Source of the DNA: Planktomarina sp.
GTDB taxonomy: Bacteria; Pseudomonadota; Alphaproteobacteria; Rhodobacterales; Rhodobacteraceae
Length of the DNA: 49,112 nucleotides
NCBI GenBank assembly: GCA_020629775.1
Contig: JAHDCP010000009.1
Span: forward strand, 1-49,112
Direction of reading: 5' to 3'
Under the pieces are notes generated by a model. That model ran no database searches. It was not told the DNA's origin and saw only the letters and a program-made list of their open reading frames with translations. This document shows, one piece after another, positions 1 through 49,112 of this stretch; the first letter of the stretch is position 1, and each line of letters opens with the position of its first letter. The position numbers and the translations under genes are program-made.

Positions 1-502
1 TGCCGCAGACGATGGCGGGCGCGAACATCCACATGGGGATCATGGCGGGGAAGTTAAACGGGGTGATGCCCGCCGTGACCCCCAAGGCTTGGCGCATGGA
101 AAACATGTCGATGCCAGGGCCGGCGGAATCTGTGTATTCACCCTTCAACATTTGGGGCGCGGCGATACAGTATTCGGCCACTTCCAGGCCGCGGATCACG
201 TCGCCTTTGGCATCTGGAATGGTTTTGCCGTGTTCGCGGGACAGGGCTTCGGCCAGTTTGTCCATGTCGCGGTTCAACAGATCGACGAATTTCATCATCA
301 CGCGCGCGCGGCGTTGGGGGTTCACTGCGGCCCATGCGGGTTGCGCGGCGGCGGCGGCGGCCACGGCTGCATCCATTTCCGCGCCATTGGCCAGTGGCAC
401 TTTCGCCTGAACTTCGCCAGTAGCAGGATTGAAGACGTCTGCAAAACGGCCAGATGTGCCTTTGACGTGCGCGCCATTGATGTAATGTGTTAGCTCTTGC
501 AT
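1..502 (-). CDS. mmsA: Methylmalonate-semialdehyde dehydrogenase, N-terminal part (runs off the left edge)
   Basis: About 167 N-terminal residues of an NAD-dependent aldehyde dehydrogenase are visible; the C-terminal two thirds, including the catalytic cysteine, lie outside the window. The family converts methylmalonate or malonate semialdehyde plus CoA to propionyl- or acetyl-CoA in valine, inositol and beta-alanine breakdown, in the cytosol. The call rests on the start MQELTHYINGAHV, the segment FNPATGEVQAKVPLA and the motif TPFNFPAMIPMWMF, which is characteristic of MmsA rather than of other aldehyde dehydrogenases. The ATG has a GGAGG ribosome binding site five bases upstream. It is divergent from coaD, sharing a 134-base intergenic region. 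The edge truncation comes from the window and is no sign of a broken gene. Confidence 0.9.
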   Translation of the reverse strand, partial: MQELTHYINGAHVKGTSGRFADVFNPATGEVQAKVPLANGAEMDAAVAAAAAAQPAWAAVNPQRRARVMMKFVDLLNRDMDKLAEALSREHGKTIPDAKGDVIRGLEVAEYCIAAPQMLKGEYTDSAGPGIDMFSMRQALGVTAGITPFNFPAMIPMWMFAPAIVCG

Positions 503-636
503 GGAACCCTCCGAGTACTTTCCCAAGTGAGTAGCGGGGGCCGGCGGCAGAATAAAGCACCAATTCACGTTGCAGTCGGGGTTGATCTTGGTCACAACCT
601 TTCTCAACACTCGACGAAACACTTTGGAGGCCCACG

Positions 637-1131
637 ATGCGCACTGGTCTTTATCCCGGAACCTTTGATCCCATGACATTGGGACATATCGATATCATCC
701 GGCGCAGCTGTGCTTTGGTGGATCGTTTGGTGATTGGCGTTGCCATCAACCGTGACAAAGGGCCGATGTTTTCGTTGGAAGAACGCGTGGCCATGGTCCG
801 CGCAGAAACGGACCGTTTGGCGGAAGAAACGGGCACCATCATTGACGTGCATCCGTTTGAAAACCTGTTGATTGATTGTGCCCACGACGTCGGGGCCACC
901 ATCCTTATTCGCGGTTTGCGGGCCGTGGCAGATTTTGAATATGAATATCAGATGGTGGGGATGAACCGTCAGTTGGACGATTCCATCGAAACCGTGTTCT
1001 TGATGGCAGAAGCACAATTCCAAGCCATCGCGTCCAAGCTGGTGAAGGAAATCGCGCGGTTGGACGGGGACGTGTCAAAGTTTGTCACGCCCGCCGTTCA
1101 CAAAGCATTGCTGGATCGGTTTAAGGCTTAA
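637..1131 (+). CDS. coaD: Phosphopantetheine adenylyltransferase
   Basis: Transfers AMP from ATP to 4'-phosphopantetheine, giving dephospho-CoA, the penultimate step of coenzyme A synthesis in the cytosol. The 164-residue length is normal for bacterial CoaD. The N-terminus YPGTFDPMTLGH carries the nucleotidyltransferase T-x-G-H signature (residues 14-17), and the C-terminal part has the ASKLVKEIARLDGDVSKFV region that corresponds to the second ATP-binding motif of the family. The ATG is preceded by GGAGG at 625-629 with normal spacing. The gene stands alone: mmsA diverges to the left, and the gap gene on the other strand ends four bases after its stop codon, so the two are tightly convergent. 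Confidence 0.96.
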   Translation: MRTGLYPGTFDPMTLGHIDIIRRSCALVDRLVIGVAINRDKGPMFSLEERVAMVRAETDRLAEETGTIIDVHPFENLLIDCAHDVGATILIRGLRAVADFEYEYQMVGMNRQLDDSIETVFLMAEAQFQAIASKLVKEIARLDGDVSKFVTPAVHKALLDRFKA

Positions 1132-1135
1132 CGCT

Positions 1136-2137
1136 TCAGATCAGTTTTCCCATGGCGACGGCAGTGTCGCACATGCGGTTGGAGAAGCCCCATTCGTTGT
1201 CATACCAGCTGAGAACGCGCACCATATCGCCTTCCATGATCAGCGTTTGATCGCTGGCGAAGGTGGATGAATGGGGGTCGTGGTTGAAATCTTGGCTGAC
1301 CAGCTTTTCATCGGTGACGGCCAAAATGCCCTTCAATGGACCAATGGCCGCATCGCGCATCATCTGGGTGATTTCTTCTTTCGTCGTGCTGCGCCCGGCT
1401 TCAAACGTTAAATCCACCACGGATACGTTCGGGGTGGGCACGCGGATGGCCACGCCGTCCAACTTGCCGTCCAGTTCTGGCAACACCAGGCTTACAGCTT
1501 TAGCCGCCCCAGTGGTGGTGGGGATCATGGACATGGCAGCCGCGCGGGCGCGGTACAGGTCTGAATGCAAGCGGTCCAACGTGGGTTGGTCACCGGTGTA
1601 GCTGTGGATCGTGGTCATCAGGCCGCGTTTGATGCCCAAATTATCGTTCAACACCTTTGCAACAGGGGCCAAGCAGTTGGTGGTGCATGACGCGTTGGAT
1701 ACCACCAAATCGTCTTTTTTCAGGCTGTCATGGTTCACGCCGTAAACAATGGTGTTGTCCACGCCTTTGCCGGGTGCAGAAATCAAAACGCGGGACGATC
1801 CGTTTTCCAGGTGGGCGTGGCACTGTTCTTTGCTGCGGAAAATACCGGTGCATTCCAAGACAACGTCAACGTCTGACCATGGCAAATCAGCCGGGTTGCG
1901 CATGGCGGTGACACGCATGGGGCCACGGCCCACATCAATGGTGTCGCCTTTGACCACAACATCAAACGGGGCACGTCCGTGCACACTGTCGTATTTCAAA
2001 AGATGCGCGTTTGATTCCACCGGGCCCAGATCATTGATGGCCACCACTTCAATATCGGTGCGTCCGCTTTCCAAGATGGCCCGCAAAACATTGCGGCCAA
2101 TCCGACCAAATCCATTGATAGCAACAGTTACAGCCAT
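1136..2137 (-). CDS. gap: Glyceraldehyde-3-phosphate dehydrogenase, GapA-like (NAD type)
   Basis: Interconverts glyceraldehyde 3-phosphate and 1,3-bisphosphoglycerate. The 333-residue protein has the Rossmann start [10 protein letters not shown], the catalytic segment [12 protein letters not shown] with Cys151, and the C-terminal WYDNEWGFS. At the end of the second beta strand it reads INDLG; an Asp here (position 36) favours NAD over NADP, so this copy is inferred to be the glycolytic, NAD-linked one. The ATG has GGGAG seven bases upstream. It is the distal gene of the tkt - gap - small ORF - gap cluster, and a LacI-type palindrome lies 26-39 bases before the start codon. A second, clearly paralogous gap lies 230 bases upstream. 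Confidence 0.96.
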
Positions 2138-2162
2138 GCCAACGCTCCCGAAATAAGTGTTG

Positions 2163-2176
2163 TGTTGGCGCTAACA
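2163..2176. promoter_or_regulatory. LacI-type operator palindrome before gapA-like gene
   Basis: TGTTGGCGCTAACA is a near-perfect 14-bp palindrome with a central GC step; only one base pair breaks the symmetry. It lies just upstream of the gap start codon at 2137. The same core recurs twice before the other gap gene (3454-3486). The shape is typical of LacI-family operators. In Rhodobacterales the LacI-family regulator CceR is known to control central carbon genes including gap, so it is the obvious candidate, but the assignment is inference. Confidence 0.5.
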
Positions 2177-2211
2177 TATTTGACGGACAGTCACAAGGCT
2201 TCAGCGCATTT

Positions 2212-2355
2212 TCACCGCCAGAAGGCCAGCCACTCGATCAGGCCCATACCTTTGCGGGCCAAGAAAATGATTTCAGCGGAGTCGCGGAAAATAACATCGT
2301 ACAAAACGATGCCAGTGATCAGAATGCCAACGATTAATGCAACGCGGTCCGACAT
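2212..2355 (-). CDS. 47-residue single-pass membrane protein between the two gap genes
   Basis: A short open frame with ATG at 2355 and TGA at 2212, preceded by AGGGAG at a good distance. The protein begins MSDRVALIVGILITG, continues as a hydrophobic helix (about residues 5-23, ending VLYDVIF) and then has a charged, amphipathic tail ending LIEWLAFWR. This predicts one transmembrane segment. It lies 12 bases after the stop of the upstream gap on the same strand and is probably cotranscribed with it. No family can be named from sequence alone. Small hypothetical proteins in this position are, as far as I recall, common in roseobacters, which would argue that the gene is real. No function is assigned. 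Confidence 0.7.
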   Translation of the reverse strand: MSDRVALIVGILITGIVLYDVIFRDSAEIIFLARKGMGLIEWLAFWR

Positions 2356-2367
2356 GACAACTCCCTA

Positions 2368-3372
2368 TCAGTGAAGGAGCTGCCCCATCCGTGCTGCCAC
2401 GTCTGCCATACGGCAGGAGAAACCCCATTCGTTGTCATACCATGCCAAGACGCGCACGGTCTTACCACCGATTACTTTGGTTTGGTCAGGGGCAAAGATG
2501 CAAGATTCTGCAGTGTGGTTAAAATCGATCGAAACTTTTGGTTCCGGATCGTAAGCCAACACAGACGCCATTTGGTTTGCAGCCGCTTCTGCCATCAAAG
2601 CATTTACGTCTTCAACAGTTACAGATTTCTGCGCTTCAAAGGTCAAATCCACCGCTGATACGTTGGGGGTTGGCACACGCAATGCGCTGCCGTCCAAGCG
2701 ACCTTCCAGTTCGGGCAACACTTCCTTCAGCGCTTTGGCGGCACCTGTGGATGTGGGGATCATGGCCATGGCTGCTGCGCGCGCGCGATACAAATCGCTG
2801 TGGCGGCGGTCCAATGTGGGTTGGTCACCGGTGTAGCTGTGAATGGTTGTCATGATGCCACGTTCGATGCCGATGGCATCGTTCAACACTTTGGCCATGG
2901 GGGCCAAGCAGTTGGTGGTGCACGATCCGTTGGACACCATCCGGTCATTGGCCAGCATATCGCGGTGGTTCACCCCATATACAACTGTGCGGTCAACGTT
3001 CTTGGCTGGGGCCGAAATCAGAACTTTCTTGGCACCTTGTTCCAAGTGCACAGCAGATTTGTGACCGTCGTTGAATTTGCCAGTGCATTCCAACACCACA
3101 TCAACGCCGGACCAGTCCAGTTCTTTGGGGTCGTAAGTGGAAAACACTTCGATCGGGCCGCGGCCCAGATCCATCGTGTTGCCGTCGATTTTGACCTCGC
3201 CGCCGAAGCGGCCGTGGACAGAATCGTATTTGATCAGGTGGGCGTTGGTCTCAATCGGGCCAGTGGCGTTGATCTTCACCACTTCAACGTCATTGCGCGC
3301 ACTTTCGGCAATGTGTGACAGGGTACAACGGCCAATTCGGCCGAAACCATTAATTGCTACTTTGACAGTCAT
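2368..3372 (-). CDS. gap: Glyceraldehyde-3-phosphate dehydrogenase, GapB-like (probably NADP-linked)
   Basis: A 334-residue GAPDH paralogue with [10 protein letters not shown] at the N-terminus, catalytic [12 protein letters not shown] (Cys151) and [12 protein letters not shown] near the end. I start it at the ATG at 3372 (MTVKVAING), which has a GGGAG site; an upstream in-frame extension to 3417 adds residues unlike the family. Where the neighbouring paralogue has INDLG this one has INATG. Loss of this Asp is the change associated with NADP use and gluconeogenic direction in GapB enzymes such as that of Bacillus subtilis, so a gluconeogenic or anabolic role is inferred. Two LacI-type operators lie 82-114 bases upstream, between tkt and this gene. 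Confidence 0.95.
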   Translation of the reverse strand: MTVKVAINGFGRIGRCTLSHIAESARNDVEVVKINATGPIETNAHLIKYDSVHGRFGGEVKIDGNTMDLGRGPIEVFSTYDPKELDWSGVDVVLECTGKFNDGHKSAVHLEQGAKKVLISAPAKNVDRTVVYGVNHRDMLANDRMVSNGSCTTNCLAPMAKVLNDAIGIERGIMTTIHSYTGDQPTLDRRHSDLYRARAAAMAMIPTSTGAAKALKEVLPELEGRLDGSALRVPTPNVSAVDLTFEAQKSVTVEDVNALMAEAAANQMASVLAYDPEPKVSIDFNHTAESCIFAPDQTKVIGGKTVRVLAWYDNEWGFSCRMADVAARMGQLLH

Positions 3373-3453
3373 GTGTCTGCTCCCACCTTTGTCAGGGGTG
3401 GCGTACCAACCAAACATGACGAAAGAAAGAACAGAAAGTGATAGAAATCAGTG

Positions 3454-3486
3454 TGTTAGCGAAAACATTAACGGTTCGCGCTAACA
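3454..3486. promoter_or_regulatory. Two LacI-type operator sites before gapB-like gene
   Basis: Two imperfect copies of the palindrome TGTTAGCGCTAACA stand 19 bases apart: TGTTAGCGAAAACA at 3454-3467 and GGTTCGCGCTAACA at 3473-3486. Their outer halves also form a perfect inverted repeat, GTGTTAGCG against CGCTAACAC. They sit between the tkt stop codon and the gap start codon and share their core with the site before the other gap. Binding by a LacI-family central-carbon regulator (CceR-like) is inferred. Confidence 0.5.
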
Positions 3487-3505
3487 CAGATTGGCATTTT
3501 CAGGG

Positions 3506-5521
3506 TTAAAGCAGCTCTTGCGCCAATGCGGCCGTGGCGTCTGCGGTGATCCCGAATTCTTCGTACAAGCGTTCTGCGGGCGCTGATGCGCCGAAGCTGT
3601 TCATGCCGATAAAGCCCGCTTTTGCATCGCGGCCCCGTTCGCCCAGCAGCCACTGGTCCCACCCTTGGCGCACGCCAGCTTCCACAGCGATCCGCACAGC
3701 ACCGCTTGGCAAAACCTTGCGGCGGTATGCTTCGGGCTGGGCCGCAAACAGCTCCATACATGGCATGGACACAACGCGCGTGCCGATCCCTTGCGCTTGC
3801 AGTTTTTCACGGGCTTCCATGGCAACGGACACTTCGGTGCCTGTGGCCATCAAGATCACTTGGCGTTTGCCTTCACTTTCGGCCAGCACGTATGCGCCTT
3901 GCGACACAAGGTTTGCACCTTTGTATGTGTCGCGCAGGGCAGGGACCGACTGGCGGGACAGCGCCATCACGGACGGCGTGTTGGTTTGCTGCAAGGCCAC
4001 TTCCCAGGCTTCCGCTGTTTCCGCCGAATCTGCAGGGCGGAATACCAAAGTGTTGGGGGTGGCACGGTTCAATGCCAAGTGTTCTACGGGTTGGTGGGTC
4101 GGGCCATCTTCGCCAAGACCGATGGAATCGTGGGTCATCACATACACCACTGGAATTCCCATCAATGCAGACAACCGCATGGATCCACGGGCATAATCGG
4201 TAAAGCACATGAACGTGCCACCGTAAGGCCGGATGCCGCCATGCAACATCATCCCGTTCATGGCAGCAGCCATGCCGTGTTCCCGGATGCCGAAATGGAT
4301 GTACCGACCAGACCGATCTTCAGGTGTGAAAACACCCATGTCAGGTGTCTTCGTGTTGTTGGACCCGGTCAAATCAGCGGACCCACCCATGGTGGTGGGC
4401 AATACTGGATTGATGGCCACCAAAGCGTTTTCAGACGCTTTGCGTGTGGCAACCTTGGGCATGGATTCTGCCAGGTCACGCTTCATATTGCGAATGGTGT
4501 TGGTCAGCTTTTTGGGCAATTCGCCGGAAAACGCGTCTTCGAACTTAACACGTTTGGATTTGGCAGAATTTGCCAGACGATCGGCCCAAGCGGCATATTC
4601 GTCCGCCCCGCGTGCGCCGATGGCTTTCCATGCGTCGGCCACATCCGACGGAATTTCAAACGCACCGTAGTCCCAACCATAAGCTGCCTTCGCCGCTTTC
4701 AATTGATCTGGGTCTGTCAGCGCGCCGTGGCCTTTGGACGTGTCTTGGGCCGCGTGGCCCAAAGCGATGTGCGTTTTGCACGCAATCATGGAGGGTTTGC
4801 CGCTGTTTTGCGCCGCAATCAGCGCCGCGTTGATGGCTGCGGGATCGTGACCATCGATGTCTTGCACGTGCCAACCAGATGCTTTGAAACGCATCAATTG
4901 ATCTGTGCGATCGGCGATATCAACCGTGCCGTCGATGGTGATGTTGTTGTCGTCCCACAAAACAATCAACTTCGACAGTTCCTGACGACCAGCCAGGCCG
5001 ATGGCCTCTTGGCTGACGCCTTCCATCAGGCATCCGTCACCGGCAATGACATATGTATAGTGGTTTTGAAGCGGTTTGCCGAAGCGTGCGCGCAGGCTTT
5101 CTTCTGCAATGGCAAAGCCCACAGAATTTGCAATGCCCTGTCCCAATGGACCCGTGGTGGTTTCAACGCCCATGGCATGGCCGTATTCTGGGTGACCTGC
5201 AGTGATGGCACCCCATTGGCGGAAGTTCTTCACTTGATCCAAAGTCATATCTTCATAGCCGGTCAAGTGCAGCAGCGAATAGATCAACATGGACCCGTGA
5301 CCGGCAGACAAGATGAACCGATCCCGGTCAGGCCAGTTTGGTTCAGCGGCATAGAACTTCAAATGCTTTTCAAACAGAACAGTCGCCACATCGGCCATGC
5401 CCATGGCCATGCCGGAGTGTCCGGAATTGGCGGCGGCTACGGCGTCCAATGTGAGGGCGCGAATGGCGGCAGCTTTGCGCCAGTGATCTGGATTTTGGGC
5501 GGCCAGGGCTTTCAGGTCCAC
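3506..5521 (-). CDS. tkt: Transketolase
   Basis: Thiamine-diphosphate enzyme that moves two-carbon units between sugar phosphates in the non-oxidative pentose phosphate pathway. The protein has the N-terminal [14 protein letters not shown] motif, the TPP/metal motif [13 protein letters not shown], the central LTGSNNTKT and the pyrimidine-domain segment [12 protein letters not shown] choose the GTG at 5521 (671 residues) because AAGGAAG lies six bases upstream; the same frame extends seven codons to a TTG at 5542 without a better ribosome binding site. Downstream genes on the same strand are the two gap paralogues, so the cluster groups pentose phosphate and triose phosphate steps. The 176 bases upstream are shared with the divergent zauP-zapA pair. 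Confidence 0.96.
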
Positions 5522-5697
5522 TGTGGTCTTCCTTCTTGGCAAGGGGTGCGTTGCGGCCTTCCTAACAAGCTAAGGGGGAAGTTCAAGCAAACACGACCTT
5601 GGAACCTGGGTCAGGGATGCCATACACTTGGCTTAATGAAGCACGAATCACATATTCTCAACAAGTTGCAGGTCGAAGTTAAGAGGGGCGGTCAGGT

Positions 5698-6102
5698 ATG
5701 TCAGACATAGAATCTTTGCAGGCGCGTCTCGCGCAAGCGCTGGATGCGCTGGAACGGCGAATTACTGCCGATGCAGCGGATGCGGGCGCGCCCGTTGCGC
5801 CAGCCCCAAGCGACACGGCTGAGCTGGATCAACTGCGCGAACAGGCCGCTGCATTGCAAGCCGAAGACAGCAAACAAAAAACAGCGATTATGGCGTTGGA
5901 ACGGGGCTTGGCTGAAATGCGGGCCGCCAACGCATCTTTGGTGAAAGCCAATGCCGCGCTCGAAAGCGGCGATGCAGGCGACGCTGCTTTGCACGCTGAA
6001 TTGGCCGCGATGCGGGCGGATCGCCAAACAGAACAAGCCGAAGTGGCCGCCTTGCTGGTGGCTTTGGGTCCCCTTGTGCAGGAGATGGATGCAGATGCCT
6101 GA
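5698..6102 (+). CDS. Coiled-coil protein upstream of zapA, ZauP-like
   Basis: A 134-residue protein made almost entirely of Ala, Glu, Gln, Leu and Asp with heptad spacing: an N-terminal coiled coil (about 1-25), an Ala/Pro-rich linker (27-40) and a long helical coiled coil (41-134). No signal peptide, membrane segment or enzyme motif is visible. Its stop overlaps the start of zapA by eight bases, so the two are translationally coupled. In Caulobacter a coiled-coil partner, ZauP, is encoded beside ZapA and helps focus the Z-ring. Position and composition fit that role, but coiled-coil proteins are hard to match by eye, so the name is a likely inference only. Confidence 0.6.
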   Translation: MSDIESLQARLAQALDALERRITADAADAGAPVAPAPSDTAELDQLREQAAALQAEDSKQKTAIMALERGLAEMRAANASLVKANAALESGDAGDAALHAELAAMRADRQTEQAEVAALLVALGPLVQEMDADA

Positions 6103-6424
6103 GATCGTCGTGAATGTTGGGGGCCGTCCCTTCACTGTGGCTTGCCAAGAAGGCCAAGAAGGATTTTTGAACGCCGCTGCTGATATGTTGAACACCCAGT
6201 CTGTGGCGCTGATTGATCAAATTGGTCAATTGCCCGAAGCGCGGATGTTGCTGATGTCTGGGTTGATGTTGGCGGACAAAACTCTGGCCGCTGAAGAAGA
6301 ACTGCGCCAGGCCCAGGCCGAAATAGCAGCCCTTAAGGCGCGCGAAGGTGGCGCGCCTGCGGTTGAATTGGACGAATTATCGGCGTTGGTCACCAGGGCC
6401 GAAGCCCTGGCGGGCGGCGCTTAA
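6095..6424 (+). CDS. zapA: Cell division protein ZapA
   Basis: A 109-residue cytosolic protein with a small beta-rich N-terminal domain, PEIVVNVGGRPFTVAC, followed by a helix and a C-terminal coiled coil; this is the ZapA layout. ZapA tetramers bind FtsZ protofilaments and bundle the Z-ring. I start at the ATG at 6095, which has GGAG ten bases upstream and overlaps the end of the preceding coiled-coil gene. The stop codon overlaps that of grxD, which converges from the other strand. In some relatives the 6S RNA gene follows zapA; here there is no room for it. Confidence 0.88.
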   Translation: MPEIVVNVGGRPFTVACQEGQEGFLNAAADMLNTQSVALIDQIGQLPEARMLLMSGLMLADKTLAAEEELRQAQAEIAALKAREGGAPAVELDELSALVTRAEALAGGA

Positions 6425-6780
6425 GCGTTCGCTTCGCGGATTTTATCGGCGGCTTCGGCGTCAAACCCGATGCCGTTTTCCGTCAGCATCGTGTCAAATT
6501 CGCCTGACAAGGTCATGTCACGGATAATATCGCACCCGCCCACAAACTCACCTTTAAGGTAAAGCTGTGGAATGGTGGGCCAATCGGAAAAATCTTTGAT
6601 CCCTTGGCGCACGGCGTCATCGGAAAGAACGTTCACATCGTGATAAATCACGCCCATGTAATTCAAGATGCCGGCCACCTGGCTTGAAAATCCGCACTGG
6701 GGCATTTGTTTTGTCCCTTTCATGAACAAAACAACGTCGTGGGCGCCGATGGTTTCTTTGATGTGATCTTCTGCGGACAT
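6421..6780 (-). CDS. grxD: Monothiol glutaredoxin (Grx4/GrxD type)
   Basis: A 119-residue single-domain glutaredoxin with the CGFS active site inside GTKQMPQCGFSSQV. CGFS glutaredoxins bind a glutathione-ligated 2Fe-2S cluster and pass it to client proteins or share it with BolA proteins. Also visible are the cis-proline/GSH-binding segment DWPTIPQLY and the GGCDI motif near the C-terminus. The ATG at 6780 has AAGGAA upstream. The gene follows bolA on the same strand with a 27-base gap, so a Grx-BolA iron-sulfur module is expected. It converges on zapA with a four-base overlap of stop codons. Confidence 0.95.
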   Translation of the reverse strand: MSAEDHIKETIGAHDVVLFMKGTKQMPQCGFSSQVAGILNYMGVIYHDVNVLSDDAVRQGIKDFSDWPTIPQLYLKGEFVGGCDIIRDMTLSGEFDTMLTENGIGFDAEAADKIREANA

Positions 6781-6807
6781 GGAAAGTTCCTTGTTATGAA
6801 GTGCGGA

Positions 6808-7044
6808 CTAGTCCGGCGTGCCTGTTGTGAGGGCAAGGGCGTGTAAATCGCCGTTTGACCCATCCATCTTACCTTTAAGTGCGGCATAAACCGCGCGATG
6901 CTGGGCCACGCGGCTTTTGCCTGCAAATCCAGCGTCCAAAACGCGCGCGGCCATATGAACCCCATCGTCACCGGTCACGGTAATTTGCGCGTCGGGGAAG
7001 CTTTCACGCAGCAAAGCTTCAATTTCTGGGGCGGCCATGGGCAT
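6808..7044 (-). CDS. bolA: BolA family protein
   Basis: A 78-residue protein with the BolA fold signature: LLRESFPDAQITV, then the region around VAQHRAVYAALKGK and the C-terminal DLHALALTT. It contains the conserved histidine in DLHAL that can ligate the shared 2Fe-2S cluster with a CGFS glutaredoxin. Two in-frame ATGs (7044 and 7038) are possible; I keep the upstream one, which has GGAA at acceptable spacing. It lies between purL and grxD, all on the minus strand, an order I associate with Rhodobacterales. The role in cluster trafficking or iron sensing is inferred from the partner gene. Confidence 0.92.
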   Translation of the reverse strand: MPMAAPEIEALLRESFPDAQITVTGDDGVHMAARVLDAGFAGKSRVAQHRAVYAALKGKMDGSNGDLHALALTTGTPD

Positions 7045-7086
7045 AGATGCGGTTCCGTTCGTTATTCACACTAACCTAAGGATGAC

Positions 7087-7109
7087 AAAAGCCACCTGCA
7101 AGAGGGCGG
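7087..7109 (-). terminator. Weak hairpin terminator after purL
   Basis: Read on the minus strand directly after the purL stop, CCGCC and GGTGG can form a five-pair stem (one G-U pair) with an eight-base loop, followed by C and TTTT. This could attenuate transcription from purL into bolA. The stem is short, so the call is tentative. Confidence 0.35.
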
Positions 7110-7110
7110 T

Positions 7111-9285
7111 TTACGTGACCGTTGCTTCGAAAGACGACCGATAGGTGTCCACCAGATCGGCCAATGGGGCAGATGACCGACCCATCTTCACTTGATCACC
7201 GCTAAAACTGCCGATGGACTGCAAAGGCACGCCGTCACGGTGGGCCGCGCCCATCAACGCTTCGGCCATGTCGAAGTTACAAGCCACCAAATACCGTCCT
7301 TGGTCTTCACCGAACAAAAACGCCGTGTCGTCGCTGTCTAAGGTCAGCCCAACGTTGCCGGCTTCGGCCATTTCGAATGCAGCCATGGCGATGCCACCAT
7401 CGGACACATCCGTGCAGGATTTGATCCAGTCTGTGTGGGATCTGATGAATTCACCATGGCGGGCTTCTGCCTGCAGATCGACTGCGGGTGGGGTGCCTTC
7501 AACGCGGTTAAACACTTCTGCCAACAAAGCACTTTGGCCCAAATGCCCTTCAGTTTCACCGATCAACAACAAAACATGGCCATCACGGGCCACATCGCAG
7601 ATGCGGTTTTCCAAATCTTCCACCAAGCCCACGGCCCCAATGGTGGGGGTTGGCAGGATCGGTGCGCCGTCGGTTTCATTGTAAAGCGACACGTTGCCCG
7701 ACACGATGGGCATATCCAAAGCTTTAACTGCTTCGCCTATCCCTTTGATTGCCATGACAAATTGACCCATAATTTCGGGCTTTTCAGGATTGCCGAAATT
7801 CATGTTGTCGGTGGTGGCCAGGGGTTTGGCCCCCACAGAAATCAGGTTCCGATACGCTTCTGCAACAGCTTGCTTGCCGCCTTCAAATGCATCGGCCGAG
7901 ACATAGCGCGGGGTCACGTCAGATGTGAACGCCACCGCTTTGTTGGTGCCGTGCACCCGCACCATTCCGGCCCCTTGGCCCGGTGCGCGCAATGTATCGG
8001 CCATAACTTGGCTGTCATATTGTTCGTAAACCCATTGCTTGGCCGCGTAATTCGGGCTGGCCAACAGGGCGCGCAACCCATCAATGGGATCAATCTGCGG
8101 AACATCAGCCAATTCCGCCGGCGCTTCTGGTTCGACCCAAGGGCGGTCATATTCAGGGGCCGACCCGGACAACGTGGCCAGCGGCAAATCGGCCACCACT
8201 TTGCCTTTGTGTTCAATCAAGAATCGATCTTCGGCGATGGTTTCGCCCACGATGGCAAAATCCAAATCCCATTTTTCGAACACCGCGCGGGCGGCGTCTT
8301 CCAGGGCGGGATCCAACACCATCAACATCCGTTCCTGGGATTCCGACAGCATCATTTCATAGGCGGTCATGTTATCTTCGCGCTGGGGCACTTGATCCAA
8401 GATCAAACGCACCCCCAAACCACCTTTGTCACCCATTTCCACAGCAGAACACGTCAGCCCAGCGGCCCCCATGTCTTGGATCGAAATCACAGCGCCCGTT
8501 TGCATCAATTCCAACGTGGCTTCCATCAAGCGTTTTTCGGTGAAGGGATCACCCACTTGAACGGTGGGGCGCTTTTCTTCGATAGTGTCATCAAATTCTG
8601 CGCTGGCCATGGTGGCCCCGCCCACACCGTCACGGCCCGTTTTCGCACCCAAATACACCACGGGGCGTCCAACGCCCGACGCGGCGGAATAGAAGATAGC
8701 GTCTGTGTCGGCGATGCCTGCGGCAAACGCATTCACCAAACAGTTGCCGTTGTAGGCCGCGTCAAAGCGCACTTCGCCGCCAACGGTGGGAACGCCAAAG
8801 CAGTTGCCGTAACCGCCCACACCGGCCACGACACCGTGCACCAAAGTTTTGGTTTTTGGATGATCCGGTTCCCCAAACGACAGGGAATTCATCGCTGCAA
8901 TGGGCCGTGCGCCCATAGTAAACACGTCACGCAAAATGCCCCCAACACCTGTGGCCGCCCCTTGGTAGGGTTCGATGTAACTGGGGTGGTTGTGGCTTTC
9001 CATTTTGAAGATGACCGCTTGGCCATCGCCAATATCCACCACGCCTGCGTTTTCACCGGGACCACAAATAACTTGCGGGCCTTCGGTGGGCAGGGTGCGC
9101 AGCCACTTCTTGGAAGATTTGTAAGAACAGTGTTCGTTCCACATGGCCGAAAAAATGCCCAACTCCGTAAAGGTTGGCGTGCGGCCCATGATTTCTAGAA
9201 TTCGGTCGTATTCGTCCGACTTCAATCCGTGCGCTTCAATCAACGCGGCGGTAATTTCTGGTTCTTGCAATGAAAGATCCCCCAT
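7111..9285 (-). CDS. purL: Phosphoribosylformylglycinamidine synthase subunit PurL
   Basis: Large subunit of the ATP-dependent enzyme converting FGAR and glutamine to FGAM in de novo purine synthesis. At 724 residues it is the small PurL form that needs separate PurS and PurQ subunits, neither of which is in this window. Visible motifs are [15 protein letters not shown] near residue 50, the glycine-rich ATP site [21 protein letters not shown], and the second half-domain SDVTPRYV and [13 protein letters not shown]. The ATG lacks a clear ribosome binding site, but no better in-frame start is present. It is the first gene of a purL-bolA-grxD run on the minus strand. Confidence 0.96.
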
Positions 9286-9358
9286 CTGCGACGTCTGTTA
9301 CAAAGAAATCGCCAAAGGGCCAACCCATGGGGTGAAAAAATGCAGGATTCCAGAAGGC

Positions 9359-9386
9359 AAAAAAAATGCCGGGCACAAGGCCCGGC
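9359..9386 (-). terminator. Rho-independent terminator
   Basis: On the minus strand a perfect seven-pair GC-rich stem, GCCGGGC and GCCCGGC, closes a five-base loop and is followed by A and eight Ts. This is a textbook intrinsic terminator. It lies 137 bases after the LysR stop codon and before purL, so it ends either the LysR mRNA or a separate small RNA. Confidence 0.88.
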
Positions 9387-9490
9387 GAAGTCCAACAGGG
9401 AGGTATCGGAGCGTCGCGAAAGCGCCGCCTTCCGATGATTGTGAGATAGGAGGCTTGAGTGCACCAAACAAGGTTTTGGGGGTAATAAAA
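9359..9490 (-). ncRNA. Candidate small RNA (or LysR 3' UTR) ending at a strong terminator
   Basis: The stretch between the LysR stop codon and the terminator at 9359-9386 holds no convincing gene. An open frame of 73 residues crosses it but runs through the terminator. Read on the minus strand it contains an imperfect GC-rich hairpin (about 9408-9434) flanked by two unpaired pyrimidine tracts, CCTCCT (around 9449-9454) and ACCTCCC (around 9397-9403), that would base-pair with ribosome binding sites. Alphaproteobacterial small RNAs with CCUCC loops are a known type. A possible -10-like TATGCT lies near 9493-9498. All of this is pattern inference; it may simply be a long 3' UTR. Confidence 0.3.
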
Positions 9491-9522
9491 ACAGCATACC
9501 CGCCATGCATTTTATGCATGCC

Positions 9523-10434
9523 TTAAGTGGCGGCGGCTGCGGCCTCGCGTTCCAACCTCCGCCGCGCAATGATTTCGTCTTGTACAAAATCACGAAACGC
9601 CGCGATGCGTTTGGAGTGGCGCAATTCTTCTGGATAGGCCAAGAAAACGGGCACTTCTGCACTGTCGATGTCGGGCATAACACGTACAAGATCCGGGAAG
9701 TCATGGGTGACATAGTCAGGCAAGATGCCAATACCAAGGTTGTGAATCACGCCCTGTAAAACACCAAAATAGTTATTCACCGTTAAAAGTGAGCCGACAT
9801 CTTGGGTAATCAAAGACTTTGACAACGCCACAGCCGCGTTAACTTGCGGCATATCAGGGTTTTGACAGATCAAACGGTGCCCGGCCAAGTCGGCGCCTGT
9901 TTCGGGCGTGCCGCGTTCTGCCAAATATTCAGGGGACGCGTACAATCGCATGCGCACTGACATTAGGCGTTTGCGGATCAGATCAGCTTGGGACGGTTCT
10001 TTCATCCGAATGGCCACATCCGCTTCGCGCATGGGCAGGTCAAGGACCCGTTCTTCCAATCGCAGGTCCACGTTCAAATTCGGGTACTTGTCATAAAGCG
10101 ACGTCAGGCGGGGGGCCAACCAAAGTGTGCCGAACCCAATGGTGGTGGTGACACGCAACTCGCCGAAGACCCTGTCTTCACTGTCACGAATGCGCGCGGC
10201 AGCGGCGTCCAACCGTTTGGCCATGGCGCGGGTGGCTTCAAACAACAATTCACCTTGTTCGGTCAGAATCAAGCCGCGGGCGTGGCGGTGGAACAATGTG
10301 GCGTCCAGGCTTTCTTCCAAGGCGCGCACTTGGCGTGACACCGCGGATTGCGAAAGGTGCAGCGTATCGCCCGCGTGGGTCAAAGACCCCGCGTCGGCCA
10401 CAGCGTGAAATATTCGAAGTTTGTCCCAATCCAT
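9523..10434 (-). CDS. LysR-family transcriptional regulator
   Basis: A 303-residue LysR-type regulator. Residues 1-60 form the winged helix-turn-helix (DWDKLRIFHAVADAGS, LSQSAVSRQVRALE), and residues from about 90 on form the inducer-binding domain, beginning ELRVTTTIGFGTLWLAP. The protein ends in an alanine-rich tail. It is divergent from the indolepyruvate oxidoreductase gene across 121 bases that hold a dyad containing a T-N11-A core, the usual LysR box. Control of that neighbour and of itself is therefore likely. The effector is unknown; an aromatic keto acid is a guess from the neighbour. A strong terminator lies downstream. Confidence 0.9.
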   Translation of the reverse strand: MDWDKLRIFHAVADAGSLTHAGDTLHLSQSAVSRQVRALEESLDATLFHRHARGLILTEQGELLFEATRAMAKRLDAAAARIRDSEDRVFGELRVTTTIGFGTLWLAPRLTSLYDKYPNLNVDLRLEERVLDLPMREADVAIRMKEPSQADLIRKRLMSVRMRLYASPEYLAERGTPETGADLAGHRLICQNPDMPQVNAAVALSKSLITQDVGSLLTVNNYFGVLQGVIHNLGIGILPDYVTHDFPDLVRVMPDIDSAEVPVFLAYPEELRHSKRIAAFRDFVQDEIIARRRLEREAAAAAT

Positions 10435-10503
10435 TTTGGACCTCGTCGTGCCTGATTAATCTTATGGTTGCATGATCGTTGAGAACAGTCATGACGTTTT
10501 TTG

Positions 10504-10532
10504 TTGTTAGGTCAGTATTTATGACCTAATAT
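10504..10532 (+). promoter_or_regulatory. Sigma-70 promoter covered by a perfect dyad operator
   Basis: A good housekeeping promoter is visible: TTGTTA at 10504-10509, a 17-base spacer and TAATAT at 10527-10532. A perfect inverted repeat, TTAGGTCA (10507-10514), seven bases, then TGACCTAA (10522-10529), covers the spacer and both hexamer edges. Its inner TCA-N7-TGA fits the T-N11-A LysR box. A protein bound here would block RNA polymerase, so repression of the downstream oxidoreductase is inferred. The leader to the GTG at 10556 would be under 20 bases. Confidence 0.6.
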
Positions 10533-10555
10533 CAAGCAAAACCGGAGGGGAATTC

Positions 10556-13500
10556 GTGTCAAAACACGTCATTTCACTGAACGACCGTACAGATTTGTCT
10601 GTGAACACTGTCCTGTTGAACGGAACCCAAGCGCTTGTACGATTGATGTTGATGCAATCGGCCCGCGATAAAGCGGATGGTTTGAACACAGGTGGCTATG
10701 TCACCGGGTACCGTGGATCACCCTTGGGGGCTGTGGATTTCCAAATGCAGCGTGCAAAACGCGCGCTTGATGAAGCGAATGTCACGTTCCAAGAAGGCTT
10801 GAACGAAGATTTGGCCGCCACTGCTTTGTGGGGCACCCAACAAGCAGAACTGCGCGGCGAAGGCAAATTCGACGGCGTTTTTGGCCTTTGGTACGGCAAA
10901 GGGCCGGGCGTTGACCGATCTGGGGATGTTTTCCGCCACGCGAATTTTGCGGGCACGTCCCCCAATGGCGGGGTATTGGCTGCTTTGGGGGATGACCATA
11001 CCGGGGAAAGTTCGACGTCCTTGCACCAATCCGAATTTACGATGCTGGACAGTTATATCCCTGTGTTGTCCCCGGCGGGCGTACAAGAAATTTTAGATCT
11101 TGGCCTGACAGGATACGCCTTATCGCGATTTGCTGGGGTTTGGACGGGGCTAAAGTGTTTGAAGGACACAGTAGAGGCGACATCAGTGGTAAACGGGGAT
11201 CCGTTCCGAATGTCGTTCAAAACCCCTGATTTTGCCATGCCGCCCGGCGGCTTGAACATCCGGTTGATGGACACCCCGCAAGACCAAGAAGCCCGGATGA
11301 TCGATTATAAGCGCCGCGCGGTGGAGGCGTTTGCATACGAAAATAAGCTGGATCGGCGCATGATGGGGCGGGCCGGGGCTAAAATTGGATTTGTGGCGGC
11401 CGGCAAGAACTGGCTGGATTTGACCCATGCCATGAGCCTGCTGGGCATTGACGACACGCGCGCGGAATTGCTTGGGGTCAGCACATATAAGGTGGCGATG
11501 ACCTGGCCTTTGGAAACCAAAGGGTTCTTGGAATGGGCCGATGGGTTGGATTTGATTGTGGTGGTGGAAGAAAAGCGCAAGCTGATCGAAGCCCAAATCA
11601 AAGACGTTCTATTCAATGACCGCGGTCATGTTCGGGTGATTGGCGGGCGCGGGCTGGATGGGCAAGTGTTATTCCCGGATGCTTATGCGTTGGAACCCGT
11701 GGGGATCGCCCAAAAACTGGGGCAAGTTTTGGAAGCTGAAGGGCGCGGTTCAGAACAATTGAGCGCCGCTTTGGCCGCCTTGGGCACCAGTCTTTCCAAC
11801 GATCCCACGCCTGACCTGGCCAAACGCATCCCATATTTCTGTTCGGGTTGTCCGCACAATTCCTCCACCAAAGTGCCGGACGGCAGCCGCGCCTATGCCG
11901 GGATCGGCTGCCATTACATGGTGCAATGGATGGATCGCGAAACCATTGGTTTCACGCACATGGGCGGTGAAGGGGCGAACTGGATCGGCGAAGCACCGTT
12001 TTCGCACACCGGGCATGTGTTCCAAAACTTGGGCGACGGGACGTATAACCATTCTGGGGTGCAGGCCATTCGGGCCGCGCTTTTGTCTGATACCACCATC
12101 ACCTACAAAATTCTGTTCAATGACGCTGTTGCGATGACAGGTGGTCAGCGCAATGACGGGGGCCTGACGGCAGAAAAGATTTGCGCTGAAGTCAAAGCCT
12201 TGGGCGTGCAAAACATTGCTTTGGTCCATGACGAAAAAGAAGCGCCCAACCGCAAAGCTTTGCCCGCTGGGGTCAATGTGCATCCCAGGGCTGATTTAGA
12301 CGCGGTGCAGACCAAAATGGCAGGCACCACTGGCGTTTCGGTCATTGTCTATGCGCAAACCTGCGCTGCCGAAAAACGCCGCCGCCGCAAACGTGATGCA
12401 TTTCCAGACCCCAAAAAACGCGTCTTTATCAACCCTGATATTTGCGAAGGATGTGGGGATTGCGGGGTGCAATCGAATTGTGTTTCGATCCTGCCTTTGG
12501 ACACGCCCCTGGGCCGCAAGCGCCAAATTGACCAGTCATCGTGCAACAAAGACTTCAGTTGTGTGAAGGGATTCTGTCCGTCTTTTGTGACCGTCGAAGG
12601 CGGTGGGCTTAAGCAAAAGTCGGGCGTTGATATTGATATTCCCGAACTGCCGGGCCCCGACGTTAAACCCATTGATGGCACCCACAATGTGGTGATCACC
12701 GGGGTTGGGGGCACGGGTGTTGTGACCATCGGGGCCGTTTTGGCCATGGCGGCCCATTTGGATGGCAAAGGCGCTGGCATGATGGAAATGGCTGGCCTGG
12801 CGCAAAAAGGCGGGGCCGTGCACATTCACTGCCGTCTTGCCGAAAGCCCCAGCGACATCAGTGCCATACGCGTGGCCATTGGCGAATGTGATGCACTGAT
12901 CGGGGGGGATTTGGTGGTATCGGGTCAACGTGACACCACTGCTTTGCTGTCCACAAACAGATCACGCGCGGTGGTGAACCGGTTTGAAATGATCACGGGG
13001 GATTTTGCCCGTGACCGTGAATTCCGCATTCCTGGGCAAGATCTTGAAGCGGCGTTGCGCGGTGTGATTGGGGATCAGGTGTCGTTCTTGGATGCAACCC
13101 AACTGGCCGAAAAGGCCTTGGGCGACAGCGTTTATGCAAATATGATTTTGTTTGGTGCAGGGTTCCAAGCCGGTCTGTTGCCCATTTCTGAGGAGTCCAT
13201 TTTGCGCGCCATCGCCCTGAATGGGGCCAAAATCGCAGAAAACCAGCAGGCGTTTCGGTTGGGTCGGTATTTTCAGGCCAGCCCAGAAGGGGCGCAACGT
13301 CTATTAACCCCGCCAACGCCCTTACACGCCAATTCCGCCAGCACAGCGCAGCGGGACCTGTTGGCAGCATATGGCAGCAAACGGCCCAAGATCTTTGCAA
13401 AGGCCATGGCCGGGCTGGAAGAACACCCCTTGGCTGACGTTATGGCTGCGTCATTGACAAAGCTGCTGACGTATAAGGACGAATACGAAGTCGCGCGCTT

Positions 13501-13948
13501 GCTGCGCAAAACCCGAGCCCAAGCGGCAGAAGTCTTCGACGGTGATTACAAGTTGAAATACCACCTGGCACCGCCGTTGTTGTCCCGCAAAGGACCGGAT
13601 GGTCGTCCGCAAAAACGCACTTTTGGGTCCGCATTTTTGGCGTTTACGCCTGTTTTGGCGCGTCTGCGGTTTTTGCGGGGAACCCCTTTTGATATCTTTG
13701 GATACACCAAAGAACGAAAGTATGAACGGAACCTAATTAAGCAATATCAGAGGGATATGAAGCTTATTGCCCAAGAGTATGACCCAAGCAGACACGATGA
13801 ATGGGCCGCATTCGCTGCGTTGCCGGACCGTATCCGTGGATTTGGGCCGGTCAAAATGGCGGCTATGAAACGCACTGAAATCGAACGAATGGACATGTTG
13901 GCGCAACTTGCTGAACCGGCCAAAAAGACTTTGGTTCAAGCCGGGTGA
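10556..13948 (+). CDS. Fused indolepyruvate ferredoxin oxidoreductase family protein
   Basis: A 1130-residue 2-oxoacid:ferredoxin oxidoreductase in which the parts encoded separately as IorA and IorB in archaea are joined. In order: pyrimidine/TPP-binding POR-type domain (about 20-240), central TPP domain with GCPHNSSTKVPDG (about 430) and FNDAVAMTGGQ, a cysteine-rich 4Fe-4S segment starting PDICEGCGDCG at about 624, the gamma domain starting VVITGVGGTG at about 711, and a C-terminal helical domain (about 935-1120). The family oxidatively decarboxylates aryl pyruvates from aromatic amino acid transamination, reducing ferredoxin. The GTG start has GGAGGGG upstream. The gene is divergent from a LysR regulator. 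Substrate is not proven. Confidence 0.93.
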   Translation: MSKHVISLNDRTDLSVNTVLLNGTQALVRLMLMQSARDKADGLNTGGYVTGYRGSPLGAVDFQMQRAKRALDEANVTFQEGLNEDLAATALWGTQQAELRGEGKFDGVFGLWYGKGPGVDRSGDVFRHANFAGTSPNGGVLAALGDDHTGESSTSLHQSEFTMLDSYIPVLSPAGVQEILDLGLTGYALSRFAGVWTGLKCLKDTVEATSVVNGDPFRMSFKTPDFAMPPGGLNIRLMDTPQDQEARMIDYKRRAVEAFAYENKLDRRMMGRAGAKIGFVAAGKNWLDLTHAMSLLGIDDTRAELLGVSTYKVAMTWPLETKGFLEWADGLDLIVVVEEKRKLIEAQIKDVLFNDRGHVRVIGGRGLDGQVLFPDAYALEPVGIAQKLGQVLEAEGRGSEQLSAALAALGTSLSNDPTPDLAKRIPYFCSGCPHNSSTKVPDGSRAYAGIGCHYMVQWMDRETIGFTHMGGEGANWIGEAPFSHTGHVFQNLGDGTYNHSGVQAIRAALLSDTTITYKILFNDAVAMTGGQRNDGGLTAEKICAEVKALGVQNIALVHDEKEAPNRKALPAGVNVHPRADLDAVQTKMAGTTGVSVIVYAQTCAAEKRRRRKRDAFPDPKKRVFINPDICEGCGDCGVQSNCVSILPLDTPLGRKRQIDQSSCNKDFSCVKGFCPSFVTVEGGGLKQKSGVDIDIPELPGPDVKPIDGTHNVVITGVGGTGVVTIGAVLAMAAHLDGKGAGMMEMAGLAQKGGAVHIHCRLAESPSDISAIRVAIGECDALIGGDLVVSGQRDTTALLSTNRSRAVVNRFEMITGDFARDREFRIPGQDLEAALRGVIGDQVSFLDATQLAEKALGDSVYANMILFGAGFQAGLLPISEESILRAIALNGAKIAENQQAFRLGRYFQASPEGAQRLLTPPTPLHANSASTAQRDLLAAYGSKRPKIFAKAMAGLEEHPLADVMAASLTKLLTYKDEYEVARLLRKTRAQAAEVFDGDYKLKYHLAPPLLSRKGPDGRPQKRTFGSAFLAFTPVLARLRFLRGTPFDIFGYTKERKYERNLIKQYQRDMKLIAQEYDPSRHDEWAAFAALPDRIRGFGPVKMAAMKRTEIERMDMLAQLAEPAKKTLVQAG

Positions 13949-14002
13949 AACTTTTATGACAGCGGCCTTTGACGGCTTGAAAAGGGCTTCGATTTTGCAG
14001 AC

Positions 14003-14896
14003 ATGACCCCCATGGATCAAAGACACAATGCTTGCGCGGCCCGCGAGGTCAGCTATGCCAGTTCTGCGCAAACGCGCACGGGCAAAGGTTTCATCCGGTT
14101 GATGGAAAATGCCAGTGGCCGCATGGGTTTGATTAAGCGCGCCGAAGGGTATGATCGCCAAATCAACATGGGCCAGGATTTTTGGCAGGTCATGTGCGAC
14201 AGGTATGGCCTGGCCTTGAATGTTGTGGGGGGATTTTTGGCGGACATCCCAGCGCAGGGTCCCTTGGTTTTGGTGGCCAACCATCCCTTTGGCATATTGG
14301 ACGGTCTGATGATGGGGCAAATTTTGTCCCAAGTGCGCGGTGATTTTCGCATTGTGGCGCACAGCGTTTTTCAACGCGCTGAGGCGGTGAACAAAGCGAT
14401 CTTGCCCATTTCCTTTGACGATACCAAAGATGGTCTGCGCCAAAACATGCAAACCCGCAAAGATGCTTTGGATTACCTGAAGTGCGGCGGCGCTGTGGGC
14501 ATTTTCCCGGGCGGCACCGTGTCCACATCGGCCAAGGCGATGAACGGGCGCCCTATGGATCCCAGTTGGCGGACGTTCACATCCAAAATGGTCATGAAAA
14601 GCGATGCCACAGTGGTGCCGATTTACTTCTGCGGTGGCAATTCGCGGCTGTTTCAAATGGCCAGTCATCTGCACAGCAGTCTGCGATTGGGGCTGTTGAT
14701 CCGTGAATTCCGCAAAAAAACCGATCAGACCGTGGATATTGTGGTGGGCCGCCCGATTGAACGGGCAAGGCTTGCGCACTTGGGGACGGCCCAAGATGTG
14801 ATGGCCTTTTTGCGGCGCGAAACTTATAAGCTTAACCCAGACGGAACATGTCCCGACATGATGGGATATGATTTTTCAAACCGGAGCAAAGGATAA
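14003..14896 (+). CDS. Lysophospholipid acyltransferase-like protein (hemolysin-type PlsC family)
   Basis: A 297-residue protein of the PlsC-like acyltransferase superfamily. The acyl-transfer motif is NHPFGILDG (His94, Asp100, an H-x5-D spacing used by the putative-hemolysin subgroup), and the second conserved block is GIFPGGTVS, corresponding to FPEGTRS of classical enzymes. Hydrophobic stretches around the motif suggest peripheral membrane association. Substrate may be a lyso-lipid, for instance in phospholipid or ornithine lipid synthesis, but cannot be told from sequence. The start at 14003 has a poor ribosome binding site; an ATG three codons later is equally possible. It ends four bases before murI, suggesting one operon. 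Confidence 0.8.
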   Translation: MTPMDQRHNACAAREVSYASSAQTRTGKGFIRLMENASGRMGLIKRAEGYDRQINMGQDFWQVMCDRYGLALNVVGGFLADIPAQGPLVLVANHPFGILDGLMMGQILSQVRGDFRIVAHSVFQRAEAVNKAILPISFDDTKDGLRQNMQTRKDALDYLKCGGAVGIFPGGTVSTSAKAMNGRPMDPSWRTFTSKMVMKSDATVVPIYFCGGNSRLFQMASHLHSSLRLGLLIREFRKKTDQTVDIVVGRPIERARLAHLGTAQDVMAFLRRETYKLNPDGTCPDMMGYDFSNRSKG

Positions 14897-14899
14897 GCC

Positions 14900-15712
14900 A
14901 TGGCCGTTGGAATTTTTGACAGCGGATTGGGCGGGCTCACCGTTCTGGACGCAGCAACCGCCCGGCTTCCGGACTTGGATTTTGTCTATCTAGGGGACAA
15001 CGCCAACGCGCCTTATGGCGTGCGTTCTGAGGACGAGGTGTATCGGCTGACCACCCAAGCGGTGGAAAATTTTTGGGATCACGGATGCGACTTGGTGGTC
15101 TTGGCCTGTAACACTGCGTCTGCAGCTGCGTTGCGCCGGATGCAAGAATCCTGGGTGCCGCAAGGCAAGCGTGTGTTGGGGGTTTTTGTTCCGATGATCG
15201 AAGCGTTAAGCGAACGAAAGTGGGGCGACAACTCCCCACCGCGCGAGGTGGCCGTGAACCATGTGGCCTTATTTGCGACCCCAGCCACTGTTGCCAGCCG
15301 CGCCTTTCAACGTGAACTTGCCTTTCGCGCCATTGGCGTGGACGTGGAAGCCCAAGCCTGCGGCGGTTTGGTGGATGCCATTGAAGATGGTGACATGATC
15401 TTGGCAGAGGCATTGGTGAAATCCCATGTCGATGCCTTGCTGCGAAAGATGCCCAAACCCCACGCGGCGATCTTGGGGTGCACGCATTATCCCCTGATGG
15501 CAGATGTGTTTCAGGCAGCGTTGGGTGCAGATGTGAAAGTGTATTCCCAGGCCAATTTGGTGGCGGAAAGCTTGGCGGACTATTTGGACCGGCACCCGGA
15601 AAAAGTTGGCGAGGGTAAAGTCTCCAAGTTTTTGACAACGGGGGATCCTGATAAGGTGTCCGCCCGGGCCACACAATTTCTTAAACGCGGTGTGGTTTTC
15701 GAAAGGGCATAA
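14900..15712 (+). CDS. murI: Glutamate racemase
   Basis: Makes D-glutamate for peptidoglycan from L-glutamate by a cofactor-free two-cysteine mechanism in the cytosol. The 270-residue protein shows [11 protein letters not shown] at the N-terminus, [11 protein letters not shown], the first catalytic cysteine in ACNTASA and the second in GCTHYPLM, all in their normal order. The start ATG follows the acyltransferase stop by three bases, with AAAGGA upstream, so it is cotranscribed. The insert around residues 110-120 ([13 protein letters not shown]) is a little longer than in Escherichia coli but leaves the core intact. argC follows on the same strand after 57 bases. Confidence 0.95.
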
Positions 15713-15769
15713 GTGCCGTTGAATTCCCAAGCCCAGGGGTCCATATCTGCCACAGAAATGGAGGCAGAC

Positions 15770-16798
15770 ATGGCCAAGAATATCGCAATTTTAGGGGCAA
15801 GCGGATACACAGGTGCAGAACTTGTGCGACTGATCGATGGTCACCCTGAAATGCGAATTGTCGCCTTGTCTGCAGACCGTAAAGCCGGGCAACCCATGGG
15901 CGCAGTGTTCCCGCATTTGCGGCATCTGGATTTGCCCGTTTTGCAAAAAATCGATGCCATCGACTTCAGCGTTGTGGATTTGGTGTTTTGCGGTTTGCCG
16001 CACGCCACATCCCAAGCCGTAATCAAAACATTGCCTGACACGGTGAAAGTGGTGGATTTGTCCGCCGATTTTCGTCTGCGGGATACGGCTAGTTATGCGA
16101 AATGGTACGGCAAAGAACACGACGCATTGGATCTGCAAAAGACAGCCGTTTACGGCCTTACCGAATTTTACCGCGATGACATTGCAAATGCGCGATTGGT
16201 GGCTGGAACGGGGTGCAACGCGGCCACCGGCCAGTTTGCCTTACGCCCGTTGATTGAAGCCGGGGTTATTGATCTGGATTCGATCATCATCGATCTGAAA
16301 ACCGGGGTATCTGGGGCAGGGCGGTCATTGAAAGAAAACCTGCTGCACGCGGAATTGTCTGAAGGCGGCCACGCCTATGCTGTGGGGGGAACACACCGCC
16401 ACTTGGGCGAATTCGACCAAGAATTTTCCGCTATTGCGGGACGCGATGTGAAAGTTCAGTTCACACCGCATTTGATCCCTGCGAACCGGGGCATTTTGGG
16501 TACCGTTTATGTGCAAGGCGATGCGCAAACGATCCACAAAACGTTTGAAGCGGCCTATGCTGATGAACCGTTCTTGGAAGTGCTGCCTTTTGGGGAACAC
16601 CCCAGCACACGTCACGTGCGCGGTTCTAACTTTTGCCACATCGGCGTTGTGGCAGATCGAATTCCAGGGCGCGCTGTGGTGATTGCGGCGTTGGACAACC
16701 TGACCAAAGGATCATCAGGTCAGGCATTGCAAAATGCGAACTTAATGCTGGGGTTGGGGGAAACCACGGGCCTTATGGCCGCCCCGGTGTTCCCGTAA
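15770..16798 (+). CDS. argC: N-acetyl-gamma-glutamyl-phosphate reductase
   Basis: NADPH-dependent third step of arginine synthesis, reducing N-acetylglutamyl phosphate to the semialdehyde. The 342-residue protein has the Rossmann motif [15 protein letters not shown], the catalytic cysteine in [11 protein letters not shown] (Cys149) and the HRHLGE motif typical of type 1 ArgC. I start at the ATG at 15770 because GGAGG lies five bases before it and the alignment with the family begins here; the frame is open 19 codons further upstream without support. Its stop codon overlaps the ccmE start (taATG), which couples amino-acid and cytochrome genes on one message. Confidence 0.96.
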
Positions 16799-17247
16799 TG
16801 CATGGGCTGAAAAAGAAACGGCGCATACAAATTGTCGTTTTGTCATTGGTGTGTTTGGTGCTGACCACGGCCTTGGTGGGGTATGCTTTGCGTGACGGAA
16901 TAAATCTGTTCCGATCCCCCAGCCAAGTTTTGGACAACCCGCCCGCTGCCACTGAAGTGTTCCGCATGGGCGGTTTGGTGGTGGAAGACAGCATAAAGCC
17001 CGATGTGGGTGTGCGGTTCTTTTTTGCGGTAACAGACGGCGGCGCAAGCGTGCCGGTTCACTACGTCGGTGATGATATACCGCCGGATTTGTTTGAAGAA
17101 GGGCAAGGTACAGTCGCCACGGGCCGATATGAAAACGGTGTGTTTTTGGCGACAGAACTTTTGGCCAAACACGATGAAACTTACATGCCTGCTGAAGTGA
17201 TCGATTCTTTGAAAGAACAAGGCGTTTACCAAGCACCGAACGGTTGA
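16798..17247 (+). CDS. ccmE: Cytochrome c maturation heme chaperone CcmE
   Basis: Periplasmic, membrane-anchored chaperone that binds heme covalently and hands it to CcmF/CcmH for apocytochrome c. The 149-residue protein has a basic start (MHGLKKKRR), one N-terminal transmembrane anchor (about 11-30), the OB-fold segment FRMGGLVVEDSI, and the heme-binding histidine His125 in LLAKHDETYMP. The ATG overlaps the argC TAA. ccmF and ccmH, its functional partners, follow but are separated from it by the endolysin-holin pair, which is an unusual interruption. The stop TGA is followed immediately by a CtrA-like box. Confidence 0.95.
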   Translation: MHGLKKKRRIQIVVLSLVCLVLTTALVGYALRDGINLFRSPSQVLDNPPAATEVFRMGGLVVEDSIKPDVGVRFFFAVTDGGASVPVHYVGDDIPPDLFEEGQGTVATGRYENGVFLATELLAKHDETYMPAEVIDSLKEQGVYQAPNG

Positions 17248-17262
17248 TTAACACCCCATTAG
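17248..17262 (+). promoter_or_regulatory. CtrA-like box before the GTA endolysin
   Basis: TTAACACCCCATTAG matches the CtrA full-site TTAA-N7-TTAA at seven of eight fixed positions, with a perfect first half TTAAC. It begins directly after the ccmE stop codon and ends 48 bases before the endolysin ATG. CtrA-activated promoters usually carry this box over the -35 region, which would place the transcript start near 17285-17290. CtrA control of GTA lysis genes is known in Rhodobacter capsulatus. Confidence 0.6.
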
Positions 17263-17271
17263 TTTGGGCCC

Positions 17272-17308
17272 GGCATCTTCGCTTTCAAACCACTGAAGCG
17301 AGGATGCC
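17272..17308 (+). promoter_or_regulatory. 13-bp mRNA hairpin that buries the endolysin ribosome binding site
   Basis: GGCATCTTCGCTT (17272-17284) pairs along its whole length with AAGCGAGGATGCC (17296-17308), with twelve Watson-Crick pairs and one G-U pair around an 11-base loop. The right arm contains the only Shine-Dalgarno sequence, GAGGA at 17300-17304, six bases before the ATG at 17311. A transcript containing both arms should be poorly translated. No U-tract follows, so it is not a terminator. A transcript starting from the CtrA-like promoter would probably begin at or after the left arm and escape the block. Confidence 0.7.
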
Positions 17309-17310
17309 CC

Positions 17311-17922
17311 ATGCACAGCGTCAGGCAAATTGCAGAAGATATCGTCCAACGCGAAGGCGGGTTCGTAAACGATCCCGATGATCCGGGTGGGGCGACCAAC
17401 TTTGGCGTGACCATCGGAACAATGCGGCGTTTGGGCGTTGATGTGGACCAAGACGGTGACGTCGACATCAATGACGTGCGCCGATTGACCCGCCCCCAAG
17501 CTGTGGACATTTTCATTCGGCATTACTTTGAAAAACCTGGCATCGCGGATTTGCCGGGTGGGGTGCAGGCGTCTGTTTTTGACATGTATGTCAATGCTGG
17601 CAGCCATGCTGTTCGGATTTTACAATCGTTGTTGAATGATATGGGCGCATCGTTGGCGGTGGATGGCCAACTGGGCCCCGCCACCAAAGCTGCGGCTGAC
17701 CAGGCCATGCAAGCAGCACCCCACCACTTTGTTGATGCTTACGGAATTGCGCGGCGAAACTACTATTACCGTTTGGCGGACAAACGCCCCAAAAGCCGCA
17801 AATACGCAAAGCGCAGGGACGGTGGTAAAGGCGGGTGGATCCGTCGTGCAGAAGAATTCATGGCCGAAAAGTATCATTTCAGTTCCGCGGATCACCGCAA
17901 AAGGACAGCATCATGGGCATAG
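17311..17922 (+). CDS. Holin-associated N-acetylmuramidase (GTA-type endolysin, GH108)
   Basis: A 203-residue peptidoglycan hydrolase without a signal peptide, so it needs a holin to leave the cytoplasm. The glycoside hydrolase 108 core has the catalytic glutamate Glu15 in REGGFVNDPDDPGGATNFG; the C-terminal part, with LGPATKAA and a basic tail, fits the peptidoglycan-binding domain of this family. Residues 44-55 (DVDQDGDVDIND) form an EF-hand-like calcium loop with acidic residues at positions 1, 3, 5 and 12 and Gly at 6. The holin gene starts inside its 3' end. With that holin this is the lysis pair used to release gene transfer agents in Rhodobacterales. A prophage origin is less likely because no other phage gene is near. 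Confidence 0.88.
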   Translation: MHSVRQIAEDIVQREGGFVNDPDDPGGATNFGVTIGTMRRLGVDVDQDGDVDINDVRRLTRPQAVDIFIRHYFEKPGIADLPGGVQASVFDMYVNAGSHAVRILQSLLNDMGASLAVDGQLGPATKAAADQAMQAAPHHFVDAYGIARRNYYYRLADKRPKSRKYAKRRDGGKGGWIRRAEEFMAEKYHFSSADHRKRTASWA

Positions 17923-18437
17923 TTGACCGTATATTTGGATTCATTTTCGGCGGCGGGCGCACCGATATCACAGACATAGCAGAGGTTTTTCGCGAAAATG
18001 CAGAAGGGTCCGCAGTGCGGGCGGCCGATGCACATTCCGCAGCATTGATGCAGTTCGCTGCTGAATTTCGGCACGAAAGACGCGGTGTTTTTGATCGGTT
18101 TATTGATGGCGTCAACCGTTTGCCCCGCCCAGCCATGGCATTGGGGACATTGGCATTGTTGACCACGGCCATGGTGGACCCTGTATGGTTCAGTGAACGG
18201 ATGGTGGGATTGTCCGCCGTTCCCGAGCCGCTTTGGTGGCTTTTGGGGGCTGTGGTCAGCTTTTATTTTGGCGCACGCCATCAAGTGAAAGCGCAAGAAT
18301 TTCAACGATCACTTGTGGTGGGGGCAAGCGCCCTGAAAAAGGATAAACCCGGGACAGTTCAGGAAGATTTTCACCCACCCGTTATGGAAAACGCCGCCCT
18401 TGATGATTGGCACCGTTGGAAGCGCAATCGTGGCTGA
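17913..18437 (+). CDS. Holin family protein (GTA release type)
   Basis: A 174-residue membrane protein resembling the holin family described for gene-transfer release. The N-terminus (MGIVDRIFGFIFGGGRTD) is amphipathic, then a charged helical region (about 25-60), then two clear hydrophobic segments (about 73-90 and 103-122), then a hydrophilic C-terminus. It would form lesions in the inner membrane that let the endolysin reach the wall. The ATG at 17913 overlaps the endolysin stop by ten bases, so both are translated together. ccmF follows 72 bases later, on the same strand. Identification rests on size, topology, overlap with the endolysin and family resemblance; the exact lesion type is unknown. 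Confidence 0.82.
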   Translation: MGIVDRIFGFIFGGGRTDITDIAEVFRENAEGSAVRAADAHSAALMQFAAEFRHERRGVFDRFIDGVNRLPRPAMALGTLALLTTAMVDPVWFSERMVGLSAVPEPLWWLLGAVVSFYFGARHQVKAQEFQRSLVVGASALKKDKPGTVQEDFHPPVMENAALDDWHRWKRNRG

Positions 18438-18509
18438 CGCGCGGTGATGTGACCTTTCGCGCAACGCTTGTCGTTTGCACCTGCGGCGATGCAGGATATA
18501 TCGCAGGGT

Positions 18510-20447
18510 ATGTGGATTGAAACTGCGCACTTTGGCCTGACACTGGCCTTCTTTTTGGCCGTCTTGGGGTGCGTCGTGCCCCTAATGGGGGCCAGCCTGG
18601 CGCGCCGGACTTGGATGGAATTGGGCGCTGTGGCCGCCTTGGGGCAGGCGGCATTGGTGCTGTTTGCCTTTGGCGTTTTGACCCAGGCCTTTGTCACCTC
18701 TGACTTTTCGTTGCGGATCGTTGCGGTGAATTCCCATACCTTAAAGCCCATGTTGTATAAGGTTGCGGGTGTTTGGGGGAACCACGAAGGGTCTTTGTTG
18801 TTGTGGGTTCTTATCCTGACGGCTTTTGCCGCTGCCGTGGCGCTGTTGGGCCGTGCTTTGCCCACCACTTTACGCGCGCGCGTTTTGGGGGTCCAAAGCG
18901 CAGTTACGGCGGCGTTTTTGGCCTTTATCCTGTGGACATCGAACCCCTTTGAACGGTTGCCGGTGCCGCCTTTTGACGGGGCGGGGCTGAACCCTTTGCT
19001 GCAAGATCCCGGCTTGGCGTTTCATCCACCATTTTTGTATTTGGGGTATGTCGGCCTTTCCGTTACGTTTTCCTTTGCCGTTGCGGCCCTTTTGGAAGCG
19101 CGCGTCGATGCCGCCTGGGGCCGATGGGTGCGTCCATGGACATTGGCAGCTTGGTTGTTTCTGACCATTGGGATCGCGTTGGGCAGTTGGTGGGCATATT
19201 ATGAACTGGGTTGGGGCGGCTTTTGGTTTTGGGACCCTGTTGAAAACGCCAGCTTCATGCCGTGGTTGATCGCAGCGGCCCTGTTGCATTCCTCCATCGT
19301 GGTGGAAAAACGCGAATTGTTGAAAGCCTGGACCATTCTTTTGGCAATCTTGGCGTTTGGGTTTTCATTGGTGGGCACATTCATTGTGCGATCGGGGGTT
19401 TTGACCTCTGTGCACGCTTTCGCCAACGACCCAGAGCGTGGCGTTTGGATTTTGATTATCCTGTGCGCTTTTGTGGGGGGGGCGTTGGTTTTGTTTGCAT
19501 GGCGGGCATCGGCGCTGGAAACGCGCGGTGTGTTTTCCTTGGTCAGCCGGGAAAGCGCGCTTGTGGCTAATAACGTTCTGCTGGCTGTGTCTTGCTTTGT
19601 TGTGTTCGTGGGAACCATCTGGCCCTTGGTGGCGGAAATGATCTTTGATCGACGCTTGTCCGTTGGGCCGCCCTTTTTTGATGCGGCTTTTACGCCCTTT
19701 ATGGTGGCCTTGGCGGTGATACTGCCCGTTGGGTCCGCAATTCCCTGGAAGCGCGCGACATTGGGCAAAACCATGCGCCGCCTTGTGCCGGCCTTGGTTT
19801 TGGCGCTGGCGTTTATGGGCTTGGCGTGGTCCATCCAAACAAACAATTCCTTGTTGGGGCCCATTGGTTTGGCTTTGGGGGTTTGGTTGGTGGCGGGGGC
19901 GGCCACGGAAGTGTTCACCCGGGCTGCCGGGCGCTGGTCACGACTGACGCGGCTTCCATTGGCGGATTGGGGCAAAGCCACTGCCCACGCTGGATTGGGC
20001 ATTACCATATTTGCTGTGGCCGCGCTGACCGCCTGGGAAGTGGAAGATGTCCGCGTTATGCAAATCGGGGAAAGGGTGTCCTTTGGGGGCATTGGCCTTG
20101 AATTGCGATCTGTTGAAAACGTGCAAGGCCCCAACTTCTTGTCAGAGAAAGCGACCTTTGTGGTGTTTGACGGCGCAAATCCCCGTGCGCCCATCTTCGC
20201 AGAAAAAAGATTTTATCCAGTGGCGGGCATGCCCACCACCGAAGCGGCCATTTTTAACGGCGTTATGCGCGACATTTACGTGGTGATTGGGGATGCACAG
20301 GCGGGTGGGGGCTGGGCGGTGCGCAGTTTTATCAAACCTTTCGCCAATTGGATCTGGGCCGGGGCGATCATCATGGCGCTTGGGGCACTGTTGAGTTTAC
20401 TGGATCGTCGTCACCGGGTGGCTGCGGGTGCGGGGCGCAAGCCATGA
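18510..20447 (+). CDS. ccmF: Heme lyase CcmF
   Basis: Large polytopic membrane protein that, with CcmH, attaches heme from CcmE to apocytochrome c in the periplasm. About 14 transmembrane helices are predicted. The tryptophan-rich WWD-type segment is visible as WAYYELGWGGFWFWDPVE, and the conserved VWGNHEGSLLLWV stands before it. I choose the ATG at 18510 (MWIETAHFGL, 645 residues) because the family normally begins with this segment; an ATG at 18489 and a TTG at 18468 are in frame, and no start has an ideal ribosome binding site. The stop overlaps the ccmH start in ATGA. Confidence 0.94.
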   Translation: MWIETAHFGLTLAFFLAVLGCVVPLMGASLARRTWMELGAVAALGQAALVLFAFGVLTQAFVTSDFSLRIVAVNSHTLKPMLYKVAGVWGNHEGSLLLWVLILTAFAAAVALLGRALPTTLRARVLGVQSAVTAAFLAFILWTSNPFERLPVPPFDGAGLNPLLQDPGLAFHPPFLYLGYVGLSVTFSFAVAALLEARVDAAWGRWVRPWTLAAWLFLTIGIALGSWWAYYELGWGGFWFWDPVENASFMPWLIAAALLHSSIVVEKRELLKAWTILLAILAFGFSLVGTFIVRSGVLTSVHAFANDPERGVWILIILCAFVGGALVLFAWRASALETRGVFSLVSRESALVANNVLLAVSCFVVFVGTIWPLVAEMIFDRRLSVGPPFFDAAFTPFMVALAVILPVGSAIPWKRATLGKTMRRLVPALVLALAFMGLAWSIQTNNSLLGPIGLALGVWLVAGAATEVFTRAAGRWSRLTRLPLADWGKATAHAGLGITIFAVAALTAWEVEDVRVMQIGERVSFGGIGLELRSVENVQGPNFLSEKATFVVFDGANPRAPIFAEKRFYPVAGMPTTEAAIFNGVMRDIYVVIGDAQAGGGWAVRSFIKPFANWIWAGAIIMALGALLSLLDRRHRVAAGAGRKP

Positions 20448-20926
20448 AGTTTCTGACCTTTCTTGCCGCCATTGTGCTGGCTGGTGCATCGTTTGCTGTG
20501 GAACCCAGCGAAGTGCTTGATGATCCCATATTGGAAGAACGCGCACGCAGCATTTCGCAAAGCTTGCGCTGCTTGCAGTGCCGCAACGAAAGTATCGATG
20601 AATCCAATGCGGACATCGCCCAAACTTTGCGTGTCCTTGTGCGCGACAGGCTTTTGGCCGGCGACACCGATACTGAAGTGGTGGACTTTGTCGTAACCCG
20701 TTACGGCGAATATGTTTTGCTGCGGCCCAATGGGCGTGGCGCGAATCTGGTGTTGTGGTTGGCAGGGCCTGTCTTGTTTTTGGTCACAGTGCTGGGCTTG
20801 TGGTTGGTGGCCAAGGCTGCCAAACCCAGATCAGACGGGGTGCCTTTGACGCCCCAAGAAGAAGCCGCATTGCAAGAATTGTTGGCACGCGGGGATGAAA
20901 AGGGACCGGAGCGCCATGAAGTTTGA
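20444..20926 (+). CDS. ccmH: Cytochrome c maturation thiol reductase CcmH
   Basis: Membrane-anchored periplasmic oxidoreductase that reduces the CXXCH cysteines of apocytochrome c. The 160-residue protein has a cleavable-looking N-terminal signal (MKFLTFLAAIVLAGASFA), the redox motif LRCLQCRNESI, the short helical bundle, and a C-terminal transmembrane helix (about 107-125) followed by a cytosolic tail. This matches the single-domain CcmH/CcmL form. The ATG overlaps the ccmF stop, and its own 3' end overlaps the next gene by eleven bases. ccmG and ccmI are not in the window. Confidence 0.95.
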   Translation: MKFLTFLAAIVLAGASFAVEPSEVLDDPILEERARSISQSLRCLQCRNESIDESNADIAQTLRVLVRDRLLAGDTDTEVVDFVVTRYGEYVLLRPNGRGANLVLWLAGPVLFLVTVLGLWLVAKAAKPRSDGVPLTPQEEAALQELLARGDEKGPERHEV

Positions 20927-21695
20927 AACCATTTCTTACAATCTGACCGATGGTGTTGCCGTGGTGACCCTTAATCGGCCCAAACAACTGAACGCCATGA
21001 ACACGCAAATGCGTGCTGAATTGCAATATATCTTGCCCCAAGCCCCAAAAGATGGCGCGCGTGCTTTGGTTTTGACAGGCGCGGGTCGGGCTTTTTGTTC
21101 GGGTCAAGATTTTGGCAATCAAACAGATGCATCCAACATTGATCTGGAGCGATTGCTGCGCGATGAATATCGCCCGATCATGGATGCGATTTCCAACTGC
21201 CCAGTGCCCACCATTGCGGCGGTAAATGGGGCCGCAGCGGGCGCTGGGTGCAATCTGGCTTTGTCCGCCGATGTGGTTGTCGCGGCCCATAGCGCTTATT
21301 TCCTGCAGGCGTTCACACGCATTGGCCTGATGCCTGATGCTGGGGGCACGCATATTTTGCCCCGGAATGTTGGGTTGGCCAAAGCCATGGGGGCGGCACT
21401 GTTCGCAGAAAAGATCACGGCACAAGACGCGGATGAAATGGGGATGATTTGGGAAGCCGTGCCGGATGCTGAGTTTGAAAACACCTGGACATCACGGGCT
21501 GTGACTTTGGCCCAAGGACCAACCATCGCTTATCAGAAGATCAAAACGGCCGTGCGGGCGTCTTTTGAAACGGATCGCAATACGCAATTGGACCATGAAG
21601 CAACGTTCCAAGGGGAATGCGGCACCACCCATGATTTCCAAGAAGGTGTCAGCGCCTTTGTGGACAAACGTTTGCCAAAATTTGAAGGCCGCTAA
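20916..21695 (+). CDS. Enoyl-CoA hydratase/isomerase family protein, PaaG-like
   Basis: A 259-residue crotonase-superfamily protein. The oxyanion-hole segments are AGRAFCSGQDFGNQ and AAVNGAAAGAGCNLALSAD, and the active-site segment IGLMPDAGGTHILPR has the Asp seen in PaaG-type isomerases where classical hydratases carry Glu. This suggests isomerisation of an epoxyphenylacetyl-CoA-like or enoyl-CoA substrate, but the true substrate is not known. I start at the ATG at 20916 with GGAG upstream; the frame is open seven codons earlier. It overlaps ccmH, so it is the last gene of the ccm operon. A strong hairpin overlaps its stop codon. Confidence 0.88.
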   Translation: MKFETISYNLTDGVAVVTLNRPKQLNAMNTQMRAELQYILPQAPKDGARALVLTGAGRAFCSGQDFGNQTDASNIDLERLLRDEYRPIMDAISNCPVPTIAAVNGAAAGAGCNLALSADVVVAAHSAYFLQAFTRIGLMPDAGGTHILPRNVGLAKAMGAALFAEKITAQDADEMGMIWEAVPDAEFENTWTSRAVTLAQGPTIAYQKIKTAVRASFETDRNTQLDHEATFQGECGTTHDFQEGVSAFVDKRLPKFEGR

Positions 21696-21709
21696 ACACT
21701 AGCGGCCTT
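21685..21709. terminator. Hairpin between convergent genes, overlapping the hydratase stop codon
   Basis: AAGGCCGCT and AGCGGCCTT form a perfect nine-pair stem with a seven-base loop that contains part of the hydratase stop codon. Little U-tract follows on the plus strand; on the minus strand the hairpin is followed by CAAATTTT. It lies between two convergent genes and probably ends transcription in both directions. Confidence 0.6.
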
Positions 21710-21740
21710 ACGTCAAAATCTCGGATTAAATGAAAGCGGT

Positions 21741-22907
21741 TTATGCCCGCTGGTCGGCACCGCCATCCACGCGCACGGCTTGGATATCTTGGGATGTCAC
21801 CATGGCAGCAGCAGCTGCCACAACAGCCACCTGACGGCCATCCACAACGATACGCGCATTGCCATCACCATCGTTTTCAACGCTGACAACAGGCTCAGTA
21901 TCGCCGGTGTACTCCACCATGATCGCATCTTCACCGGCGACAAAGTTCCGGATCACTTCCAAGGTTTCTGTGTCACCAGATGCAATGGCCGATGCCACTT
22001 GTGCTTCCAAAGATGCACCAAGATCCGTAGTGGAATCTGACAATATGTCCGCAGCCGCTTGCGCAGTTGCTTGGGCTTCAGCGAAAGGGTTGGCGTCAAA
22101 AGTGTCGTACAGAACTTCCAAAGTTTCAGACAATTCCGCGTAAACGGGTGTGTCTTCAACAGTGTCTACCGCTTCATCAACATCGTCAGCATTCGCCACA
22201 ACGTTTTCGCCAGCCTGGGCGATGCCCACGTTGTCTTCGACAACAACTTCAGCTTCGGCCAATGTTTCGGCAGCTGTTTCAACGGTTTCGGACAACAGAG
22301 GCGCTACAAATTGCGTAACGGTCTGTTCAACGGGTTCCGCTGTTGTGGCACCAGCAAACGCATTTGACTGCATTACGCCAGCGACATCAGACACAGGTGC
22401 GGAAACAATTTCTTCGAACGTTTCTGCAAACAACGTGTCCAATTCATCCGCAACAGTTTCTACAAGTTGCGATGTGCCCTTTGACGTCAGCGCATCAATC
22501 TGGGCCCACAAATCTTTGGCAGGTGCTAAATCGATCGCAAAATCAGCGGCATCCAGTTCGACATCATCTAACTCAGAAACGAACGTTTCGATGTCGTCAG
22601 CGATTGCGTCAAAGGATTCATCAAGAACGTCGGCTGCCACGCCGCCTGCAAGTTCGTCATCGCCATCAAAGCCGATCACAACATCTTGCCACTGCGCTAC
22701 GGTTTCGCCGCTGTCTTCGTAAGCCAGCACCGTTTCGGAGGAGACATAGTCTTGGATCAAATCACCAGTTACGCCCAAGTCTGACGCGCCGTCAGTCGAC
22801 AGGTCTTGGACCATCTGGTCATTGCTGACCTCGGCCTCTTCATCGCCTATCGCTGCGGTGGTGACGCCCGAACCCAATAACCAGGGCAGGATCAGCATCA
22901 TTTCCAC
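21741..22907 (-). CDS. Very acidic, alanine-rich protein of unknown function with one RTX-like repeat
   Basis: A 388-residue protein I do not recognise. About 22 percent of residues are Asp or Glu (86 by my count) against only 7 Lys plus Arg, giving an extremely low pI. The N-terminus, MEMMLILPWLLGSGVTTAA, is hydrophobic and could be a membrane anchor or a poor signal peptide. Residues around 79-89 read GFDGDDELAGG, a single copy of the calcium-binding RTX nonapeptide type. The rest is helical, Ala/Glu/Thr/Val-rich and low in complexity, ending with a short beta-like segment rich in valine. The GTG at 22907 has GGAG eight bases upstream. It stands alone between a convergent hydratase gene and gltA. 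No function is proposed beyond possible calcium binding or surface exposure. Confidence 0.7.
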   Translation of the reverse strand: MEMMLILPWLLGSGVTTAAIGDEEAEVSNDQMVQDLSTDGASDLGVTGDLIQDYVSSETVLAYEDSGETVAQWQDVVIGFDGDDELAGGVAADVLDESFDAIADDIETFVSELDDVELDAADFAIDLAPAKDLWAQIDALTSKGTSQLVETVADELDTLFAETFEEIVSAPVSDVAGVMQSNAFAGATTAEPVEQTVTQFVAPLLSETVETAAETLAEAEVVVEDNVGIAQAGENVVANADDVDEAVDTVEDTPVYAELSETLEVLYDTFDANPFAEAQATAQAAADILSDSTTDLGASLEAQVASAIASGDTETLEVIRNFVAGEDAIMVEYTGDTEPVVSVENDGDGNARIVVDGRQVAVVAAAAAMVTSQDIQAVRVDGGADQRA

Positions 22908-23114
22908 GTCATAAACTCCAATACGTTCACTCGTTAATGCAAACTAACCTTTTGCGCGCCCAGCTTTCAACAAGTTGTTGCCCAATTTTCCCGCATGAGC
23001 GGAAAACTGCGCGAATTTCCCCGCGAATGCCACCAATACCACAGGTTCAGCCGCCCAAACCGGGCCGTCAGTGGTCCGGATTTGGAAACAATCGACTGTG
23101 ATTCGGATGAAAAT

Positions 23115-23129
23115 TTAACAATTTGTTAA
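23115..23129. promoter_or_regulatory. Perfect CtrA-type palindrome downstream of gltA
   Basis: TTAACAATTTGTTAA is a 15-base palindrome with seven-base arms and fits TTAA-N7-TTAA exactly, with TTAAC reading outward on both strands. It lies 13 bases after the gltA stop codon and 208 bases upstream of the acidic-protein gene. A second, one base too short copy, TTAA-N6-CTAAC, begins at 22934, just before that gene. It could regulate the acidic-protein gene, or serve as part of the gltA 3' end. Confidence 0.4.
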
Positions 23130-23142
23130 GGTTTTCAAAGGC

Positions 23143-24441
23143 TCAGCGCTTTTCGATGTCCACGTAATCGCGCATTGTTTCCCCAGTATACAACTGACGT
23201 GGGCGGCCAATTTTCATCGCTGGATCGCTGATCATTTCTTTCCACTGGGAAATCCAGCCCACTGTCCGGGACACCGCAAAGATGGGTGTGAACATCGATG
23301 TCGGGAAGCCCATCGCTTCAAGAATAATGCCGGAATAAAAGTCTACGTTCGGGAACAGCTTTTTGGATGCAAAGTATTCATCCGCCAGCGCAGCTTTTTC
23401 CAATTCTTTTGCCACTTGCAAGGTCGGGTTGTTTTCAATGCCCAGCAGTTCCAAAACTTCGTCCGCGGATTCTTTTAGAACCTTCGCACGGGGATCAAAG
23501 TTCTTATAAACGCGGTGGCCAAAGCCCATCAGACGGAACGGATCGCTCTTGTCTTTGGCGCGTGCGATATATTCTGGGATCCGGTCCGCAGTTCCAATTT
23601 CACGCAGCATTTCCAAACAAGCTTGGTTCGCACCGCCGTGGGCAGGGCCCCAAAGACAAGCAATCCCGGCGGCAATACACGCGAAAGGATTTGCGCCGGA
23701 AGATGATGCCAACCGCACAGTTGATGTCGATGCGTTTTGTTCGTGATCGGCATGAAGTGTGAAAATTCGATCCATCGCGCGGCTCAGGATCGGGTTCACT
23801 TCATAATCTTCGGCCGGAACAGCAAAACACATCCGCAAGAAATTGGATGCATAGTCCAGATCATTGCGTGGGTACACAAAAGGTTGGCCAATCGAGAACT
23901 TGTATGCCAACGCCGCAATGGTGGGCATTTTTGCAATCAAGCGGATCGTGGCCACTTCACGTTCATGGGGATCATCCACATCGGTGCTGTCATGGTAAAA
24001 CGCAGACATCGCACCAACCACGCCGGTCATGATCGCCATGGGGTGGGCATCGCGGCGGAAACCACGGAAAAACATCATCATCTGTTCGTGCAACATGGTG
24101 TGGTATGTCACCAGGCTTTCGAAATCTTCCAATTGCTTGGCGCCCGGCAGTTCACCGTAAAGCAGCAGGTAGCAAACTTCTAAGTAGTGGCTTTTTTCAG
24201 CCAATTGATCGATCGGATAGCCGCGGTGCAAAAGCTCGCCCTTGCCACCGTCGATGAACGTAATGGTGCTGTCACAGGCGGCTGTGGACGTAAAACCGGG
24301 ATCATATGTAAAGACCTTGGCTTGCGCGTACAATTTGCGCACATCCACCACATCCGGCCCCGCTGAAGGGGAGTACATCGGCAAATCATAGGATTCACCA
24401 TCAATGGTCAGTGTGGCGGATTTGGTTTTTTGGTCTGACAT
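23143..24441 (-). CDS. gltA: Citrate synthase
   Basis: Condenses acetyl-CoA and oxaloacetate, the entry step of the TCA cycle. The 432-residue protein is the type II (hexameric, NADH-sensitive in many Gram-negatives) form, with the extra N-terminal beta domain [13 protein letters not shown]. Active-site segments are [30 protein letters not shown] and [14 protein letters not shown], and Asp in the DFYSGIIL segment. The ATG has GGGGAAA upstream. It follows gltX on the same strand after 53 bases. The 3' side has a CtrA-like palindrome but no strong terminator. Confidence 0.97.
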
Positions 24442-24494
24442 AGTTTCCCCATCATCGTTCGGGCGCGTTAAGCGCGCTCTGGTCTGCGGCTGGA

Positions 24495-25898
24495 TCAGGT
24501 GGCACCAAAATCCTTCATCCGTGCAATGGTTTCATCCCGACCCAACACCAACATCATGTCAAAGACACTGGGTGTCACTGCCGCCCCGGCAAGAACGGCC
24601 CGCAAGGGGGCCGCCAGCTTACCAAATTTGGTACCATTTGCTTCGGCGAAGGATGCCATTTCTGCTTCCAGCGCGTCTCGCGTCCAGCTAACATTTTGCA
24701 GGTGCGGCGTCAATTCGCCCAGCAGCGATTTGGCCTCATCGGTCAAGGATTTGGCCGCTTTTTCGTCTGGTTTTAGTGGGCGATTTTTGAGAATAAATGC
24801 AGCTTTTTCAATAAGTTCCGGGAAGGTCTTGGCGCGTTCTTTCAAACAGTATGCAGCGGTATTCAATCCGCTCACTTTTTCGGGTGAAAGGGCGGGTTGT
24901 GCGGTCGCAGCAAGGAAATTTTCGATTTCACGCACCATATCGGCATCTTCCATCACTGCGATATGTTGACCGCACAGGTTTTCCAGTTTCTTAAAATCAA
25001 ACCGCGCGGGGCTTTTTCCAATGCCCTCTAGGCCAAACCAATCTTTGGCCTGGGCATCAGTGAAAAATTCGTCATCGCCGTGGCTCCAGCCCAAGCGGGC
25101 CAGATAATTGCGCATGCCAGCGGCTGGATACCCCAAGGCTTGGTATTCTTCGACGCCCGTGGCGCCATGGCGTTTGGACATTTTCTTGCCGTCTGGGCCA
25201 TGGATCAGCGGGATATGAGCATAAGTCGGCAAGTCCCAACCCATTGCATGGTAAATCTGCATTTGGCGGGCTGCATTGTTGAGGTGATCGTCACCGCGGA
25301 TTACATGGGTCACACCCATGTCATGGTCATCCACCACCACGGCCAACATGTAAACGGGTGTGCCGTCGGAACGCAGCAAAACCATGTCGTCCAACTGGTC
25401 ATTGCGAATGGTGACGTCGCCTTGGACCTTATCTTTGATGACCGTCACGCCGTCGCGTGGGGCCTTCAGGCGGACAACAAATGGCGCGTCTGGGAATGTG
25501 CTGGGATCTGCGTCACGCCAGGGCGACAAAAATAGGGTTGATCGCTTTTCTTCTTTGGCGGCATCGCGAAATGCTGTGATTTCTTCTGGTGTGGCAAAGC
25601 ACTTATATGCATGACCCGATGCCAACATATCTTGTGCCACTTGGGCATGGCGATCTGCGCGGCTTGCTTGGCTGATGGCATCCCCGTCGTGATCCAGGCC
25701 CAACCATTCCATTCCATTGAAAATCGCTTGGGTGGCCTCGGGCGTGGAACGGGCTTTATCTGTGTCTTCAATACGCAGCAGAAATTGACCGCCATTTGCC
25801 CGTGCGAACAGCCAATTGAACAAGGCTGTGCGTGCGCCGCCGATGTGCAGGGTGCCCGTGGGCGAGGGGGCAAAGCGTGTAATCACGGTGTCGGTCAT
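24495..25898 (-). CDS. gltX: Glutamate--tRNA ligase
   Basis: Class I aminoacyl-tRNA synthetase charging tRNA-Glu. The 467-residue protein has the HIGH-type motif [18 protein letters not shown] at the N-terminus and the KMSKR motif as [10 protein letters not shown] at about residue 240. The anticodon-binding helical domain fills the C-terminal third. I start at the ATG at 25898; a TTG one codon upstream is unnecessary. It precedes gltA on the minus strand and is divergent from comEC. Many alphaproteobacteria have two GltX-type enzymes, one of which may charge tRNA-Gln for later amidation; which this is cannot be told here. Confidence 0.95.
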
Positions 25899-25973
25899 CA
25901 AAGTTAACCTTTCGGCAAGAATTTCAGCGGCATTTAGAGCGCTTCACTACGCGGCTTTCGGGGGCGGATACAA

Positions 25974-27995
25974 GTGCAGCTGTTGGACCACATTGCGGCG
26001 GGACTGATCCGCCAGGTGACCCGGCGGTTTGTTTGGGCCCCGATCTTTTTTGCAGCGGGCATTGGCCTCTATTTCGGTTTGAAATTCGAACCAAGCGCGC
26101 TGATGGCCCTTTGCGTTTTGTGCGCAGTGGTTTTGTGCGGCGCGTTTGGTGCATGGCGCGGTGGGTACACAGCAATCGTGGCGAATGTCTTGGTTTTGGT
26201 GGGGTTGGGGCTGGTTTGGGCCGCGGTTCAGGCACAATGGGTCGCCGAACCGGTTCTTCAAAAAAGACACTACGGCCCCGTACAGGGGGTTGTTTATGCC
26301 AGGGATGTTTCCGGTTCAGGGAACATGCGCCTTTGGTTAAGAAATGTTCATTTGCCCGGTGTCACAGGCGCACGGCCCACGCAGGTGCGTGTTTCATTGG
26401 CCCGGGCAGGGGATTGGGCCCCTGAAATCGGCCAAACCATTCAGGTTACCGCCCATTTGTCCCCGCCACCCGCACCAGCGGAACCTGGCGGGTTTGATTT
26501 TCAACGCCACGCTTGGTTTTTGAAACTGGGGGCTGTGGGATACGCGCGTGCGCCGCCTGTTTTGTGGGAACATCCCCAAGTATTGCCCTTAAGCGCGAGA
26601 ACAGAAGCGTTGCGGCATAAAATTGCAGATGGGTTGATGTCTCGCATGCCAGAACAAACCGCAGGGGTTGCGGTGGCGATTTCAGTTGGCCTGCGTCACG
26701 GTTTACAAGACGCCACTCAAGATACCTTGCGCAAGGCGAACTTGGCTCATTTGCTGGCGATCTCGGGTCTGCACATGGGGCTGTTGACGGCGATCATTTT
26801 CTTTTGTGTTCGGGCGGTCTTGGCCCTTCACATGCGATTAAACATAGCGGGGTTGGTGAAACCCATGGCAGCAGTGGCCGCGCTGGCTGCTGGGGCTGGG
26901 TATTTGGTTCTTTCAGGTCAAAGCATTGCAACAGAACGGGCGTTTGCCATGGCCGCCGTTGCGTTCTTGGCCATCTTATTGGGGCGTCGGGCGTTGAATT
27001 TGCGGGCCTTGGCCGTTGCAATGTGGATTGTCTTGTTAATACGGCCCCAAGCCTTGCTGTCGCCTGGGTTTCAAATGTCCTTTGCCGCCACATGCGCGCT
27101 GATTGTCGGCTTTGGCTGGTTGCAAAAAACGGGTGTGGCCCGGTTGCCAGCGCCTGTGCGTTGGGTGGTTTATTCCATTGCCAGTGCGGCCTTTGCCGGC
27201 ATGGCAACAGCCCCTTTTGCCGCCGCACATTTCAACATGCTGCCGCATTATGGGATCGTGGCCAATGTGTTTGCGGTTCCTTTGATGGGCATGGTGGTCA
27301 TGCCAGGCATGTTGCTGGCTTTGGTAGGGCTTCCCTTTGGGTTAGAAGGCGTTGGTCTGTGGGTTGCGGATCAGGGGCTGCGGTGGATCATGGCTGTGGC
27401 CGAAACCGTTGTGGCCTGGGACGGGTCATTCACCTTAATCAAAGCCCCGTCGGTTGGCGTTTTGCCGATAGTGGCCATTGGGTTTGTGGCCGCCTTACTT
27501 TTGTTGGGGTGGTCCCGATTGATCGGTTGTGCAGTTTTGGGGGTCGGTGTCACCATATGGATCATGACACCCAGGCCTGATGTTTTGATCGCGGATTCAG
27601 GAAACCTGGTGGGAACCATGACCAGCAAAGGGCGCCACATTTCAAAGGAAAAGGGGCAGGGGTTTGTGGCACGGGTTTGGTTGGAAAACGATGGGGACGC
27701 CGCATTCCAAAAGCTGGCCCATGGCAGGAAACCCGCAAAAACATTCGTAACCGTCGTGAAGGATGTGCCTGCGGGGGACCCTGATTGCACCGCCATTCCC
27801 ATGGTGGTGGCCAAATGGGTGAAGCCCAGCCGATGCGATGTCATTGATCTGCGCATCTTGTCGCGCACAGGCAGCCAAGCGGGATATCTGTTGCCGAACG
27901 GGGCCCTGCAATGGCAAACGGCCCGATCAGTGTCGGGCCGTCGTCTTTGGAATGATCGCTTTGTGCGTCGCGAAGGGTGGCTTCGGGATCAATAA
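25974..27995 (+). CDS. comEC: ComEC/Rec2 family DNA uptake channel
   Basis: A 673-residue polytopic inner-membrane protein of the ComEC/Rec2 family, which moves single-stranded DNA into the cytoplasm. The N-terminal part holds two or three helices and an OB-like periplasmic domain (about 90-190). The competence domain contains the signature [19 protein letters not shown] at about 245-265, followed by some ten helices. After about residue 525 comes a soluble domain, [16 protein letters not shown], where no HxHxDH metal motif of the beta-lactamase-like nuclease can be found. ComEC is required for recipients to take up GTA DNA in Rhodobacter capsulatus. The GTG start has GGGGGCGGA upstream. Its 3' end overlaps lexA by seven bases on the opposite strand. 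Confidence 0.9.
27918..27941 (-). terminator. lexA terminator hairpin embedded in comEC coding sequence
   Basis: ACGGCCCGA and TCGGGCCGT form a perfect nine-pair stem with a six-base loop. On the minus strand it lies 47 bases after the lexA stop codon and is followed by TTTG. It sits inside the last codons of the convergent comEC gene, so the coding sequence has been kept compatible with a terminator-like structure. The U-tract is short. Confidence 0.5.
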
Positions 27996-28690
27996 GTCCG
28001 GATCAAACCCACCAACTTGCCGCGCACTTCCACTTGGTCTTTGCGGAACACACGCGTTTCATAGGCCGGGTTGGCCGCTTCCAATGCGATGGAATCGCCG
28101 TTCTTGCGCAACCGTTTCAGCGTGGCTTCTTCGTTTTCCACAACGGCCACAACAATTTCACCGTTCATCGCGTCATGGGTTTCGCGGATCACCACGACAT
28201 CCCCGTCGTTGATGCCTGCATCGATCATGGAATCGCCTTTGACTTCCAAGGCATAGTGTTCGCCTTTGCCGCCCAACATGTTGCCAGGCACCGGAATGTC
28301 GCGGCTGTAATCGGCGATGGCTGAAATGGGCACACCTGCTGCAATTCGTCCCATCATTTTGACAGTGCCAATATCGCCCGTATCCAAATCAATCGCACCA
28401 GAAGGCCGGCTTGGTTTGGATCCTTCGATCACACGGGGTTCAAAGCCGCGTTTTGTTTCGCCACCGCCACCCAGGGCTTCGGGCATTTTCACAATTTCGA
28501 TTGCACGGGCACGATGGGCCAAACGGCGAATAAATCCGCGTTCTTCCAAGGCTGTGATCAAACGGTGAATACCGGACTTGGATCGCAGATCCAAAGCTTC
28601 CTTCATTTCATCAAAAGAAGGCGACACCCCATTGGCTTGGGTCTTCTTATGGATATAGTCCAAAAGTTGTAGTTGTTTTTGCGTTAACAT
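27989..28690 (-). CDS. lexA: SOS repressor LexA
   Basis: Represses DNA-damage genes and cleaves itself when RecA filaments form. The 233-residue protein starts [13 protein letters not shown] (ATG at 28690, AAGGAG upstream) and has the winged-helix DNA-binding domain (1-65), a long alphaproteobacterial linker (about 70-112), the cleavage site Ala118-Gly119 in RIAAGVP, and the catalytic Ser154 in GDSMIDAG with Lys192 in ATLKRL. The promoter directly upstream carries a GTTC-N7-GTTC LexA box and a CtrA box, so autoregulation and a cell-cycle/GTA link are likely. An in-frame upstream extension to 28726 is disfavoured because it would run into these sites. Confidence 0.97.
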
Positions 28691-28725
28691 GCGCTGCTCC
28701 TTCGCTGTAACATCGCTCGGATTCA

Positions 28726-28740
28726 TTAATGTTTTGTTAA
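28726..28740 (-). promoter_or_regulatory. CtrA box at the predicted lexA transcription start
   Basis: On the minus strand TTAACAAAACATTAA matches TTAA-N7-TTAA perfectly. It begins one base downstream of the -10 hexamer, so it covers the expected +1 near 28735. At this position a bound CtrA would be expected to block rather than activate the lexA promoter. Distance to the lexA ATG is 35 bases. Confidence 0.65.
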
Positions 28741-28741
28741 T

Positions 28742-28756
28742 GTTCTACGCTTGTTC
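28742..28756 (-). promoter_or_regulatory. LexA box (GTTC-N7-GTTC) before lexA
   Basis: GTTC-TACGCTT-GTTC on the plus strand (GAAC-N7-GAAC on the minus strand) is an exact alphaproteobacterial SOS box. It covers the -10 hexamer and part of the spacer of the lexA promoter, the usual place for autorepression. Confidence 0.85.
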
Positions 28757-28770
28757 TTACTTTGTGTCAA
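28742..28770 (-). promoter_or_regulatory. lexA sigma-70 promoter
   Basis: On the minus strand a perfect -35 TTGACA (28770-28765) is followed by 17 bases and a -10 TAGAAC (28747-28742). The -35 begins only eight bases after the moeA stop codon, so lexA is separated transcriptionally from the genes upstream. LexA and CtrA boxes overlap and follow it. Confidence 0.75.
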
Positions 28771-28777
28771 CTTTTAC

Positions 28778-29950
28778 TTAAATTTGGATGTAGTCGACAC
28801 TGTCACCCTTTTTCAAATTGCTTTGGTTTGCTGGGCGCACAACCAATGCATTGGCGGTTTGCAAAACAGTCAGCAAAGCACTGTCCTGTTTGGCAGCGAC
28901 CGTCACCGTATGCCCATCCACATTCGCACGCATGTAATGTTCGCGCGGGCCGTTGGCGGGCATGTCATGGGACAAAACAGCGCTGTGCTTGGTGCGGGCC
29001 TTTGCGGGCAAGCCCAATAATATGTCCACCATCGGCTTCAAAAACACTTCGCCGCATACCATGGCGGACACAGGATTTCCCGGCAGTCCCACCAAAGCTG
29101 ATTCCCTGATCCGTCCCGCCATCAATGGTTTGCCGGGTCGCATGGCAACTTTATAAAATTCTTGGTTTAGACCCATTTCGATTGCAGTGGCCCCCACCAA
29201 GTCATGGTCCCCCACACTGGCCCCGCCGATAGTGACGATAAGGTCCGCGCCTTCGGCCATGCCCAGCACGGTTTGAAGGGCAGTTGCCCGGTCCCGTGCG
29301 ATTGGCAATAATTGCACATCGGCGCCTGCGTCTTCCAACATGGCTGCAAGACCAAAACTGTTGGATGCGATTATTTGGTCGGGGCCTGGCGTTTCACCTG
29401 GCTGCACCAATTCATCCCCAGTGGGTATGATGGCCACGGTCGGTTTGCGCGCTACCGGAACCGATGCAACATTCATGGCGGCCAATAATGCGATGTCAGC
29501 TGGGCGCAGTTTGCGTGGGAACGACATTTGCGTGCCTTTCGCAAAGTCTGCCCCCTTGGGCCGGACATAGGGGGTGTCATTGGGGCCATCCACCAAAGTG
29601 ATTGTGGTCCCATCAACGGTCACATTTTCCTGGATCACAACATGATCCAACGCAGCCGGAAGGGGCGCGCCGGTGAAAATGCGCAGTGCTTGGCCTTGGT
29701 CCACGACCCCGTCAAACCCGTGCCCAGCCGCAGATTCACCTGCGACGGCCCAACGGGCCCCTGGGATCACTTCTTGGGATCGAACAGCGTATCCATCCAT
29801 GGCCGATGCGGCAAAGGGCGGTTGATCACGGGTCGCGGACACAGCACCTGCCAAAACGCGATTATTTGCCCTGATCAAGGGGACTGTTTCCACAGGCAGC
29901 GGGGTTACCAATTTGAACAATGCGTCCAGTGCCTGATCCACACTGATCAT
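28778..29950 (-). CDS. moeA: Molybdopterin molybdenumtransferase MoeA
   Basis: Inserts molybdate into adenylated molybdopterin, the last step of molybdenum cofactor synthesis. The 390-residue protein has the MoeA N-terminal segment [12 protein letters not shown], the molybdopterin-binding domain with [13 protein letters not shown] and [15 protein letters not shown], and [13 protein letters not shown]. The ATG at 29950 overlaps the moaC stop in ATGA; a TTG five codons earlier is in frame but unlikely. It appears intact although moaC just upstream has an internal stop codon. lexA follows with its own promoter. Confidence 0.95.
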
Positions 29951-30426
29951 GGTGCGCGGTGCCAATCGCCGGATTTGCCGCCTGTTTTTTCCACCAACGC
30001 GATGTCTGAAATGATCATGCCTTTTTCAGCGGCTTTCAACATGTCGTAAAGGGTCAGCGCTGCCACGCTGGCGGCGGTCAATGCTTCCATTTCGACACCG
30101 GTTTTCCCGGTGGTTTTGACGCGCGCTGAAACGCGGACGCCGGGCAATTCTGGGTCGTGTTCCAAATCCACCACCACTTTGGACAAGGGCAATGGATGGC
30201 ACAATGGGATCTAGGTACTGGTCTGTTTCGCCGCTTGAATGGCCGCGATGCGTGCTGTGGCCAGCACATCCCCTTTGGCTGCCGTGCCGTCGGTTATCAG
30301 CGCCAAGGTTTCAGGCAGCATGGTGATGGTGGCCTGGGCAATTGCTTCGCGCACCGTATCTTTTTTGGACGATACATCCACCATATGGGCATCGCCAGCA
30401 TCCGTGATGTGGGACAGTTTTGCCAT
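29947..30426 (-). pseudogene. moaC: moaC (cyclic pyranopterin monophosphate synthase) with an in-frame amber codon
   Basis: MoaC converts 3',8-cyclo-dihydro-GTP to cyclic pyranopterin monophosphate. Here one reading frame encodes the full family-length protein of 158 residues, but codon 72 (30211-30213) is TAG. Upstream it reads [20 protein letters not shown], downstream [16 protein letters not shown], where intact homologues have Ser-Asp/Glu-Leu-Ile-Pro-Leu-Cys-His. The later active-site region [15 protein letters not shown] is conserved and undecayed. Start ATG follows the trpC stop directly, and the end overlaps moeA. Unless the amber is read through or is a sequencing error, the product is truncated before half its length. 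The bases around the stop (AGTACCTAGATC) differ from an expected AGTGACCTGATC by one lost and one gained base. Confidence 0.8.
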
Positions 30427-31239
30427 CTAAGCGCCAGCGGCCCGCAAAGGATTTGCCAACAAAGTGCGGGTGGCTGTGGCCACGTCTTCTTGGCGCATCA
30501 GGCTTTCCCCAATCAAGAAAGTGCGCACGCCATACATCGCCAAATCGGCCAAATCCGCTGGCGTGTACAAACCGCTTTCGCCAACGATCACACGGTCCGC
30601 GGCCACCATGCGGGCCAAACGGCGCGTGGTGTCCAGTGTCACTTCAAAGGTTTTCAAGTTGCGGTTGTTAATCCCAATCATCGGCGATTTCAGCAGGTGG
30701 GCGCGTTCCAGTTCCGCCTCATCATGAACTTCGATCAACACATCCATGCCCCAGGCCATGGCGGCGGCTTCCAATTCTGCGGCCTGGCTGTCTTCTACAG
30801 AAGCCATGATAATAAGAATGCAGTCCGCCCCCAAAGCGCGGGCTTCGGCCACTTGATACGTGTCGTACATAAAGTCTTTGCGCAAAGCGGGCAGGGATGT
30901 GGCGGAACGGGCCGCTGTCAAAAACGCATCATCGCCTTGAAAAGAAGGGCCATCCGTCAACACCGACAAACAAGTTGCCCCGCCAGCTTCATAAGCTTTG
31001 GCCAATTCTGGCGGGTTGAAATCCTCACGGATCAAGCCTTTGGACGGGGATGCTTTCTTAATTTCTGCGATCAATCCGTAGCCATCCTTGGCGGCTTCTG
31101 CCAAGGCCCTGGCAAACCCACGGGGCGCGTCTGTGGATTGGGCAGCGGCTTCAACATCGGCCAAAGCCCGGGCTTCTTTTCGGGCTGCCACTTCTTCAAG
31201 TTTGTACGCTTTGATGCGATCCAGGATTGTATCTGTCAT
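30427..31239 (-). CDS. trpC: Indole-3-glycerol-phosphate synthase
   Basis: Closes the indole ring in tryptophan synthesis. A 270-residue TIM barrel with the family motifs [14 protein letters not shown] (catalytic Lys), [37 protein letters not shown] and [11 protein letters not shown] in their usual order. It is not fused to a phosphoribosylanthranilate isomerase. It starts three bases after trpD and its stop codon is followed immediately by the moaC ATG, so the trpG-trpD-trpC-moaC-moeA genes form one tightly packed unit. Confidence 0.96.
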
Positions 31240-31242
31240 GGG

Positions 31243-32262
31243 TTACCCTTGTGCACTGGTCAGTTTTGCCAGGCCGTCAACTTTGGTTTTTGCGGCCCCA
31301 CTGTCGATGGCAGCTGCCGCCATTTCCACGCCCTCTGGCAAGGTGCTGGCTTTGTCCGCAATGATCAAAGCAGCGGCGGCGTTCAGCAAGACGGCATCGC
31401 GGTACGCAGACGGTGCGCCATCCAGCAATGCTGCAAATGCTTTGCCATTATCTTCAGGTGTGCCCCCCAAGATGGATGCCAATGAATGCACGGGTAAACC
31501 GGCATCTTCTGGATGAATTTCCTTGGTTCTTACTTTACCGTCTTCCAAGGCAGCAACAGCAGTTGTGCCGGTAATGGTGATTTCATCCGTGCCGTCAGAT
31601 CCGTGCACCAGCCAGGCTTTTTCAGACCCAAGTTCTTTTAGGGTTTCTGCCATAGGGTGGATCAAGTCTGGCGCGAAGGCCCCCGTTAATTGGCGCGTCA
31701 CGCCGGCGGGGTTTGTCAGCGGTCCCAAAATGTTGAAAATCGTTTTTGTGCCCAGTTCTTGGCGCACCGGCATCACATGCTTGATGGCAGGGTGGTGCAT
31801 TGGGGCCATCATGAAGCCGATCCCAATGTCGGAAATGGCCCGTTCCACAACATCCGGGCCAACCATCACGTTGATGCCCATCACCGACAGGGCGTCAGCT
31901 GCCCCGGACAGGGAGCTTAGGTTCTTATTGCCGTGCTTGGCAACAGTCACGCCAGCACCCGCCACAACGAATGCTGTGGCCGTTGAAATATTCAATGTGC
32001 CCATGCCATCGCCGCCCGTGCCAACGATATCCATGGCACCAGCGGGGGCTTTCACTGCATTGCATTTGGCGCGCATAACAGCGGCCGCCGCCGCATATTC
32101 CGCCACAGATTCACCGCGTGTGCGCAGGGCCATCAACAGCCCGCCCATTTGTGCGGGCGTGGCAGTGCCTTCGAACATCATCTCAAACGCTTCTTCCGCT
32201 TGGGACCGGGACAAAGGGCCTTCGCTGGCCGCATAGATAATTGGTTTCATTGCGTCGCTCAT
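31243..32262 (-). CDS. trpD: Anthranilate phosphoribosyltransferase
   Basis: Transfers phosphoribose from PRPP to anthranilate, second committed step of tryptophan synthesis. The 339-residue protein has the PRPP-binding segment [18 protein letters not shown], the [15 protein letters not shown] motif and [13 protein letters not shown] start at the ATG at 32262 ([12 protein letters not shown]), which overlaps the trpG stop in ATGA and has AAGGTGG upstream; the frame is open far upstream over trpG but without family similarity. Confidence 0.96.
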
Positions 32263-32840
32263 GCCGCCACCTTTGCCATATCTAAGAAATTGCGCAGAAT
32301 TTGATGCCCATGTTCGGACGCAATGCTTTCGGGGTGGAATTGTACACCTTGGATGGGCAAGGTTTTGTGCTGCAAGCCCATAATGGTGCCATCTTCCAGC
32401 CAAGCCGTTGGTTCCAAATCGTCGGGCAGAGTGGCAGGATCCACCACTAAGGAGTGATATCGCGTTGCGTTAAATTCTTTGGGCAAACCTGTGAACACGC
32501 CTTTGCCTTCATTTTGCATGACACCGACCTTGCCGTGAACAATTTCATGACACCGCACCACATCGCCGCCAAAGCTTTGGCCAATGGTTTGATGCCCCAA
32601 ACACACACCCATCAAAGGGGTGCCTTCTTTGGCGGCGGCTTTGGTCAGTTCCAAACAAATGCCTGCTTCATCGGGCGTGGCCGGACCGGGTGACAAAAGT
32701 ATCGCATCAGCCCCCAGTCCCATGGCCTCAGAAACGGTTAAGGCGTCGTTGCGATGCACGGCAACCTCCACCCCCAGTTCGCCAAAATAATGGTACAAGT
32801 TGTACGTAAAACTGTCGTAGTTATCGATCAACAGAAGCAT
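32259..32840 (-). CDS. trpG: Anthranilate synthase glutamine amidotransferase component
   Basis: Hydrolyses glutamine and passes ammonia to TrpE to make anthranilate from chorismate. The 193-residue class I amidotransferase has [13 protein letters not shown], the nucleophile cysteine in [12 protein letters not shown], and the catalytic His-Glu pair in [11 protein letters not shown]. It is the first gene of the trpG-trpD-trpC run. trpE, its partner, lies 1.4 kb upstream on the same strand, separated by a gene on the opposite strand, so the two need separate transcripts. The ribosome binding site is weak. Confidence 0.95.
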
Positions 32841-32973
32841 TTGTGGTCTCGATGTCCCATAGGCTGTTGGATGCGCGAAAACTCTCTCGCCACCCCTTGG
32901 TCGGTTGCGCTATAGATGGGGCTGTATAACGGGCAGGGTCAAGGCCCGAAACGACACCAACAACGAGGACATC

Positions 32974-34263
32974 ATGGGGCGCGGCTTTATTTTAGGGGCA
33001 ATTTGCGGAAGTCTGGCGTCATTAGCGCTGTTGGCTTTGGTGTCCGTTCTGGACCAAGTGCCGGGCGAAACCCCGCCCGATGCACAAACAGATGCGCAAG
33101 TATTGGATCCAATGGCCCCGTTGGGAACTGCTTTACAGGGAACGGCCAGCACCGATGTGCGCCCCACGGTCGCGGTGTCCAACACTGCTGCCCCGTCTGT
33201 TCCTGATGCCCCGTCTGGTTTGAATACTGAGTCAACAAATCAGCCCGTCTTGGGCGTGGTGGGCCAAGTCCCGCAAACACAAATCGCGGGTTTGCAGCTG
33301 CCGGGAACGCCCGATCTTTCGTTTGATGCCGCGGCTTTCGATGATGGTGCCACGGAAATCACTACATTGGCGCCCTTGGATACACCCAAGCAAGATGCCA
33401 TGATGCGCCCAGCGATTGCGGCCGCTGAACCGGAACCTGTGTTGGTGATTGCCCCAACCCCAGACCCAGAAAGCCCGCAAGAGCCGCAAAGCACCCAAGT
33501 CGATCAGCCAGAAGAGCCCGTGGTTACCGCAACAGCCCCCAATGTGCCCACCGTGCCCGCTGAGATAGAGTTTATCCCCGCCGTAGAAGCCTTTGCCGTG
33601 CCTTTTGACTTGGCCCCGACGCTTCCCATTGTCAGCTTTGTGTTGCTGGATGATGCAGACAGCCCGATCGATGGACCAACCCTTGCAGCTTTGCCGTTCC
33701 CAGTGACATTGGCGTTGGATGCCAGCGATCCACGTGTCGGGCAGCGCGCAGTTGATTTTTCGGCGGCAGGGATCGAAGTTGCTGTTACAGGCGATGCCCC
33801 TTTGGGCGCAGATATCTCTTCCATTGAATCCGCGTATTTGAGTTACGTCAACGCGGTGCCCACGGCCGTTGCCGTGGTGGGGGGGCAGGCGCTGGGTCTG
33901 CGCGGAGGGGCCGCGCGACTGTCCAGTTTGCGATCTGAATTTTTGGAAACCGGCCACGGATATTTGGCCCTAAGTTCAGCCGCAGCATCGGAAGTGCGCC
34001 GGGCGCGCACCGCGGGCATTCCGGCTGCCACGGTGTATTCGGACTTGGACGCGGAAAACCGATCTGCAGTGGTGATGCGCCGATTTATCGATCAGGCCGC
34101 GTTCAAAAGCCGCAAAGAAGGCATTGTGATTTTGCTGGCACGCCTCAGCCCTGATACGCTTGTGGCCTTGGCCACTTGGGGCCAAAAAGACCGATCCAGC
34201 ACGCACAATATCGCGCCTTTAAGTTCGGCCCTTTTGGCGGGCTTCAGTTCCCCGACGAATTAA
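32974..34263 (+). CDS. Divergent polysaccharide deacetylase-like protein (YibQ family), probably inactive
   Basis: A 429-residue protein with an N-terminal membrane anchor or signal (GRGFILGAICGSLASLALLALVSV region), a long Pro/Ala/Thr-rich disordered stretch (about 30-215) and a C-terminal domain of about 205 residues that fits the divergent polysaccharide deacetylase family. That domain starts ISFVLLDD-like (here VSFVLLDDADSPIDG) and ends VILLARLSPDTLVAL. Motifs that bind metal in active relatives, such as N-H-x-G and D-S-x-T, appear as VVGGQALG and ALSSAA, so catalysis is doubtful. The periplasm or cell envelope is the likely site. The ATG at 32974 has GAGGA upstream. It lies on the plus strand between trpG and trpE and overlaps the end of trpE. 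Confidence 0.75.
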   Translation: MGRGFILGAICGSLASLALLALVSVLDQVPGETPPDAQTDAQVLDPMAPLGTALQGTASTDVRPTVAVSNTAAPSVPDAPSGLNTESTNQPVLGVVGQVPQTQIAGLQLPGTPDLSFDAAAFDDGATEITTLAPLDTPKQDAMMRPAIAAAEPEPVLVIAPTPDPESPQEPQSTQVDQPEEPVVTATAPNVPTVPAEIEFIPAVEAFAVPFDLAPTLPIVSFVLLDDADSPIDGPTLAALPFPVTLALDASDPRVGQRAVDFSAAGIEVAVTGDAPLGADISSIESAYLSYVNAVPTAVAVVGGQALGLRGGAARLSSLRSEFLETGHGYLALSSAAASEVRRARTAGIPAATVYSDLDAENRSAVVMRRFIDQAAFKSRKEGIVILLARLSPDTLVALATWGQKDRSSTHNIAPLSSALLAGFSSPTN

Positions 34264-35758
34264 ACTGGGCGGCACTTTGGGCTGCGGCCCATACGGCTTT
34301 TGCCTTGTTCACGGTTTCTTCGTATTCCGCTTCTGGATCACTGTCATAAACAACGCCGCCACCGGCTTGTGAGTACAATGTGTTGTCTTTGATCACAGCT
34401 GTACGCAGGGCAATGCAGATGTCCATTTCGCCACCGGCGGAAAAATACCCGCAGCCGCCGCCATAAATGCCGCGCTTTTCGGGTTCCAATTCGTCGATGA
34501 TTTCCATGGCGCGGACTTTGGGCGCGCCGGACAATGTGCCAGCCGGCAGACCCGCCAACAACGCATCCAATGCATCGTGTTCGTCACGCAATTCCCCGAC
34601 AACGTTGGACACGATGTGCATGACGTGGCTGTAACGTTCGACTGTGAATTTTTCGGTGGGCCGCACGGTGCCGATCTTGGCAACCCGGCCCACATCATTG
34701 CGGCCCAAGTCCAGCAACATCAGATGTTCGGCCAATTCTTTCTGATCGGCCATCAAATCTTCTTCAAGCGCGCGATCTTCGTCTGGCGTGGCGCCGCGTT
34801 TTCGGGTTCCGGCAATGGGGCGGATGGTCACTTCATTGTCCATCAATCGCACCAAGATTTCCGGGCTGGCCCCCACCACTTGGAAGCCGCCGAAATTGAA
34901 AAAGAACATGAACGGTGAAGGGTTCGTACGCCGCAACGCGCGGTAAAACGCAAAGGGTGGTTCTTTAAAATCTTGGGACCAGCGTTGTGCCGGGACGACT
35001 TGGAAAATATCGCCCGCACGAATGTAGTCTTTGGCCTTTTCCACTGCTGCCAGGTAATCAGCCTTCGCGAAATTGGACTTTGGTTCCCCCACAGAAGCGC
35101 TGTCTTGGTCCAATGCACGGGCATCGCTGGCAACGGGGCGTTCCAAATCGCGCAACGCGTCTTGAACCCGTTCTGCCGCTTGGGCATAGGCCGCTTTGGC
35201 GGACAATCCACTGTCCACCCAGGCGGGGGAGACGATGGTGACTTCGCCTTTGACGCCGTCCAAAACTGCCACAACAGATGGGCGCATCATAACTGCATCG
35301 GGCAAACCCAAAGGATCTGGGTTCACGTTGGGCAAATGTTCCACAAGCCGAACAGTGTCATACCCCAAGTACCCAAACAAACCTGCCGCCGCCGCTGGCA
35401 GATCATCCGGCAAATCGGTTTTGCATTCCGCAATCAGCGCACGCAAATTGTCCAACGGGTTACCGTCTTGTTCGACAAAGCTTTCTGGATCGAAGCGGGC
35501 CTCACGGTTAATGGCGCTTTGGGTGCCGTGGCAGCGCCAAACCACATCGGGCTTCATCCCGACGATGGAATACCGCCCACGCACTTCACCGCCCGTCACA
35601 CTTTCCAAAATAAAACTGTCTTTGCGCGCGCCAGAAAGCTTCAGCATCAAAGACACGGGCGTGTCCAAATCTGCTGCCAAACGGGCATAAACAAGTTGGT
35701 TTTTGCCAGCGTTAAACGCTGCTTCGAAGTCTTCGAAGGACGGAATTAACTGTGCCAT
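34244..35758 (-). CDS. trpE: Anthranilate synthase component I
   Basis: Chorismate-using catalytic subunit of anthranilate synthase. The 504-residue protein has the tryptophan-feedback segment LKLSGARKDSFILESV (with the conserved LLES-like motif), and the chorismate-binding half with FQVVPAQRWSQDF, NPSPFMFFFNFGGF, PIAGTRKRGATPDED, LMLLDLGRNDVGRVA and YGGGCGYFSAGGEMD. The ATG overlaps the stop codon of the upstream PpiD-like gene by one base, indicating translational coupling to that gene. No leader peptide rich in tryptophan or attenuator is visible in front of it. The 3' end overlaps a convergent gene by 20 bases. Confidence 0.96.
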   Translation of the reverse strand: MAQLIPSFEDFEAAFNAGKNQLVYARLAADLDTPVSLMLKLSGARKDSFILESVTGGEVRGRYSIVGMKPDVVWRCHGTQSAINREARFDPESFVEQDGNPLDNLRALIAECKTDLPDDLPAAAAGLFGYLGYDTVRLVEHLPNVNPDPLGLPDAVMMRPSVVAVLDGVKGEVTIVSPAWVDSGLSAKAAYAQAAERVQDALRDLERPVASDARALDQDSASVGEPKSNFAKADYLAAVEKAKDYIRAGDIFQVVPAQRWSQDFKEPPFAFYRALRRTNPSPFMFFFNFGGFQVVGASPEILVRLMDNEVTIRPIAGTRKRGATPDEDRALEEDLMADQKELAEHLMLLDLGRNDVGRVAKIGTVRPTEKFTVERYSHVMHIVSNVVGELRDEHDALDALLAGLPAGTLSGAPKVRAMEIIDELEPEKRGIYGGGCGYFSAGGEMDICIALRTAVIKDNTLYSQAGGGVVYDSDPEAEYEETVNKAKAVWAAAQSAAQFNSSGN

Positions 35759-37626
35759 CAGTTGCTGTGACCCTGACCGTAAAATTGGCTGTTGAGAGAT
35801 TGAACAATGGATTGATCCAATGTCACGTCCACATCCCCCTGAACCGCTTGACTGTAAGCCGCCAGAACGTCTGTTTGAAATGCTTGTTGCAAACGTTGCC
35901 CCAGAATGTTTTTCAACGCTTGGCTTTCTTCGGTTTCCAAATCGGCGGCATGAATGGCCGACAGTTGAACGATGATGGCGCCATCTGGATCTTCCAAAAC
36001 CATGACATCGCCTGGCTCCATATCAAACACAGTGCTGATCAAGCTTAAGCTGGCCCCTTCAACAAAGTCGGTGCGCACCATGTCTTCTTCGCGCTGTTCG
36101 GTTAACCCCAAAGACGCCAATGTCACATCATCGTTCACTTGCGCGGCCAAAGCATCTGCCTGGGCGGTCAATTGCTGTTGCACAGCGTCCGCTTCCCAAG
36201 CTGTCTCAACACTGGCCCGAACGTCATCAAAGGGCTGCAAGGCGGCAGGGATGGCTTGGTTCATGCGCATGGCGAAAATGCCGCCATCTGACAGGTTGAT
36301 CAGTTCTGGAAAATCATCTTCGGTGATAGTCAAAGCAGCGGTGCGGAATTCAGAATAATCCGAAATGCCACCTTCAACACCTGGGTACCAATTGGTTTGG
36401 CCCAGCACCATGTCCGTTTCATTTGCCACTTCTTCTAAAGTGGCACCGCCGGCCAACAAGTCTTCAATATCTTCCACCAAACGGCTCACTGATTCTGTGG
36501 CCTGGTTGGTTTGTACTTCCGCCAGTAGATCCGCTTTTACGTCGTCAAAAGTTTGGATCTGCGCGTCCAGAATCGCGTTGATCCGGAACAAGGCGGGCCC
36601 CAGGTTGGTTGGGGCAGGGCCGACGACACCAGGATCTGTGGCTCCGAACACGATTTCGGCAGCGTCCCCCAAACTTTCCTTTTGGACATCGCCCAGATCG
36701 ACATCGTCCATCTCAAGGCCCCGATTTGCCACCAAATCTTCAAAAGTGGCGCTGCCATCCAGAATGGTTTGCAAAGCAGCTTGGGCTGTGGCTTCGTCAC
36801 TGAACACCAGGCGTTCTACAAGGCGGGTTTCCGGTTGGTTAAACTCATCCGCACGGGCGTCGTACATGGCGCGCAGGTCTTCGTCTGTAGCGGCAACTGT
36901 TTGGGCGATCATGTCTGGCGTCAACCAAGCATAAGTGATGTCTTTGGATGACGGCAATGTAAATTGATCTGCGTTTTCAGTGTGATACTTGCGCAAGTCA
37001 TTCTCGGTCGGAACCTCGACCCCTGTGGAATAATCTTCGGTAGTGATCTTGGCCCAGGAAAAGTCACGGGTTTCTTGCAAGAACCCAACAATAACATCTT
37101 CATAAGCAGCTGGCGCGTCCAACCCGGACAAAATGGCAGTTTGCAAAATGTTGCGGGCGTTTTCTTCGCGCAAGCGCGTCTCAAACTCGCTGCTGGTGGT
37201 GTTGTTACGGTCCAAATACTGGTCATAGGCAACACGATCAAAGGTACCATTCAAACCGGTAAATGCCCCAAGATTTTGAATTTGTGTGCTCAGCCGTTCG
37301 TCCCCCATGGACAGGCCCAAATCCGTGGCTTCCTGGTCCATGGCGCGTTGCCGGACAACGCGCGCCAGGGCGATATTGTCCAGACCAATGGACTGCATTT
37401 CTTGGGGGGACAGGCGACGGCCAGCTTGCTGTTGCGCGCTGTTGGCTTCGTTTTGAAGGGCGGCGTAATATTGGTTTACAGAAACGGGTTTATCCCCGAC
37501 TTTCCCAATGCTGCGCGCTGTCCCAGACAGGCCCACGGCCCCGAAGCCCACCATGCCGAACATCAATAATCCGACGATTATCCAAACCGCGGTGGTACTT
37601 GCTTTGGATCGCTTACGTTCGGCCAT
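35758..37626 (-). CDS. PpiD-like membrane-anchored peptidylprolyl isomerase/chaperone
   Basis: A 622-residue envelope protein with one N-terminal transmembrane helix (about 13-33, AVWIIVGLLMFGMVGFGAVG), then a SurA/PpiD N-terminal chaperone domain, where NQYYAALQNEANSAQQQ is typical. A parvulin-like domain follows (about 240-360) but is divergent, and a second helical region (about 400-600) completes the periplasmic part. Such proteins assist outer-membrane proteins leaving the Sec channel. Enzymatic isomerase activity is uncertain. The start at 37626 has AAGGGA upstream. It is upstream of and overlaps trpE, an unexpected pairing that nonetheless I associate with Rhodobacterales. Confidence 0.82.
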   Translation of the reverse strand: MAERKRSKASTTAVWIIVGLLMFGMVGFGAVGLSGTARSIGKVGDKPVSVNQYYAALQNEANSAQQQAGRRLSPQEMQSIGLDNIALARVVRQRAMDQEATDLGLSMGDERLSTQIQNLGAFTGLNGTFDRVAYDQYLDRNNTTSSEFETRLREENARNILQTAILSGLDAPAAYEDVIVGFLQETRDFSWAKITTEDYSTGVEVPTENDLRKYHTENADQFTLPSSKDITYAWLTPDMIAQTVAATDEDLRAMYDARADEFNQPETRLVERLVFSDEATAQAALQTILDGSATFEDLVANRGLEMDDVDLGDVQKESLGDAAEIVFGATDPGVVGPAPTNLGPALFRINAILDAQIQTFDDVKADLLAEVQTNQATESVSRLVEDIEDLLAGGATLEEVANETDMVLGQTNWYPGVEGGISDYSEFRTAALTITEDDFPELINLSDGGIFAMRMNQAIPAALQPFDDVRASVETAWEADAVQQQLTAQADALAAQVNDDVTLASLGLTEQREEDMVRTDFVEGASLSLISTVFDMEPGDVMVLEDPDGAIIVQLSAIHAADLETEESQALKNILGQRLQQAFQTDVLAAYSQAVQGDVDVTLDQSIVQSLNSQFYGQGHSN

Positions 37627-37693
37627 GATTTGGTCCCTTTTCCCAAGTCTTGGCGCAGTGTCTACGCCACCATGATTTGCGCCACAAGCGGGC

Positions 37694-38863
37694 TTAGAGT
37701 GTCACATCCGCCAAACGGTCAAACAATTTCGCGATCTGGGCTGCGTCGATGTTGGCAAAGGCGATGCGCATTTCGCGTTTGCCGCGATCTTCCCCATCGG
37801 GGACGAACATTGTGCCGGGCAACATCAGTGTTGCGGCTTCATCCACCATTCGCTGGGCCACTTGATCAGAAGGCATGTCAAACGGATGTTGGACATAGGC
37901 AAAATAGGCACCGCACCCCAACAACTTCCACCCTTTTGCGGCCAGTTTGGGGAATTCAGCTTCGATGGCAGCGCGCCGGTCCAAAATTTCCAACCGTTCG
38001 CCTGCCAACCAATCGCCCAGGTTTTCCATCCCCCAAAGCGCTGCTTTCTGGCCCAATTGGTTCGGGCAGATGGCCACAGTGTCCAAGAATTTTTCCACTT
38101 CTGCCAAGCGGGCTTCGCTGGCCACTATGGCCCCAACGCGATGTCCAGTTAAACGGTAAGCTTTGGAAAACGAATACAACTGAATAAGCGTTTCTTCCCA
38201 ATCATCCCTTTGGAACAAAGTGTGGGGCGCGCCGGTTTGTTTGTGAAAGTCGCGGTATGTCTCGTCTATGATCAAGGCCACCCCATGGGCTTTGGCCAAT
38301 TCAAAGAAAGCCGAAACTAAATCACTGGGGTATTCTACACCGCACGGATTGTTGGGGGTGACCAACGCGATGGCGCGGGTTTTGTCGGTGATCAATGACG
38401 CGGCTTGATCCAGCACGGGCAACATCGCGTCATCGCAGGTCAACGGAACAGTTTTCACATCCGCCATGTCCAGCCACATCTTGTGGTTAAAGTAAAACGG
38501 CGTTGGCACGATCACTTCGTCCCCAGGTTGGCACAGCATCGCGATGGCCGCTGCAAAGGCTTGGTTGCATCCGGATGTAATCGCCACATTTGCGGGATCC
38601 ACAGTTCCGCCGTAACTGGTGGTCCAATCTGCGGCGACTTTGGCCCGAAGCCCGGGCAATCCCAAAACAGGGCCGTATAAATGCGTGTCTGCTTCTTGCA
38701 GTGCATCTGCCATGGCCGCCACCAATTGCGGTGGGGGTGGGTCAACTGGGGCCGCTTGGCTGACGTTGATCAACGGCCTGTCGCTAAAGTCTTTGCCAGA
38801 AATCCAGCGGCGCGCCTCCATCACTGGGGGTGAAAATGTCTTTTGCGTGGACCCGTCTGCCAT
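37694..38863 (-). CDS. Class I/II pyridoxal phosphate aminotransferase
   Basis: A 389-residue fold-type I aminotransferase. Visible are ITSGCNQAFAAAIAMLCQPGD, the aromatic stacking region PTPFYFNHKMWLDM, VTPNNPCGVEYP, the Asp-x-x-Tyr of LIIDETYRDF and the PLP lysine in SFSKAYRLTGHRVGA. The C-terminal arginine that binds the substrate carboxylate lies in KREMRIAFAN. I start at the ATG at 38863 (MADGSTQK) because AGGGAA precedes it; the frame is open 49 codons further but without similarity. The substrate is not evident. It is divergent from anmK, with the two starts only 64 bases apart. Confidence 0.88.
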   Translation of the reverse strand: MADGSTQKTFSPPVMEARRWISGKDFSDRPLINVSQAAPVDPPPPQLVAAMADALQEADTHLYGPVLGLPGLRAKVAADWTTSYGGTVDPANVAITSGCNQAFAAAIAMLCQPGDEVIVPTPFYFNHKMWLDMADVKTVPLTCDDAMLPVLDQAASLITDKTRAIALVTPNNPCGVEYPSDLVSAFFELAKAHGVALIIDETYRDFHKQTGAPHTLFQRDDWEETLIQLYSFSKAYRLTGHRVGAIVASEARLAEVEKFLDTVAICPNQLGQKAALWGMENLGDWLAGERLEILDRRAAIEAEFPKLAAKGWKLLGCGAYFAYVQHPFDMPSDQVAQRMVDEAATLMLPGTMFVPDGEDRGKREMRIAFANIDAAQIAKLFDRLADVTL

Positions 38864-38927
38864 GGCTTTCTTGTTCCCTGGGTTGATGCGATACTTAGCT
38901 GCGCAAAGGTGCGATTTGGCGGAGTAG

Positions 38928-40019
38928 ATGTCCATGGCAAAAGCGGATGCAAAATGGGTCGCGGGCTGTATGTCTGGCACATCCTTGGATGGCGTTGATG
39001 TGGCCGCCATTTTGACCGATGGTGAGGACGTTTTTGAATTTGGTAAAACCGATTACCGGGCGTTCAGTGAAAAGGACCGGGCGGTGTTGCGCGGGGCGCT
39101 TGGCGCATGGCACGACGATCCGCGTACCAAAGATGCCGCCCAAGTGGTGCAAGCCGCCCATCAAGAGGTTCTTCAAGGGTTTAAAGATGTGGCCCTGATT
39201 GGGTTTCATGGCCAAACGTTGGCCCATGATCCCGGCGGGAAAGGCACGCATCAATGTGGTGATGGGGCAGTTTTGGCTGGCCAGTTGCAAGTTCCTGTCG
39301 CATGGGACTTTCGCACCAATGATGTGGCTTTGGGTGGGCAGGGTGCCCCCCTGGCGCCCATATATCACGCGGCCTTGGTGCGATGGGCCAAAGCCCAAGG
39401 TCCGGTTGCGATCTTGAATTTGGGGGGGGTGGGCAACGTCACCTATGTGGATCCTGCATTGCCACCAGAAGAAGGTTTGTTGGCCTTTGACACTGGCCCT
39501 GCCAACGCCCCCATTGATGATTTAATGTACCAACGCCGCGGTCAACGATTTGACGTGGACGGTGCCCTGGCGGCGTCTGGGGTTGCAAATCAAAAAATTA
39601 TCGCATCACTGACCCAGCATTCCTTCTTTTCCAAAATGCCGCCCAAATCCCTGGACCGCAATGCGTTCCATGATGCGTTGACGGCTGTGGCCGATTTGGA
39701 AGATGGCGATGCAGCGGCCACATTGGCGGCGCTGGTGGTGGAAACGGTTCGCATGGGGGCGCTGCATTTCCCGCAAATGCCCCAGGCGATTTGGGTCACC
39801 GGCGGCGGGCGAAGAAACCCGGTGATCATGCAAGGATTGCGTGATGCTTTGCCGTTCGATGTGATTGCGGTGGATGATGTGGGCATCGATGGCGATATGT
39901 TGGAAGCCCAAGCTTTTGCGTATCTGGCGGCACGCATTCAAAAAGGGTTGCCCACGTCGTTTCCCAAGACAACCGGTGTTCCCGTCTGTGTTGGTGGCGG
40001 AACCATCAGCCGCCCATAA
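38928..40019 (+). CDS. anmK: Anhydro-N-acetylmuramic acid kinase
   Basis: Phosphorylates and opens 1,6-anhydro-MurNAc recovered from peptidoglycan turnover, giving MurNAc-6-phosphate for recycling. The 363-residue protein has the ATP-binding start CMSGTSLDGVDVAA, the segment IGFHGQTLAHDP, ILNLGGVGNVTYVD, the active-site FDTGPANAPIDD and the C-terminal WVTGGGRRNPVIM. The ATG at 38928 has GGAG four bases upstream. The gene is alone on the plus strand and converges on the cupin gene. It belongs functionally with murI, which lies elsewhere in the window. Confidence 0.95.
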   Translation: MSMAKADAKWVAGCMSGTSLDGVDVAAILTDGEDVFEFGKTDYRAFSEKDRAVLRGALGAWHDDPRTKDAAQVVQAAHQEVLQGFKDVALIGFHGQTLAHDPGGKGTHQCGDGAVLAGQLQVPVAWDFRTNDVALGGQGAPLAPIYHAALVRWAKAQGPVAILNLGGVGNVTYVDPALPPEEGLLAFDTGPANAPIDDLMYQRRGQRFDVDGALAASGVANQKIIASLTQHSFFSKMPPKSLDRNAFHDALTAVADLEDGDAAATLAALVVETVRMGALHFPQMPQAIWVTGGGRRNPVIMQGLRDALPFDVIAVDDVGIDGDMLEAQAFAYLAARIQKGLPTSFPKTTGVPVCVGGGTISRP

Positions 40020-40027
40020 CGCTTTGT

Positions 40028-40452
40028 TTATTTGAACGGAATGTCGAACCCTGGTTCAGCCATATGAAAGCCCGCGAATTCAAACCCCGGGCTGACCGTA
40101 CATCCCACTAAGGACCATTCGCCCGTGCTTTCAGCGGCTTGCCAATGGTGGGGCGGGACGATGGCTTGGGGGGATTGTTCCCCCAAAACATCCGATCCCA
40201 ACACATGTACACGCGCCGGACCTTGGTCTGTTTCACTGGTGAACAGGCGCAAGGGTGCGCCCGCATGGAAATGCCAGATTTCGGTCGCGTCCACAGTGTG
40301 CCAGTGGGACCGCACCCCATGTTCCAACAAAAACAAAATGGAGGTCCCAGACGCACGGCCCGGTTCATCGCCCTGCCAGGTCTGAACATACCACCCGCCT
40401 TCGGGGTGGGGGTTCAGACCAAGCTTAGCAATGATATCTTGTGCTGATGCCA

Positions 40453-40453
<1 letters not shown>
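40028..40453 (-). CDS. Cupin domain protein (DUF985/cupin_5 family)
   Basis: A 141-residue single-domain cupin. It begins with LGLNPHPEGGWYVQTW, which is the hallmark of this family, continues with SHWHTVDATEIWHFHAGAPL, which contains the cupin metal-type histidines, and ends with CTVSPGFEFAGFHM. Members of this family are of unknown function; the fold resembles sugar-nucleotide epimerases and small-molecule binders. The ATG overlaps the eno TAA by one base, so it is translated with enolase and probably serves metabolism, but no reaction can be named. Confidence 0.88.
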
Positions 40454-42667
<2,214 letters not shown>

Positions 42668-42671
<4 letters not shown>

Positions 42672-43081
42672 TCGGGTTTGGCTTTCACGCCGTACAATTC
42701 CAACTTGTGGCCTTTCAACGTGTATCCCAGCCGCGCTGCGATTTTTTCCTGCAAAGCTTCGATTTCAGGATCAACAAATTCGATCACTTGGCCCGTCGAC
42801 AAATCGATCAAATGGTCATGGTGGTCGCGATCAGCATCTTCATAGCGCGCCCGGCCATCCCCGAATTCCAACTTTTCCAAAATTCCCGCTTCTTCAAACA
42901 GCTTCACGGTGCGGTACACAGTGGCAATGGAAATTCGCGGATCTTGGGCAGATGCGCGTGCATACAATTCTTCGACGTCCGGATGATCATTCGACGTTTC
43001 CAAAACGCCCGCAATGGTACGGCGTTGATCTGTCATACGCAGGCCCTTGGCCTCGCACCGTTGAATGATTGTATCTGTCAT
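42668..43081 (-). CDS. Fur-family regulator, Fur/Mur type
   Basis: A 137-residue Fur-superfamily DNA-binding protein. Winged helix at about 15-80 with RMTDQRRTIAGVL and ISIATVYRTVKLFEEAG, then the dimerisation domain with the metal-binding HHDHLIDLSTGQVIEF and a final Glu/His-rich stretch. The two CxxC zinc motifs of classical Fur are missing (only one cysteine, near residue 9), as in alphaproteobacterial Fur/Mur proteins that sense manganese or iron. An Irr identity is less likely because no N-terminal heme regulatory motif is seen. The EamA gene overlaps its end. No ribosome binding site stands out. Confidence 0.88.
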
Positions 43082-43150
43082 CGCGTGTCACGCCGGGTCG
43101 GAATCTTGTCTTATCCCTGTGCCCGAATTCGCGCAAAAGAACAACAGCCG

Positions 43151-44515
43151 CTAGGTGCCGCAGAATGTTCTGCTGACAATTTGTTCGGGGACCGGTGGTT
43201 GGATTAAGGCGGCATCCTGGGGCGCTTGGAATGGCGTTTTGCATGCAGACCAAAGGGCGCGGAATGGGCCCAAATCCCCGGTTACAGCAGCATCGATTGC
43301 GCCCTGCACAAAATGATTGCGCGGGATCACCTGCGGGTTTTTAGGGGCAGGGCCGGCGTGGTCGCGCCAGCGCGCAAACCAGCCGTCGAACTCCGGGTGT
43401 TGGGCCACCGCCAGCGTTTCGGGATTATCTGCAAAGCCCGCAAAGGTTTGCGTGAAATCGGCGCCTGTCATGGCCATGATATCCATAAAGTCTTGAATGA
43501 TCGCGTCGCTTTCGGGCGTATCTGGTAAGCCCAATTTGGCCGCATATACCGATCTGTACGCCGCCGTAAAATGGGCGCTGAACCCATGCACAATGGCTGT
43601 GAAATCCTTGATGGCGGCTTCGCGATCGTCCATCAACGGCAACAATGCAGTTGCCAATTGTGCCATGTTCCACGCGGCCATTTTGGGTTGGTTGCCAAAA
43701 GCATATCGTCCCGTGTGGTCAATGGAACTGAACACCCGCATGGGGTCGAACGCGTCCATAAACGCACAAGGGCCATAATCAATGGTGATCCCGCCGACAT
43801 GGGAGTTGTCGGTATTCATCACGCCGTGAATGAAGCCTAACCCCATCCATTGGGCCACCAATTTGGCCTGGCGTTCCACGGCTTCGGCCAAAACAACGTT
43901 TGGCTCACGGGTGCCGTCGAAATGTCGATCTGCGGTATGATCAAACAGGGCAGTCAAAGACGCCAAGTCTTCACGGGCTGAAAAGTATTGAAACGTGCCC
44001 ACGCGAATGTGGCTGGGGGCGACACGGGCCAAAACAGCACCGGGCAACAGCCCGTCTTCGCGCAAGATTTGGTCGCCGGTTTCCACCATGGCCAAAGCGC
44101 GTGTCGTGGGCACACCCAAGGCATGCATCGCTTCGGATATTACAAATTCCCGCAAGACGGGCCCAATCCAGGCCCTGCCATCGCCGCCACGTGACCAAGG
44201 TGTGCGTCCCGATCCCTTAAGCTGAATATCCATCCCAGACACTTCGCCCAGCAAAACGGCACGCCCATCCCCCAATTGGGGATTCCAATGCCCAAATTGA
44301 TGACCGGAGTAGGCTTGGGTTATGGGATCAGCACCGTGCGGCACTTTGTTACCTGCAATAAAATCTGCCCAATCATCGCCAAAGGTGATCCCCAATTCAT
44401 CTGCCAGGGCCGTGTTCAAAGCCAATGCTTTGGGGGCGGTCACCGCAACAGGGTTTTGCCGGACAAATAACGGGGCAGGTAGGGTGGCATATGAATTGTG
44501 AAAGGTGGCTTTCAC
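43151..44515 (-). CDS. selO: Protein adenylyltransferase SelO (YdiU family)
   Basis: A pseudokinase-fold enzyme that AMPylates proteins and is linked to redox homeostasis. The 454-residue protein has TQAYSGHQFGHWNPQLGDGR, the nucleotide region LKGSGRTPWSRGGDGRA, the flipped active-site motif with MNTDNSHVGGITIDYGPCAF and the C-terminal RTFCGT, whose cysteine stands near the position of selenocysteine in animal SelO. The GTG at 44515 overlaps the stop codon of the upstream acetyltransferase (GTGA), which decides the start. It is slightly shorter than the Escherichia coli protein but no motif is missing. The Fur-type gene follows after 69 bases. Confidence 0.93.
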   Translation of the reverse strand: MKATFHNSYATLPAPLFVRQNPVAVTAPKALALNTALADELGITFGDDWADFIAGNKVPHGADPITQAYSGHQFGHWNPQLGDGRAVLLGEVSGMDIQLKGSGRTPWSRGGDGRAWIGPVLREFVISEAMHALGVPTTRALAMVETGDQILREDGLLPGAVLARVAPSHIRVGTFQYFSAREDLASLTALFDHTADRHFDGTREPNVVLAEAVERQAKLVAQWMGLGFIHGVMNTDNSHVGGITIDYGPCAFMDAFDPMRVFSSIDHTGRYAFGNQPKMAAWNMAQLATALLPLMDDREAAIKDFTAIVHGFSAHFTAAYRSVYAAKLGLPDTPESDAIIQDFMDIMAMTGADFTQTFAGFADNPETLAVAQHPEFDGWFARWRDHAGPAPKNPQVIPRNHFVQGAIDAAVTGDLGPFRALWSACKTPFQAPQDAALIQPPVPEQIVSRTFCGT

Positions 44516-44964
44516 CGGAACAGCTCGCGGGTCATCATCCGCGACGCGCGCGCGCAAAATCCGCGTTTGCCGTAGGTCTGCTGGCCGTAGGTATCATCGT
44601 CGGCAACTTCCATGTGCAAAGCACGGGATCCGATTTTGGCCAGGTGTTCTGCAATGGCTTGGACGATTTCAGCACTTACACCACGGCCACGTACGCTGTT
44701 GCGCAGATAAAATTCATCAATGCGCGCGTCTGGCCCACCAAACTCCAAAGAATATCCGTGGGTCAAAACAATGTACCCAATCGGTGCCAGCTTGGGGCCG
44801 ATCAAATATACCTCACCCAAAGCTGTGCCTTGCAATAAAGGCGCCAAAGCCGAAGCACGGTGCTCTGCACTGGTACGACGTTGCCGTTCAGAGTGGGCCG
44901 CTTCCATCATTGTAAGAATGCGCGGGGCATCTTCTTGGGTGGCAAGGGTTAACGTTGCGGCCAT
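44512..44964 (-). CDS. GNAT-family N-acetyltransferase
   Basis: A 150-residue single-domain GCN5-related acetyltransferase. The acetyl-CoA-binding motif A is visible as RNSVRGRGVSAEIVQAIAEH, and preceding beta strands are in IGYIVLTHGYSLEFGG and ARIDEFYL. The acceptor substrate is unknown. It lies between a nucleoside hydrolase and selO on the minus strand, one base after the hydrolase and with a four-base overlap into selO, so the three are one transcription unit. Confidence 0.85.
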   Translation of the reverse strand: MAATLTLATQEDAPRILTMMEAAHSERQRRTSAEHRASALAPLLQGTALGEVYLIGPKLAPIGYIVLTHGYSLEFGGPDARIDEFYLRNSVRGRGVSAEIVQAIAEHLAKIGSRALHMEVADDDTYGQQTYGKRGFCARASRMMTRELFR

Positions 44965-44965
44965 G

Positions 44966-45907
44966 TCAAAGCGTCCGAAGATGTTGGGTCAAAAGCGAAA
45001 AGTACCCGTTGCGGTCAATGTCACCCATGAACATCGCGTTTTTAGGGCGATCTGTCACGCCCCACCAATCGGCAACGGTCATGCCACGGGTCAGCTTGGA
45101 TTCGGTTTCAATTTCAACGTTTACGTTACGCCCGCTGAACAAGTCAGGTTGAATCAGATATGCAATGACACAAGGGTCGTGCAACGGAGCGCCGGTGCCG
45201 CCGTATTTCGCAACATCAAACCGTTCAAAGAAATCCGTCAGTCCCGCGACAGCGTTGGTCACGGGCGTATTGATGCTGCGCAGCTCGTCAATCCAGGCGC
45301 GCGATGTCAGGGCTTTGTGGGTCACATCCAACGGCATTACAGTGATTTTGCAGCCCGCTTTAAACACAATTTCTGCGGCTTCGGGATCCACGAAAATGTT
45401 GAATTCGGCAGCAGGGGTAATGTTGCCCACTTCAAAATATGCGCCGCCCATCAGAACAATTTCTGCAATGCGATCTGCAATATCAGGGGCCTGTTGAAGG
45501 GCGGCACCAATGTTGGTGAGCGGTCCCAAAGGGCACAGCGTCACTGTGCCAGCGTCGTGCCCGCGCAATGTTTCCACAATGTAGTCCACTGCATTTTGGT
45601 CTTGGATCGAGAAGCTGGGGTCTGACAAATCCGCGCCATCCAAACCTGTTTTTCCGTGCACATGTTCCGCTGTCACCAGATCATGGCGTAAGGGCCGATC
45701 GCAGCCAGCAAACACCGGCACGTCTTTGCGCCCGGCCAATTCGCAGATTTTCAAAGCGTTCAACGTGGTCAAATCAAGCGGAACATTGCCTGCAACGGTC
45801 GTAAGGCCCAGCACATCCAAATCATTGGAGGCCAATGCCAGCAGGATTGCCACCGCATCGTCTTGACCAGGATCCGTGTCGATGATGATCTTGCGGGCAG
45901 TTCCCAT
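44966..45907 (-). CDS. Inosine/uridine-preferring nucleoside hydrolase
   Basis: Cleaves the N-glycosidic bond of ribonucleosides for base salvage. The 313-residue protein has the calcium-binding signature IIIDTDPGQDDAVAIL at the N-terminus, LTTVAGNVPLD, VTLCPLGPLTNIGAAL, MGGAYFEVGNITPAAEFN and HDPCVIAYL. I start at the ATG at 45907, which overlaps the TAA of the upstream phosphoribosyltransferase; 21 further in-frame codons upstream overlap that gene. Neighbouring a purine phosphoribosyltransferase, it most likely serves purine salvage: base release followed by rephosphoribosylation. Confidence 0.93.
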   Translation of the reverse strand: MGTARKIIIDTDPGQDDAVAILLALASNDLDVLGLTTVAGNVPLDLTTLNALKICELAGRKDVPVFAGCDRPLRHDLVTAEHVHGKTGLDGADLSDPSFSIQDQNAVDYIVETLRGHDAGTVTLCPLGPLTNIGAALQQAPDIADRIAEIVLMGGAYFEVGNITPAAEFNIFVDPEAAEIVFKAGCKITVMPLDVTHKALTSRAWIDELRSINTPVTNAVAGLTDFFERFDVAKYGGTGAPLHDPCVIAYLIQPDLFSGRNVNVEIETESKLTRGMTVADWWGVTDRPKNAMFMGDIDRNGYFSLLTQHLRTL

Positions 45908-46425
45908 TAATCTTCGCCGCGATAGGGTTGCACGTATTGCAACGCCATGTCCCAAGGGAAGAAAATCCAAGTGTCTTGGCTGACGCCCGTGATAAACGTA
46001 TCCACTTGCGGCTCACCCGATGGTTTGGCGTATACCGTGGCAAAGTGGGCGTTGGGGTATAATTCGCGCACCAGTTCAAGTGTTTTACCGCTGTCCACCA
46101 AATCATCGATCACCAAAATGCCTGTGCCGTCCCCCATCATATCTGGGTTTGGGGATTTCAAAACTTCAGCATTGCGGCGTTGATCGGCGGCACCGCCACC
46201 AGAATGGTATGACTTTACCGAAATTGTATCCACCGTGCGCACATCCAGTTCGCGGGCGATAATCATGGCGGGGGCCATGCCGCCGCGGGTGATGGCGACG
46301 ATGGCTTTCCAAGCGCCATTTACTGGTCCTTTGCCGTCCAAACGCCAAGCCAGGGCGCGGGCATCACGGTGCAATTGGTCCCAGCTGACGTGGAAGCCTT
46401 TTTCATGGGGAAGACGATCAGCCAT
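45907..46425 (-). CDS. gpt: Xanthine(-guanine) phosphoribosyltransferase
   Basis: Converts xanthine or guanine plus PRPP to the nucleotide. The 172-residue type I phosphoribosyltransferase has the PRPP loop as [16 protein letters not shown], an early [13 protein letters not shown] segment that forms the PPi loop, and [11 protein letters not shown] at the C-terminus, which is typical of the xanthine-guanine type. I choose the ATG at 46425, five bases after GGAGG, over an in-frame start five codons upstream. It overlaps the nucleoside hydrolase start, making a salvage pair. fabI lies 17 bases upstream on the same strand. Confidence 0.9.
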
Positions 46426-46442
46426 GGTGGCCTCCTTCAATA

Positions 46443-47237
46443 TTATTCAGATTTGGTAGCGTCGACTTTGGGCATGCCGATGGCATGATATCCGGCGTCT
46501 ACGTGATGAACTTCACCGGTAACGCCTGATCCCAGGTCTGACAAAAGATAAAGGGCTGAATTGCCCACTTCCGCTTGGGACACGGTGCGGCGCAGCGGGC
46601 TGGTGGATTCGTTCCATTTCATGATGGCCCGGAAATCCCCGATGCCAGAGGCCGCAAGCGTTTTGATGGTGCCCGCGCTGATGGCATTGACCCGTATATT
46701 TGATGGCCCCAAATCTTCTGCCAAATACCGCACAGATGTTTCCAATGCAGCTTTGGCCACCCCCATGACATTGTAGTTGGGCATCACTTTTTCAGCCCCA
46801 AAGTAAGACATGGTCAGGCAGGACGCCCCATCGTTCAGCAAAGGTTGGGCTGCCTGCAAAACGGCCGTGAACGAATAGACAGAAATATCCATCGTCATCA
46901 GGAAATTATCCCGGCTGGTTTGAATGTAATCGCCGCGCAGTTCTGATTTGTCGGAAAAACCGATGGCGTGCACGATAAAATCCAACCCACCCCAGGTGTC
47001 TTTGACCGCATCCATCACAGATGCGATGGAACCAGGGTCACCCACATCGCAATCTTGACAGATGGCGGCGTTCACCGATGTCGCCAAAGGCACCACGCGC
47101 TTTTCCATCGCAGCACCCACATAGGTAAAGCCCAACTCAGCCCCTTCGCGGTGCAGCGCTTCTGCAATGCCCCAGGCGATGGATTTGTCGTTCGCCAGCC
47201 CCATAATCAAGCCGCGTTTGCCGGTCATCAGTCCCAT
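46443..47237 (-). CDS. fabI: Enoyl-[acyl-carrier-protein] reductase (NADH)
   Basis: Last reduction of each fatty acid elongation cycle. The roughly 264-residue short-chain dehydrogenase has [20 protein letters not shown], the segment [15 protein letters not shown] and the active-site Tyr-x6-Lys in [12 protein letters not shown], as in FabI rather than FabG. Three ATGs (47246, 47237, 47228) are possible; GGAA nine bases before 47237 favours the middle one. The divergent gene is pdxH, 82 bases away. The distal purine salvage genes are probably cotranscribed with it. Confidence 0.94.
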
Positions 47238-47319
47238 AGCGATCATTTCCGTTATAATGTTGTTGACCATTGGTCTATGCGATGCAGCTATGACCATCAA
47301 CCACGTAAGGAAGCCCGCC

Positions 47320-47925
47320 ATGATGGACGCAGACGCAAGATTTGAAGGTGAAAACCCATTTGAACTGACAACGCGATGGTTGGCAGAGGCCGCGAAAACA
47401 GAAATCAACGATCCAAACGCCATTGCTCTGTCCACAGTGGATGCCAACGGCATGCCCAATGTTCGGATCGTTTTGTTGAAAGACATCGATGAAGATTCGT
47501 TTGTGTTTTACACCAACTATACTTCCGTCAAAGCCCAGGAGGCCTTGGGGGCGGGGACTGTCGCTTTTGTTTTGCATTGGAAATCGCTGGGTCGGCAAAT
47601 CCGCGTCCGTGGACATGTCACCAAAGAAGACGGGGCCCAAGCCGACGCTTATTATAAATCGCGCTCCCCGCTGTCGCGTTTGGGGGCATGGGCGTCACAG
47701 CAGTCACAGGTTTTGGACAGCCGTAAAACCCTGATGGACCGTGTTGACGCCGTGCGATCCGAAAAGGGCGAAGATCCCGATCGACCCCCGTTTTGGGGCG
47801 GTATTCGGGTGACACCTGTGGAAATGGAATTCTGGGCTGACGGCGAAGCGCGATTGCACGATCGCTTTCGGTGGACTCGTGATACGCCTGATGCCCCATG
47901 GGACGTGGTACGATTGCACCCCTAA
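47320..47925 (+). CDS. pdxH: Pyridoxamine/pyridoxine 5'-phosphate oxidase
   Basis: FMN enzyme that makes pyridoxal 5'-phosphate, the cofactor of the aminotransferase elsewhere in the window. The 201-residue protein has NAIALSTVDANGMPNVRIVLLK, FVFYTNYTSVKAQEAL, LHWKSLGRQIRVRG and the C-terminal hallmark WTRDTPDAPWDVVRLHP (only partly conserved residues are named). The ATG at 47320 has AAGGAA seven bases upstream; the adjacent ATG at 47323 is an alternative. It is divergent from fabI. The intergenic region contains a short palindrome, GACCATTGGTC, at 47265-47275. Confidence 0.95.
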   Translation: MMDADARFEGENPFELTTRWLAEAAKTEINDPNAIALSTVDANGMPNVRIVLLKDIDEDSFVFYTNYTSVKAQEALGAGTVAFVLHWKSLGRQIRVRGHVTKEDGAQADAYYKSRSPLSRLGAWASQQSQVLDSRKTLMDRVDAVRSEKGEDPDRPPFWGGIRVTPVEMEFWADGEARLHDRFRWTRDTPDAPWDVVRLHP

Positions 47926-48036
47926 ACAGTTCAAATCACCGGGCGCTTGCGCGATTTGGCGGCCTGTGGCACAAGCGCGCCTGGGGATGACGCGACAATT
48001 GCTTCTTGACGCGTCGCAGGAAAGCGAAGGGCCGAT

Positions 48037-48576
48037 ATGGCACAAGACACCGGGCGTGAGGATGGCACGCTGGTCGGTACGGTAAAGTGGTTTGATCCTG
48101 TAAGGGGATTTGGCTTCATTATTGCTGGCGACGACCAAAACGATATTCTTTTGCACGCCAATGTGCTGCGCAACTTTGGCCAGAGTTCCATTGCGGACGG
48201 GGCCAAAATTGAATTCACTGTGCAGTTCACAGATCGCGGCGCGCAAGCCGTGGAGATTTTGTCTGTTTCACCGCCTGAAATGGAAAACACCGCTGGCTTA
48301 GAAGACATTGACGGTCTGTCCCAAGATGACGTGAGCAACATCGAATTTTTGCCTGCGCGCATCAAGTGGTTCGACAAAGTCAAAGGCTTTGGATTTGCCA
48401 ACGCGTTTCGCAGCACGGACGATATTTTCATTCATGCAGAAATCTTGCGCCGGTCTGGACTGTCTGATTTGATGGCGGGTGAAGCCGTGGCGTTGAAAAT
48501 CATCGATGGATCGCGCGGCAAAATGGCGATTTTGGTGAGCGCATGGGAATCTGTCGACAGGCGATCTTCACGGTAG
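48037..48576 (+). CDS. Double cold-shock-domain protein
   Basis: A 179-residue RNA/DNA-binding protein with two cold shock domains joined by a short acidic linker. Domain 1 (about 10-78) has TVKWFDPVRGFGFIIAGDD and DILLHANVL; domain 2 (about 108-172) has RIKWFDKVKGFGFANAFRS and DIFIHAEIL. RNP1- and RNP2-type aromatic residues are present in both. Tandem cold-shock domains of this sort are common in alphaproteobacteria. It probably acts as an RNA chaperone in stress or stationary phase. The next gene begins inside its last 34 bases. Confidence 0.93.
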   Translation: MAQDTGREDGTLVGTVKWFDPVRGFGFIIAGDDQNDILLHANVLRNFGQSSIADGAKIEFTVQFTDRGAQAVEILSVSPPEMENTAGLEDIDGLSQDDVSNIEFLPARIKWFDKVKGFGFANAFRSTDDIFIHAEILRRSGLSDLMAGEAVALKIIDGSRGKMAILVSAWESVDRRSSR

Positions 48577-49019
48577 GATGTGTTCTTTGGGCTGGCCTAT
48601 CCGCCGCCCATTGCGCCCCGGATCATGTTCATGTGCAAACAGAGCGCAGTAAAACCGTTTTTGCGGTGGAATTGGCGCAAACCCCTGAAGACCGGCAAAC
48701 CGGGCTGATGTTCGTCGAACACATGCCGATGTTTTCGGGGATGTTGTTTATTTTTGATACCATGGCCCCACGCGCGTTTTGGATGCAAAATACACTGATC
48801 AGCTTGGATATCATCTTTGTGGATGATCAAGGGCAGGTGGTGAATATCGCAAAAGATGCGGTCCCGGGGGATTTAACGTCGCTTCCCAGCGACGGCCCAG
48901 CACAGTTTGTTTTGGAGATAAATGCTGGGCTTTCATCCCGTTTAGGGATCGAACCAGGCAGCGTGATCCGCCACCCATTGATCGGGAATGCAAAAGACCA
49001 TGCGATTTGCGTGAATTAA
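48543..49019 (+). CDS. DUF192 family periplasmic protein
   Basis: A 158-residue protein of the DUF192 family. It has a probable signal peptide (about 1-24, ending SAAHCA), then FAVELAQTPEDRQTGLMFV, FIFDTMAPRAFWMQNTLI and LDIIFVDDQGQVVNI, the family core. Function is unknown; members are small, exported single-domain proteins. The ATG lies within the 3' end of the cold-shock gene in another frame, so translation is coupled. It is followed after 43 bases by a tRNA gene. Confidence 0.9.
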   Translation: MGICRQAIFTVGCVLWAGLSAAHCAPDHVHVQTERSKTVFAVELAQTPEDRQTGLMFVEHMPMFSGMLFIFDTMAPRAFWMQNTLISLDIIFVDDQGQVVNIAKDAVPGDLTSLPSDGPAQFVLEINAGLSSRLGIEPGSVIRHPLIGNAKDHAICVN

Positions 49020-49062
49020 GTCTTTTCATCGCCTCAGGAATTCTCTAGAGACGCGGCTGTGT

Positions 49063-49112
49063 CGGGGCGTGGCGCAGTCTGGTAGCGCACCTGTTTTGGG
49101 TACAGGGGGTCG
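49063..49112 (+). tRNA. tRNA-Pro (anticodon UGG), 5' part, cut by the window edge
   Basis: From CGGGGCGTGGCGCAGTCTGG the acceptor stem, D-arm (GGTAGCGCAC) and anticodon arm can be folded: stem CCTGT with ACAGG and loop TTTGGGT, giving anticodon TGG. The variable loop has begun at the end of the window; the T-arm and 3' acceptor lie outside. CGGGGCGTGGCGCAG is typical of bacterial proline tRNAs. Confidence 0.93.

Follow-up and report, generated by a model that had tools for sequence, protein, structure and literature searches.

Gene transfer agents (GTAs) kill the cells that produce them, and what keeps their lysis genes silent in most cells is therefore a central question. In the window (the whole 49,112-nucleotide stretch of Planktomarina sp. 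DNA analysed here), the lysis cassette, an endolysin gene followed by a holin gene, is placed between ccmE and ccmF, and argC, ccmE, endolysin, holin, ccmF and ccmH all lie on one strand according to Pfam-type gene calls (Table 1). The ATG of ccmE overlaps the stop of argC (TAATG), and 63 bases separate the end of ccmE (17247) from the endolysin ATG (17311). The cassette is of the RcGTA type: a GH108 endolysin precedes a GTA_holin_3TM protein in a genome that carries a CtrA ortholog (418.9 bits against a curated cut-off of 350) and the GTA marker gene GTA_TIM. A complete-looking genome of the same genus (G045) had no endolysin match.

We propose that the cassette is guarded by a hairpin over the Shine-Dalgarno sequence (SD) of the endolysin. 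Messenger RNA running on from ccmE would carry both arms of this hairpin, so that the SD would be locked and the lysis genes left untranslated; CtrA, together with GafA, would fire the lysis promoter at TTAG/TTAACC, the transcript would begin in the loop and, being devoid of the left arm, would be translated. That the hairpin works in this way, via a promoter placed inside it against read-through, has in our estimate a probability of about two in three, a figure tempered by the start reported for the gafA transcript and by our loose start estimate. We infer the CtrA-driven start in the loop, the read-through from ccmE and the difference in translation between the two mRNAs from sequences and modelled folds. 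The original prediction proposed the same interpretation for the window, and it is supported by three observations developed below: the arms match each other, the loop lies at the expected start, and the hairpin loses strength at loci where little read-through is expected.

Table 1. Features of the lysis cassette and its leader in the window, with the basis of each assignment.
Feature	Position	Strand	Basis
ccmE, upstream housekeeping gene	16798..17247	+	Pfam CcmE 2.4e-26; sequence
CtrA-like full box TTAA-N7-TTAG, TTAACACCCCATTAG	17248..17262	+	sequence; pattern scan
Hairpin left (anti-SD) arm GGCATCTTCGCTT	17272..17284	+	sequence; fold
Promoter element CA...T, at +15/+16/+20 from the half-site	17274..17279	+	family logos; sequence
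Hairpin loop	17285..17295	+	fold; predicted CtrA-driven start at about 17291-17294 (inference)
Hairpin right arm AAGCGAGGATGCC, carries the SD	17296..17308	+	sequence; fold
Shine-Dalgarno GAGGA	17300..17304	+	sequence; predicted accessibility
GTA endolysin, GH108 + PG_binding_3	17311..17922	+	domain matches
GTA holin, 3TM (GTA_holin_3TM)	17913..18437	+	domain match; sequence
ccmF	18468..20447	+	domain match

The 13-pair hairpin and the GAGGA buried in it lie where they had been described. The minimum-energy fold of 17240-17340 includes the hairpin (-32.4 kcal/mol; z -2.77; matched by 1 of 200 shuffles), and the 63 bases from -60 to +3 of the endolysin gene fold with a z of -6.1. The predicted unpaired probability of the SD is 0.0006 in the long leader versus 0.51 when the leader starts at -22. 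When the 5' end was moved stepwise, the SD was predicted to open once it reached 17279; taking either half of the CtrA-like box as the reference therefore gives an open SD. The holin ATG overlaps the stop of the endolysin, and in 67 of the 68 loci examined a start codon lies at this stop or close to it; the two genes are thus probably coupled in translation, and the hairpin would probably protect both.

Whether this layout is peculiar to the window was addressed with two sets of relatives. The first consisted of the best 80 of at least 524 endolysin loci of relatives, and the second of 129 further places in Rhodobacteraceae genomes (a 130th being the window's own locus), taken from a search with endolysin matches in 173 of 198 genomes and leaving out three places on G095, G158 and G166 as well as everything listed after G127. 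Pooled with the window, and after removal of the window's own two copies and five duplicates, they gave 205 distinct leaders. In 168 of these ccmE lies at most 400 bases upstream of the endolysin, and the fold z is -1.93 there versus -0.63 in the 37 others (p 5e-4). For the 168 leaders behind ccmE, the predicted median SD unpaired probability is 0.15 with a start at -80 versus 0.47 with a start at -22, a short leader chosen after a first look at the leaders. Among 80 leaders analysed earlier (the window plus 79 loci, L035 having been dropped), the median z was -1.75 at the endolysin, and at the other starts of the same loci it was -0.48 for ccmE (72), 0.19 for ccmH (51), -0.03 for ccmF (30) and 0.19 for the holin (80). 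Five loci (L142, L165, L178, L187 and L202) represent a second endolysin copy of lower rank, the same genome having a closer match elsewhere; none of them lies behind ccmE, and common upstream genes are found at L178, L202 and L079, and likewise at L142 and L187, which are perhaps prophages.

Arm sequences vary widely between species, and a trivial origin of the fold has to be weighed, namely that any G-rich SD would find pairing partners in C-rich promoter DNA. We used a swap test in which the right segment of each leader (-21 to -1) was paired with its own left segment (-45 to -22) or with the left segments of other leaders, the segments having been chosen after a first look at the leaders. 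Swapped left segments already reach -12.1 kcal/mol on average, as composition would have it, but own segments reach -16.5 kcal/mol. In 79 of 168 leaders the own left arm ranked within the top 5% of candidates (8.4 expected; KS p 4e-29), against 9/168 and 13/168 for control left segments, and it still did so in 35 of 152 leaders when the SD 6-mer was masked (KS p 4e-16; control 9/152). A chance product of base composition is thus hardly credible. The original prediction had called for compensatory changes between the arms in relatives, and the arms do match in the family-wide swap test, with a weak signal at the level of single pairs: MAFFT alignments were made of two close groups and pairs counted in one of them, a group of 7, where covariation was weak, with 2 pairs changed on both sides and as many in 173 of 500 shuffles. 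Because these counts are near those of the shuffles, at least partly because the helices slip register, the claim that the arms match rests on the swap test. In our view the hairpin is, with high probability, a functional RNA element that is conserved and occludes the SD.

The same comparison bears on a different reading, in which the palindrome acts as DNA, as an operator over the promoter bound by a regulator. The palindrome does overlap the presumed core promoter, and GafA is described as binding the R. capsulatus lysis promoter in the available text of PMC6363796. Against it, the arms are poorly conserved except for the SD and the promoter element while their complementarity is kept, and we consider this reading very improbable.

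Where the transcript begins was approached from the CtrA-like box, which is present directly after ccmE as had been claimed. Its proximal half TTAG (17259-17262) stands at -52, where the box has its median position in the family. The register of the family was established on 156 of the 168 leaders, selected by cut-offs on box score and fold energy, and only hairpins with their 3' side within -20 to -4 were taken. In these 156 leaders the median position of the TTAACC-like half-site is -52; counted from it, the median end of the left arm is +29 and the median start of the right arm +35, the latter being partly set by the selection of hairpins by their 3' side. Anchoring 135 leaders on the half-site brought out a moderately conserved element (C at +15 in 58%, A at +16 in 66%, T at +20 in 80%), which also occurs in 14 loci without ccmE upstream, mostly with a divergent upstream gene (64, 86 and 86%). 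In the window, TTAG at 17259 is followed in the same register by CA at 17274-17275 and by T at 17279, which places the element across part of the left arm. No -10 hexamer was recognisable in the half-site-anchored leaders, in which +20 to +27 is C/T-rich.

According to the available text of PMC4287350, full and half activator sites of CtrA in Caulobacter lie near -35, and a start is therefore expected near +32 to +36 from the half-site. With a start assumed at +32, transcripts of 105 of 156 leaders would begin in the loop, 34 in or before the left arm and 17 in the right arm, and 150 would include the SD. The corresponding numbers are 85, 14, 57 and 139 for +35, and 63, 14, 79 and 133 for +36. 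The start estimate relative to the half-site is thus loose on these sequence counts; the loop nevertheless lies at about the point expected of a CtrA half-site promoter, some 30-35 bases after TTAACC, as the proposal anticipated. For the window, a start inside the loop stands, and its place is shifted by the family register, which makes the proximal TTAG the working half-site, from 17285-17290 to about 17291-17294, both predicted ranges falling within the loop. When the 5' end was moved from +17 to +26, the predicted SD unpaired probability rose from 0.17 to 0.42 in 146 leaders; this stepping covered 146 of the 152 exposed loci, 15 of the 16 with a terminator under a relaxed rule and 12 of the 13 with a divergent upstream gene (these classes are set out below). 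A scan for TTAAC-N10-CAGNYTT in 149 genomes returned matches no better than a reversed-pattern control, and no start-site inference could therefore be drawn from other genes.

Two reports count against a promoter within the hairpin. In Caulobacter, 24 CtrA half-sites over the -10 region repress (PMC4287350, in its available part), and in R. capsulatus the RNA-seq coverage described in the available part of PMC6363796 places the gafA start right at the CtrA site, some 87 bases ahead of the start codon, which departs from the spacing assumed here. If the lysis promoter behaved like that of gafA, both arms would be transcribed.

The hairpin would then act in cis on the CtrA-driven mRNA, starting upstream of the left arm, and would be opened by a temperature shift, a small RNA or a protein so as to time lysis. 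A hairpin over the SD is a common layout of such cis switches, and some loci with a divergent upstream gene, where read-through is unexpected, still pair. On the other side, the left arm shares bases with the promoter element at +15 to +21, which is also kept in loci without ccmE upstream, so that the start should lie downstream of this element; no Rfam covariance model matched up to E 1 in the stretch 16900-17600; and a cis switch does not predict the dependence of hairpin strength on exposure to upstream transcription that is reported below. We consider such a switch unlikely.

The window contains further CtrA-like sites. The pattern TTAAC-N6-TTAR occurs 4 times in the window where 0.14 would be expected, and one palindrome accounts for two of these matches; the looser TTAA-N7-TTAA with 1 mismatch was found 7 times against 6.4 expected, not above chance. 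One full box, TTAACAAAACATTAA at 28726-28740 on the minus strand, stands at the start of lexA (27989-28726), whose neighbour encodes a Competence (ComEC-type) domain; for D. shibae, too, the available text of PMC6473078 reports an in silico CtrA site at lexA. The palindromic box, TTAACAATTTGTTAA at 23115-23129, lies upstream of a 388-aa minus-strand ORF (21741-22907) without a Pfam match.

If the hairpin guards against read-through, it should be weaker where read-through is absent, and this was seen in two natural experiments. Where an automatic call placed a terminator between ccmE and the endolysin, the fold z was -0.35 (10 loci) versus -1.95 (158 loci; p 0.002). This strict terminator rule was primary, and its contrast held in PGLS on a 168-tip tree for z (p 0.0008), SD openness (p 0.0004) and fold energy (p 0.006). 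A relaxed rule, set post hoc once the strict result had been seen, opposed 16 loci to 152 exposed ones and gave p 0.0003 for z (PGLS 0.0002), with no significant difference in fold energy alone (p 0.10; 16 vs 152). Among loci with gaps of more than 100 bases only, the contrast had a p of 0.12 under the strict and 0.035 under the relaxed rule, and a z of about -2 or lower was kept in 4 of the 16 relaxed-terminator loci (L104, L161, L098, L108). At L104, L145 and L183, and similarly at L045, CCTCCGGCGGG followed by a T-rich stretch lies between ccmE and the endolysin; in L104, L145 and L183 these elements look like recurrent terminators or repeats of the family.

The second natural experiment is offered by 13 loci with a divergent upstream gene, as the protein conservation of that gene shows (L057, L128, L129, L137, L138, L139, L154, L157, L162, L177, L181, L186 and L211). 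No ccmE was found in the upstream stretch covered, where the neighbour is a well conserved gene of about 150 aa; most of these loci keep the TTAA/CA/T promoter element, and they are probably one lineage. Their z is -0.63 and their SD openness 0.25, which differ from the 152 exposed loci with p 0.01 and 0.005, respectively. Some arm pairing is retained (swap test, KS p 0.011): z lies below -1 in 5 of the 13 and SD openness below 0.2 in 6, with strong hairpins at L057 and L154 (z -4.0 and -4.9). That the hairpin weakens in both classes of locus is in keeping with a role as a guard against read-through.

A weaker hairpin in the presence of another terminator would also be expected if the hairpin were itself the 3' end of the ccmE mRNA, a terminator or stabiliser overlapping the SD incidentally. 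The sequence speaks against this, as no intrinsic terminator was listed at 17272-17308, which lacks the combination of G+C stem and T-tract, and at least 6 T within the 13 bases from -5 to +8 occur in only 3 of the 152 exposed leaders. The SD itself is covered, with openness below 0.2 in 113 of 152 exposed loci. Moreover, in the 68 loci used for the ccmF and holin comparisons, the hairpin was stronger with ccmF at most 1.8 kb downstream (z -2.27 in 47 versus -1.21 in 21; p 0.007), where termination would cost the expression of ccmF. A role as the ccmE 3' end is accordingly improbable. Under the promoter-in-hairpin reading, a downstream ccmF may mark the loci where read-through is needed.

Taken across the family, we lean, with the odds slightly in its favour, towards a broader view: in many Rhodobacteraceae genera an RNA catch set by CtrA would keep a phage-derived cassette in a respiratory gene row and be traded against terminators, decaying once read-through is cut off by a terminator or a gene inversion, and being strongest with ccmF downstream. 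If true, this would help to explain how, in roughly one hundred of the sampled genera, a lethal cassette can persist directly behind ccmE, and the loci with a hairpin versus those with a terminator form a natural series on how bacteria insulate toxic genes from read-through.

The proposed logic has known counterparts. In the transposons IS10 and IS50, outside read-through folds back over the transposase start and the element's own promoter starts inside the fold; that arrangement protects the transposase of a mobile element and not a lysis gene. Another counterpart is found among the GTA genes of R. capsulatus: rcc00555/rcc00556 of RcGTA also encode an endolysin and a holin behind a promoter with a putative CtrA half-site, and these genes need CtrA and GafA, the latter binding the cassette promoter (PMC9638019 and PMC6363796, in their available parts). 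The main text of these two papers contains no mention of a hairpin, and no mapping of the lysis-gene transcript start is found in their available parts. We found no dRNA-seq study of GTAs in Rhodobacter in the open-licence literature, nor, among the matches listed there and in their available text, a report of such a hairpin at GTA lysis genes. The precedent cited by the original prediction, phage T4 gene e, agrees with its description in the available text of PMC3014915, where the SD is closed in long early transcripts and open in short late ones, with a 100-fold effect; I-TevI uses the same long-closed, short-open design (PMC2988022, available part), In T4, late promoters just upstream yield transcripts that lack the 5' part of the structure, and in close relatives of the phage a late promoter lies within the stretch encoding the 5' strand (available parts of PMC3014915 and PMC2988022). 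Gene e (like soc, 49 and I-TevI in its SD sequestration) resembles our locus as a lysis enzyme gene with an SD sequestered in the long transcript, and in prediction the window shows the same sequestered long-leader SD and a structure that recurs among relatives; a dedicated promoter firing after the 5' arm is predicted here from the half-site position and the step at which the SD opens. The differences are that the gene is chromosomal here, that the long transcript would come from a housekeeping row and not from phage early promoters, and that the switch promoter looks CtrA-controlled; starts and a 100-fold effect are reported for T4, whereas the present switch is proposed from sequence and predicted folds. 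With the same roughly two-in-three probability, the promoter-in-hairpin logic known from T4 gene e would operate here in a lysis cassette domesticated by its host.
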